Shown here piece by piece: positions 1 through 43,850 of a stretch of DNA of 43,850 bases. The stretch is from Treponema sp. GTDB lineage: Bacteria > Spirochaetota > Spirochaetia > Treponematales > Breznakiellaceae. The stretch is from assembly GCA_031255285.1 (NCBI GenBank), contig JAIRSU010000127.1, positions 1 to 43,850 on the forward strand, written 5' to 3'. Numbering within the stretch: the first letter of the stretch is position 1; every line of letters begins with the position of its first letter. Under the pieces are notes generated by a model. It did no database searches. It saw only the letters and a program-made list of their open reading frames with translations, and was not told the origin of the DNA. The translations under genes were made by a program, and so were the position numbers.

Positions 1-107
1 AAATACACCAACCCAGCATAAACGCCGTAGTTTATCGCCGTATTCGAGAGCCCAACGATGCCAAATTTGACGAATTGTAGAAAAAACGCTCTGTCAAGTC
101 TTATCAA
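1..107 (-). CDS. GtrA-like small membrane protein, N-terminal part only (runs off window)
   Basis: Reverse-strand translation LIRLDRAFFLQFVKFGIVGLSNTAINYGVYAGLVY resembles the GtrA family N-terminus; probable TTG start at 105-107 preceded by GGGGGG. Not in the supplied ORF track. Confidence 0.7.
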   Translation of the reverse strand, partial: MIRLDRAFFLQFVKFGIVGLSNTAINYGVYAGLVY

Positions 108-122
108 GGCTGAACCGCCCCC

Positions 123-536
123 CTATCGTATCCATTCTAAAAATTCCTCATAATTCCTGATGTAGTCAGCAACGTCATATTTTTCGGATGCCAAGACGAG
201 GCAGATTGAGTTTGATGAGAAAGCTTGCTCATACGCCCAAACACTGGGCGGTATATGGACTCCATAATACGGTTGGGTCAATTGTACCGTCCGTTTCACC
301 TTACCATCGTCAAGGACAACTTCGAAAGCACCGCTTGCCGCGATGAGAAACTGGTGGCAGTTTCTATGAGCATGCGCTCCACGTGACTCGCTACCGGGTA
401 TGTCATACAAATAAAAAACTCTCTGCACGGAGAATGGCAATGAAATATCGCTCTCCACTACAGTTAAACTACTACGCTCATCATAGTATTTGCCAAGTCC
501 AATGACCGCACAATCAAATACTGTCGGTTTATTCAT
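123..536 (-). CDS. fdtA: dTDP-4-keto-6-deoxyglucose 3,4-ketoisomerase (FdtA/QdtA/WxcM-like cupin)
   Basis: MNKPTVFDCAVIGLGKYYDERSSLTVVE...RVFYLYDIPGSESRGAHAHRNCHQFLIAASGAFEVVLDDG; GAHAH motif present. Internal ATG at 536 preferred, ATGA overlap with the upstream gene. Confidence 0.85.
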   Translation of the reverse strand: MNKPTVFDCAVIGLGKYYDERSSLTVVESDISLPFSVQRVFYLYDIPGSESRGAHAHRNCHQFLIAASGAFEVVLDDGKVKRTVQLTQPYYGVHIPPSVWAYEQAFSSNSICLVLASEKYDVADYIRNYEEFLEWIR

Positions 537-1069
537 TTTATACCTCTCATAAGCGGCGGTGATATATTTTTTAATGGTAGTTCTATATTCGTGTACGTTG
601 CGGCCCATACCAAATAAAGTGCAATAAATAAAAATACAAATAAGAAACTGGTAAGTAATTTATACCATTTAAAGAAGAAATGGTAACACTCTCTTACATT
701 TTCAAAGGTCTGTGATTTAGTTGCTACCAATAATTGAGGTAAAAAGATGATGAGTATAAACAACGCGAGAAACGATGCGACAAAGGTCCGAAACCTTATT
801 ATTTCATCTAATCCGGTGAATCTGAAAATACTTTTGCCTATATAAGGGAAAAAGAGGAACACATACCCTCTAATCGAATAGGGAAAAAAGAAGCCGTCTT
901 TTTCGAATTCGAACGATTTACTCAATTCCCAATATACCCCCGAATCATAGAGAAAATGTCGAATATCCATAGTCATGCTGTAGATAAAGAGAATGGCAAA
1001 TCCAGCTATGAATGCGAATACCGCCGTAAGTAAACAATCTTTTCTATCAATGCTCAATTCTTTCATCAT
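533..1069 (-). CDS. Short multi-pass membrane protein, possibly the truncated N-terminus of a larger GT-C/YfhO-type protein
   Basis: Hydrophobic segments; DSGVYWELSKSF...PYSIRGYVFLFFPYIGKSIF; coupled by ATGA to the downstream fdtA-like gene. Confidence 0.5.
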   Translation of the reverse strand: MMKELSIDRKDCLLTAVFAFIAGFAILFIYSMTMDIRHFLYDSGVYWELSKSFEFEKDGFFFPYSIRGYVFLFFPYIGKSIFRFTGLDEIIRFRTFVASFLALFILIIFLPQLLVATKSQTFENVRECYHFFFKWYKLLTSFLFVFLFIALYLVWAATYTNIELPLKNISPPLMRGIK

Positions 1070-1472
1070 TTTTACCTTTCAATGTTAGAAATTCATCATA
1101 ATCATGAATATGGTCATCAGTGACGTGTCCCGTACTTGAAACTATCAAAGCCAATGAGTTAGTAGAAAAATCACACATTTCTAACCATGTCATACGTGGA
1201 GTATAGAGTCCGTAATAGGAGCGATTGAGACTGAAGGTTGATTTTTCCCTTCCATTGTCAGACGTAACATTAAAACTACCGGACAAGGCTACGATAAACT
1301 CGTCCGTAGTCTTGCAGGCGTAACCGATACGAGCCTCTTCGCTCAGCGTTTCTTCGTAAATCCAATATATCCGTTTTATCTCGAATGGGATTTGCGCACA
1401 ATTCTCAAAAAAAGAAAGAGTGCCTCGCTTATCAGAGATTTTGGGTAAGTTTATGATTCTTGTTTCAGTCAC
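1047..1472 (-). CDS. Second FdtA/WxcM-like cupin, degenerate active site
   Basis: [20 protein letters not shown]...[11 protein letters not shown]...[11 protein letters not shown]...[14 protein letters not shown]; same fold signature as 123..536 but GAHAH replaced by GYACK. GTG start. Confidence 0.75.
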
Positions 1473-1944
1473 TTATGCTCTCTCCTGCTTCTTTGACGTA
1501 TCCGTGCTGAACCGCTGGATTCCCATACCAGAGCATTCGTGGCGGTATATCTCTCGTCACAACACTTCCCGCGCCGATAAGCGCGTATTCGCCGATGGTA
1601 TGCCCTGCGATAATAGTCGCGTTAGCTCCGATTGAACATCCTCTTTTTAAAAGTGTTCTTACAAAAGAAACCGGATGCTGCTTTGACCTAGGGAAAATAT
1701 CATTCGTAAACGTTACGTTTGGGCCAATGAATACATCATCCTCCACCGTAACGCCATCCCATAGTTGGACACCTGATTTTATCGTTACATTGTTTCCTAT
1801 AACAACATTGTCTTCAATAAACACTCCAGCGCAAATATTACAATTCTGTCCAATAATAGCTTTCTCTAAGACGACGCAAAACTGCCAAATATTGGTATCC
1901 TTGCCAATATTGCTTGCCTTTACATCGGCAAGAGGGTGTATCAT
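1465..1944 (-). CDS. Left-handed beta-helix N-acyltransferase (FdtC/WbbJ-like)
   Basis: [65 protein letters not shown] hexapeptide repeats; start inside the listed ORF at 1944. Confidence 0.85.
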
Positions 1945-2852
1945 ATACGTTCCTCCACAATGAACGTCGGGCGCCTGAGTGACGCGGAGAACGTTCGCCA
2001 TAAATAGCTCCCCAAAATCCCTAATGTCAGCATAATTATTCCAAATGCACTCAGATTGAATATCATCAAAGTTGTAAAACCAGTTATTGGTATCTTATCT
2101 CGTAACCTGCCTATAAAAACGATAACGCCCCATACAAAAGAAACTACGAGAGCAATAAATCCAAGGTACGAAACAAATGAAATGGGAATCGTTGAAAACG
2201 TAAATAGAGTATCGGTTACCAGGCGTATCTTTTTATATAGCGTCCATCGACTCCTACCGATTTCTCGTTTACGTCGAATATACGGTACAACCGCGGTCCG
2301 AAACCCGCTCCACAGTATCTGCCCAGTCAACGCTGAGTTTCGCTCATCCATATCACGCAAGACTTCTATCACTTTGCGGTCAAGCAAGAATACATCGAAT
2401 CCATTACGTGGCATATTCGGTAGAGCGACTTTTCGCGTTAGCCAGTAATACAAATTAGAGAACAACGCCAAATCTTCTCTGCCTTCACGGACAGCCAATA
2501 CCACATTATTACCATCCTTCCATTTAGTATACATATTTAGAATTAATTCAGTCGGCTCCTGCATATCTGCGGCTTTTACCACAGCACAATCCCCGTTACT
2601 ATTGACAAGCCCGCATAGAATCGCCGCATGCGATCCGAAATTTCGCGATAGTCGGAACAGCCGTATATGTCTATCTCGTATCGCCAGACCCTTTAATATC
2701 TCCCAACTTTCATCTTTGGAACCGTCATCCACAAAAACAAGTTCATAGTCTATGCCGATTTTTCCAATAAAATTCTCTTGTAAATCCGCATAGAGCGGCT
2801 CCAAATTTGCCTCGCTAAAATAAACAGGAACTATAATCGAAATCTTTTCCAT
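1941..2852 (-). CDS. GtrB-like polyprenyl-phosphate glycosyltransferase (GT2 with two C-terminal TM helices)
   Basis: [23 protein letters not shown]...[18 protein letters not shown]...[17 protein letters not shown]-terminal hydrophobic segments. Confidence 0.85.
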
Positions 2853-2862
2853 AATAACCTCA

Positions 2863-3972
2863 TTAACCCTCCCACGAATTTAATACATCAATAACATATC
2901 TAGTCTGTTCGTCTGAAGACACAGGGCTTATCGGCAAACTCAATTCTTCACGATGAATCTTCTCTGTTATAGGGAGAGACAAATCATTCCATATCTTGTA
3001 GCATTCCTGCTTATGCGGTGGAATTGGATAATGAATCATAGTCTGGATATTTTTACTCGAAAGATATGCTTGCAAAGCATCTCGTTTCTCCACTAGAATT
3101 GGGAAAATATGAAACACATTAGCGTTCCAATTAGGTACATTCGGTAAAACAATATATGGATTTTTGATACCTTCAATATATTTTCGTGCGATTCTTCTGC
3201 GTGAGTCGTTATCTGTATCAAGATACATTAATTTCACGCCAAGTATCGCGGCTTGTATTTCGTCGAGACGGCTGTTTCTACCTTGATAGCGGAATATGTA
3301 TTTCTGCGACGATCCATAGTTTGACAACGCACGGACTATTTCTGCGAGCGTTGCATCGTCTGTCGTTACCATGCCCCCATCTCCGAACGCTCCCAGATTC
3401 TTCCCCGGATAGAAGCTGTGCCCGGCCGCATCTCCAAGTGCACCTGTACGCTTCTCCCCGTACAGGCAACCATGTGCCTGTGCGTTATCCTCTATTAGTT
3501 TTAAACCATGTCTTTTACATATCTCGCCGATTTTTTCCGTATAAGCACATCGGCCATATAAATGAACTATCATCACGGCTCTAGTCCTTGTCGTGAGTGC
3601 AGACTCGATTCTTGTATCATCAATCTGGTATGTATTGACATCAGGTTCAACCAAAATCGGTGTGAGCCTATTCTCCGTAATAGCAAGAATTGATGCAATA
3701 TAAGTATTCGCAGGGACAATCACCTCGTCTCCTTCATCAAGTATTCCCAGCTCTTTATACGCCCGTAAAATGAGCGTGAGTGCATCGAGCCCGTTAGCAC
3801 ATCCAATCGCGTTTTTCACGTTAATGTATTCTGCATAATGCGCCTCGAATTTCGTGTTTTCTGTACCCTGTAAATACCAACCCGAGTCCACCACTCGATG
3901 AATCGCATCACGAATCTCTTCAACATATTTTTGAGTAACGTCTTTTAGTGATAAAAATGGAATTTGTATCAT
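2863..3972 (-). CDS. fdtB: DegT/DnrJ/EryC1 PLP-dependent sugar aminotransferase (FdtB-like)
   Basis: [17 protein letters not shown]...GSWYLQG-type motif...[15 protein letters not shown]...[16 protein letters not shown]...[46 protein letters not shown]. Confidence 0.9.
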
Positions 3973-5046
3973 CTATCGCTCCTTGTAATTTTTTTCAATC
4001 CAACATCGGTATGCGCCGCTTCGGACCCCGTCCACCCACTCTATGTTTCCAAGATACCAATCCACAGTCTTGACGAGCCCTTCTTCAAAGTCGATAACTC
4101 GTTCCCAATTCAACTCGCGCTTGATTTTCGTGCAATTCATCGCGTAACGGCGGTCATGCCCAGGCCTATCTTTGACAAATGCGACAAGTCGATTTAGGTC
4201 GTCCGCATCGGCGCCCACAGCCTTCGCTACAATTTCAATAAGCGTCTGTATGAGACGGATATTTTCCCATTCATTCTCACCGCCTATGTTGTAACTTTCG
4301 CCGATTTTGCTACATTGCAGGATTCGCCATACAGCCCGATTATGGTCGTCGACGTGAATCCAATCTCGCACATTCCGTCCGTCCCCATAGACAGGAAGCG
4401 GCTTCCTCTCTTTCAGGTTCAGTATCATCAAGGGAATGAGCTTTTCGGGGAACTGATAGGGACCGTAGTTGTTGGAGCAGTTCGACAGTGTAACCGGGAG
4501 TCCGTAAGTGTGATAAAACGCCATAACCATGTGGTCGCTTGAGGCTTTGCTCGCCGAGTACGGGGAGCGTGGGGCGTAGGGCGTCGTCTCGGTGAAAGCG
4601 CCTGTCTCACCGAGAGAGCCGTAAACCTCGTCTGTGCTAACGTGGTGAAAGAGAACTCCGTCCCGTCCCGCCCAATAGCGGCGAGCAGCTTCAAGCAGAG
4701 TGAACGTCCCCAAAATGTTCGTTTGGACGAAAGCATCAGGTTTCACGATGGAGCGATCGACGTGGCTTTCCGCTGCAAAGTGGACGACTGTGTCGATTCC
4801 GTATTTCTCGAATATGTCCGCAACTAACCCAACGTCTCGTATATCGCCCTGTTCAAAACAGTAGCGTTCTCCACCGAATTTCGCCTGAACGTCTGAAAGA
4901 CTTGCAATATTACCCGCATAAGTAAGCGCATCGAGGTTGATGATTCGCCCGCTGAAATCAGGCGTGTTTTCAAGCAGTAATCTGATAAAGTTACCGCCGA
5001 TGAATCCCGCGCCGCCTGTTACTAAAATATTCTCCAATCTTCTCAT
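3973..5046 (-). CDS. rfbB: dTDP-glucose 4,6-dehydratase
   Basis: NILVTGGAGFIGGNFIRLLLE...AAESHVDRSI...VSTDEVYGSLGE...APRSPYSASKASSDHMVMAFYHTYGLPV; full-length SDR. Confidence 0.95.
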   Translation of the reverse strand: MRRLENILVTGGAGFIGGNFIRLLLENTPDFSGRIINLDALTYAGNIASLSDVQAKFGGERYCFEQGDIRDVGLVADIFEKYGIDTVVHFAAESHVDRSIVKPDAFVQTNILGTFTLLEAARRYWAGRDGVLFHHVSTDEVYGSLGETGAFTETTPYAPRSPYSASKASSDHMVMAFYHTYGLPVTLSNCSNNYGPYQFPEKLIPLMILNLKERKPLPVYGDGRNVRDWIHVDDHNRAVWRILQCSKIGESYNIGGENEWENIRLIQTLIEIVAKAVGADADDLNRLVAFVKDRPGHDRRYAMNCTKIKRELNWERVIDFEEGLVKTVDWYLGNIEWVDGVRSGAYRCWIEKNYKER

Positions 5047-5156
5047 TTTATATTCCTTTTATAACAACGCCGATATATAACTGACCTTATGTGGTCATTG
5101 ACAGAACTCAACAAGCTCTCAATCGACCTAACTGTCTGCACGAAGCAGCCTTCTAT

Positions 5157-6032
5157 TCAAAAACCTTCCGCGACTTGACGAAGATAGTCTCCATATTCGG
5201 TCTTGTATGATGAAGCGAGCGTCAACAAGTTATCCTGCGTTATCCATTGGTTTAGATACGCGATTTCTTCTACGCAAGATATAAACATTCCCTCACGCTT
5301 TTGAATCGTCGCGATGAAGTTAGAGGCGTCCAATAGCCCGTCGTAAGTGCCGGTGTCGAGCCACGCCATACCGCGTCCGAGCAGTTCCACCGAGAGTTTG
5401 TCCGCCGCAAGATAGGTGTTGTTGACCGCTGTAATTTCAATCTCTCCACGTGCAGACGGCGCGATGTTTTTTGCTATTCCCACGACGTCGTTGTCGTAGA
5501 AGTAAAGCCCTGGTACCGCGTAATGAGATTTTGGGCGCTCAGGCTTCTCTTCTATCGACAAGACTTTCCAGTTTGAGGAAAACTCTACTACTCCATAGGA
5601 TGACGGGTTCTTCACGTAGTAACCGAATACGACCCCGTTTTGCTCTGATTCCACCTTATGGACGGCGTTCTTCAATACAAGAGAAAAGCCTCTCCCAAAG
5701 AAGATGTTGTCGCCGAGCGTCAGGCAGACCGTATCCTGTCCAATGAATCTTTCCCCGATGATGAAAGCGTCCGCGAGTCCGCGCGGTTTATCCTGTACCG
5801 CATATTCAAACCGCATTCCGAGCCATTGCCCATCACCGAGCAGTTCCTTGAAGAGCGGTATATCTCGCGGTGTGGATATTATCAGAACGTCTTGTATCTC
5901 CGCCAACATCAGTACGGAAAGCGGGTAGTAAATCATCGGTTTGTCGTAACAGGGCAGCATCTGTTTCGACACTGCTCTGGTCAACGGGTAGAGTCGCGTC
6001 CCGCTCCCTCCAGCTAAAATTATCCCCTTCAA
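5157..6032 (-). CDS. rfbA: Glucose-1-phosphate thymidylyltransferase
   Basis: [57 protein letters not shown]; hallmark RmlA. Confidence 0.96.
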
Positions 6033-8353
6033 TTTCCGTCGCCTCCTAACAAATATTGTTTCTTTTTAGATGCCATTTCTTTGACTATCAATGTTATTAA
6101 TGCAAACACACTCAAAATAACGCCGAACATTAACCCCGGCGCGGTATACATCAATTCCACAAGATGTTCTCCTTCTGTGGGAAATCTTGCTCCAATAAAA
6201 GCGTCTTCAAAAAAGCCTATTGTTTCTACCTTTTCCCCATCTATTTTGATACGCCACCCTTTACTGAATGGGATAGACGTCCAAAGATAATTAAAATCCG
6301 CGTCAGACCGCATTTTTGCTTTTATTTTCGTATCTTTAAACGAGATATATTCCGGTGCATAAGCTTTTAGCTTATCAAAGATTGTCTCAAAGATCGGTAT
6401 ATCAATGTAATATGAGTCGTCGACTCCTCTTTTGAAACATTCGTTATTCCCGCCTGACAACGCTTTTAACAGCGTATTCTCTAATTCGTAATGATTCTCA
6501 AATTTATCATTGATATGAACATTTCTAATCCCTTTGTTCACGGTATTTATTATATTTAAACTATGTTCATTTTTATAAATTTTGACAGCGCCATTTTGAT
6601 AAAGAGAATACGGATTCGCCTTATCTGCTCTATATGAAAGTATATACCGAATGCCCAAGAGAGAGTCTAAAACGGCGTTATTATCATTTCCATATAATGA
6701 AAATTTTCCTGTATACCTCAAAGAATTATTTTTAATAAAGAAATTATTAAGAGGATTATTTAAGATTGTATTTCCAGAAACGGAATTATATCCTATCGCG
6801 AAGGCATCGGTTTCTCTTCTGTAGAATGACTTCTCTATCCTAAATACATTTCGCTCACTTTCAGGAATATATTCTATTATTGATTTAACGTCAGAAATAT
6901 ATTTGTTATAAGCGCTAGATTCCTTACGTTCCTGAAATTCGTGCTTTCTTATTAAGAGAACGGTGTTAACTCCGAGTTCTAACCCTGTCAACGCAAATAA
7001 TCCTGCAAAAACGACAAGGCGTTGTAAATCACTTTTGGAAATAGATATAACAAAACAAAACGCTATAAGGAAAAATAGATTGGCTAAAACGACCTTTATA
7101 GATATGGGCATTTCATCGCTGTTTTCTAGTACTAATAGAACCGTTACTATTAAGATTAGCGTACTTGCTATATACAGGATATTAAAACTTTTACTATTAT
7201 TCTTGAAGTTTATAAGCGTCTTATAACCCCAAAACAAAATAAAGAACGATATGGCAAAAGAAAAACGCCCTTCAAACCATGAAGGTGCGTCAAAGCCGTG
7301 TATGGCAATATACAAAGGATTGATTGTCAGAGTACTGAAAATAATAAGTGAGAAGGCAATACCACACAGTTTTTCACGCTTTGTAGTATGTTGAAAAAAA
7401 GACAGTACAAACATTGTAAGCGGTAAAAGTCCGCAGTAAATAAACGGAACGCCTCCCGGTCCGTTTGTATCGTATGTTCCTATAAACAGTTTTGCCAATA
7501 ATTGTTTAATATTATACCTAAAATAGAAATTTAACGGTGTAACGTCCTGATACAGATTCCCATTCCTCATTGAAATTATAGTAGGTATGAGTACAAAACC
7601 AGCCAAACAAAAGGCAAGTATTGACGAAAATGCAAACAAACCGCTAGTTCTAAACAACTCTTTCTTATTTTTTCCGTCTATCAATAAGGCAATCTTGTAT
7701 ACGAAATACAAAACGGTAAAAGCGCAGACAAAATACGCCGTATACCAACTTGAAATCATACAGAGCGTCAACGATACTATGAAAAATAATGCGCGTTTCT
7801 CTTCAAATAATTTTTCAACGCCAAGTATGACAAGCGGCGTCCAAACAAATCCTGTCCAAATCGGCAGCATCCAGTGCATTGCAACAGCATACCCGCACAG
7901 GGCGTAGCAAATAGAAAAGAGAACGATATAGAGACTCCGTTTTATATATGATAGAAAAAGAGAAAAAGTTAATCCAGCGAATCCTATCTGCAATAAAATA
8001 ATAAAATATATAGCGTCTGTTAAATTTGACTGCGGAAAAAGAATTAAGACTAGATTAGTAAAGACTAAGACCCCGTCTCCAAGAAATAACGGATTCCCAA
8101 GACCTACCTTCCAAGTATATTGGAAATTATGCTGTCCTAATAATATACTTCGTTGATACGCTAGTTTATCAACAAACATATTACTGAGATCAGACGAGAG
8201 TATAGTCTTTGCACTATGCGGATATACCCCGTTGAACGCCATAGCAACTGCGAATAATATCATTGGGATAAAAAACGAGAGTAAGAAAATATAATTCTTT
8301 GATGCCCATTGCCGTAATCCGCTTAAAAAAGAAGAAGTGTTAGGTTTATTCAT
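6029..8353 (-). CDS. YfhO-family multi-pass membrane protein (putative GT-C glycosyltransferase)
   Basis: ~12 hydrophobic helices; [50 protein letters not shown]-terminal [15 protein letters not shown] typical of YfhO proteins. Preferred ATG at 8353. Confidence 0.8.
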
Positions 8354-8382
8354 ATCTATTCTATACCTTGATTCTATACCTA

Positions 8383-9081
8383 TTAGAATATTATCATGGA
8401 CACAGGCGGCAAACGAACCGCGTCTAAAGTTTCCGCCCATGTATCAAAACAAACGCTGTCTATTACCGTACGCGTAATATTGTCATAAACGACGAAGTTC
8501 AATCCTCTCCGATTTACTGAATATTCAAGACCATTTATAATAATAGAGCATCTCCCAGCGGAAGCAGCCGCACTAAAAATCTTATATTGGCTTCCGTCTG
8601 ATAATTTTCCAGAATGTTTTACAAACGCTTTTGCGGCAAGCTCCTCGTACGAGATATTGCCGTTGTTACCCGCCGCCTCATAAGCTAAATTCCCTTTATC
8701 TATAACCGCGATATAACTCATGAACCATCTCCCCTCCAGACTAATTTCCAAACCTAAATTCGCTAACCCATCAAGAATATATTGATTAAGACTTCTACTC
8801 GCTTCGTCTTTCATACCAATTAAAATAGAATACCGACTATCGTTTATGGCAGAGAGGTATTCTCGAATGTCCGTTATTTCACTAAACTGATATTGATATT
8901 GCGCTTTTTCTTTATGTTGTTGTTTCGACTCCAAAGCTAACCTGACAAAAGAAAAACAATACGAAAATAAGATAATTCCGCCTATACAAATAATGAGTTT
9001 GTATGGATTAAAAACCGCCTTTGTTTCAGTAACATCGCTGTCATTATCTATACGCATAGTAAATACATTTTCTAATTTCAT
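8383..9081 (-). CDS. Single-TM protein with ILEI/FAM3-like domain
   Basis: TM helix LIICIGGIILFSYCFSFV, then SRYSILIGMKDEASRSLNQYILDGLANLGLEISLEGRWFMSYIAVIDKGNLAYE and RRGLNFVVYDNITRTVIDSVCFDTWA, which match interleukin-like EMT inducer domain motifs. Confidence 0.65.
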   Translation of the reverse strand: MKLENVFTMRIDNDSDVTETKAVFNPYKLIICIGGIILFSYCFSFVRLALESKQQHKEKAQYQYQFSEITDIREYLSAINDSRYSILIGMKDEASRSLNQYILDGLANLGLEISLEGRWFMSYIAVIDKGNLAYEAAGNNGNISYEELAAKAFVKHSGKLSDGSQYKIFSAAASAGRCSIIINGLEYSVNRRGLNFVVYDNITRTVIDSVCFDTWAETLDAVRLPPVSMIIF

Positions 9082-10913
9082 TTTTCCTCCTTATTTTCAG
9101 GAAGCCGCGCTATTCCCAGGTACTCGCGCCAAAAGGACTCTGTTCGGTATTGCGGATAGGAATCGCGGTATAGCTTCACTGTTTCGGCGAACAGACGGCG
9201 CATCTTCTTAATCAGTCGCCGATACGCCGCCCACACACGCAGAGACTCCTTGACGTCTCGGTACACCATAAAGCCGCACCTGCTCTCCGCATCATAGTTC
9301 AATGCGGAGCCGACTCGATACAAATGCCCGTGTATGGGATACTCTGCAGGAACGACCACGCCGTGCCTATTCGCAGGCAAAAGCAACCCGTTCAAGGTCA
9401 TACGGCGAAAAAGCCGCCGCAGGCGCCCTTCTTTTTCCCACACCCTGTTCTGTTTATATGTTTCGCCATTAAACGCCACAGGCAGCTCGCTCAAAGGCGT
9501 TGACTTATAGACGCTCGCCATAACCTCGCGATGTAAAGCGTCAGGGTCCTGCACTGCGAGCCACTGGAACCCCTTGAACCAGTCCTCCGTAGCCCGCAGA
9601 GCCAGCCAAGCGCATTTGTACCGGTAAAGCAAGATATTCCGCAGAACTACCCCGCCCAAGAGCCGTTGAACGAAGCCAGGCGTGAATTCCGCTTCAGGAC
9701 CATGTAACGCACAAATGATGAGCCTGTTGCGAATGGCGTAGTATTCCTTCCATAAGGACTGTTTCTTGCCAAAAGATTCATGCCACAGACAGACTCCGTT
9801 CAACGTTACCTTTGCCATACCTCGGTACCGCTGATTGAAGTCTATATCGTCGTATTGGAAAAAGATGGGAATGGACAGAATATCATCTTGCGTACCGCTT
9901 ATGGGGAAACAGCAGAACCACCACGCTAGTTGATTGCTGCCGTCCTCTATTTCATTCCGCGCGACGTTCTCTATAGAGCGCATATTGTAATTGAGCTTGT
10001 TGAACACCGTGCCGTCGACGCGCCATGTCTCGCCCGCTCCGTGCTGGAGATAAGGGCGGTCTATGCGAAGCATTGCGCCGCCGAGCATAACATTACGGCT
10101 GTCGGGCTTTAATACCCGCAAAAACGTGTACGCCCGCTCAAGCGCATCCGCGGTGAATACCACATCATCGTCCATCAAGACGATATGCGTAAGCCCGGTC
10201 TTTTCCCGTTCCGACAATGCTTCAATCATAGCGCGGGTGAAACCGCCGGAGCCGCCCGCGTTTATGTTTGGAAACAACCGTATCCCGCGGTCCGCGGCGA
10301 CTTCGGGCTTCAGCGTCCGCCCATTGTCTGCAATATAAACATGGAAGCGGCCGTGTAAAGGCGAGTCTTTGTTTTCAAACACGTCTCGTTTTAGTATATC
10401 GATAGTATTCTTTATGTAGTCCTCGCGCTTGTAGGTACAGATACACAGCGCCAGAGTCATTTCGGGCAAAGACGACTCGTCAATATCCGTATAATACGCG
10501 CCTCCCAGAAACTCACTGTTCTTCTCAAGCGCGGTAAGTTCAAACGCCAGAATACCTTTGGCTGGACACGGCGGATACACGAATCGGAATTCCCGCGCTT
10601 CGCCACACGAAACCGAGTCGCCGCACAGGACGTATTTAGCAAGCCCGTCGCCGTCAATCTCAAACCGCGTCAAGGCCACCTCAAACGCACCCTTCAACGT
10701 GAGACGCAGTTCCACCGCGTTTACCACTGTATATTTCTTCCATTTTTCCACAGAGAATGAGTTGAAATACGTGTCAAACCATACATCCTGCCTATTCTTC
10801 ATCGTGAGCCGTTTCTCACGGATATTGAGACTGTTCTTGTTAAAATCGCACCGCATATACATATCTTTCGCCGTCTCTCCAATTTCTGGAAACAGCAATT
10901 CTTGTAATTTCAT
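9078..10913 (-). CDS. GlfT2-like GT2 galactofuranosyltransferase
   Basis: N-terminal beta-rich domain followed by LALCICTYKREDYIKNTIDILKRDV...FHVYIADNGRTL...NAGGSGGFTRAMIEAL...HIVLMDDDVVF...QYDDIDFNQR; architecture of GlfT2. Confidence 0.8.
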   Translation of the reverse strand: MKLQELLFPEIGETAKDMYMRCDFNKNSLNIREKRLTMKNRQDVWFDTYFNSFSVEKWKKYTVVNAVELRLTLKGAFEVALTRFEIDGDGLAKYVLCGDSVSCGEAREFRFVYPPCPAKGILAFELTALEKNSEFLGGAYYTDIDESSLPEMTLALCICTYKREDYIKNTIDILKRDVFENKDSPLHGRFHVYIADNGRTLKPEVAADRGIRLFPNINAGGSGGFTRAMIEALSEREKTGLTHIVLMDDDVVFTADALERAYTFLRVLKPDSRNVMLGGAMLRIDRPYLQHGAGETWRVDGTVFNKLNYNMRSIENVARNEIEDGSNQLAWWFCCFPISGTQDDILSIPIFFQYDDIDFNQRYRGMAKVTLNGVCLWHESFGKKQSLWKEYYAIRNRLIICALHGPEAEFTPGFVQRLLGGVVLRNILLYRYKCAWLALRATEDWFKGFQWLAVQDPDALHREVMASVYKSTPLSELPVAFNGETYKQNRVWEKEGRLRRLFRRMTLNGLLLPANRHGVVVPAEYPIHGHLYRVGSALNYDAESRCGFMVYRDVKESLRVWAAYRRLIKKMRRLFAETVKLYRDSYPQYRTESFWREYLGIARLPENKEEK

Positions 10914-11260
10914 TATCCTCTCCTTAACAGCCGGGACGGTTCGCTGGAACGCTCCCGTTTATTGACGGCTCCCGCCGTGAATAATCTGGTATAAAGCCAT
11001 AGAGAGAGAGGCGGCAAACCTCCCGCAAAACCTTTATACCCACGTATTAAATCTTGATACCCGCGTACTAAACTTTGATACCCGAGTATTAAACTCTGAT
11101 ACCCGCGTACTAAACTTTGATACCCGAGTATTAAACTCTGGTACTCGAGTATTAAACTCTGATACCCGCGTACTAAACTTTGATACCCGAGTATTAAACT
11201 CTGGTACTCGAGTATTAAACTCTGGTACTCGAGTATTAAACTCTGATACCCGAGTATCAA
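10913..11260 (-). CDS. Possible heptad-repeat peptide (YQSLILG/YQSLVRG), translation uncertain
   Basis: ORF with TTG start through the 21-bp repeat; ends TAATG overlapping the start of the GlfT2-like gene; poor SD at its own start. Confidence 0.3.
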   Translation of the reverse strand: MILGYQSLILEYQSLILEYQSLILGYQSLVRGYQSLILEYQSLILGYQSLVRGYQSLILGYQSLVRGYQDLIRGYKGFAGGLPPLSLWLYTRLFTAGAVNKRERSSEPSRLLRRG

Positions 11261-11266
11261 ATCCCC
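11036..11266. repeat. 21-bp minisatellite, 11 tandem units of three variant types
   Basis: Units A=atacccgcgtactaaactttg, B=atacccgagtattaaactctg, C=gtactcgagtattaaactctg in order A'-A-B-A-B-C-A-B-C-C-B'. Contains the palindrome TACTCGAGTA. Confidence 0.97.
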
Positions 11267-11314
11267 AATTACTTATTACTTTTCCCTCAGACGTGGTTTG
11301 AAAGCCGCCGCCCT

Positions 11315-11530
11315 TTAATAGCCTGAAAAATACGGCTGTTTAAGAAACTCTACGGGCGGCTGCGTCTTTATTCCAGAGAATACAATCCTATAGATAAACC
11401 TCCCGAATGCGGGAACCTGCCAAATTGAGCCGTCCTGCGCTAGGATACCGCCCGCGCATTTTGCGCGATTAAATTTGCCGTCGTCTCTCAAGCACCATTC
11501 CCCTCTTACAAGGTTGTCTAACAGTCTTCG
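11315..11530 (-). pseudogene. Start-less coding remnant of unknown family
   Basis: Open frame LLDNLVRGEWCLRDDGKFNRAKCAGGILAQDGSIWQVPAFGRFIYRIVFSGIKTQPPVEFLKQPYFSGY* with protein-like composition and no plausible ATG start; lies immediately after the nucleotidyltransferase stop. Confidence 0.35.
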
Positions 11531-12303
11531 CTTGCACGTTTATTATTTTTATGATCATGGGGGGGAGCCTCGGACATTTGAGGAGCTGTTTTACAAAACA
11601 GCTCCAAGTCTTCCGGTGTCCCCAGTCCGTACATTCCATTTCCGACGGAACCGATGTTGCAATAGACAATCTTCGCGCCGTGTTCGATGTTAATATTGTA
11701 GACAGGCGCTACGTAGAACTCGCCGTTGACGCGCATATTTTTCGCAATCATTTCCTTTGCGCCGTTTACAAAGTCTGCACCATGTGCAAAGTTATATATA
11801 CCGACAGTAGCTTCACTCGATATAACCTCTTTCTCGCGGACTTCAGTGACAAAACCGTTTGCATCATACCGAATGAAAGACCATTTCTTATCGTCTGCTG
11901 TCATTGTCATGATAAGCCCATCATTCTTACCCTGACGTTCAAGATAATCGTTAATGCCAATATTCACATACTGGTCGGAGTTAGCTATCATCAGCGCGTC
12001 TTGATTGTTGATGTAATCCTCAGCGAGCAACACGGTACACGCTGCCCCTTCCGTAACCTGTGATACAGGCACGACAGCGCAATTCGGCGCGATTTTGTTC
12101 AATTTTTCACAGAGCGAGTATTTTTCAATATGTTCCGCAAGGCATATGAAAATAAATCTATGCTCTTGTTTTGGACGTAAGTTGTTGACGACAACCTCAA
12201 TCATAGGTTTGCCGTGTACGGGAATTAACGGCTTTGGCAAAGTGTAGCCAACGTTTGCGAATCTGCTGCCGCGCCCTGCCATGGGTATCACAATATTTAA
12301 CAT
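11518..12303 (-). CDS. Sugar nucleotidyltransferase family protein
   Basis: MLNIVIPMAGRGSRFANVGYTLPKPLIPVHGKPMIEVVVNNL; NTP_transferase signature. Confidence 0.85.
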   Translation of the reverse strand: MLNIVIPMAGRGSRFANVGYTLPKPLIPVHGKPMIEVVVNNLRPKQEHRFIFICLAEHIEKYSLCEKLNKIAPNCAVVPVSQVTEGAACTVLLAEDYINNQDALMIANSDQYVNIGINDYLERQGKNDGLIMTMTADDKKWSFIRYDANGFVTEVREKEVISSEATVGIYNFAHGADFVNGAKEMIAKNMRVNGEFYVAPVYNINIEHGAKIVYCNIGSVGNGMYGLGTPEDLELFCKTAPQMSEAPPHDHKNNKRASEDC

Positions 12304-12630
12304 TTAGTCCCCCTCCGATAAATATTTATCGTTTTTTGCACCGGGTATTTTAACCACAGTATTTACAGCATCAGTTATCGCACGAAAATCTGTTGATTCT
12401 CCGGGTTCTATTACGATAATGTCACCTGCTTTATATATTTTTCCGTTCATTTCAACCTCTCCCGAAATCACTACTGTCAGTTCAACGGCGATCTTATGGT
12501 AGTGTGCGGACTCATAATCTCCTGATTTGTAAGTTTTTACAGCAACTTCAACAGACTCGGTTTTTAGCAAAGACGGATCAAAGTCTCCGACAAACCAACC
12601 GCCCTTCATATCTTTCAACTTATACAATTT
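12304..12630 (-). CDS. Small cupin-fold protein
   Basis: MKLYKLKDMKGGWFVGDFDPS...KTYKSGDYESAHYHKIAVELTVVISGEVEMNGKIYKAGDIIVIEPGE; start inside the listed ORF. Confidence 0.75.
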   Translation of the reverse strand, partial: KLYKLKDMKGGWFVGDFDPSLLKTESVEVAVKTYKSGDYESAHYHKIAVELTVVISGEVEMNGKIYKAGDIIVIEPGESTDFRAITDAVNTVVKIPGAKNDKYLSEGD

Positions 12631-13363
12631 CATTAAACACTCTCCGTTTTCGCAAATATTCTTCGTAGAGTTCAATACCTTTACGGTGGTTCAGATTAAA
12701 ATATTGCTCCTGATTAATTCGGTATATACCGATTTTCTTGCCAAGCAAAACCATTTCATTATAGGCGGGGCAGATATAATATTTACCGTCAACGCTTGCT
12801 TCCTTTTTTATCATTGAGAATACAGCGCTGACAAAATCCTCTGCGCGTTTGAAGTAATAGAATCCACTAGTGGCATTGCGGCTGATAGGACGTTTTTCCG
12901 CCGCCTCTATGACAAAACCGTTTTCGTTAAGTCTGACATACGACCATCGGGGGTGGATACCGTCAAATACGATAACGCCGCCGTCATAGTTTTTCTGCGA
13001 AAAACAGTTTACAACATCTTGCAGATTAAGCGTTACAATATGTCCACTGTTGTATATTATAAGCGGCTCGTCCATAACAAAGTTGTCAAACGCCAGCATA
13101 CAACTGCAAGCCGCACCACTCGTGTCGCCCCGCGACACAACAATTTCCGCATCTGGCGCAAGCATTTTTACAACACTGTCAAGCTTGTACTTTACCACAT
13201 CCACTCTGTGCAGGATAAATACCAGTTCCGCATCTTTTACGGCGGACAGCGCCTCACAGACATATTGCAGTATTGTTTTCCGCTCAATTTCGTACAAGCT
13301 ACGCCCATATGGCGTATCTATGCCTTGGATTTTATTCTCCAAAATAGGTATCAGTATTTTCAC
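12620..13363 (-). CDS. Nucleotidyltransferase-like protein
   Basis: MKILIPILENKIQGIDTPYGRSLYEIERKTILQYVCEAL...SYVRLNENGFVIEAAEKRPISRNATSGFYYFKRAEDF; parallels the 11518 protein. GTG start in GTGA overlap. Confidence 0.7.
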   Translation of the reverse strand: MKILIPILENKIQGIDTPYGRSLYEIERKTILQYVCEALSAVKDAELVFILHRVDVVKYKLDSVVKMLAPDAEIVVSRGDTSGAACSCMLAFDNFVMDEPLIIYNSGHIVTLNLQDVVNCFSQKNYDGGVIVFDGIHPRWSYVRLNENGFVIEAAEKRPISRNATSGFYYFKRAEDFVSAVFSMIKKEASVDGKYYICPAYNEMVLLGKKIGIYRINQEQYFNLNHRKGIELYEEYLRKRRVFNEIV

Positions 13364-13998
13364 GCCCCCCCCCCCGCACTCTCAGAGCGTTTTATACTTT
13401 CAACAATGTTCTCATATGTCACATCATAAACAGTATCGACTCTCATAACATTTGCACCGGCGCTTTCGGCGGCTTGTATACCATTTTTGTTATCCTCGAC
13501 AACAAGGCATGCGCGGGGTGAAAAGCCCAATTTTGCAATAGCCGTGTTATAAATCTCAGGGTTAGGCTTCGCCTTTTTCACATCCTGATTGGACAATGAA
13601 AACTGCAAATAAGGAGTGAGATTGGCTTTCTTCATCATAATATCAACCGTATCACGAATTGAATTTGAAGCTACCGCCAATTTATAACCTTCGGCGTTGA
13701 GTCGTGACAATGCAAATTCATGTACAAATATCGGACGGCAATATCGATATATCTTTTCCGCCGTGTACTCCTGTTTCAGCATATTGATATACGGGTGGAG
13801 CCCTTGCGGCAAGCCGTGTTCGCGCGACATCATTTTCAGCTTGTCCGAAGTCGGAAGTCCATCGTATGTCACAAGGTGGTCATAGCGACTGATTTCATAG
13901 CCGAACAGCGACAACGCTTTGTTGAGTGCTTCATAATGCCATTCTTTAGCTTCTATCAGAACGCCATCCATATCGAATATTATTCCTTTGATCTTCAC
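13360..13998 (-). CDS. HAD-superfamily hydrolase (beta-phosphoglucomutase-like)
   Basis: IKGIIFDMDGVLIEAKEWHYEALNKAL...LAVASNSIRDTVD...KPNPEIYNTAIAKLG...CLVVEDNKNGIQAAESAGANV. Confidence 0.92.
   Translation of the reverse strand: MKIKGIIFDMDGVLIEAKEWHYEALNKALSLFGYEISRYDHLVTYDGLPTSDKLKMMSREHGLPQGLHPYINMLKQEYTAEKIYRYCRPIFVHEFALSRLNAEGYKLAVASNSIRDTVDIMMKKANLTPYLQFSLSNQDVKKAKPNPEIYNTAIAKLGFSPRACLVVEDNKNGIQAAESAGANVMRVDTVYDVTYENIVESIKRSESAGGGA
13365..13375 (-). repeat. Poly-G(11) tract at the HAD/nucleotidyltransferase junction
   Basis: C x11 on + strand (cacgCCCCCCCCCCCgcac). Confidence 0.97.
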
Positions 13999-14600
13999 CT
14001 GAAAAAAACCTCCGCTTCGCTCGGTTTATCTGTACAAAGATACAGATTATCACGGTTTTTATATTGCAAAAGACGCTCCCACAACGCCGCATATTCCAAC
14101 TTGTGCAATTCCGGCGACACGACTGACACAATCTTTCCACTATCAAGCAATTGCTCAATTGATTTATCAATGTGGTCGCAATCCGTAAACCGGTCGAGCC
14201 ACACGCCATTGCTTCGCTCCCAAAACGCGGGATCGGGTTCAAACTCGCTGGAGCGAGTGAATATGTTATAACCCCGCTTAATATAGACATATTGTTCCGG
14301 CACGGATGCGTCAAACAAAAACGCGCTCTGCGGGAGTTCCGGCAACAGCAAGTACAATCCATCCGCCTTAATGTTCAGCGCGAGAACGCAGTTACCGCCG
14401 TATTGTGAGTGTATGCGCAATAAGTCTTCAAACTTCGGCGCTGATTCATCAGCCGGATTGTGTGAGATTACAAGCCCGCCGCGGTAATCGCGTATATCTG
14501 TTTCGACGCCATAACCAGACACAAAAGCGCGTTTGATAGCGGAAAGCGTATTCTTTTCGGACTCCACACACCAGAATCCACGGTGAGCAAGAATGGTCAT
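13995..14600 (-). CDS. Glycerophosphodiester phosphodiesterase/PI-PLC superfamily protein
   Basis: [51 protein letters not shown]...NT...ETDIR...SHN GDPD signature. Confidence 0.8.
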
Positions 14601-15382
14601 TCAGATCCTCCATAGTCAGTTTTATTAACCGCTATTATATCGTCATAGGTTATAGGTTTCGGCGTCCATTTAACAAGATTTCCTGATTGAACCTCGTAAC
14701 TAAATCTCTCAATGAAATCCAATATATTCATATCCGCGCTCCAATCTTTTAAATCCGCGAAATTATATTCCCACCACTTTGACTCAAGCAACCGCTCAAT
14801 CACTTTTGGTGGAAAACGATACTTTAGAGTCCTTGCAGGAACGCCGCCCACAACGGCGTACGGCGGTATGTCTTTGGTGACGACAGCTCTTGCCGCAACG
14901 ACCGCGCCTGAATGGATAGTCACGCCTTGCTTAATAAGGGCATCCGCGCCAATCCAAACATCGTTTTCAATAACAATACGTCCGTCAGGAGGTCTGGGAA
15001 CGGTAGTATATGTTGTGTTGCTCCTGTCTGAAAGCGCTTGCTTAAATGGAGGCAGATACTTGTCATAAGTTAGGCTTGACGTTGTAAATCTCTCAAGCGG
15101 GTGTTGTACAGACATAATACATACGCCTCCAGCAATACTACAATATCTGCCCATTACCGTTGTCGTGGGGAAAGCAACCCATGAATACGAAAAGCTCCCG
15201 ATGGTAAATAATGAACTGCCGCTAAAAATCCCGGTATACGGCTCAATTTGGGTTCCACCCCCCCCCCCGTGAGGTAAAATATTTAATTTAGTTCCAACCT
15301 TGATTGAGTTGTTAGTTCCAAAAAATATATTGCTTTTACGGAAAAGCTCCAGCGTTTGTTCGGTAATAACTATTTCAGCCAT
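14597..15382 (-). CDS. CatB/XAT-like left-handed beta-helix O-acetyltransferase
   Basis: [29 protein letters not shown]...[57 protein letters not shown]. Confidence 0.9.
15258..15268 (-). repeat. Poly-G(11) tract inside the acetyltransferase coding sequence
   Basis: C x11 on + strand; encodes the G-run in [13 protein letters not shown]. Confidence 0.97.
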
Positions 15383-17531
15383 TTTCACCCGCTCCTTCAT
15401 TCGGTCTTTCGCCTTTGGTTAGCGCAATCTTGTGCAAGGTCTTGTCTGCGGTTTCCAAATACTCGATTACATCATGCGAAAACCCTTTGTATTCGCCTAT
15501 TTCACTCAAAGCAAGAATCGCGTTTTTCACCGTTGCGTTCGTATTGAACTCCTTATAATCCCGAGAGACGCGCTCGTCCATAAAATCTACTAGAGCCATT
15601 GACCAATTTTCGGGTAATTCATTTTCCTTATGCCCCGCTATGCTCTCGGAAAAAACCCCATATATCATCTTTGCCAGTTTAGCGCAGTCAAAAGCGGCGT
15701 CTTTACATTCTTGAAACCATTTCATGGCGTAATACGCCCACAACAAAACGCTAAGGTTTGGCGCGGTAGTTATTCCTCTTCGCAAGATATGATATAAGAC
15801 TTCCGATATTGAAAAAGCCTTCGGCAATGTTTTAATTTCGCCTGAGAAGAAACTTTTATACAGTTGAACAATTGCGCCACTATTTTTATAAATTGATTGC
15901 GTCGTTAATGCGTCAAAATAAATGTCGCCGTTATCTTTTAGATATTCTTTATTCGCGTCGATCCACCGATTTATATCGCCGTAAGCGATACTCTGTTCAA
16001 GCAAGGTATAAAATGAATCATCGTTATTTGTAATAAGATTTGAAAACAGGAGTTTTGCGGTTTCATTAAATGAAAAGAAGTTTGTTATTGCTGTATCCGC
16101 AAACCTTTTCCTATACCTATGCATCATTTTGAATTTGTTCTTATCCTCGAATTCTATCATGTCATAATAATCAGCTTGCGTAAAAGCGGATACCCCGCCG
16201 TTCTCGGCGAGTCTGCAAATTGCTTTGTGCAAAAGAGAAAATCCATGTCCCCAGACAACATTACCATGTACAATATCCTCTACGGCAGAACTACACCTAA
16301 TTGAGACAACCCAGCCTTTTATAATTCTTTTGTCTTTAGAGCCGTTAAAGAGGTCTTGGAATTCTAAAGGAAACTTGTTCGTTACATCATCCGGCGCCAT
16401 AAGAAAATGCGAATAGATGACAAGCAACTCGGTGGCGTATACCTTGTTTAAGAAGCTTGGAAAGTATGTCCACGGGGCCACATATTTCCACCCAAACCAA
16501 AAATTCACACATCTGAGGTACTCCTTTAATATTGGAAACGCGTTCCAAAACGCTTGAAGAAACCACAGAAAATCCGGAGCGCCAAGAGTCTGGCAAGCAA
16601 ACAGAGAGGCTTCAAATACGGTCATTCTTCGTAAATCGTCTTTATATCCGTAAAACAGCAAGTCCATTCCGGTCAGCGGTGTAAAAAGCGAAGTATACTC
16701 AATCAGTACCCTGTAATTGAAAACCACTGGGAAATTGCCAAATCTTTTTACGGTAAGGTCGATATTACTATCAATTAACGATATGAACTTGTTTAAGTGC
16801 GAAGCTACCATGTCGGTGCGCGCTTTCAGCACAAACACATCAGGCGGCAACACGTCCAGCGCGGCGGAAAACTGAACCGCTTGCCGCATGAAGTTTGGAT
16901 TAATATTATCATATTCATTGGGACATTTCTGTTCTACGAGAACTATGTTCAGTTTGTTGAGTTTTTCCCTCAGCCCCGCTTCACATTCTTCGATTTCTCC
17001 ATGCCACGTTGATAAGACGATACCTTCAAATACGCCTTTCGTACGAAGTTCTACTAATTTAGACAGTATAATATAAAATTCAAAACGCGCCCTCAACGCG
17101 CCGCACACAACCACCCAATTACGGCGTTTCTTCGAACTGACTGAATAAATCGGCTCCGCCGGTTCGATCGAAAGAGACTGAAAAGCGATAAAACTCTCAT
17201 CGCCGTTAAAGTCAGTGGTGGTAACAAAAAACTGGCTTGCTTCATATATCGTATTAAAAACGACAATTACTTCATGCCAATCGCCGTCAGGAACTGTCTC
17301 AATATAGATTTGCTGAAACCGCCTTGCTTTGTCGCTTACAAAAAACCTGATAGGTGTGGTTGACCTGCATTTGAGCATCGCGGAAAACTTAAGCCTTGTA
17401 CTTACTCCATAAGTGGTTCCCAAATCATAGCACACCCATACATACTTCGCCGTTCCTTTCTTTTGCAAATATGTACCGTCGCTTCTTACACTTATTTCCC
17501 AAGCGTTATCATTGCCTGGTCTCCAACTCAT
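15375..17531 (-). CDS. Large glycan-biosynthesis protein with WavE-like domain and N-terminal CBM-like beta-sandwich
   Basis: [54 protein letters not shown]...[28 protein letters not shown] resembles the WavE LPS synthesis family. Confidence 0.6.
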
Positions 17532-19825
17532 ACTTTCTCCTGTATCTCGTTAAACCGCGTAACCAATTTGTCAAACTTTGCTTCGAGTTCGTAGATGCGT
17601 TTTCGTAATTTAACATTTTCTCTTTGTATAATATCCAATGTCGACAGCATTACTTCTTTCGGCGCATTCAACGCTTTCAAGAGCCAATTTTGCCCTCGCT
17701 CTCGTTCTGAATTCAAAATCTTATTGACAGTATCATAGCCAACGCCGCCGATTAAATCCTCTCGCTCTATGATTTCCGCCGCATCGTAGACAAAACGATC
17801 AATCAACCCCAAATTCCCTAATAAACTCTCAAATCGTGCATTTCCTCTCTTTACATTACCGATAGAAACAAAAGGCTTTTCATTGATTATCGCAAAACAA
17901 GTACCGTGAAAACTATCGGTCAGTACAAATTTCGCGTTTGCGAAATGCCACAGCCATTCCTCAATTTTAGCATCCTCAAGTATACCGAAATCTCTCATTT
18001 GCTCGATTTTTTTCATATAATCCATCTGACGATCAACTATAGTTACAATTCTCAATTTTAACTTTTCGGATAGACGTGTGAGCGCTGCCATTTTCTCGTT
18101 TGTCGGTTCCATAATATATGCGAGAATGAAACCGCCTCCTGTTTTACGTTCTGCGCTTTCCGCAAGTTTAAGATAGTCCGTACGGTTAAGCAAAAACACG
18201 GGATCGCAAGTCACAACGGCGTCCACACCAAACTCTCGAGCAAGCGCAACGCCATCAGTTTCGCGTACCGATACATAATCCAACTCCCGCATATAAACAG
18301 TGACTTCTTCTTTGATCTCTTCAGGGAAAAATGTATGAGCATGTCCAAAAGACGTTGAGTACGCTATCTTTTTTTTTGTTCTTTCCGCAAAAGAAAGCAT
18401 ATAATAATGAGAGTATTCACAAAAATAATTCCAAAGTTGATCCGAGCCTAATATGAACGCGTCAAAGTACCGATTTAACTCATAAAGATTCTCTCTTCTC
18501 CGAAAGTTTGTAATTCTGTAATGTTTTCTCGCAAACGGCAAAGCGTTGGTCTCCTCAACAGCATAGTATTTCTCGCGGTCAGGAGAACGCAACATTCCGA
18601 CTGAAAACCCTTGGTTAGACAGATATTTGTACAAGGCATAGCTTGTAATCATAGAGCCGTAATTCACAATATACCACCACGAAACAAGCCCGATGTCCAT
18701 TATTTCTTTCTTTGCATATCTAAGGGACTTGTTGAATCCATGCTCGTCAAGATGTGTGAAAAAACATTTATGATCTGTATTTTTCCACGTTGGAACGCTC
18801 AACTGTCCGTTACCGCTAATCGCAATGCTCAATTCCTGTCGTTCGCAAAGTATCATTCTCGGACGAATACTCTCAAAAAACCGCCTTCCTTTTTCCGAAT
18901 TTATCAACACACATGACGTACCTTTGCCATCGTCTAGCTCTTTTTTGTGTCTTTCTATACCCCAAAAATCGCCGATTGTTATATCACCGACACGTGGAAT
19001 CTTTGCATATATGCAACTTGAACAACATACACGGGTCGAAAACGCTTTTAAAAAAGCCGTATACCATGCACCTGAACGACCTTCCGTAAAAACAACCTCA
19101 GAATTGTCGGGCTTACTGATACTGATACTGATACTGATACTGTTTCCCCAACCTTTATCTTTCGGTCGGAAATTGACGTTACTTACAATTCCGTTCCCCA
19201 TTTTTACATCCCAAATGTCGTCAATATACGACTGCCACGCCTTGGGACTCGGTACGCCGTGGCACACCAAATCCGCCGTATACAGCCTGTCGTGTTCCCC
19301 AATGTAGTTACGCAACGCGGCTACTTGACACGGGCATCCGCAGAATAGCACTGGTTTATCTGTCGTATCGAGCAGAGTCTTGATTTGACGGTAGACCGTG
19401 TTCGTATCGCTTTGCACATACTTAGACCGCATGAGCCGCGGTAGTTTGGTCCAGTGGTCTACCACCGCATGGCGAACTCCTCGGAAGTCCTCGGTGAATT
19501 CCGCGCCACACACAAAGCCGTTATGCTCCAGTATCCAGTCCGCGGCCAGAACGAACATACCACCGCTGCTCGTTACCCACCGCACCTCGTCCTTTGCCAT
19601 GACCGCATAACAGTCAGGCGCCTGCGGTCCAAACATCGGCGGGTGCAATACCGGGCATACCAGCTCGCACGCCCCGCATTGTACGCACTTCGCGTCGTCT
19701 ATGACTGGGCATAAGAAACCTTCGGCGTCCTCGCGCATTGCTATAGCGTCTACGGCGCATCGATTAAAACACGCGCCGCACCCTGTGCATGCGTCGGGAG
19801 CAAGGTCGCGGATGGTCTTACCCAT
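17528..19825 (-). CDS. FrhB/F420-dehydrogenase beta-subunit-like ferredoxin protein fused to polysaccharide pyruvyl transferase
   Basis: CTGCGACFNRCAVDAIAM...CVQCGACELVCPV (2x 4Fe-4S), FCGCPCQVAALRNYIG, then WWYIVNYGSMITSYALYKYLSNQGFSVGML...FILGSDQLWNYF...VLTDSFHGTCFAIINEKPFVSIG. Confidence 0.88.
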   Translation of the reverse strand: MGKTIRDLAPDACTGCGACFNRCAVDAIAMREDAEGFLCPVIDDAKCVQCGACELVCPVLHPPMFGPQAPDCYAVMAKDEVRWVTSSGGMFVLAADWILEHNGFVCGAEFTEDFRGVRHAVVDHWTKLPRLMRSKYVQSDTNTVYRQIKTLLDTTDKPVLFCGCPCQVAALRNYIGEHDRLYTADLVCHGVPSPKAWQSYIDDIWDVKMGNGIVSNVNFRPKDKGWGNSISISISISKPDNSEVVFTEGRSGAWYTAFLKAFSTRVCCSSCIYAKIPRVGDITIGDFWGIERHKKELDDGKGTSCVLINSEKGRRFFESIRPRMILCERQELSIAISGNGQLSVPTWKNTDHKCFFTHLDEHGFNKSLRYAKKEIMDIGLVSWWYIVNYGSMITSYALYKYLSNQGFSVGMLRSPDREKYYAVEETNALPFARKHYRITNFRRRENLYELNRYFDAFILGSDQLWNYFCEYSHYYMLSFAERTKKKIAYSTSFGHAHTFFPEEIKEEVTVYMRELDYVSVRETDGVALAREFGVDAVVTCDPVFLLNRTDYLKLAESAERKTGGGFILAYIMEPTNEKMAALTRLSEKLKLRIVTIVDRQMDYMKKIEQMRDFGILEDAKIEEWLWHFANAKFVLTDSFHGTCFAIINEKPFVSIGNVKRGNARFESLLGNLGLIDRFVYDAAEIIEREDLIGGVGYDTVNKILNSERERGQNWLLKALNAPKEVMLSTLDIIQRENVKLRKRIYELEAKFDKLVTRFNEIQEKV
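19115..19142. repeat. Hexanucleotide microsatellite (ACTGAT)~4.7, in-frame
   Basis: actgatactgatactgatactgatactg; encodes SISISISIS in the FrhB-pyruvyltransferase protein. Confidence 0.95.
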
Positions 19826-22186
19826 TTATACTCCTTCTCTATTATATTCCCGCGCTTGAACTGGCGGGCGTCGAGTCTCCGCGTCTATCTGCTCAAACCG
19901 CTTATAGATTCTCCCTACGTTATCGTCCGCGTACCACTTCTTTAGCTCGTCCAGAGATGTATTCACCCTGCCCACGTTATCGTCCACATACCACTTCTTT
20001 AATTCGTTTAGCTGCTGTTCAAAACTATCGAGCCGCTGGTTCAGAGCTTCCACAGAGCGTAAAAACACACGCGGCGTCAGCGAAGCTATTACCACAAACG
20101 GGAAATGACGGCGTCTCTCTTCCTGCCGCGCTTTCTCAATACAGCTCCGCCAAAAATTCTGGTATCGTAAGCCTAATTCTTTGACATAAACGCTCAACTT
20201 GAATTTTTTGAATAGTCTATACACTTCCATCGCGTACTGAGTACTTTCAGGTTCAGGACAACTGTCTATACAAGAAAATACGAAGTCAAGGCAATAAGTC
20301 GCGAATTCTTTTGACGCGGGAAGATGCTCCCCCTGGCTGATATGCAAAAGCGCTTTAAGAATATGTATCTGCTCCGCGCACCGCGAAACAGGGTCCCGCG
20401 CAATGGAATGCATGAGCGAATCTGGGCGGAAATGGCGGTAACGGTATAGTTTGTCGGAAATGACCGCCACGCCGTGCGCCTTGGGCATAGCTTCAAGCGT
20501 AAACAGCGCGTCCTCGCCGTACTTATATCTCTCATCAAAGCAGATTTTGTTCTTCGTCAAAAATTCCCGCTTGAAACAACACCGCCAGATATAAACTTTA
20601 AGATACGGTTTTATAAACAATGTCCGCGCGTCAATCGAGGGGAAATACTCGTCAGGCGTAGTCAAAACTTGATAATGCCAATCGCTTGCCCGCGGCTCGT
20701 CGGGAAACGGCGTAGTCCCGAATACAACAATATCTGGATTCTCGCGCCTTGCTATAGTTTTCTTCAAAACTTCCGCTGTGGTCTCGCATATCCAATCGTC
20801 AGAGTCGACATATATAATATATCGGCCCCGGGCGGCGGCCGCCCCCGCGTTGCGGGCGGCGGCCAGGCCTGCGTTTTCTTGATTGATAACGACGAAGCGT
20901 TTATCAGCGGCTGCATATTCCTCCAGAATCGACAAAGAATGGTCCGTAGAGCCGTCGTTTACACAGATAATCTCAATATCTTCAAACGTCTGAAACATGA
21001 CGCTTTCAAGACAAGAACGCAGATATTTCTCCACGTTATAGACCGGTATGATAACGGAAAAAAACGGACGCGGGGATTCGTCCTGCTCTCGCTCGCTCGC
21101 AATAAGGCTTAAATTACCCAACGGGGTTCTCGGCTCTGCGTATTTGAACCTCGCCCCTTCTTGCTCGTAACGCTCGATGAAACGCCATGTATGATACTCA
21201 AGTGGATCGTCCGCTATTCGCTTAATGTCTCGATATTTCCACCATTCTTTCTCAAAAGGCAGGTTCTCAATCCCGACTTCGTCTATAATCCGCTCGAAAC
21301 GCGGCGAAATTCGCTTCAAAAACGGATAACGAGTCTTGATTCCAAGCTTCTCATAATCCCATATACACGAGTCGTAGAACGCCGCGCTTTCAATTGCTGT
21401 AAGTTTCAATTTCCGTCTGTTCATCCGCAGGAAACGTTCTATTTCATCATATTCATCAAGAACGCAATACACCTTCTTGTCAAGGTTATTGACGGAGGAG
21501 TCTGCGTTGTCCTGGCGGTAATGGAGAAAGGCGTCGTATAGGCAGACCACACGGTCGACTGTAGCGTAGACCTTGAACGCGAAGGACGTATCTTGAAACG
21601 AGGCGCCCGGCGTCTCCAGAAAGGTTATCTTGTTATCAATCAGAAACTCGCGTTTGTAAATCGCCGACCATATCGACGGCTTCCGGTGAAAGAAAGAATC
21701 GCCTTCATATGTCCGCGGCGTTATAACTTTCCCGTCCTCTTCCCGAGTGAAGTACTTATGCAGTTTGTTCCGCTCCGGGTCGCTCCAATAAAACCAGAAG
21801 TTCGACTTGGCCACGTCGACTTCATTTTCCTCCGCCGCTACGTAGAGGGTCTCGAACATCTCTGCTTCTATGAAATCGTCAGCCTCTACGATGCCGATAT
21901 ACTCGCCGCAGGCCGCCGCTATCCCTACATTCATGGTCTGCCCATAGCCGGCGTTAGGCTTGTCTATCACCCTTATGCGATTGTCTTTCGCTGCATATTC
22001 AGTAATAATATCCATACAGCCGTCTGTGGACCCGTCATTCACGATAATAATTTGAATATCTCGTAGAGTCTGGCTTACCACACTGTCAAGACAGTGTCTC
22101 AAGTACTTTTCAGCGTTATAGACGGGGATTATAATTGATATTTTAGGTGTCCGCTCTTTTGATATATCAAATTCTTTCATAGCCAT
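19826..22186 (-). CDS. Tandem-domain GT2 glycosyltransferase with C-terminal duplicated segment
   Basis: Two GT-A domains: KISIIIPVYNAEKYLRHCLDSVVSQTLRDIQIIIVNDGSTD and FFSVIIPVYNVEKYLRSCLESVMFQTFEDIEIICVNDGSTD; C-terminal LKKWYVDDNVGRV/LKKWYADDNVGRI. Confidence 0.92.
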   Translation of the reverse strand: MAMKEFDISKERTPKISIIIPVYNAEKYLRHCLDSVVSQTLRDIQIIIVNDGSTDGCMDIITEYAAKDNRIRVIDKPNAGYGQTMNVGIAAACGEYIGIVEADDFIEAEMFETLYVAAEENEVDVAKSNFWFYWSDPERNKLHKYFTREEDGKVITPRTYEGDSFFHRKPSIWSAIYKREFLIDNKITFLETPGASFQDTSFAFKVYATVDRVVCLYDAFLHYRQDNADSSVNNLDKKVYCVLDEYDEIERFLRMNRRKLKLTAIESAAFYDSCIWDYEKLGIKTRYPFLKRISPRFERIIDEVGIENLPFEKEWWKYRDIKRIADDPLEYHTWRFIERYEQEGARFKYAEPRTPLGNLSLIASEREQDESPRPFFSVIIPVYNVEKYLRSCLESVMFQTFEDIEIICVNDGSTDHSLSILEEYAAADKRFVVINQENAGLAAARNAGAAAARGRYIIYVDSDDWICETTAEVLKKTIARRENPDIVVFGTTPFPDEPRASDWHYQVLTTPDEYFPSIDARTLFIKPYLKVYIWRCCFKREFLTKNKICFDERYKYGEDALFTLEAMPKAHGVAVISDKLYRYRHFRPDSLMHSIARDPVSRCAEQIHILKALLHISQGEHLPASKEFATYCLDFVFSCIDSCPEPESTQYAMEVYRLFKKFKLSVYVKELGLRYQNFWRSCIEKARQEERRRHFPFVVIASLTPRVFLRSVEALNQRLDSFEQQLNELKKWYVDDNVGRVNTSLDELKKWYADDNVGRIYKRFEQIDAETRRPPVQAREYNREGV

Positions 22187-22193
22187 TTCACTT

Positions 22194-22243
22194 TCTCCTA
22201 CTCTCCCGTGTTTTTTTTCGTAAAAGTGCGCCTTTTACGAAAA
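22194..22243 (+). repeat. Left arm (IR-L) of perfect 50-bp inverted repeat
   Basis: TCTCCTACTCTCCCGTGTTTTTTTTCGTAAAAGTGCGCCTTTTACGAAAA; exact reverse complement of 24103-24152. Confidence 0.97.
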
Positions 22244-22253
22244 AAGTGAATGT

Positions 22254-22282
22254 AGATTACTATTTTTCCCCATATATGTCAA
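22254..22282 (-). promoter_or_regulatory. Predicted sigma70-type promoter facing the left operon, just inside IR-L
   Basis: Minus strand TTGACA (22282-22277), 17-nt spacer, TAATCT (22259-22254). Resembles the tRNA-Arg promoter in this window (TTGACG-17-TTTAAT). Confidence 0.6.
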
Positions 22283-22764
22283 GTGGTTTTAGAGGCTTTT
22301 CTTTTCAAATATGTTTCCTGCTAGTCAGATAATTGAAACACAGGCGGGAAATACTGTATATTTCTCCTGCGTCCTACCAATACAGTTGCGGCGATGTAAA
22401 AGTATGATGGCACAAGATTTTATAGAGCAGAGTAATTACATCCGTCGGAGTGATTTTGACGGTGGACGCCTTGGACCTGACGGCAAAGGCGCGGCGGAAG
22501 CCAGCGCAACGAGGACATGAATAGGCGCGAGTACCTGAAAATGCTTTATAACCCTGAACCTACCCATCTGCATTTCCCATGACAACAATCGTTATGGTTC
22601 ATTATATTTCCGAGCCGCTTCTAATTATCAAATGACTTCATCTTCGTAATTCGTTAATTCTTTTCCTACAGTAATAGTAATCTGCTTCATCCGCCATCGC
22701 TTCTGAACGAGTTTGCCAAATCGTAAAAATTTAAGCCGTCAAATTTATGGTCAGGAGGTTCCCT

Positions 22765-23922
22765 ATGAGAAAGGGTTTAAATATCTATAAAAGAAAAGAT
22801 GGAAGATACGAAGGCAGGTATCGGATTATCGACGAAGCGAGCGGTGAATCAAGATATCGATCGATGTACGGCAGAACGTTTTCCGAGTTACGGGAACGGT
22901 TGATAGAAATAAAGGGGCGGCTCAAACAAGAGCATCCTCATTCTGGTATTCCGTCTCTTTTGACGATGAGAGACGTTTCCAATTCGTGGTTAGAATCTTT
23001 GAGTTCTTCTATTAAGAAATCGTCTTTTTGGAACTATAAACGCAAGCTCGATAACCATTTGATGCCTGAGTTCGGCGATTGTAAATATACAGACTTGTCT
23101 ATTGAAAGACTTGAAGGCTTTGTTTTGAAAAAGCTTCTTCGCGGTCGTCTATCAGATGGCTCGGCGTTATCCGCAGGCTATGTAGGAGATATAGTGGTTA
23201 TGCTCAAAAGCATCGGTAAATTCGCCATGAAACAATACGGTTTTCCTAACATCATGTCTCTTATAGTCCAGCCGAAAGTCAGAAAAAACGACGTGGTTTT
23301 ACTCTCCAGAGCGGAAACAGCGCGGCTTGATTACGAGATTAAAAACAGATTGAAAGAAGACTCCTATAAAGAATACTCTATCAAATTAAGCGTATTCTTG
23401 AGTTTATATACAGGTATCCGTCTGGGTGAGCTGTGCGCCTTGAAATGGGAAGATATTGACCTCGGCGAGAGAATCATCCATGTAAGAAGCAGTTTACAAC
23501 GTATCCGCCGCTCGGATTCACAGACCGAAACTCTGCTCAAAAAGACGTCTTTGACCGAGCTAGTCATTACAACGCCTAAAACAGAATCCTCAAACCGCGA
23601 TATACCCATTCCAGACGCGCTCTTCCCGGTTCTCTTCTCCGCCTATTCTTCTGGTTTCGTGCTGAACGGACTCCTCTATCCTGTGGAACCGCGTCTTTTA
23701 CAGTACCGTTTCAAGAGCTTTCTCAAATCTATGCAACTACCGCCTATACGGTTTCATGCACTCCGACATATGTTCGCCACCAACTTCCTTCATCAACGCA
23801 GCAGTGACTATAAAACCTTGTCAGAGATTCTGGGACACTCAAACGTTTCTACCACCATGAGGAAATACGTACACAGTTCAGATGAAAGAAAAGCCGAATG
23901 TATGAAGCATTTTAATTTCTAA
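22765..23922 (+). CDS. Tyrosine recombinase / phage-type integrase
   Basis: RKGLNIYKRKDGRYEGRYRI N-terminal arm-binding-like domain; TGIRLGELCALKWEDIDL, RFHALRHMFATNFLHQRSSDYKTLSEILGHSNVSTTMRKYVH catalytic motifs (R..HxxR..H..Y). SD AGGAGG upstream of ATG 22765. Confidence 0.95.
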   Translation: MRKGLNIYKRKDGRYEGRYRIIDEASGESRYRSMYGRTFSELRERLIEIKGRLKQEHPHSGIPSLLTMRDVSNSWLESLSSSIKKSSFWNYKRKLDNHLMPEFGDCKYTDLSIERLEGFVLKKLLRGRLSDGSALSAGYVGDIVVMLKSIGKFAMKQYGFPNIMSLIVQPKVRKNDVVLLSRAETARLDYEIKNRLKEDSYKEYSIKLSVFLSLYTGIRLGELCALKWEDIDLGERIIHVRSSLQRIRRSDSQTETLLKKTSLTELVITTPKTESSNRDIPIPDALFPVLFSAYSSGFVLNGLLYPVEPRLLQYRFKSFLKSMQLPPIRFHALRHMFATNFLHQRSSDYKTLSEILGHSNVSTTMRKYVHSSDERKAECMKHFNF

Positions 23923-23974
23923 TCCATCGACTCCATAGCATTGAGTTTCTCGTACGGTAGCTATAGAACTCTAA

Positions 23975-24051
23975 CCATGACGGCTTCACCATTCACTTTT
24001 AGCAAAGCTTTTTATTTCAGACGATTTGAATGAAAGAATAAGCCGTCATGG
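23975..24051. repeat. Long inverted repeat downstream of the recombinase (possible terminator or recombinase accessory site)
   Basis: CCATGACGGCTT (23975-23986) and AAGCCGTCATGG (24040-24051), perfect 12-bp arms, with additional inner CATTCA/TGAATG pairing. Confidence 0.7.
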
Positions 24052-24102
24052 GAGTGGTCAGAAGGATGAGTAAGTATAGATGTAGGAAAGAAGAGAGAGG
24101 GC

Positions 24103-24152
24103 TTTTCGTAAAAGGCGCACTTTTACGAAAAAAAACACGGGAGAGTAGGAGA
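24103..24152 (-). repeat. Right arm (IR-R) of perfect 50-bp inverted repeat
   Basis: TTTTCGTAAAAGGCGCACTTTTACGAAAAAAAACACGGGAGAGTAGGAGA; ends in TAGGAG SD and the A of the rfbF ATG. Confidence 0.97.
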
Positions 24153-24931
24153 TGAAAGTAGCGATATTGGCGGGGGGGTTAGGAACGCGGCTGTCTGAAG
24201 AGACAGGGCTGCGCCCCAAGCCGATGGTTGAAATCGGCGGCAGACCTATACTCTGGCACATCATGAAGACTTACGCCTATTGGGGCTTCAACGACTTCGT
24301 CGTGCTCACAGGCTATCTGTCGCATATAATAAAGGATTTCTTCATCAATTATTACACGCAGTACTCGGATGTGTTCGTGGATTTGGGGGAGAATCGGATA
24401 GAATTGTTGCAACATCGCACCGAGCCGTGGCGGATAACGTTGCTGTATACGGGGACGGAGACGCAGACGGGAGGGCGGTTGTTGCGGGCTCGGGACACGC
24501 TTGATGGCGAGCGGTTCATGCTGACCTATGGGGACGGTGTGAGCGATGTGGATATACCTGCACTGTTGAAGCGGCATGAGACTTCTGGGAGAGCGGCCAC
24601 GCTGACCGCAGTGAAGCCCAGTGGGAAGTTCGGGATGCTGTCTCTGGAAACGGACGGAAAGATAAGCCGCTTCCAAGAAAAGCCCGACGGAGATGGAGGC
24701 TGGATAAACGGCGGATTCTTTGTGATGGAGCCTGAAATATTCGCCTATTTGCGAGACGGGGATACGACGATTTTAGAGCGTGAACCGTTAGAACGGCTTG
24801 CGCGAGAGGGACAGTTGAGCGCGTATAAACATCAAGGGTTCTGGCGGTCTATGGACACACTGAAAGACAAGAACGATCTGACGGCGCTGTGGCGTACAGG
24901 CGATGCGCCGTGGGCGCTATGGACGAGGTAG
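24152..24931 (+). CDS. rfbF: Glucose-1-phosphate cytidylyltransferase
   Basis: MKVAILAGGLGTRLSEETGLRPKPMVEIGGRPILWHIMKTYAYWGFNDFVVLTGYLSHIIKDFF. Confidence 0.95.
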   Translation: MKVAILAGGLGTRLSEETGLRPKPMVEIGGRPILWHIMKTYAYWGFNDFVVLTGYLSHIIKDFFINYYTQYSDVFVDLGENRIELLQHRTEPWRITLLYTGTETQTGGRLLRARDTLDGERFMLTYGDGVSDVDIPALLKRHETSGRAATLTAVKPSGKFGMLSLETDGKISRFQEKPDGDGGWINGGFFVMEPEIFAYLRDGDTTILEREPLERLAREGQLSAYKHQGFWRSMDTLKDKNDLTALWRTGDAPWALWTR

Positions 24932-24932
24932 C

Positions 24933-25976
24933 ATGAAGGAATTAGATTTTTACAAGGATAAAAGAGTTTTCGTAACCGGGCATACTGGGTTCAAAGGGAC
25001 GTGGCTGTGCCATATCTTATTGGAGGCTGGAGCGGCAGTGAGCGGCTATGCACTGGAGCCAGAGGCTGGATTGTATGAACAGACTGGATTAGACAGGCGG
25101 ATGCACTCAGTCATAGGGGACGTGCGGGATGAGGCGAAAATAACGGCAGCGCTGACTGAGGCGCGCCCCGAAGTGGTGTTTCATCTGGCCGCACAGGCTT
25201 TGGTACGGCGTTCTTATCGGGAACCTGCACTGACGTATACGACCAATGTCGTTGGTACGGTGAACATCTTGGAGGCGATACGCCGAATGCCTTCGGTTAG
25301 GTCCTTTGTGAACGTAACGACGGACAAGGTGTACGAGAACCGCGAGTGGTTCTGGGGGTATCGAGAAAACGAGCGGCTGAACGGATTAGATCCGTATTCA
25401 AACAGCAAATCGTGCAGCGAGTTGGTAACCGGGAGTTATCGTGAGGCGTTCTTCGACGGGGCTGATTCCACGGCGGTTTCCACCGCGCGGTCTGGAAACG
25501 TGATAGGGGGCGGAGACTATAGCGAGGATCGTGTCATACCGGACTGTGCGCGGGCGGTACGGGCTGGGCGTGAAATACTTGTCCGCAATCCCGGGTCGAC
25601 GCGTCCGTATCAACACGTTCTGGAGTGTCTGTATGGGTATCTATTGTTGGCGGAACGGCAATACGCGGACAGAAGTTTCGCAGGCGCGTATAACTTCGGA
25701 CCTGGCGAGGAGAGTTGTGTGCGGACCGGAGAGCTAGCCGCGCTTTTCTGCGAGGCATGGGGAGATGGCGCGGCATGGCGGGTGCAAGAGGACGAAGGAC
25801 CGCATGAGGCGAACTATTTGAAATTGGACTGCGCTAAGGCGAAAGAGGTTCTGGGCTGGCGGCCGCGCTGGGCGGTAAAAACGGCGGTAGAAAAAGCTGT
25901 GGAGTTCGCCAAACTGGATACCGACACGGAGAGAACCGCCTGTCTAGGGCGGCAAATTAAGGAATATTTTGTATGA
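24933..25976 (+). CDS. rfbG: CDP-glucose 4,6-dehydratase
   Basis: KRVFVTGHTGFKGTWLCHILLEAGAAVSGYALEP...FHLAAQALVRRSYREPALTYTTNVVGTVNILEAIR; start at internal ATG 24933. Confidence 0.93.
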   Translation: MKELDFYKDKRVFVTGHTGFKGTWLCHILLEAGAAVSGYALEPEAGLYEQTGLDRRMHSVIGDVRDEAKITAALTEARPEVVFHLAAQALVRRSYREPALTYTTNVVGTVNILEAIRRMPSVRSFVNVTTDKVYENREWFWGYRENERLNGLDPYSNSKSCSELVTGSYREAFFDGADSTAVSTARSGNVIGGGDYSEDRVIPDCARAVRAGREILVRNPGSTRPYQHVLECLYGYLLLAERQYADRSFAGAYNFGPGEESCVRTGELAALFCEAWGDGAAWRVQEDEGPHEANYLKLDCAKAKEVLGWRPRWAVKTAVEKAVEFAKLDTDTERTACLGRQIKEYFV

Positions 25977-26899
25977 AGAAAGCGATAGTAACAGGAGCGG
26001 GCGGATTTATCGGGCGTGCACTCACCGCCGAATTGTTGGCGCACGGCGTTGAAGTGGTCGCCCTTGACCTCGCGGGAATAGGTCTCGCGAAGAAGCTGCC
26101 GAACAGCGACGGCTTACATATCGTTGAATGTAATTTGTCAAGACTTCTTTCCCTGAGCGAAGTCGAGAGGGAGCCGCTTGCGGGCGCGGACGTGTTTTAT
26201 CATTTGGGATGGGCAGGTTCCGCAGGAGATGCGCGCGCCGATTATACTGTTCAGTTACAGAACGTACAATGGTCGCTGGACGCAGTGAATCTTGCGAAGC
26301 AAGTCGGCTGTGCGCGTTTTGTTGGGGCGGGGAGTATTATGGAAAAGGAGAGCGGTTTCGTAGGGAACGCTCAAGGCGCGAGGCCGGGCGTGGCTTATAT
26401 CTATGGGACCGCGAAGCTTGCCACTCACTGTATGACGAAACCGCTTACGGCGCAGTTAGGTATAGATCACGTATGGGCGATGATAACTAATGCCTACGGT
26501 GCAGGCGAGTCCTCGCCGCGTTTCATCAACGCGACTATTCGTAAGATTCTCGCGGGGGAACCCCTTGAGTTCACAGCCGGAACACAGAACTACGATTTTG
26601 TATATGTAACCGATGTTGCGAAAGCATTTCGGCTTTTAGGAGAAGCGGGGAAGCCGTTTTGTCAATACACATTGGGGAGCGGCGGAGTGAAGCCTCTCCG
26701 AGAATTCATCGAAGACCTAGGACGGACGCTCGCACCTGACTGGCCGCTCCATTTTGGGAACGTGCCGTATACCGGGGTAAACCTACCGCCAGAGGAGTTT
26801 GCGATAGACGATTTAGTGCGAGATACAGGGTGGGCCGCGGAAGTTTCATTTGTGGAAGGCGTGAGAATGACTTACGACTGGATAAAGGAGAGCGCGTAA
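25973..26899 (+). CDS. NAD-dependent epimerase/dehydratase family (SDR), putative nucleotide-sugar 4-ketoreductase
   Basis: KKAIVTGAGGFIGRALTAELLAHGVEVVALDLAG...YIYGTAKLATHCMTK (YxxxK). Confidence 0.85.
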   Translation: MKKAIVTGAGGFIGRALTAELLAHGVEVVALDLAGIGLAKKLPNSDGLHIVECNLSRLLSLSEVEREPLAGADVFYHLGWAGSAGDARADYTVQLQNVQWSLDAVNLAKQVGCARFVGAGSIMEKESGFVGNAQGARPGVAYIYGTAKLATHCMTKPLTAQLGIDHVWAMITNAYGAGESSPRFINATIRKILAGEPLEFTAGTQNYDFVYVTDVAKAFRLLGEAGKPFCQYTLGSGGVKPLREFIEDLGRTLAPDWPLHFGNVPYTGVNLPPEEFAIDDLVRDTGWAAEVSFVEGVRMTYDWIKESA

Positions 26900-26901
26900 A
26901 T

Positions 26902-27480
26902 ATGACCCGTGCATTTTCATTTGAGAAGACGCTGTTTGAGGGTGTTTTTCTGATAAAGCCGTTTGTTTCTGACGACGAACGCGGCTATTTCGTCAAAGAT
27001 TATTCCAAAGAATTGTTCGCAGATAACGGTATAACGCACGACCTGCAAGAAGTATTCTACACGTCGTCCTATAAGGGGGTAATACGAGCGATTCATTTTC
27101 AACGGGAAAAAGAACAGGCGAAATTGGTACGATGCGTAAAAGGGAGCGTGTTCGATGTGGTTGTGGATTTACGCCCGGAGTCTCGGACGCTAGGCCGATG
27201 GGAAGGCTTCTATCTCAATGAAGAGAACAAGAACGAGGTATTGATACCTGCGCATTTTGGGCATGGGTATCTCGTGTTGGAAGACTCTATTGTGTCCTAC
27301 AAATGTGCAGAGAGATTTTATGGAGAGTTCGACGACGGGATCAAATGGGACGACCCTGATATAAACGTTCAATGGCCCCTGGAAAGAGTAGGCGCTCTTA
27401 TCCTGTCAGAGAAAGATAAGAACTTACAAACCTTCGCGGAATGGAAGACGAAACGCTTGGAGGGTGTGGATGGCGTATAG
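26902..27480 (+). CDS. rfbC: RfbC/RmlC-like nucleotide-4-keto-6-deoxysugar 3,5-epimerase
   Basis: FEGVFLIKPFVSDDERGYFVKDYSKELF...HDLQEVFYTSSYKGVIRAIHFQREKEQAKLVRCVKGSVFDVVVDLRPESRTLGRWEGFYLNEENKNEVLIPAHFGHGYLVLED. Confidence 0.92.
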   Translation: MTRAFSFEKTLFEGVFLIKPFVSDDERGYFVKDYSKELFADNGITHDLQEVFYTSSYKGVIRAIHFQREKEQAKLVRCVKGSVFDVVVDLRPESRTLGRWEGFYLNEENKNEVLIPAHFGHGYLVLEDSIVSYKCAERFYGEFDDGIKWDDPDINVQWPLERVGALILSEKDKNLQTFAEWKTKRLEGVDGV

Positions 27481-27733
27481 CATAGAATACTTCGATGTTA
27501 TTGTCATAGGGTGCGGATTTTGCGGGAGTACGGTAGCGCGACGGCAGGCGGAACAAGGTTACACGCGGATAACAGAATATAAGAAACTGCCGCCCCAAGA
27601 CGTTCCGGGCGTAACGACAGTCGCCTATGAGTATCCCCAGTCGTCAGGGGGAGGCGATGAGCCGTATTACCCGATACTCACAATGGATGCCGCGGTGAAG
27701 CGGGCGCTCGCAGTGGAGAATACTATCCCATGA
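27470..27733 (+). pseudogene. glf: UDP-galactopyranose mutase remnant with large internal in-frame deletion
   Basis: N-terminal FAD-binding FDVIVIGCGFCGSTVARRQAEQG joined directly to TRITEYKKLPPQDVPGVTTVAYEYPQSSGGGDEPYYPI, normally found ~250 residues further on in Glf. Confidence 0.75.
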
Positions 27734-27777
27734 ATAGCATCAATGTCATTATTTTCAACATATATTAGAGGCGGGAA

Positions 27778-28479
27778 GTGAAAGAGAGGCTTTATATCGT
27801 TATGCCTGCGTATAACGAGGAAATGAATATTGAAGCCGTCGTTCGCGAATGGCATACAGTTATTACTCAGCTAGGAGAAGGCAGGCTTGTGGTTGTTGAC
27901 GACGGGAGCAAAGACGGCACTTACGCCAAACTCCAAGAATTACAAAAAGAACTGCCGCGTCTAACCGCCTTGACAAAGCCTAATAGTGGGCACGGCGGTA
28001 CAGTACTCTTCGCGTATGAATATGCGCTTGCGGAAGGCGCAGATTACGTCTTTCAAACGGACTCAGACGGTCAAACGGTATCGACTGAATTCTGGGAGTT
28101 ATGGAGAAGCCGGGCAGATTACGATATACAGCTCGGCTACCGGAAAGGCAGACAAGACGGCTTGTCCCGCGTCGTCGTAACAAAGACGCTTAAATTGGTG
28201 CTGTTCCTTAACTTCAGGCTTTGGATAAAGGACGCGAATACACCTTTCCGCCTCATGACCGCCGCCTCGTTAGCGGGCTTCCTACCCAGAATCCCGAAGG
28301 AGCATAACCTCGCTAACGTCTTGCTTACCGTGCTGTATGAGAAGGACAAGATGCGGCGGCGTTACGCACCGATAACCTTCAGACCGCGGCAAGGCGGCGT
28401 TAACAGTATAAATATCTCGCGTATCATCAAGATAGGGTTGAGAGCGGTGAAAGACTTCGCGGAGCTGAAGAAGTTATAG
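27778..28479 (+). CDS. DPM1/GtrB-like GT2 polyprenyl-phosphate glycosyltransferase (no C-terminal TM helices)
   Basis: RLYIVMPAYNEEMNIEAVVREWHTVI...LVVVDDGSKDGTYAKLQEL...DYVFQTDSDGQTVSTEFWELW; GTG start. Confidence 0.88.
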   Translation: MKERLYIVMPAYNEEMNIEAVVREWHTVITQLGEGRLVVVDDGSKDGTYAKLQELQKELPRLTALTKPNSGHGGTVLFAYEYALAEGADYVFQTDSDGQTVSTEFWELWRSRADYDIQLGYRKGRQDGLSRVVVTKTLKLVLFLNFRLWIKDANTPFRLMTAASLAGFLPRIPKEHNLANVLLTVLYEKDKMRRRYAPITFRPRQGGVNSINISRIIKIGLRAVKDFAELKKL

Positions 28480-28513
28480 CGCAAAGGGGAGAGCGATTAA
28501 GATACCTGACTTC

Positions 28514-28921
28514 ATGCAGAAATACATACCACTTTTGCGGCAAGTCGTGTTATACGGCGTGTTCGGCTGTTTCTCCGCGCTCGTTGATATATTGCTTTTT
28601 AGCCTGTTAAGCAGTTTTTTAAACGTAACTCCAGCTAATATTATCAGCGTACACTGCGGGATATTATGTAGTTTTCTGCTCAACACGTTTTTTACCTTCA
28701 AGGTAAAAAATAAGATGAGGCGGCGGATTGTGATATTTTTTTGTGTTGGATATTTCGGATTGCTGTTGTCCATGCTGATACTCTGGCTTGGGGTGGAGAA
28801 GCTGGGCGTCGATAAGATGCGGGTGAAGATTGTTTCGGTGTTCATAGTAGCGGCGGTACAGTTCTTGTTGAACAAGTTTATCACATACCGCAACGACAAA
28901 AATTATAGTAAAGAAGGATGA
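28514..28921 (+). CDS. GtrA family membrane protein
   Basis: RQVVLYGVFGCFSALVDILLFSLLSSF...VHCGILCSFLLNTFFTFK; four TM helices. Confidence 0.85.
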   Translation: MQKYIPLLRQVVLYGVFGCFSALVDILLFSLLSSFLNVTPANIISVHCGILCSFLLNTFFTFKVKNKMRRRIVIFFCVGYFGLLLSMLILWLGVEKLGVDKMRVKIVSVFIVAAVQFLLNKFITYRNDKNYSKEG

Positions 28922-28928
28922 AATTACG

Positions 28929-29543
28929 TTGAAAGAAAATAAGAATGAACGCGGTAATATAAAAATCGTCAAAAGCACGGCAAAATATTTGTTGTTTTAT
29001 TTTATCGCTTTCTTGGTTTTTACTGGGATATATATCGCCTCTTTCCGTACGCCGTTGTTTGCCGCAAACCATGTGTTTTTCTATCGCGCCGTTTCGCTGT
29101 TGATTATCACGAGCGTACTATTTACAGTCGTTGTAATTATCTTCGCAAGATGCGGGAAGCTGATAAGGCTTGCCGTTCAAGACGTTTTGATAGCGGTAAT
29201 TGTGCCATTATGCCTCAACATGACGTTTTTGTCGGTCGTTACGGTTTCCATAGACCGCTCGATTTCCGTCTTTCTTTTGGCGTCTATGGCGGAAAATAAA
29301 GAGAGGGTTTGGACGGAAAAAGATATAACAGATTTATTTTTGAACGTGTATATGGATGAATACAAGGCGATGGACCGACGCTTTGACGAACAGTTAATCA
29401 CCGGCTCAATAGAGAAAAAAGGGGGTGCGTATCAGATTACCGACAAAGGGGTGTTCTTGATTAACGCCTTTCGATTAGTGGGAAGCGCCTTTCCCATTGA
29501 CAATCGTTTCTTGTATCCAGAGCCATATGTTCCAGAGGAGTAA
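28929..29543 (+). CDS. Membrane protein of unknown function
   Basis: Three N-terminal hydrophobic segments, then a soluble winged-helix-like region (WTEKDITDLFLNVYMDEYKAMDRRFDEQLITGSIEKKGGAYQITDKGVFLINAF); TTG start. Confidence 0.6.
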   Translation: MKENKNERGNIKIVKSTAKYLLFYFIAFLVFTGIYIASFRTPLFAANHVFFYRAVSLLIITSVLFTVVVIIFARCGKLIRLAVQDVLIAVIVPLCLNMTFLSVVTVSIDRSISVFLLASMAENKERVWTEKDITDLFLNVYMDEYKAMDRRFDEQLITGSIEKKGGAYQITDKGVFLINAFRLVGSAFPIDNRFLYPEPYVPEE

Positions 29544-29546
29544 AAG

Positions 29547-31544
29547 ATGCCGCCGAAAATTGAGAAGTTGTTAAAGTACAAGAGACCCCTCAAAATAGTT
29601 GCGCTTGTGGTATGTGTTTTTATTGCGGCCCGTTCCATCGCAGATTATTATCGTTCCCAGTACTTTGCAGAAGGGCAAGGGATGTTCGCGGGGACGTTCC
29701 CGTTCTTTATGCACTCGCCATATTACGAGGGACAAATAAACGACAGCTTCACGGTTAAGTCATCGTTATTCTTCGGTATAGCAGAGAAAGGACGTATACA
29801 GTTTTTCGTTAACAAGTTCGAGGAAGCGGAGAGAGGACGAGCAGACGGTGTGTCCCTTGTCGTCTATGCGAATGAGATAGAAATCGCCCGTGTTAAGGAA
29901 AACCCCTATCTCCGCTCGGAACCCAGACACAGCGTAACGTTTGACTTTGACATACCCGCGGGAACAAGAGCTCTCACTGTCAAAGTAGAGGCGAACAGCA
30001 ACATAGACTATGACCACACGTTTATTGAAGGGCTTAACGTCCGTAAGCCGAACATCCGCGGCTGGATACTGTTTTCGGTATGTATCGCAACGATTCTCTT
30101 TTTGCTACTGGCGCCGGAAATAAAAGGCGTAAAAGAACAGTTCCCAGAGATAAAGATGCGAATCAAGAAGACGCTCTCAAAGGACTATTGGCGGGGCGTA
30201 GTTCGGGAGCCGATATTCTATATTGCGCTAATAAGTATAGCCGCCAGAGTCGTTTATTTCTATGACTGGATTCCATTCTGTATGTCACACGATACAGCTT
30301 CTTATATTAAATCGTCTATTATTAATCCACAGAGGACTCCGCTCTATCCCATTTTCTCGCGGCTTGTCCATTTTGGCGGTGAGTTCCTCTGGTATAGGAC
30401 CATGGCTGATATTCAGAGTCTTTGTGGAATTATAGCAGCCTGTTATTTCTACCGTATCGCGGAACAGCTCATAAAGAACAAGCGCACCGCCTTTTTTTGC
30501 GCCGCGTTCTACGCCTGCCTGCCCTATATCGTCGTGTTTGAACGGGCGATATTAAGCGAATCATTTGCCGTTTCCTTCACTATATTTCTCATCTACAACG
30601 CCTCTCGCTATCTGCAAAATCCGAACAAAGTCTCCGCTATGATGATTGGCGTGTGGTCTCTCATGCTTACCATGCTAAGAGATATGTATATAGTAGTTCT
30701 CATTCCGCTCTTCCTGTTATTCTGGATTGTTCGGCTGTTTGTAGAAAACGACGGACCGCTCGTTAAGACGGGGTTTAAGTGGATTCTGGTATGTTTAGGA
30801 GTCGTCTTATTTCACGCATATCTCTTTAACGCCAGAATCGGCGTATTCGCTAACAGTCTTGTTTCTATAAATTATAATTTGTCATACAATCTCATTCAGC
30901 ATGACTTGTACCAGAATCCGATTGACCCTGAAATAGCCGACGAAATAACACAAAAAGGGAGAATAGAATCTTCTTTTGACGTTTGGCCGTATATCGATTC
31001 TTTACACAGCAGGTTCGGCGTTATCAGAATGATGCGTTACTGGAAAGATGCCTTGCGGAAGAATATCGGCGGGTTCCTGAAATACGCGATCAACGAATTA
31101 TGGAAAACACGAGATAGAAGAGCAACGGAGAATTCTTTTGGCGGTATGAGAAGATATATTAAAGATAATATTGATAATAGCTATATAAGCGCTATATCAA
31201 AAGTTCCGAAAGAAGATTGGATAAGACTTGATGCACGGTATAAAGAGAAAACGACCGGCGAGTTTTTTGCCCCGCTGTTCTTCAATATAAAATTGTGGCA
31301 TATATGGGCGCTCATGTTAATAGAAGCGATTATTATTCTCCATGCGCTCTTCCGCCGTAAGCAGGTATTATACTTTGAGGTTATCGTCTGTGGAATCACG
31401 TTTGCCGTCTTTTTAGCCGCTGTAATAATGGCGTGGGGTTATTCTTCGAGAATATCAATTCCTGCGCTCCCGCTGGTGATTCTGCTGGGGTTCCTAAATC
31501 TGTCGCGACTCTTTGCGGCAGAGCCTGCTTCTAGCATAGAGTAG
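29547..31544 (+). CDS. GT-C-type polytopic membrane glycosyltransferase (GT39/PMT-like)
   Basis: N-terminal TM plus lumenal domain, then ISIAARVVYFYDWIPFCMSHDTASYIKSSIINPQRTPLYPIFSRLVHF...AFYACLPYIVVFERAILSESFAVSFTIFLIYNAS. Confidence 0.7.
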   Translation: MPPKIEKLLKYKRPLKIVALVVCVFIAARSIADYYRSQYFAEGQGMFAGTFPFFMHSPYYEGQINDSFTVKSSLFFGIAEKGRIQFFVNKFEEAERGRADGVSLVVYANEIEIARVKENPYLRSEPRHSVTFDFDIPAGTRALTVKVEANSNIDYDHTFIEGLNVRKPNIRGWILFSVCIATILFLLLAPEIKGVKEQFPEIKMRIKKTLSKDYWRGVVREPIFYIALISIAARVVYFYDWIPFCMSHDTASYIKSSIINPQRTPLYPIFSRLVHFGGEFLWYRTMADIQSLCGIIAACYFYRIAEQLIKNKRTAFFCAAFYACLPYIVVFERAILSESFAVSFTIFLIYNASRYLQNPNKVSAMMIGVWSLMLTMLRDMYIVVLIPLFLLFWIVRLFVENDGPLVKTGFKWILVCLGVVLFHAYLFNARIGVFANSLVSINYNLSYNLIQHDLYQNPIDPEIADEITQKGRIESSFDVWPYIDSLHSRFGVIRMMRYWKDALRKNIGGFLKYAINELWKTRDRRATENSFGGMRRYIKDNIDNSYISAISKVPKEDWIRLDARYKEKTTGEFFAPLFFNIKLWHIWALMLIEAIIILHALFRRKQVLYFEVIVCGITFAVFLAAVIMAWGYSSRISIPALPLVILLGFLNLSRLFAAEPASSIE

Positions 31545-31633
31545 GTTTCGCTTCTGGTATGGATGACGCCCGCCTGCGCTTGACGGGGACAGCAGTATCC
31601 CTTTTCGTACAGCAACCGTTAAGAAGTCGTAAA

Positions 31634-31709
31634 ACAGGCGAAGCCTGTGGGGACAGACAAATTTACTAACCCACACTAGTTGGGAAGTTATAAAACAGAC
31701 GAAGTCTGT
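31634..31709. repeat. Two related direct repeats, each a hairpin with GAA loop
   Basis: ACAGGC-GAA-GCCTGT (31634-31648) and ACAGAC-GAA-GTCTGT (31695-31709) in the shared context GAAGTNNTAAAACAGNCGAAGNCTGTG. Confidence 0.85.
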
Positions 31710-31723
31710 GAAGGAGTAATTTT

Positions 31724-33664
31724 ATGAATGACGATGAAGTAAAGATTACCGAAGACACAACAAGCGACGTTAAAATCTTTGTGTGTCATACACCCGGACG
31801 AGAGAGTGTATTACCGGAAAATCCGATGTATGTTCATATACTTGGCGGCGCGGCTTTAGCCAAAGAGAATCCGCAGAATCTGATGGGCGACAACAGCGGC
31901 GATAACATTTCCATGAAAAACAAAAGCTATTGCGAGCTTACCGTGCAATACTGGGCATGGAAAAACACGGACGCGGACTATTACGGCTTCTGCCATTACC
32001 GACGGTATTTCAGCTTTAACTCGCCTGAAGAAGAACAAATACCGAATATGTACGCAAACGTTCCGTTTGAGTATTTTAATGATAAAATAATGTCTCAAAT
32101 TGATGTTGACATAGATTTTATTATCAAAAAAATGAAAAAGAACCCTATAGCTCTCACGACTCTGTTTGACGTTAAAAACGTCAAAGCTTTCAGCATTTAT
32201 AATCACTACAAAATAACCCCTTCTTTACATAACGAAGATTTAGATATATTGCTGGAAGTCATTCATGAAATTTGTCCTGAATATGACAAAGCGGCAAAAG
32301 AACATTTGAAAAGTCATTTGTTATACCCATGTAATATGTTTATAATGAAAAGACCCCTTTTCTTTCGTTATTGCGAATGGCTGTTTCCTATTATGGAAGA
32401 GTGCGAAAGGCGCATCGACGCATCAAATTATACGGAGGAAGAATTCCGTGGTATTGGACATTTAGCCGAGCGCTGTTTAGGGATTTTTTACACGTATATC
32501 AACCGAAACGAGAACGTCGAGGCGGTATTTTTCCAACGCCTGCTTATAGAGAATCCGTCCGTCGGAATTAAACCCCGACCCCGCTCTAAAAACCCAGTAA
32601 CGGTCGTAACGGCGGCAAGCGGTTTTTATGTTCCATATCTCGCGGTCATGATACAAAGTTTGGCAGAACATACGTCATCAAATAGAAATTACGAGATATG
32701 CGTTTTACACACCGATATATCTGATGAAAATAAAAAGAAAATGTGGAATATGGTAAAAATTTATCCCAATATTCACCTTATATTCTACAATATAGCGATG
32801 GATATATCTGATTTTTCTTTTAGATGCTCTGAATGGGGCGAACATATAAGCAACGAAACATTTTATCGGACATTACTCCATAAAATATTTACCAATTATA
32901 AAAAAGTCATCTATTTCGACAGCGATATGATTATTAAAGCGGATGTAGCAGAGCTTTTTGATACGGACATAGGGGACAACCTCATTGGCGCCTGCCTTGA
33001 TCCTGACTTTATCGGAATGTATTGCTCAAATTTTGATTCAAAATTCTATACGGAGACAGTATTAAAGATAAAACATCCTTTTGAGTATTTTCAAGGAGGT
33101 GTGTTACTCGTCAACATAGAGCAGTTCAAGGGAGGGTTTAGCGACACCGAACTGGCTGAAGAAGCGGCCGTCAGTAATTATCGGTGGGTTGACCAAGATT
33201 TGTTTAATGTTGCCTGCCATGGCAAAGTTGCATTTATCGATATGAGCTGGAATGTGATGGTTCAGCATAAATGGGACAGACTCAAAGTAATCAAACAATG
33301 TCCATTCGAGATTTCCAAACAGTATTTTGATGCGAGAGAAAACCCTAAAATTATTCACTACGCGGGCGGGCAGAAACCGTGGATAGAACCGTGGATAGAT
33401 TTTGGTTCCGATTTCTGGTCGGTTGCGTACCGCAATGTGTATTTCGGAGAGCTTCTCTGGCGTATGAGCCACGATATAGTCGCCTATGTTTTAAACGAAA
33501 CTGCCAACAAAAGAATTTCCGCGCCTCCTCCCCCTCCGCTGCCGGAAAAATCGTCTCTGCTGAAAAAATTGGCGGTTGGAATCGCTTCTCCCTTTTTCCC
33601 CGAAGGAACAAAGCGGAGGGAAAAATTGAGGAGACTCTACAACAAGGTCCGTGGAAAAGGATAA
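31724..33664 (+). CDS. DUF4422 - GT8 fusion glycosyltransferase
   Basis: DUF4422: VKIFVCHTPGRESVLPENPMYVHILGGAAL...NKSYCELTVQYWAWKNTDADYYGFCHYRRYF; GT8: VTVVTAASGFYVPYLAVMIQSLAEHT...KVIYFDSDMIIKADVAELFD. Confidence 0.9.
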   Translation: MNDDEVKITEDTTSDVKIFVCHTPGRESVLPENPMYVHILGGAALAKENPQNLMGDNSGDNISMKNKSYCELTVQYWAWKNTDADYYGFCHYRRYFSFNSPEEEQIPNMYANVPFEYFNDKIMSQIDVDIDFIIKKMKKNPIALTTLFDVKNVKAFSIYNHYKITPSLHNEDLDILLEVIHEICPEYDKAAKEHLKSHLLYPCNMFIMKRPLFFRYCEWLFPIMEECERRIDASNYTEEEFRGIGHLAERCLGIFYTYINRNENVEAVFFQRLLIENPSVGIKPRPRSKNPVTVVTAASGFYVPYLAVMIQSLAEHTSSNRNYEICVLHTDISDENKKKMWNMVKIYPNIHLIFYNIAMDISDFSFRCSEWGEHISNETFYRTLLHKIFTNYKKVIYFDSDMIIKADVAELFDTDIGDNLIGACLDPDFIGMYCSNFDSKFYTETVLKIKHPFEYFQGGVLLVNIEQFKGGFSDTELAEEAAVSNYRWVDQDLFNVACHGKVAFIDMSWNVMVQHKWDRLKVIKQCPFEISKQYFDARENPKIIHYAGGQKPWIEPWIDFGSDFWSVAYRNVYFGELLWRMSHDIVAYVLNETANKRISAPPPPPLPEKSSLLKKLAVGIASPFFPEGTKRREKLRRLYNKVRGKG

Positions 33665-33675
33665 AGAAGTAAAGT

Positions 33676-35703
33676 ATGGTTTTGTTTTATTGCAATCATA
33701 TGGGTACGCTCTCTCAGCTTATCACATTGAGATACCTCAGGTGCGCTGTTGACGAAGAAGCCGTTTTAATGTCGGTCGCATTTTCTAATTTTTATACAAG
33801 TGATTTTTCTAAAAAAATTATAGAGACAAACATTTTTTCTAAAATAATTCCTACAGCAACTATGTTTTCTAAGAATGAAGAAACTGTAGAAAAACAGGAA
33901 CAAAGGATAAGTAGCTATTGGGATGGAATTCTTAAGAAAGAAAATATCGATTTAAATGATTTTTCTGAGATATATGGTACGATAGATTGTTTTGGGGAAT
34001 TTTTTGTGTATTTATCAATGAAAAGTATTCCTTATATTTTAATTGAAAACTCTCCGAATCAGTTCAATATCCCTAATAGATGTATCGGCCCAGAAAGAGG
34101 TTTGCATTTTAATCACTCGTATACGTTAGTATTAGAAAAACACAAAGCTTTATATGGAGAAGGAGACCTCTGTAAAAAACGCTTGCGTTTTGAGAGTGAG
34201 AAAACCGACCACAGCAAATCACTGCCGAAAGACGAATGGATAGATTTTAACGCTTTGTTCAATAATTCTTCCACTCAATTCAAACATATTATTCTTTCTT
34301 GTTTAGACGAACAGGCGTCTTTTTTAAGTGAAAAAGACGCTTGCTTAATCCTACCGAATTCATACGGTGTTCATACACCAATAACTAAGCTTGACTTCGC
34401 CCATATGAATATTGTCTATCAAATAGCGCTTGATTATTACAACCATAACGATGAATCGCGCATATTCGTGAAAGAACATCCTTACGCTCTTTATGATTTC
34501 AGACTTGATAAATATCTTGAGAATCCCGTTACGCTTAACGCATATATTCCCATCGAATTTTATAAATTTATACCGGAATTTTCCATAAGTAGGCTTATTA
34601 GCGTAAATACGTCAACTATCTCAAAAATCGCCGAATATATTAAAGAAAGTATCCGGTTAGGGGACACGTATTATTGGAATTTTCGTCTATGTCACAAGCT
34701 TGTCTTGACGTTTTCTCTTAACAAAGAGTTTTCCAATCAAAAAACATTTCAGTACGCGCAGGGCGTTAACGATGAATTCCTTCAGACGTTCGTCCATTAT
34801 TGTATCAATGATTTTCCCAACTATAAACCGCAAATGAAATTCGGATGGCAGAGCTTAAAAGGCGATAATTTTATTATTCTCGACGAAGTCCCGTCCGAAA
34901 ACAAAAAAGACCTTATCGCGGGTCTCGACGGCGCCGACTCCCTTACAAAAATCGTGTTCTTAAACTCAAAGAAAGATTTTATGTTCTTTGAGTTTGAACG
35001 TTTTGATTTACTCGAATATATCACGCCTTTTGTCATCAAAAAAACCGCGCTCAATGATACGTGTATCTCCGATACCGACGATGAAATGCTGTTCTTTTTT
35101 TGCAAAGACAAGGCGGTCAGAGAGAAAGCAAAGTCGTTTGTCTTACAAAAGTCTCTGAAACATACAAAGCTATCTCTTGAAATCTCCGCGGTAAATATCA
35201 AGGATATTTATCCTTTGCTTTATCGGCGTGAATATGTATCAAGGATACAAGAGATTAACCGAGCGTTTGAGTCGCAGAGCAAACAGACAAACGACGTCTC
35301 TAAACAAATCGAAGGTTTGTCAAAATCGTTCAATGAGTATAAAGAGCGCTCTGACGCGCGTATTGACGCGCTGACAGATATTTGCCGCAACTTGACGCAG
35401 ACTGTAGAAGCGTCGCATAAAACCGTTTACGAAAGTCTGTCAAAATCGCTTGACGAGAACAGAGCGCACTCTGACGCGCACATTGACGAACTGACAAATA
35501 TTTGCCGCAACTTAACGCAGACTGTGGAACAGTTGAGCGCAGAGATGCGTAAGAATGAAATGCGGACGGAAGAGCATATAAGCCAAGCGGTCAGCGAGAT
35601 AAAAGGACTTTATCGAAGTCTACTTACGTCTAATTCATGGCGAATCGGGCGGGCGGTTACCTGGTTACCGCGCAAGATTAAGGGTTTGTTCCGTCATAGC
35701 TAA
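33676..35703 (+). CDS. Putative glycosyltransferase-like protein with C-terminal duplicated coiled coil
   Basis: N-terminal MVLFYCNHMGTLSQLITLRYL, FVKEHPYALYDFRLDKYL; C-terminal 40-aa direct repeat and RSLLTSNSWRIGRAVTWLPRKIKGLF tail common in GTs. Confidence 0.55.
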   Translation: MVLFYCNHMGTLSQLITLRYLRCAVDEEAVLMSVAFSNFYTSDFSKKIIETNIFSKIIPTATMFSKNEETVEKQEQRISSYWDGILKKENIDLNDFSEIYGTIDCFGEFFVYLSMKSIPYILIENSPNQFNIPNRCIGPERGLHFNHSYTLVLEKHKALYGEGDLCKKRLRFESEKTDHSKSLPKDEWIDFNALFNNSSTQFKHIILSCLDEQASFLSEKDACLILPNSYGVHTPITKLDFAHMNIVYQIALDYYNHNDESRIFVKEHPYALYDFRLDKYLENPVTLNAYIPIEFYKFIPEFSISRLISVNTSTISKIAEYIKESIRLGDTYYWNFRLCHKLVLTFSLNKEFSNQKTFQYAQGVNDEFLQTFVHYCINDFPNYKPQMKFGWQSLKGDNFIILDEVPSENKKDLIAGLDGADSLTKIVFLNSKKDFMFFEFERFDLLEYITPFVIKKTALNDTCISDTDDEMLFFFCKDKAVREKAKSFVLQKSLKHTKLSLEISAVNIKDIYPLLYRREYVSRIQEINRAFESQSKQTNDVSKQIEGLSKSFNEYKERSDARIDALTDICRNLTQTVEASHKTVYESLSKSLDENRAHSDAHIDELTNICRNLTQTVEQLSAEMRKNEMRTEEHISQAVSEIKGLYRSLLTSNSWRIGRAVTWLPRKIKGLFRHS

Positions 35704-35711
35704 ATCTTTAC

Positions 35712-35739
35712 ACACATAGCTTACGCATAGGCTATGTGT
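35712..35739. terminator. Hairpin after the last gene of the right cluster
   Basis: ACACATAGC-TTACGCATAG-GCTATGTGT, 9 nt after the stop at 35703; no clear U-tract. Confidence 0.5.
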
Positions 35740-35900
35740 AGTTCTCCCCCTGGACGCGCTTCGAGTTCTTCTATAGAAACGTCTTGTGCAAAAAGCGTTA
35801 CCGCCTCGGCGGCGCCCTCAACACGTCCTTCCTGTATACGGTTTTACAAGAAATGAGCAAGAATGTTTTCCGCCTAAAGGCGGACGATAGTTGGGCGCTT

Positions 35901-35973
35901 TGATCCAAGGCCGAATCGAACGGCCGACCTGCCGCTTAGGAGGCGGCCGCTCTATCCCCTGAGCTATTGGACC
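35901..35973 (-). tRNA. tRNA-Arg (anticodon CCT)
   Basis: GGTCCAATAGCTCAGGGGATAGAGCGGCCGCCTCCTAAGCGGCAGGTCGGCCGTTCGATTCGGCCTTGGATCA folds into a cloverleaf; anticodon loop CTCCTAA. Confidence 0.95.
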
Positions 35974-35982
35974 AACACCGTA

Positions 35983-36011
35983 ATTAAACTATATTTTTCC
36001 ATAAACGTCAA
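35983..36011 (-). promoter_or_regulatory. Predicted promoter of tRNA-Arg
   Basis: Minus strand TTGACG - 17 nt - TTTAAT, ~10 nt upstream of the tRNA 5' end. Confidence 0.7.
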
Positions 36012-36055
36012 GCGGTGTTCTCATCAGACAGCTTTCACCATATGCTGACTAATCC

Positions 36056-36084
36056 TTGACATTTTTCCCAAAAAATAATAAACT
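36056..36084 (+). promoter_or_regulatory. Predicted promoter of the LRR-AAA gene
   Basis: TTGACA - 17 nt - TAAACT upstream of ATG 36166. Confidence 0.55.
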
Positions 36085-36165
36085 GAATAATGAATGCTCG
36101 GAGTCCGTGGAGGGCGACGGCATCGAAAAACTAAATGAAGTTCCCGCCTCATTCGAGGAATAAAT

Positions 36166-38328
36166 ATGAATAATTTTGCAATAGAAAATACCGGGCTAAA
36201 AGAAGCTTGTAGACGGATAAAACACTTCTCTGAAAATTGTGAGACGTCCCTTGACCTTTCCGATTTGGGCTTGGACCAGCTACCAGAAGACCTATTTGAA
36301 GATGTGGAAACGGAAACGATGCAGTCTCTTAATATTAGTATGAATAAGCTCGAAGAAATTCCTTCGTTTATCATGACTTTTTCGTCATTGGAGGCTTTGG
36401 ACGCGAGTAGTAACCGACTTAAAAAACTGCCAGATGCCGTTACCACGCTCCTATTTCTCAAGAAACTCAAGATTAATGACAATGACCTTACGGAACTGCC
36501 TGAAAACATAGATAAACTTGCTATGCTAGAGACTCTGGATGTCAGCCGTAATAAGCTCGTAAAACTGCCTGAGTCCGTCAAAAACCTCCGCGCTCTCAAA
36601 AGATTCGATTTTATATTGAATAAACTCGCAGAAGTTCCTAGTTCTGTACGGAAATTCACCACCCATCAAAAGGTCAACATCTTGACTCACATACAGAAAC
36701 TTGCGGTAAGCGCTACAGAAACTGAATTCCCCTTTGGCGATTCCTTTTTAAAAAAGGCAAAATTTCATATCAAGGCGTTGTCGGAATGGTTTCAGCTCTC
36801 TGCCCTGCAATCCGTCGTCTACGCCCAGTTTCTCGTCAGGTTCGAGGATCAATCCATATATCTGCGGGAAATCGCCGCGTCTCTTAATTTGAACAGTCTT
36901 GAAATGCTTCCATTTATGAACGAATTTGACGAACTTGAAAAAAAGAAACTTCTTCTCTGCCGTAGACCGTCTGAAGGTGAACTGGTCACCTATCGTGTTC
37001 CTGGCGAAGTGATAGAGTCTTTGCGTTGTAACAAGCCGTACTTTGCGGAAACTTATAAGAATATATCCAACGATGAATTTTTTGATGTGTTGGACAAGCT
37101 GTTCGACAGACATGGTAACAGTGAAATGTCCTACGAGATGTTTGTAGGAGAGCTGAATGCGCTCATAGATGGCAATATGCAACTCGCTTTTTCTCAAAAA
37201 ATCAGAGAACTTCAGCTTGCGCAGGAAGATCTTGTCTTACTCTTGCGTTTCTGTCAGCGGTTCGTGAGTTGTAATGATGAAAATATTGGCATAAGCGGTG
37301 TAGGTGGAATATTCAATGACTCCACATTCAGAAATATTACCAGAGTCTTGCTTGGTGGTGAGCACGAACTCTTAAAACGAGGCATCATCGAGAAAATAGA
37401 CAGAAACGGAGATGAAGACGACTTCTTTGAGGATAGGGAATATTTCACTTTGACTATGGAAACAAGGAAGAGTCTGTTTACTGATCTGAACCTTAAGCCT
37501 CAGAAACTCGAATGGAAAGGACCTTTCATAGCGCCGTCAGAAATCGCCTCCAAGCAGATGTTCTATAACGAATCTGGAGTCGAGCGCATACGGGAGCTTA
37601 CGTCCATCTTGAGTAAGGACAATTTCAAGGATGTACAGGAAAGGCTTGCCGAAAAAGGCTTGAGAAGCGGGTTCACATGCCTGTTCTCAGGTGCGCCTGG
37701 AACCGGCAAGACAGAAACCGCCTACCAGTTAGCTCGTGAGACCGAGCGTGACCTCTTGTCAGTGAACATCACCGACATCCAGAGCAAGTGGGTTGGGGAG
37801 AGTGAGAAGAATCTTAAAGCGATTTTCGATAAATACCGTACCGCAGTAAGGAAGCGGGAACATACACCCATATTGCTCTTCAACGAGGCGGATGCCATCA
37901 TGCCGCGGCGTTTCGAGCTTGGCTCACAAAGTCGTTCGACGGACCAAATGATGAATAGCCTCCAAAATATTATTCTTGAAGAGCTGGAAAAGCTCCCCGG
38001 CATACTCATAGCGACCACGAATCTATTCCAAAACATGGACAAAGCGTTTGAACGCCGCTTCTTATACAAAATAGAGTTTGAGAAGCCCGATCTTTCGGTA
38101 CGCCAAGCTCTATGGCAAAGTATGGTACCGGAGCTTTCAAAGGATGATGCAAAGACACTCGCGACACGTTTCGACTTTTCAGGCGGACAAATCGAAAACA
38201 TCGCTCGCAAGTCCATCACTGATTACGTGCTTCATGGTAGAACGCCTTCTTTTGAAAGAATATTCTTATTCTGTAAAGAAGAACTCCTATCAAAGCCAAA
38301 CGAAAAGCTTCTTGGCTTTATTGCTTAA
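36166..38328 (+). CDS. Leucine-rich-repeat protein fused to AAA+ ATPase
   Basis: LRRs (LKKLKINDNDLTELPENIDKLAMLETLDVSRNKLVKLPESVKNL...); AAA+ Walker A FSGAPGTGKTETA, Walker B ILLFNEADAI, arginine-finger region FERRF. Confidence 0.93.
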   Translation: MNNFAIENTGLKEACRRIKHFSENCETSLDLSDLGLDQLPEDLFEDVETETMQSLNISMNKLEEIPSFIMTFSSLEALDASSNRLKKLPDAVTTLLFLKKLKINDNDLTELPENIDKLAMLETLDVSRNKLVKLPESVKNLRALKRFDFILNKLAEVPSSVRKFTTHQKVNILTHIQKLAVSATETEFPFGDSFLKKAKFHIKALSEWFQLSALQSVVYAQFLVRFEDQSIYLREIAASLNLNSLEMLPFMNEFDELEKKKLLLCRRPSEGELVTYRVPGEVIESLRCNKPYFAETYKNISNDEFFDVLDKLFDRHGNSEMSYEMFVGELNALIDGNMQLAFSQKIRELQLAQEDLVLLLRFCQRFVSCNDENIGISGVGGIFNDSTFRNITRVLLGGEHELLKRGIIEKIDRNGDEDDFFEDREYFTLTMETRKSLFTDLNLKPQKLEWKGPFIAPSEIASKQMFYNESGVERIRELTSILSKDNFKDVQERLAEKGLRSGFTCLFSGAPGTGKTETAYQLARETERDLLSVNITDIQSKWVGESEKNLKAIFDKYRTAVRKREHTPILLFNEADAIMPRRFELGSQSRSTDQMMNSLQNIILEELEKLPGILIATTNLFQNMDKAFERRFLYKIEFEKPDLSVRQALWQSMVPELSKDDAKTLATRFDFSGGQIENIARKSITDYVLHGRTPSFERIFLFCKEELLSKPNEKLLGFIA

Positions 38329-38345
38329 TACAGAGGAGTGTACCT

Positions 38346-38921
38346 ATGAAACTAAAATATAATTCGCCGACAATTTTGACCTTTACCTTCATAAGCGTCG
38401 CGGTATTGGCTTTGGACCAATTTTTGTTTCCAAACCTCATCAAAGGCTGGTTCAGCGTTCCGGGTCGTGGCGATTTCCATTTCGGAATCCGAAACGTTGT
38501 CAATCTATTCACCCATGTAATAGGACACGCAGATTGGCCGCATCTGGTCGGCAATTTCTCAATCATCTTACTGGTTGGTCCCATGCTGGAGATGCGTTAC
38601 GGCTCAAAAGACATGATTCTGATGATGGTCATCACTGCTTTGGCAACCGGACTGTTAAACGTCCTCTTTTTTATGACAGGACTATTCGGTGCGTCAGGAG
38701 TCGTGTTTATGATGATACTTCTAGCTTCATTCACTAATTTCAAGAAAGGGGAAATACCTCTTACTTTCATTCTCGTACTGTTTCTCTATTTGGGGCAACA
38801 GATAATAGAAGCCTTTCAACACGACAACATTTCGCAATTCACCCACATTGCAGGCGGTGTCTTAGGAAGTCTTTTCGGTTTTTGGGGTAGAAGAGAAGAA
38901 AAGGACCATGAGCAGCGGTGA
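38346..38921 (+). CDS. Rhomboid-family intramembrane serine protease
   Basis: HADWPHLVGNFSIILLVGPMLEMRYG...GLFGASGVVFMMILLAS...ISQFTHIAGGVLGSLFGF: GxSG serine and histidine in TM6. Confidence 0.85.
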   Translation: MKLKYNSPTILTFTFISVAVLALDQFLFPNLIKGWFSVPGRGDFHFGIRNVVNLFTHVIGHADWPHLVGNFSIILLVGPMLEMRYGSKDMILMMVITALATGLLNVLFFMTGLFGASGVVFMMILLASFTNFKKGEIPLTFILVLFLYLGQQIIEAFQHDNISQFTHIAGGVLGSLFGFWGRREEKDHEQR

Positions 38922-38938
38922 ATCGCCATTCATGGTCC
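38903..38938. terminator. Hairpin between convergent rhomboid and ptsN-like genes
   Basis: GGACCATGA...TCATGGTCC 9-bp stem overlapping the rhomboid stop codon. Confidence 0.5.
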
Positions 38939-38947
38939 GCCGATACA

Positions 38948-39400
38948 CTACTCCGACAAGATACGGAGAAGATCTTCCGAGGTTTGAGCATGGAGGATCT
39001 GTCCACGCTTTTCTTCGCTTTTGAAAAGAAGGCTCACTTCCGCGAGAAACTGTAGATGGGGACCCGTTTTTTCAACTGGCGAAAGCGTCATAATAAAGAT
39101 GCGGCATGGCTGTTTGTCCAGTGCGTCAAATTCAACAGGCGTGTCCGATACACCCATACACGCCACCAAGTCCGATAGAGTTGGACTCTTTCCATGCGGT
39201 ATGGCAATGCCATGTTTCATACCGGTCGACATCTTATTCTCCCGCTCCATTACCGCAGCCAAGGCGGAATTTCGATCTGTTATCTTATGCGCCGCCACGA
39301 GTATATCAATTAACTCATTGATAATCTCTTCTTTTGTGGTTCCTTTTAAGTGGAGACAAACGGTCTCCTTCGTTAACATACCCTTTAAATTCATATTCAT
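38948..39400 (-). CDS. PTS EIIA (fructose/nitrogen-type, PtsN-like)
   Basis: LTKETVCLHLKGTTKEEIINELIDIL...MERENKMSTGMKHGIAIPHGKSPTLSDLVACMGVSDTPVEFDALDKQPCRIFIMTLSP. Confidence 0.9.
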   Translation of the reverse strand: MNMNLKGMLTKETVCLHLKGTTKEEIINELIDILVAAHKITDRNSALAAVMERENKMSTGMKHGIAIPHGKSPTLSDLVACMGVSDTPVEFDALDKQPCRIFIMTLSPVEKTGPHLQFLAEVSLLFKSEEKRGQILHAQTSEDLLRILSE

Positions 39401-39473
39401 GTATATAATCTTATCCCATATTTTAAAAAAGTCAATGGTTTTAGCTAAAAAAATAATCGAAGAGTAAAGAAAA

Positions 39474-39511
39474 TGAATAATGAATAAGTATCAGTCGTTA
39501 TTCATTATTCA
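39474..39511. repeat. Perfect AT-rich 14-bp inverted repeat
   Basis: TGAATAATGAATAA-gtatcagtcg-TTATTCATTATTCA between the DHH stop and the ptsN-like start. Confidence 0.9.
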
Positions 39512-39518
39512 CTAATCC

Positions 39519-40427
39519 CTACTTGTTTATCTCTGCGATGATTTCCGCCATGACACGTTCCGTATCGGCGTACGGTACCTGACACGTCCCGACTTGTTTA
39601 TGCCCACCACCACCGTACTTCAGCATCAGACTGCCTACATCAACGATAGCGGTCTTGTTGACAATACTGTACCCCACAGTAATGACGCTATTCTGTTTTT
39701 GCTTACCATCGACCGTCCACACGGAGATATTCTGTTCCGGGAACAGTGTGTAGAGCAGAAAGCGGTTACCTGACGGTATACTCTCAACCCCGCGCAAATC
39801 AGCCACTATAACCTTACCCTGTACTTTGGCGTATTTTTTTACCGTTTCGATGAAGAATCTTTGTTGTTCGAAATATACGTCGACTCTTTCCTTTACGTCG
39901 GGCAAAGCTAATATTTCCTCAACAGACTTGGTAAGTTCTCCATGCGCCAGCTTCTTCATCAATTCAAAGTTGCTTATGGTGAAATTGTGAATCCTGCCAA
40001 GTCCTGTCCGCGGATCAACGATGAAACTGAGCAGTATCCATCCCTTGGGGTTCATGATTTCATCTATAGAGAGGTCCGCCGAGTCGGTCTTATCAACATA
40101 ATGAATCAATTCAGAAAATTGTTTAAGCTTTTCATCTCCGCCATAGTATTCGTAGATGACTCGTGCGCAACTTGGTGCAAGTCTTGAGACGCCTTCAAAG
40201 CAAACGTCCTTTCCGAGCCGCTCAGTTTCGCTTGAATGATGGTCAAACCATAGTTTACAACCTTTGATGTACGGGACATTTGCCACGATATCATTGCTTG
40301 TTGCTGTGACTTTGCCATCTTGAATGTCTTTTGGATGCACAAACTGCCACTCGTCGACCAGTCCCAAAACTTCGAGTAATGCGCCGCATACTAACCCGTC
40401 AAAATCCGACCTTGTTATTAGTCGCAT
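39519..40427 (-). CDS. DHH-family phosphoesterase
   Basis: MRLITRSDFDGLVCGALLEVLG...KLWFDHHSSETE...LKYGGGGHKQVGTCQVPY. Confidence 0.9.
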   Translation of the reverse strand: MRLITRSDFDGLVCGALLEVLGLVDEWQFVHPKDIQDGKVTATSNDIVANVPYIKGCKLWFDHHSSETERLGKDVCFEGVSRLAPSCARVIYEYYGGDEKLKQFSELIHYVDKTDSADLSIDEIMNPKGWILLSFIVDPRTGLGRIHNFTISNFELMKKLAHGELTKSVEEILALPDVKERVDVYFEQQRFFIETVKKYAKVQGKVIVADLRGVESIPSGNRFLLYTLFPEQNISVWTVDGKQKQNSVITVGYSIVNKTAIVDVGSLMLKYGGGGHKQVGTCQVPYADTERVMAEIIAEINK

Positions 40428-40520
40428 ATAAATTCTCCTTTTACTTAAAAATATGTTGTATTAGTATAATAGAAAAATAATCTTTTGTAAATATTCTTTT
40501 TCGAGCCGATAAATTTTCCT

Positions 40521-41702
40521 TTATTCTGCGACTGCCTTGATCTGTCCATCCATGAGTCTGATGTTGAAGTGGTCGCCTCTTTGAACATGGGATGCGCTTC
40601 TGACGAGCTCTCCCGTGATCGCGTCTATAACAATGGAGAATCCACGTTGTAAAACCGCGTTTGGATTAGCAGATTCGAGAGTCCGCCTCTCCAGCTCCAA
40701 TTTACGACGTATATCCACGATACGGTTTTGCAAGGATATAATCAAAGCATCCTTCGCGTCGTCAAAACGCGCCAAACGGGGTTCTAGTATCGTGCGGAAA
40801 CGGTATTCCATATCTTCCGCGCTGAATGGCTTAACGAGAAGCCGTGTTTTATCGAGTCTCATTCGTATAGACTGATGCATACTATCCATAATACCATGCA
40901 CCGCGGTCAGTGCGGCATCGTAGTTTGCGCTGACAAGTTCGGCCGCTGCGGAAGGAGTTGGGGCGCGAAGGTCCGCTGCGTAATCGGAAAGCGCCCAATC
41001 AATTTCGTGTCCCACCGCGCTCACCACTGGTATACGCGAATTCGCGACCGCCCGGACCACGACTTCTTCGGAGAACGGGAGCAAATCTTCGAGAGAACCA
41101 CCGCCTCGTCCTATGATAAGTACGTCTGCTAAATTCCAGAAATTGGCCTGCTCAATACGCCTTGCGATGATTGCGGCGGCTTCACTACCCTGTACTGGAC
41201 AGGGCAGAATGACAACATTGACGCTTGCGGCGCGGCGGTTTAGAATATTAAGAATGTCCCGCAATGCCGCGCCCATCGGAGAACTTACCACTCCGACGGT
41301 TTCTGGAAACCGAGGAAGACACTGTTTCCGTGTATCATCGAAAAGCCCTTCATTTGCGAGCGATCGCTTCCGCTGTTCCAATAATGCGAGAATATCACCC
41401 GTGCCGCACTTTTCCATCTCCTCGCATACAACTTGGTAAGCGCCTCGCTGAGGATACACAGACAGCGCGCCAATTACACGGAGCAACATACCATCCTTTG
41501 GCTCAAAGGAGAGACTCCGGTAGCGGTTACGAAACATCACTGCGGAAATGCACGCGCCTCCATCCTTCATCGTGAAATATAGATGCCCGGTACTCGAAGG
41601 ACGACAATTAGACGCCTCTCCCTGAACCACGATTTCAGGAAATGCGTTTTCGAGATTATCTTTTATAAGATTCGTCAATTCTGAAACAGTAAATTCGCGC
41701 AT
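40521..41702 (-). CDS. xseA: Exodeoxyribonuclease VII large subunit
   Basis: FTVSELTNLIKDNLENAFPEIVVQGEASNCRPSSTGHLYFTMKDGGACISAVMFRNR...DVLIIGRGGGSLEDLLPFSEEVVVRAVANSRIPVVSAVGHEIDWALSDYAADLRAPTPSAAAEL. Confidence 0.97.
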   Translation of the reverse strand: MREFTVSELTNLIKDNLENAFPEIVVQGEASNCRPSSTGHLYFTMKDGGACISAVMFRNRYRSLSFEPKDGMLLRVIGALSVYPQRGAYQVVCEEMEKCGTGDILALLEQRKRSLANEGLFDDTRKQCLPRFPETVGVVSSPMGAALRDILNILNRRAASVNVVILPCPVQGSEAAAIIARRIEQANFWNLADVLIIGRGGGSLEDLLPFSEEVVVRAVANSRIPVVSAVGHEIDWALSDYAADLRAPTPSAAAELVSANYDAALTAVHGIMDSMHQSIRMRLDKTRLLVKPFSAEDMEYRFRTILEPRLARFDDAKDALIISLQNRIVDIRRKLELERRTLESANPNAVLQRGFSIVIDAITGELVRSASHVQRGDHFNIRLMDGQIKAVAE

Positions 41703-41717
41703 ATTATTCCTTATGAC

Positions 41718-43112
41718 TTATCTCCCAAGGCTCCGCTTGATTTCGGTAATGCGCCATAGTCCCTTGTGAAGTGCGAGACTTATCTCATCAACGCGGGGCT
41801 GTTCTCCGGGAATGCGAGGGGAGTCCAGAGTTTCGTCATTAGGAGAAGGATTGAAAGCAGGCGCCCATAGTTTATACTCTGCTCTGAAAGAGACTTCTCC
41901 ATCCTCAACGCTTAAAGGTTTAACCTCGAGGTGGGATATGCCGAAAACGATGGCAGTCGTAGGCTGCGCACCATTCTCCAGCCATGTTTGTGCGGAAATA
42001 ATTGAAGGTGGTTTTCCTATTTCATAAGCCTGACGGACTTTGCTCAACACGAAGAGCTCGGTAACCATATCAATGTCATCCTTACCCGCCTTCTTTAAGA
42101 CACAGCCGTTCATAACGATATGGTCGAGATTTCCCATTGCGGTATAGTATGTCTCTACCACATGGAGGGGCGTCATTCCCTTTGTATTCGGCAGATTAGC
42201 GCGATCCTGAATCACGCTGCCAATGACAACAACGGCAATGACAACAGCCGCGACTGCCCCTATCACAATCCCTCTGTTTCTCTTAAAAAAACGCCGTATT
42301 CTCGTCAGTCGTTCTTGTTTTTTGCTGAATCTTGCCGACTCGACAGACAGATTTTTCGTTTCTTCCTCCGAAAGGGAGTGAATAAACGCATCAATAGATA
42401 AGAGAGCAGCGTCGTTTAAGAACGAAAAATCCTCTAAGCTAGGAAACGCTTGCGAGGAAGGGAGGAAGGTTCTCTGCAAGAGCGCATCTATCCTTCCATC
42501 AATACCTGGTCGGACGAAATGTATAGGGGAAAATACGCCCTCGCGTATATCCTGACGAAGTATATCCGCATCCACGGCCGGGAAGGCGTCATTACCAGAA
42601 AAGATGCGGTAGAGTATACAGGCAAAAGACCAGACAACCGCAGATTGACCGGTCAAATCAGGGTGAACGTAACGCATTATCTTATCAACAGTCTGTCCCT
42701 GTGCCTCAACATACCGAGCTACAAGCTGTTCCGGCAAGAACAGAAGCGCGTCGTTTGAACAGATAACTCCACAAGGAACGACGCTCACCGCCTTCTTCAC
42801 CTCAACAATGGTCTGATTCAGCAAGAGCAGTGCGTCCCACCAGAAACGGACTGCGTTCAGGGCTTCATCTGTCCCGCGTTCAAGGAGGATATCTAAAGGC
42901 TGCCCATTGAAATCTTTGCCCCATACGACCATATTCCCCTCCCTTTCCGCGACTCCTTCTATTTTCCATTTTTCAACCGATCCATTCCTCTTGACAATGA
43001 TCCCCTCCTGCATAACCAATCTTGAAAGCCCGGCTTGCGCGAAAGCCCTTTCTTTCAGTCCGGTATCAAAACACAAAACAGCTCTATTTTCAATCTCCCC
43101 ATGAATTTCCAT
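41718..43112 (-). CDS. Membrane-anchored pseudokinase-like protein
   Basis: HPDLTGQSAVVWSFACILYRIFSGNDAFPAVDADILRQDIREGVFSPIHFVRPGIDGRIDALLQRTF resembles a kinase C-lobe; then TM helix GIVIGAVAAVVIAVVVIGSVI and a C-terminal domain. Confidence 0.55.
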   Translation of the reverse strand: MEIHGEIENRAVLCFDTGLKERAFAQAGLSRLVMQEGIIVKRNGSVEKWKIEGVAEREGNMVVWGKDFNGQPLDILLERGTDEALNAVRFWWDALLLLNQTIVEVKKAVSVVPCGVICSNDALLFLPEQLVARYVEAQGQTVDKIMRYVHPDLTGQSAVVWSFACILYRIFSGNDAFPAVDADILRQDIREGVFSPIHFVRPGIDGRIDALLQRTFLPSSQAFPSLEDFSFLNDAALLSIDAFIHSLSEEETKNLSVESARFSKKQERLTRIRRFFKRNRGIVIGAVAAVVIAVVVIGSVIQDRANLPNTKGMTPLHVVETYYTAMGNLDHIVMNGCVLKKAGKDDIDMVTELFVLSKVRQAYEIGKPPSIISAQTWLENGAQPTTAIVFGISHLEVKPLSVEDGEVSFRAEYKLWAPAFNPSPNDETLDSPRIPGEQPRVDEISLALHKGLWRITEIKRSLGR

Positions 43113-43691
43113 TTATTTAGTATGAACTATGGCTAGCTTTTTGTCAACAGGCAAGCGCAATCCATTAGGAAATGGCACGCTTTCCAAAACACTGAAGGCT
43201 GACAGCGTACCTACCTGCGCCTTCCTGCGAGTCGCCCGTTACCCAAAAAACGGGCGACGATCGGACTTGCAGCACTGGAGAGTGAACTCGAATCAACAAA
43301 TTTTTTGCCTGTTTCCTTTTATCGTTTCCCTGAAATACTCACTCGCCATACCCTGCCCTACCCTAAACAAAGACAGTGTTGTTTTTATACAGTCAATTAA
43401 AAAGCTGGTATTTCACAATGAGGATTCCGATTTAATAATCATCCATGCGGTTTATGATTGGTGGTTCTTGAATTAGATCAAATAATCGAACGATTTGAAA
43501 CGAATATCATGTGGAATCTGATTCAATCCACCGACAAATATAAAGTTTTTTCAAAACCTTCCCGGGAATTCCTGCTCCATTATCGAATGCTGAGTAGGAT
43601 GAATCATCCGGGGTTTGGGTTGTGAATAAACTGGAATCGGGCTTTAAATAATATGAGAACAATCCTGCCGCCAACAACGTTTTTGTTCATC

Positions 43692-43850
43692 TTATATCTT
43701 CTTCGCAAACGCCGCCGCCTCTTCAAGGTCCGCGGCATTGGGGCGTCCCTTGCGCATGACGGCAAACGCCCCCTTGCAGTGAAAATCCTCACGGGCGAGC
43801 GGGATGTTTTTCGCCGCAAGCAATGCGGCGACACGCGGACGCGCTGACTT
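43692..43850 (-). CDS. Flavodoxin-like protein, C-terminal part (runs off window)
   Basis: Reverse-strand frame KSARPRVAALLAAKNIPLAREDFHCKGAFAVMRKGRPNAADLEEAAAFAKKI* open to the window edge. Not in the supplied ORF track. Confidence 0.6.
   Translation of the reverse strand, partial: KSARPRVAALLAAKNIPLAREDFHCKGAFAVMRKGRPNAADLEEAAAFAKKI

Follow-up and report, generated by a model that had tools for sequence, protein, structure and literature searches.

The window analysed here, a 43,850-nt stretch of a Treponema sp. contig (JAIRSU010000127.1), contains a perfect 50-bp inverted repeat, whose left copy (22194-22243) and right copy (24103-24152; 100% complementary to the left) are separated by 1859 nt. 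Between them, a tyrosine recombinase gene on the + strand (22747-23922, 391 aa as listed) is the only one clearly recognizable; judging from homology, translation probably starts at the ATG at 22765, which gives 385 aa. Two divergent surface-polysaccharide operons flank the repeats. The left operon begins with a double GT2 glycosyltransferase gene on the - strand (19826-22186), with its start 8 bp from the repeat, and the right operon begins with a glucose-1-phosphate cytidylyltransferase gene on the + strand (24152-24931; TIGR02623 above cut-off), whose start codon lies at the repeat end, and also encodes CDP-glucose 4,6-dehydratase. Both operons start no more than 30 bp from the repeats, leaving no space for promoters of their own.

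The recombinase carries PF00589 (E 1e-21, above cut-off) and PF14659, and is divided into arm-binding, core-binding and catalytic domains. All of the catalytic residues (R225, K278, H337, R340, H364 and Y374) are present, and this R-K-H-R-H-Y set was invariant in 27 relatives. The N-terminal domain of the predicted fold has the order beta-beta-beta-alpha, that is, the N-terminal arm-binding domain of Tn916/lambda-type integrases; the best fold matches of the model were Tn1549 Int and lambda Int, with Tn1549 Int on DNA (6EMZ) as the top PDB entry.

Each 50-bp repeat ends on its inner side in the 29-mer TTTTCGTAAAA-N7-TTTTACGAAAA, which occurs twice in the window, at 22215-22243 (+) and 24103-24131 (-), with zero mismatches, against a chance expectation of none in 100 dinucleotide shuffles. 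The first-pass annotation had described two perfect inverted 11-bp arms around an asymmetric 7-nt spacer in both repeats, and exactly this was found; the span that it gave, 22212-22245, does mark the dyad but corresponds to a slightly longer palindrome of the left copy. On the + strand, the spacer reads GTGCGCC at the left copy (22226-22232) and GGCGCAC at the right copy (24114-24120), so that the right site carries GTGCGCC on the - strand. By base pairing alone the dyad would be 12-5-12 (14-5-14 for the left copy), as the outer G and C of the spacer pair too; sequence comparison with relatives supports the 11-7-11 division instead. Core sites of tyrosine recombinases are characterized by inverted arms of ~11-13 bp and by an overlap of 6-8 bp whose sequence is the same in the two partners, and we accordingly designate the two 29-mers as predicted core recombination sites. 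Screening the 2.15-Mb MAG (79% complete) for the pattern, which had been put forward as a way to further switchable loci, returned only the window pair, with no third copy at up to three mismatches.

The outer 21 bp of the repeats (22194-22214 and 24132-24152), which form a leader and include the Shine-Dalgarno sequences of both operons, are also perfect inverted copies. Since they lie beyond the crossover, recombination within the core alone does not explain their identity; one may guess at gene conversion, or at selection for a common leader, as its origin. Elsewhere, about 11 of these bases are common to L024 and none to L023, the two named Treponema MAGs that share the window locus and that we take, from their isolate names, to be termite-gut genomes.

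We compared the locus with 75 relatives of the window recombinase from Treponema and Clostridia (34-80% identity), choosing the site in each by the best arm match, on each side separately and with the spacer ignored. Inverted 29-bp sites of the 11-7-11 type with a 7/7 spacer match were present at 60/75 loci, compared with 0.68% for mixed pairs between loci, although the loci are related to one another, so that this and similar counts are not fully independent. The other 15/75 loci did not pass the strict spacer test, in some cases because no clear site was present. Within the 60 loci, for which a 7/7 spacer was the selection criterion, the flanks of a pair were no more alike than background, and the outer arms were more conserved than the inner arms. 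The Treponema spacers are GTGCGCC (window and L023), GCGCGAC (L024) and GTGATCC (G009, a fourth Treponema whose locus is split over two contigs, both ending inside the cassette), and are equal in both copies each time. One Ruminococcus genome harbors eight cassettes, all bounded by an inverted pair of sites; the spacer is identical within every pair and differs among all eight. Such differences would presumably keep cassettes from recombining with one another.

Natural inversions were observed among the Ruminococcus relatives, in which both orientations are present. Between the R. flavefaciens-like loci L048 and L053, the flanks are swapped (92.6% and 85.7%) and the inner segment is in place (92.7%). 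The outer half-sites, tcgccgcaaat and ttttcgcaaat, switch sides while the inner half-sites stay, which places the crossover within CGCAAATTTATATAAT; the breakpoint interval is 16 bp, spacer included, and neither genome has this core outside that pair. A second inversion separates L159 from L171 and L156. The earlier suggestion that the dyad is a tyrosine recombinase crossover site is supported by the inverted 11-7-11 sites of relatives, by locus-specific spacers identical within each pair and by an inversion breakpoint inside such a site. More distant relatives on Enterococcus plasmids (31-33% identity) likewise carry inverted sites, of a different core sequence, and lie close to SecA2/SecY2 or WxL genes. 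No inversions were seen among closed Enterococcus raffinosus plasmids or among viral contigs.

Just inside the left site lies a predicted sigma-70-type promoter directed outward (22254-22282, - strand), with a -35 element TTGACA at 22277-22282, a 17-nt spacer and a -10 element TAATCT at 22254-22259. A generic promoter scan did not pick it up because its -10 element is weak; it emerged from its conservation and from scores computed across the relatives. The pattern TTGACA-N17-TARTCT is common to L023, L024 and G009, and over the 60 loci the outward promoter score at the left inner end exceeded that of shuffles by a mean of +5.1 bits (p = 3e-11), compared with +0.4 at the right end. The predicted transcription start, at about 22246-22248, is just short of the dyad, and the proposal that the dyad lies at the 5' end of a transcript agrees with this promoter, about 10 nt away. 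A promoter within inverted repeats and aimed at a neighboring gene is the arrangement of an invertible promoter. In the sequenced orientation it faces the left operon; however, no clear terminator was found between the recombinase and the right operon, so the latter may not be fully off.

A further conserved element is a candidate for the arm-type sites of the recombinase. In the window, CCGTCA-N7-GGTCA occurs on the + strand directly upstream of the recombinase ribosome-binding site (22736-22753) and between the recombinase stop and the right core site (24043-24060). CCGTCA was found upstream of the gene in 53/60 regions and downstream in 47/60, where 0.6 and 0.8 were expected (unbiased 6-mer count). 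It often forms part of CCGTCA-N7-NGTCA, and every bipartite match has the orientation of the recombinase gene. The position of this motif on both sides of the gene suggests that it may be bound by the arm-binding domain; since the first copy abuts the ribosome-binding site, the recombinase might in addition regulate itself through it. A third AGCCGTCA at 23978-23985 (-) forms an 81% inverted repeat with the second candidate site.

Collectively, we consider it highly probable that the dyad is the core site of the adjacent recombinase and that the cassette is a self-contained invertible promoter switching the two divergent surface-polysaccharide operons. One recombinase would bind each 11-bp arm and exchange strands across the 7-bp spacer, and the candidate arm-type sites in the segment may serve its N-terminal domain. 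The inverted arrangement of the two site copies means that the intervening 1.86-kb segment would flip, shifting its single strong outward promoter from the left to the right operon and, with it, their expression states. With recombinase and promoter both inside the flipping segment, such a cassette would constitute a reversible phase switch.

Whether the switch still operates in Treponema bears on this reading. The promoter faces the left operon in each of the four Treponema assemblies, no inverted orientation was seen among them, and the inner or outer arms of L023 and L024 are imperfect, as would be expected of a formerly active switch now fixed in one orientation. We regard such fixation as unlikely, however, because the window pair matches perfectly along its 50 bp, the window recombinase is intact and lacks none of the catalytic residues, and both G009 spacers have changed together. 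At E <= 1e-40 the recombinase is encoded in only 3/203 genomes of the family, and a search of the genus for an empty site led to an rfbF relative in G003 in a different context.

The type of the recombinase raises the question of mobility. Arm-binding domains are a mark of mobile-element recombinases (PMC8138268), and the neighbors of the relatives in Ruminococcus and other Clostridia comprise, besides LytTR/GHKL regulators, P-type ATPases, LRR proteins and capsule genes, the relaxase and T4SS genes among which several relatives lie. The sites could accordingly be the attachment ends of an integrated element, used for integration and excision, with inversion being incidental. Yet the paired sites are inverted rather than direct, only the recombinase and promoter clearly lie between them, natural inversions exist, and the conserved outward promoter serves the neighbors, all of which make this explanation very unlikely. 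A phage or plasmid origin of the cassette was also considered and rejected, as only relatives of ~40% identity or lower were found there; the Treponema core pattern had no match in viral contigs.

The leader RNA offers another possible role for the dyad. The first-pass annotation had raised a 5'-UTR hairpin near the Shine-Dalgarno sequence, and the window leader, with its predicted start adjoining the dyad, does fold into a 14-bp hairpin (-15.7 kcal/mol, z -2.8) that leaves the Shine-Dalgarno free, which could stabilize the mRNA or tune translation of whichever operon is transcribed. This part of the proposal holds for the window but not for L023, where the hairpin is lost although the spacer and inner arm are retained. 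Moreover, the two spacers of a pair agree as DNA copies, which no RNA role needs, and the site pair is kept in many relatives whose palindromes are poor. It is therefore highly improbable that the dyad is mainly an RNA element, and the fold is at most a side effect or a secondary role. A serine invertase of the Hin type is ruled out, since the enzyme is a tyrosine recombinase by sequence and fold.

The invertible promoter cassette proposed here combines features of several known systems. Hin is a serine recombinase with a 2-bp overlap and a Fis enhancer. As in the Salmonella H segment with its hix sites, the recombinase gene and an outward promoter lie inside a segment flanked by inverted repeats, and flipping would redirect the promoter; unlike Hin, the window cassette has a tyrosine recombinase, a 7-nt spacer, candidate arm sites and two divergent operons. 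With E. coli FimB/FimE and Clostridioides difficile RecV it shares a tyrosine recombinase and a promoter segment between short inverted repeats. Those enzymes are simple types without an arm-binding domain and are encoded outside the segment, whereas the window recombinase has a predicted arm-binding domain and its gene lies inside. Domain order, arm-binding domain and the best fold match (6EMZ) ally it with the Tn916/Tn1549 integrase family, whose members mobilize conjugative transposons, whereas the window-type inverted sites enclose only the recombinase and relatives show natural inversions. Recombinases occasionally reside within their own invertible segment, as Hin exemplifies (PMC5903667). 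Gut invertons of the PhaseFinder type are likewise invertible promoters near surface-polysaccharide and integrase genes, but their nearby invertase genes are generally outside and not under the inverton promoter (PMC11892184), whereas every cassette of the window family contains its own recombinase.

We found no description of this cassette family in the literature searched, which covered few subscription papers. New here are the conserved outward promoter inside the left site and the bipartite CCGTCA-N7-NGTCA motif on either side of the recombinase. More tentatively, the cassettes may form a widespread undescribed family of autonomous promoter-flipping units, each with an arm-domain integrase, an outward promoter and a 7-nt address of its own. 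Such units would spread as a whole from locus to locus and across phyla, making new genes phase-variable, and their differing addresses would stop cassettes, as many as eight per genome, from cross-reacting. Given the crossover site, the spacer rule and the candidate arm sites, self-contained promoter switches of this kind, which occurs in many gut bacteria, can be found from sequence alone and tested in cultured relatives. The co-varying spacers provide naturally matched combinations of site and enzyme in which to study how cross-reaction is avoided. In uncultured termite-gut spirochetes, the cassette points to phase-variable surface polysaccharide.

Several minor observations were made at these loci. 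In the group comprising L068, L072, L078, L080, L083, L090, L093 and L094, the cassette is followed by a ~240-aa and then a ~430-aa gene, which where scanned encode a LytTR response regulator and a GHKL sensor kinase; these cassettes possibly switch a signaling system on conjugative elements. L133, on the R. albus 7 plasmid pRUMAL02, has two closely spaced site-specific integrase genes of this kind that run in opposite directions, and the first of them has inverted 20-bp sites to itself. Tandem repeats of ~21-24 nt lie between the left core site and the recombinase in two Treponema cassettes (L023, 7600-7900; L116, 1-200), and the G009 contig ends in this interval. In the window, the UDP-galactopyranose mutase frame at 27464-27733 encodes only 89 aa, compared with 388-397 aa in L023 and L024, and is apparently a remnant. 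The gene at 36166-38328 combines N-terminal leucine-rich repeats with a C-terminal AAA ATPase domain and is followed by a rhomboid protease gene.
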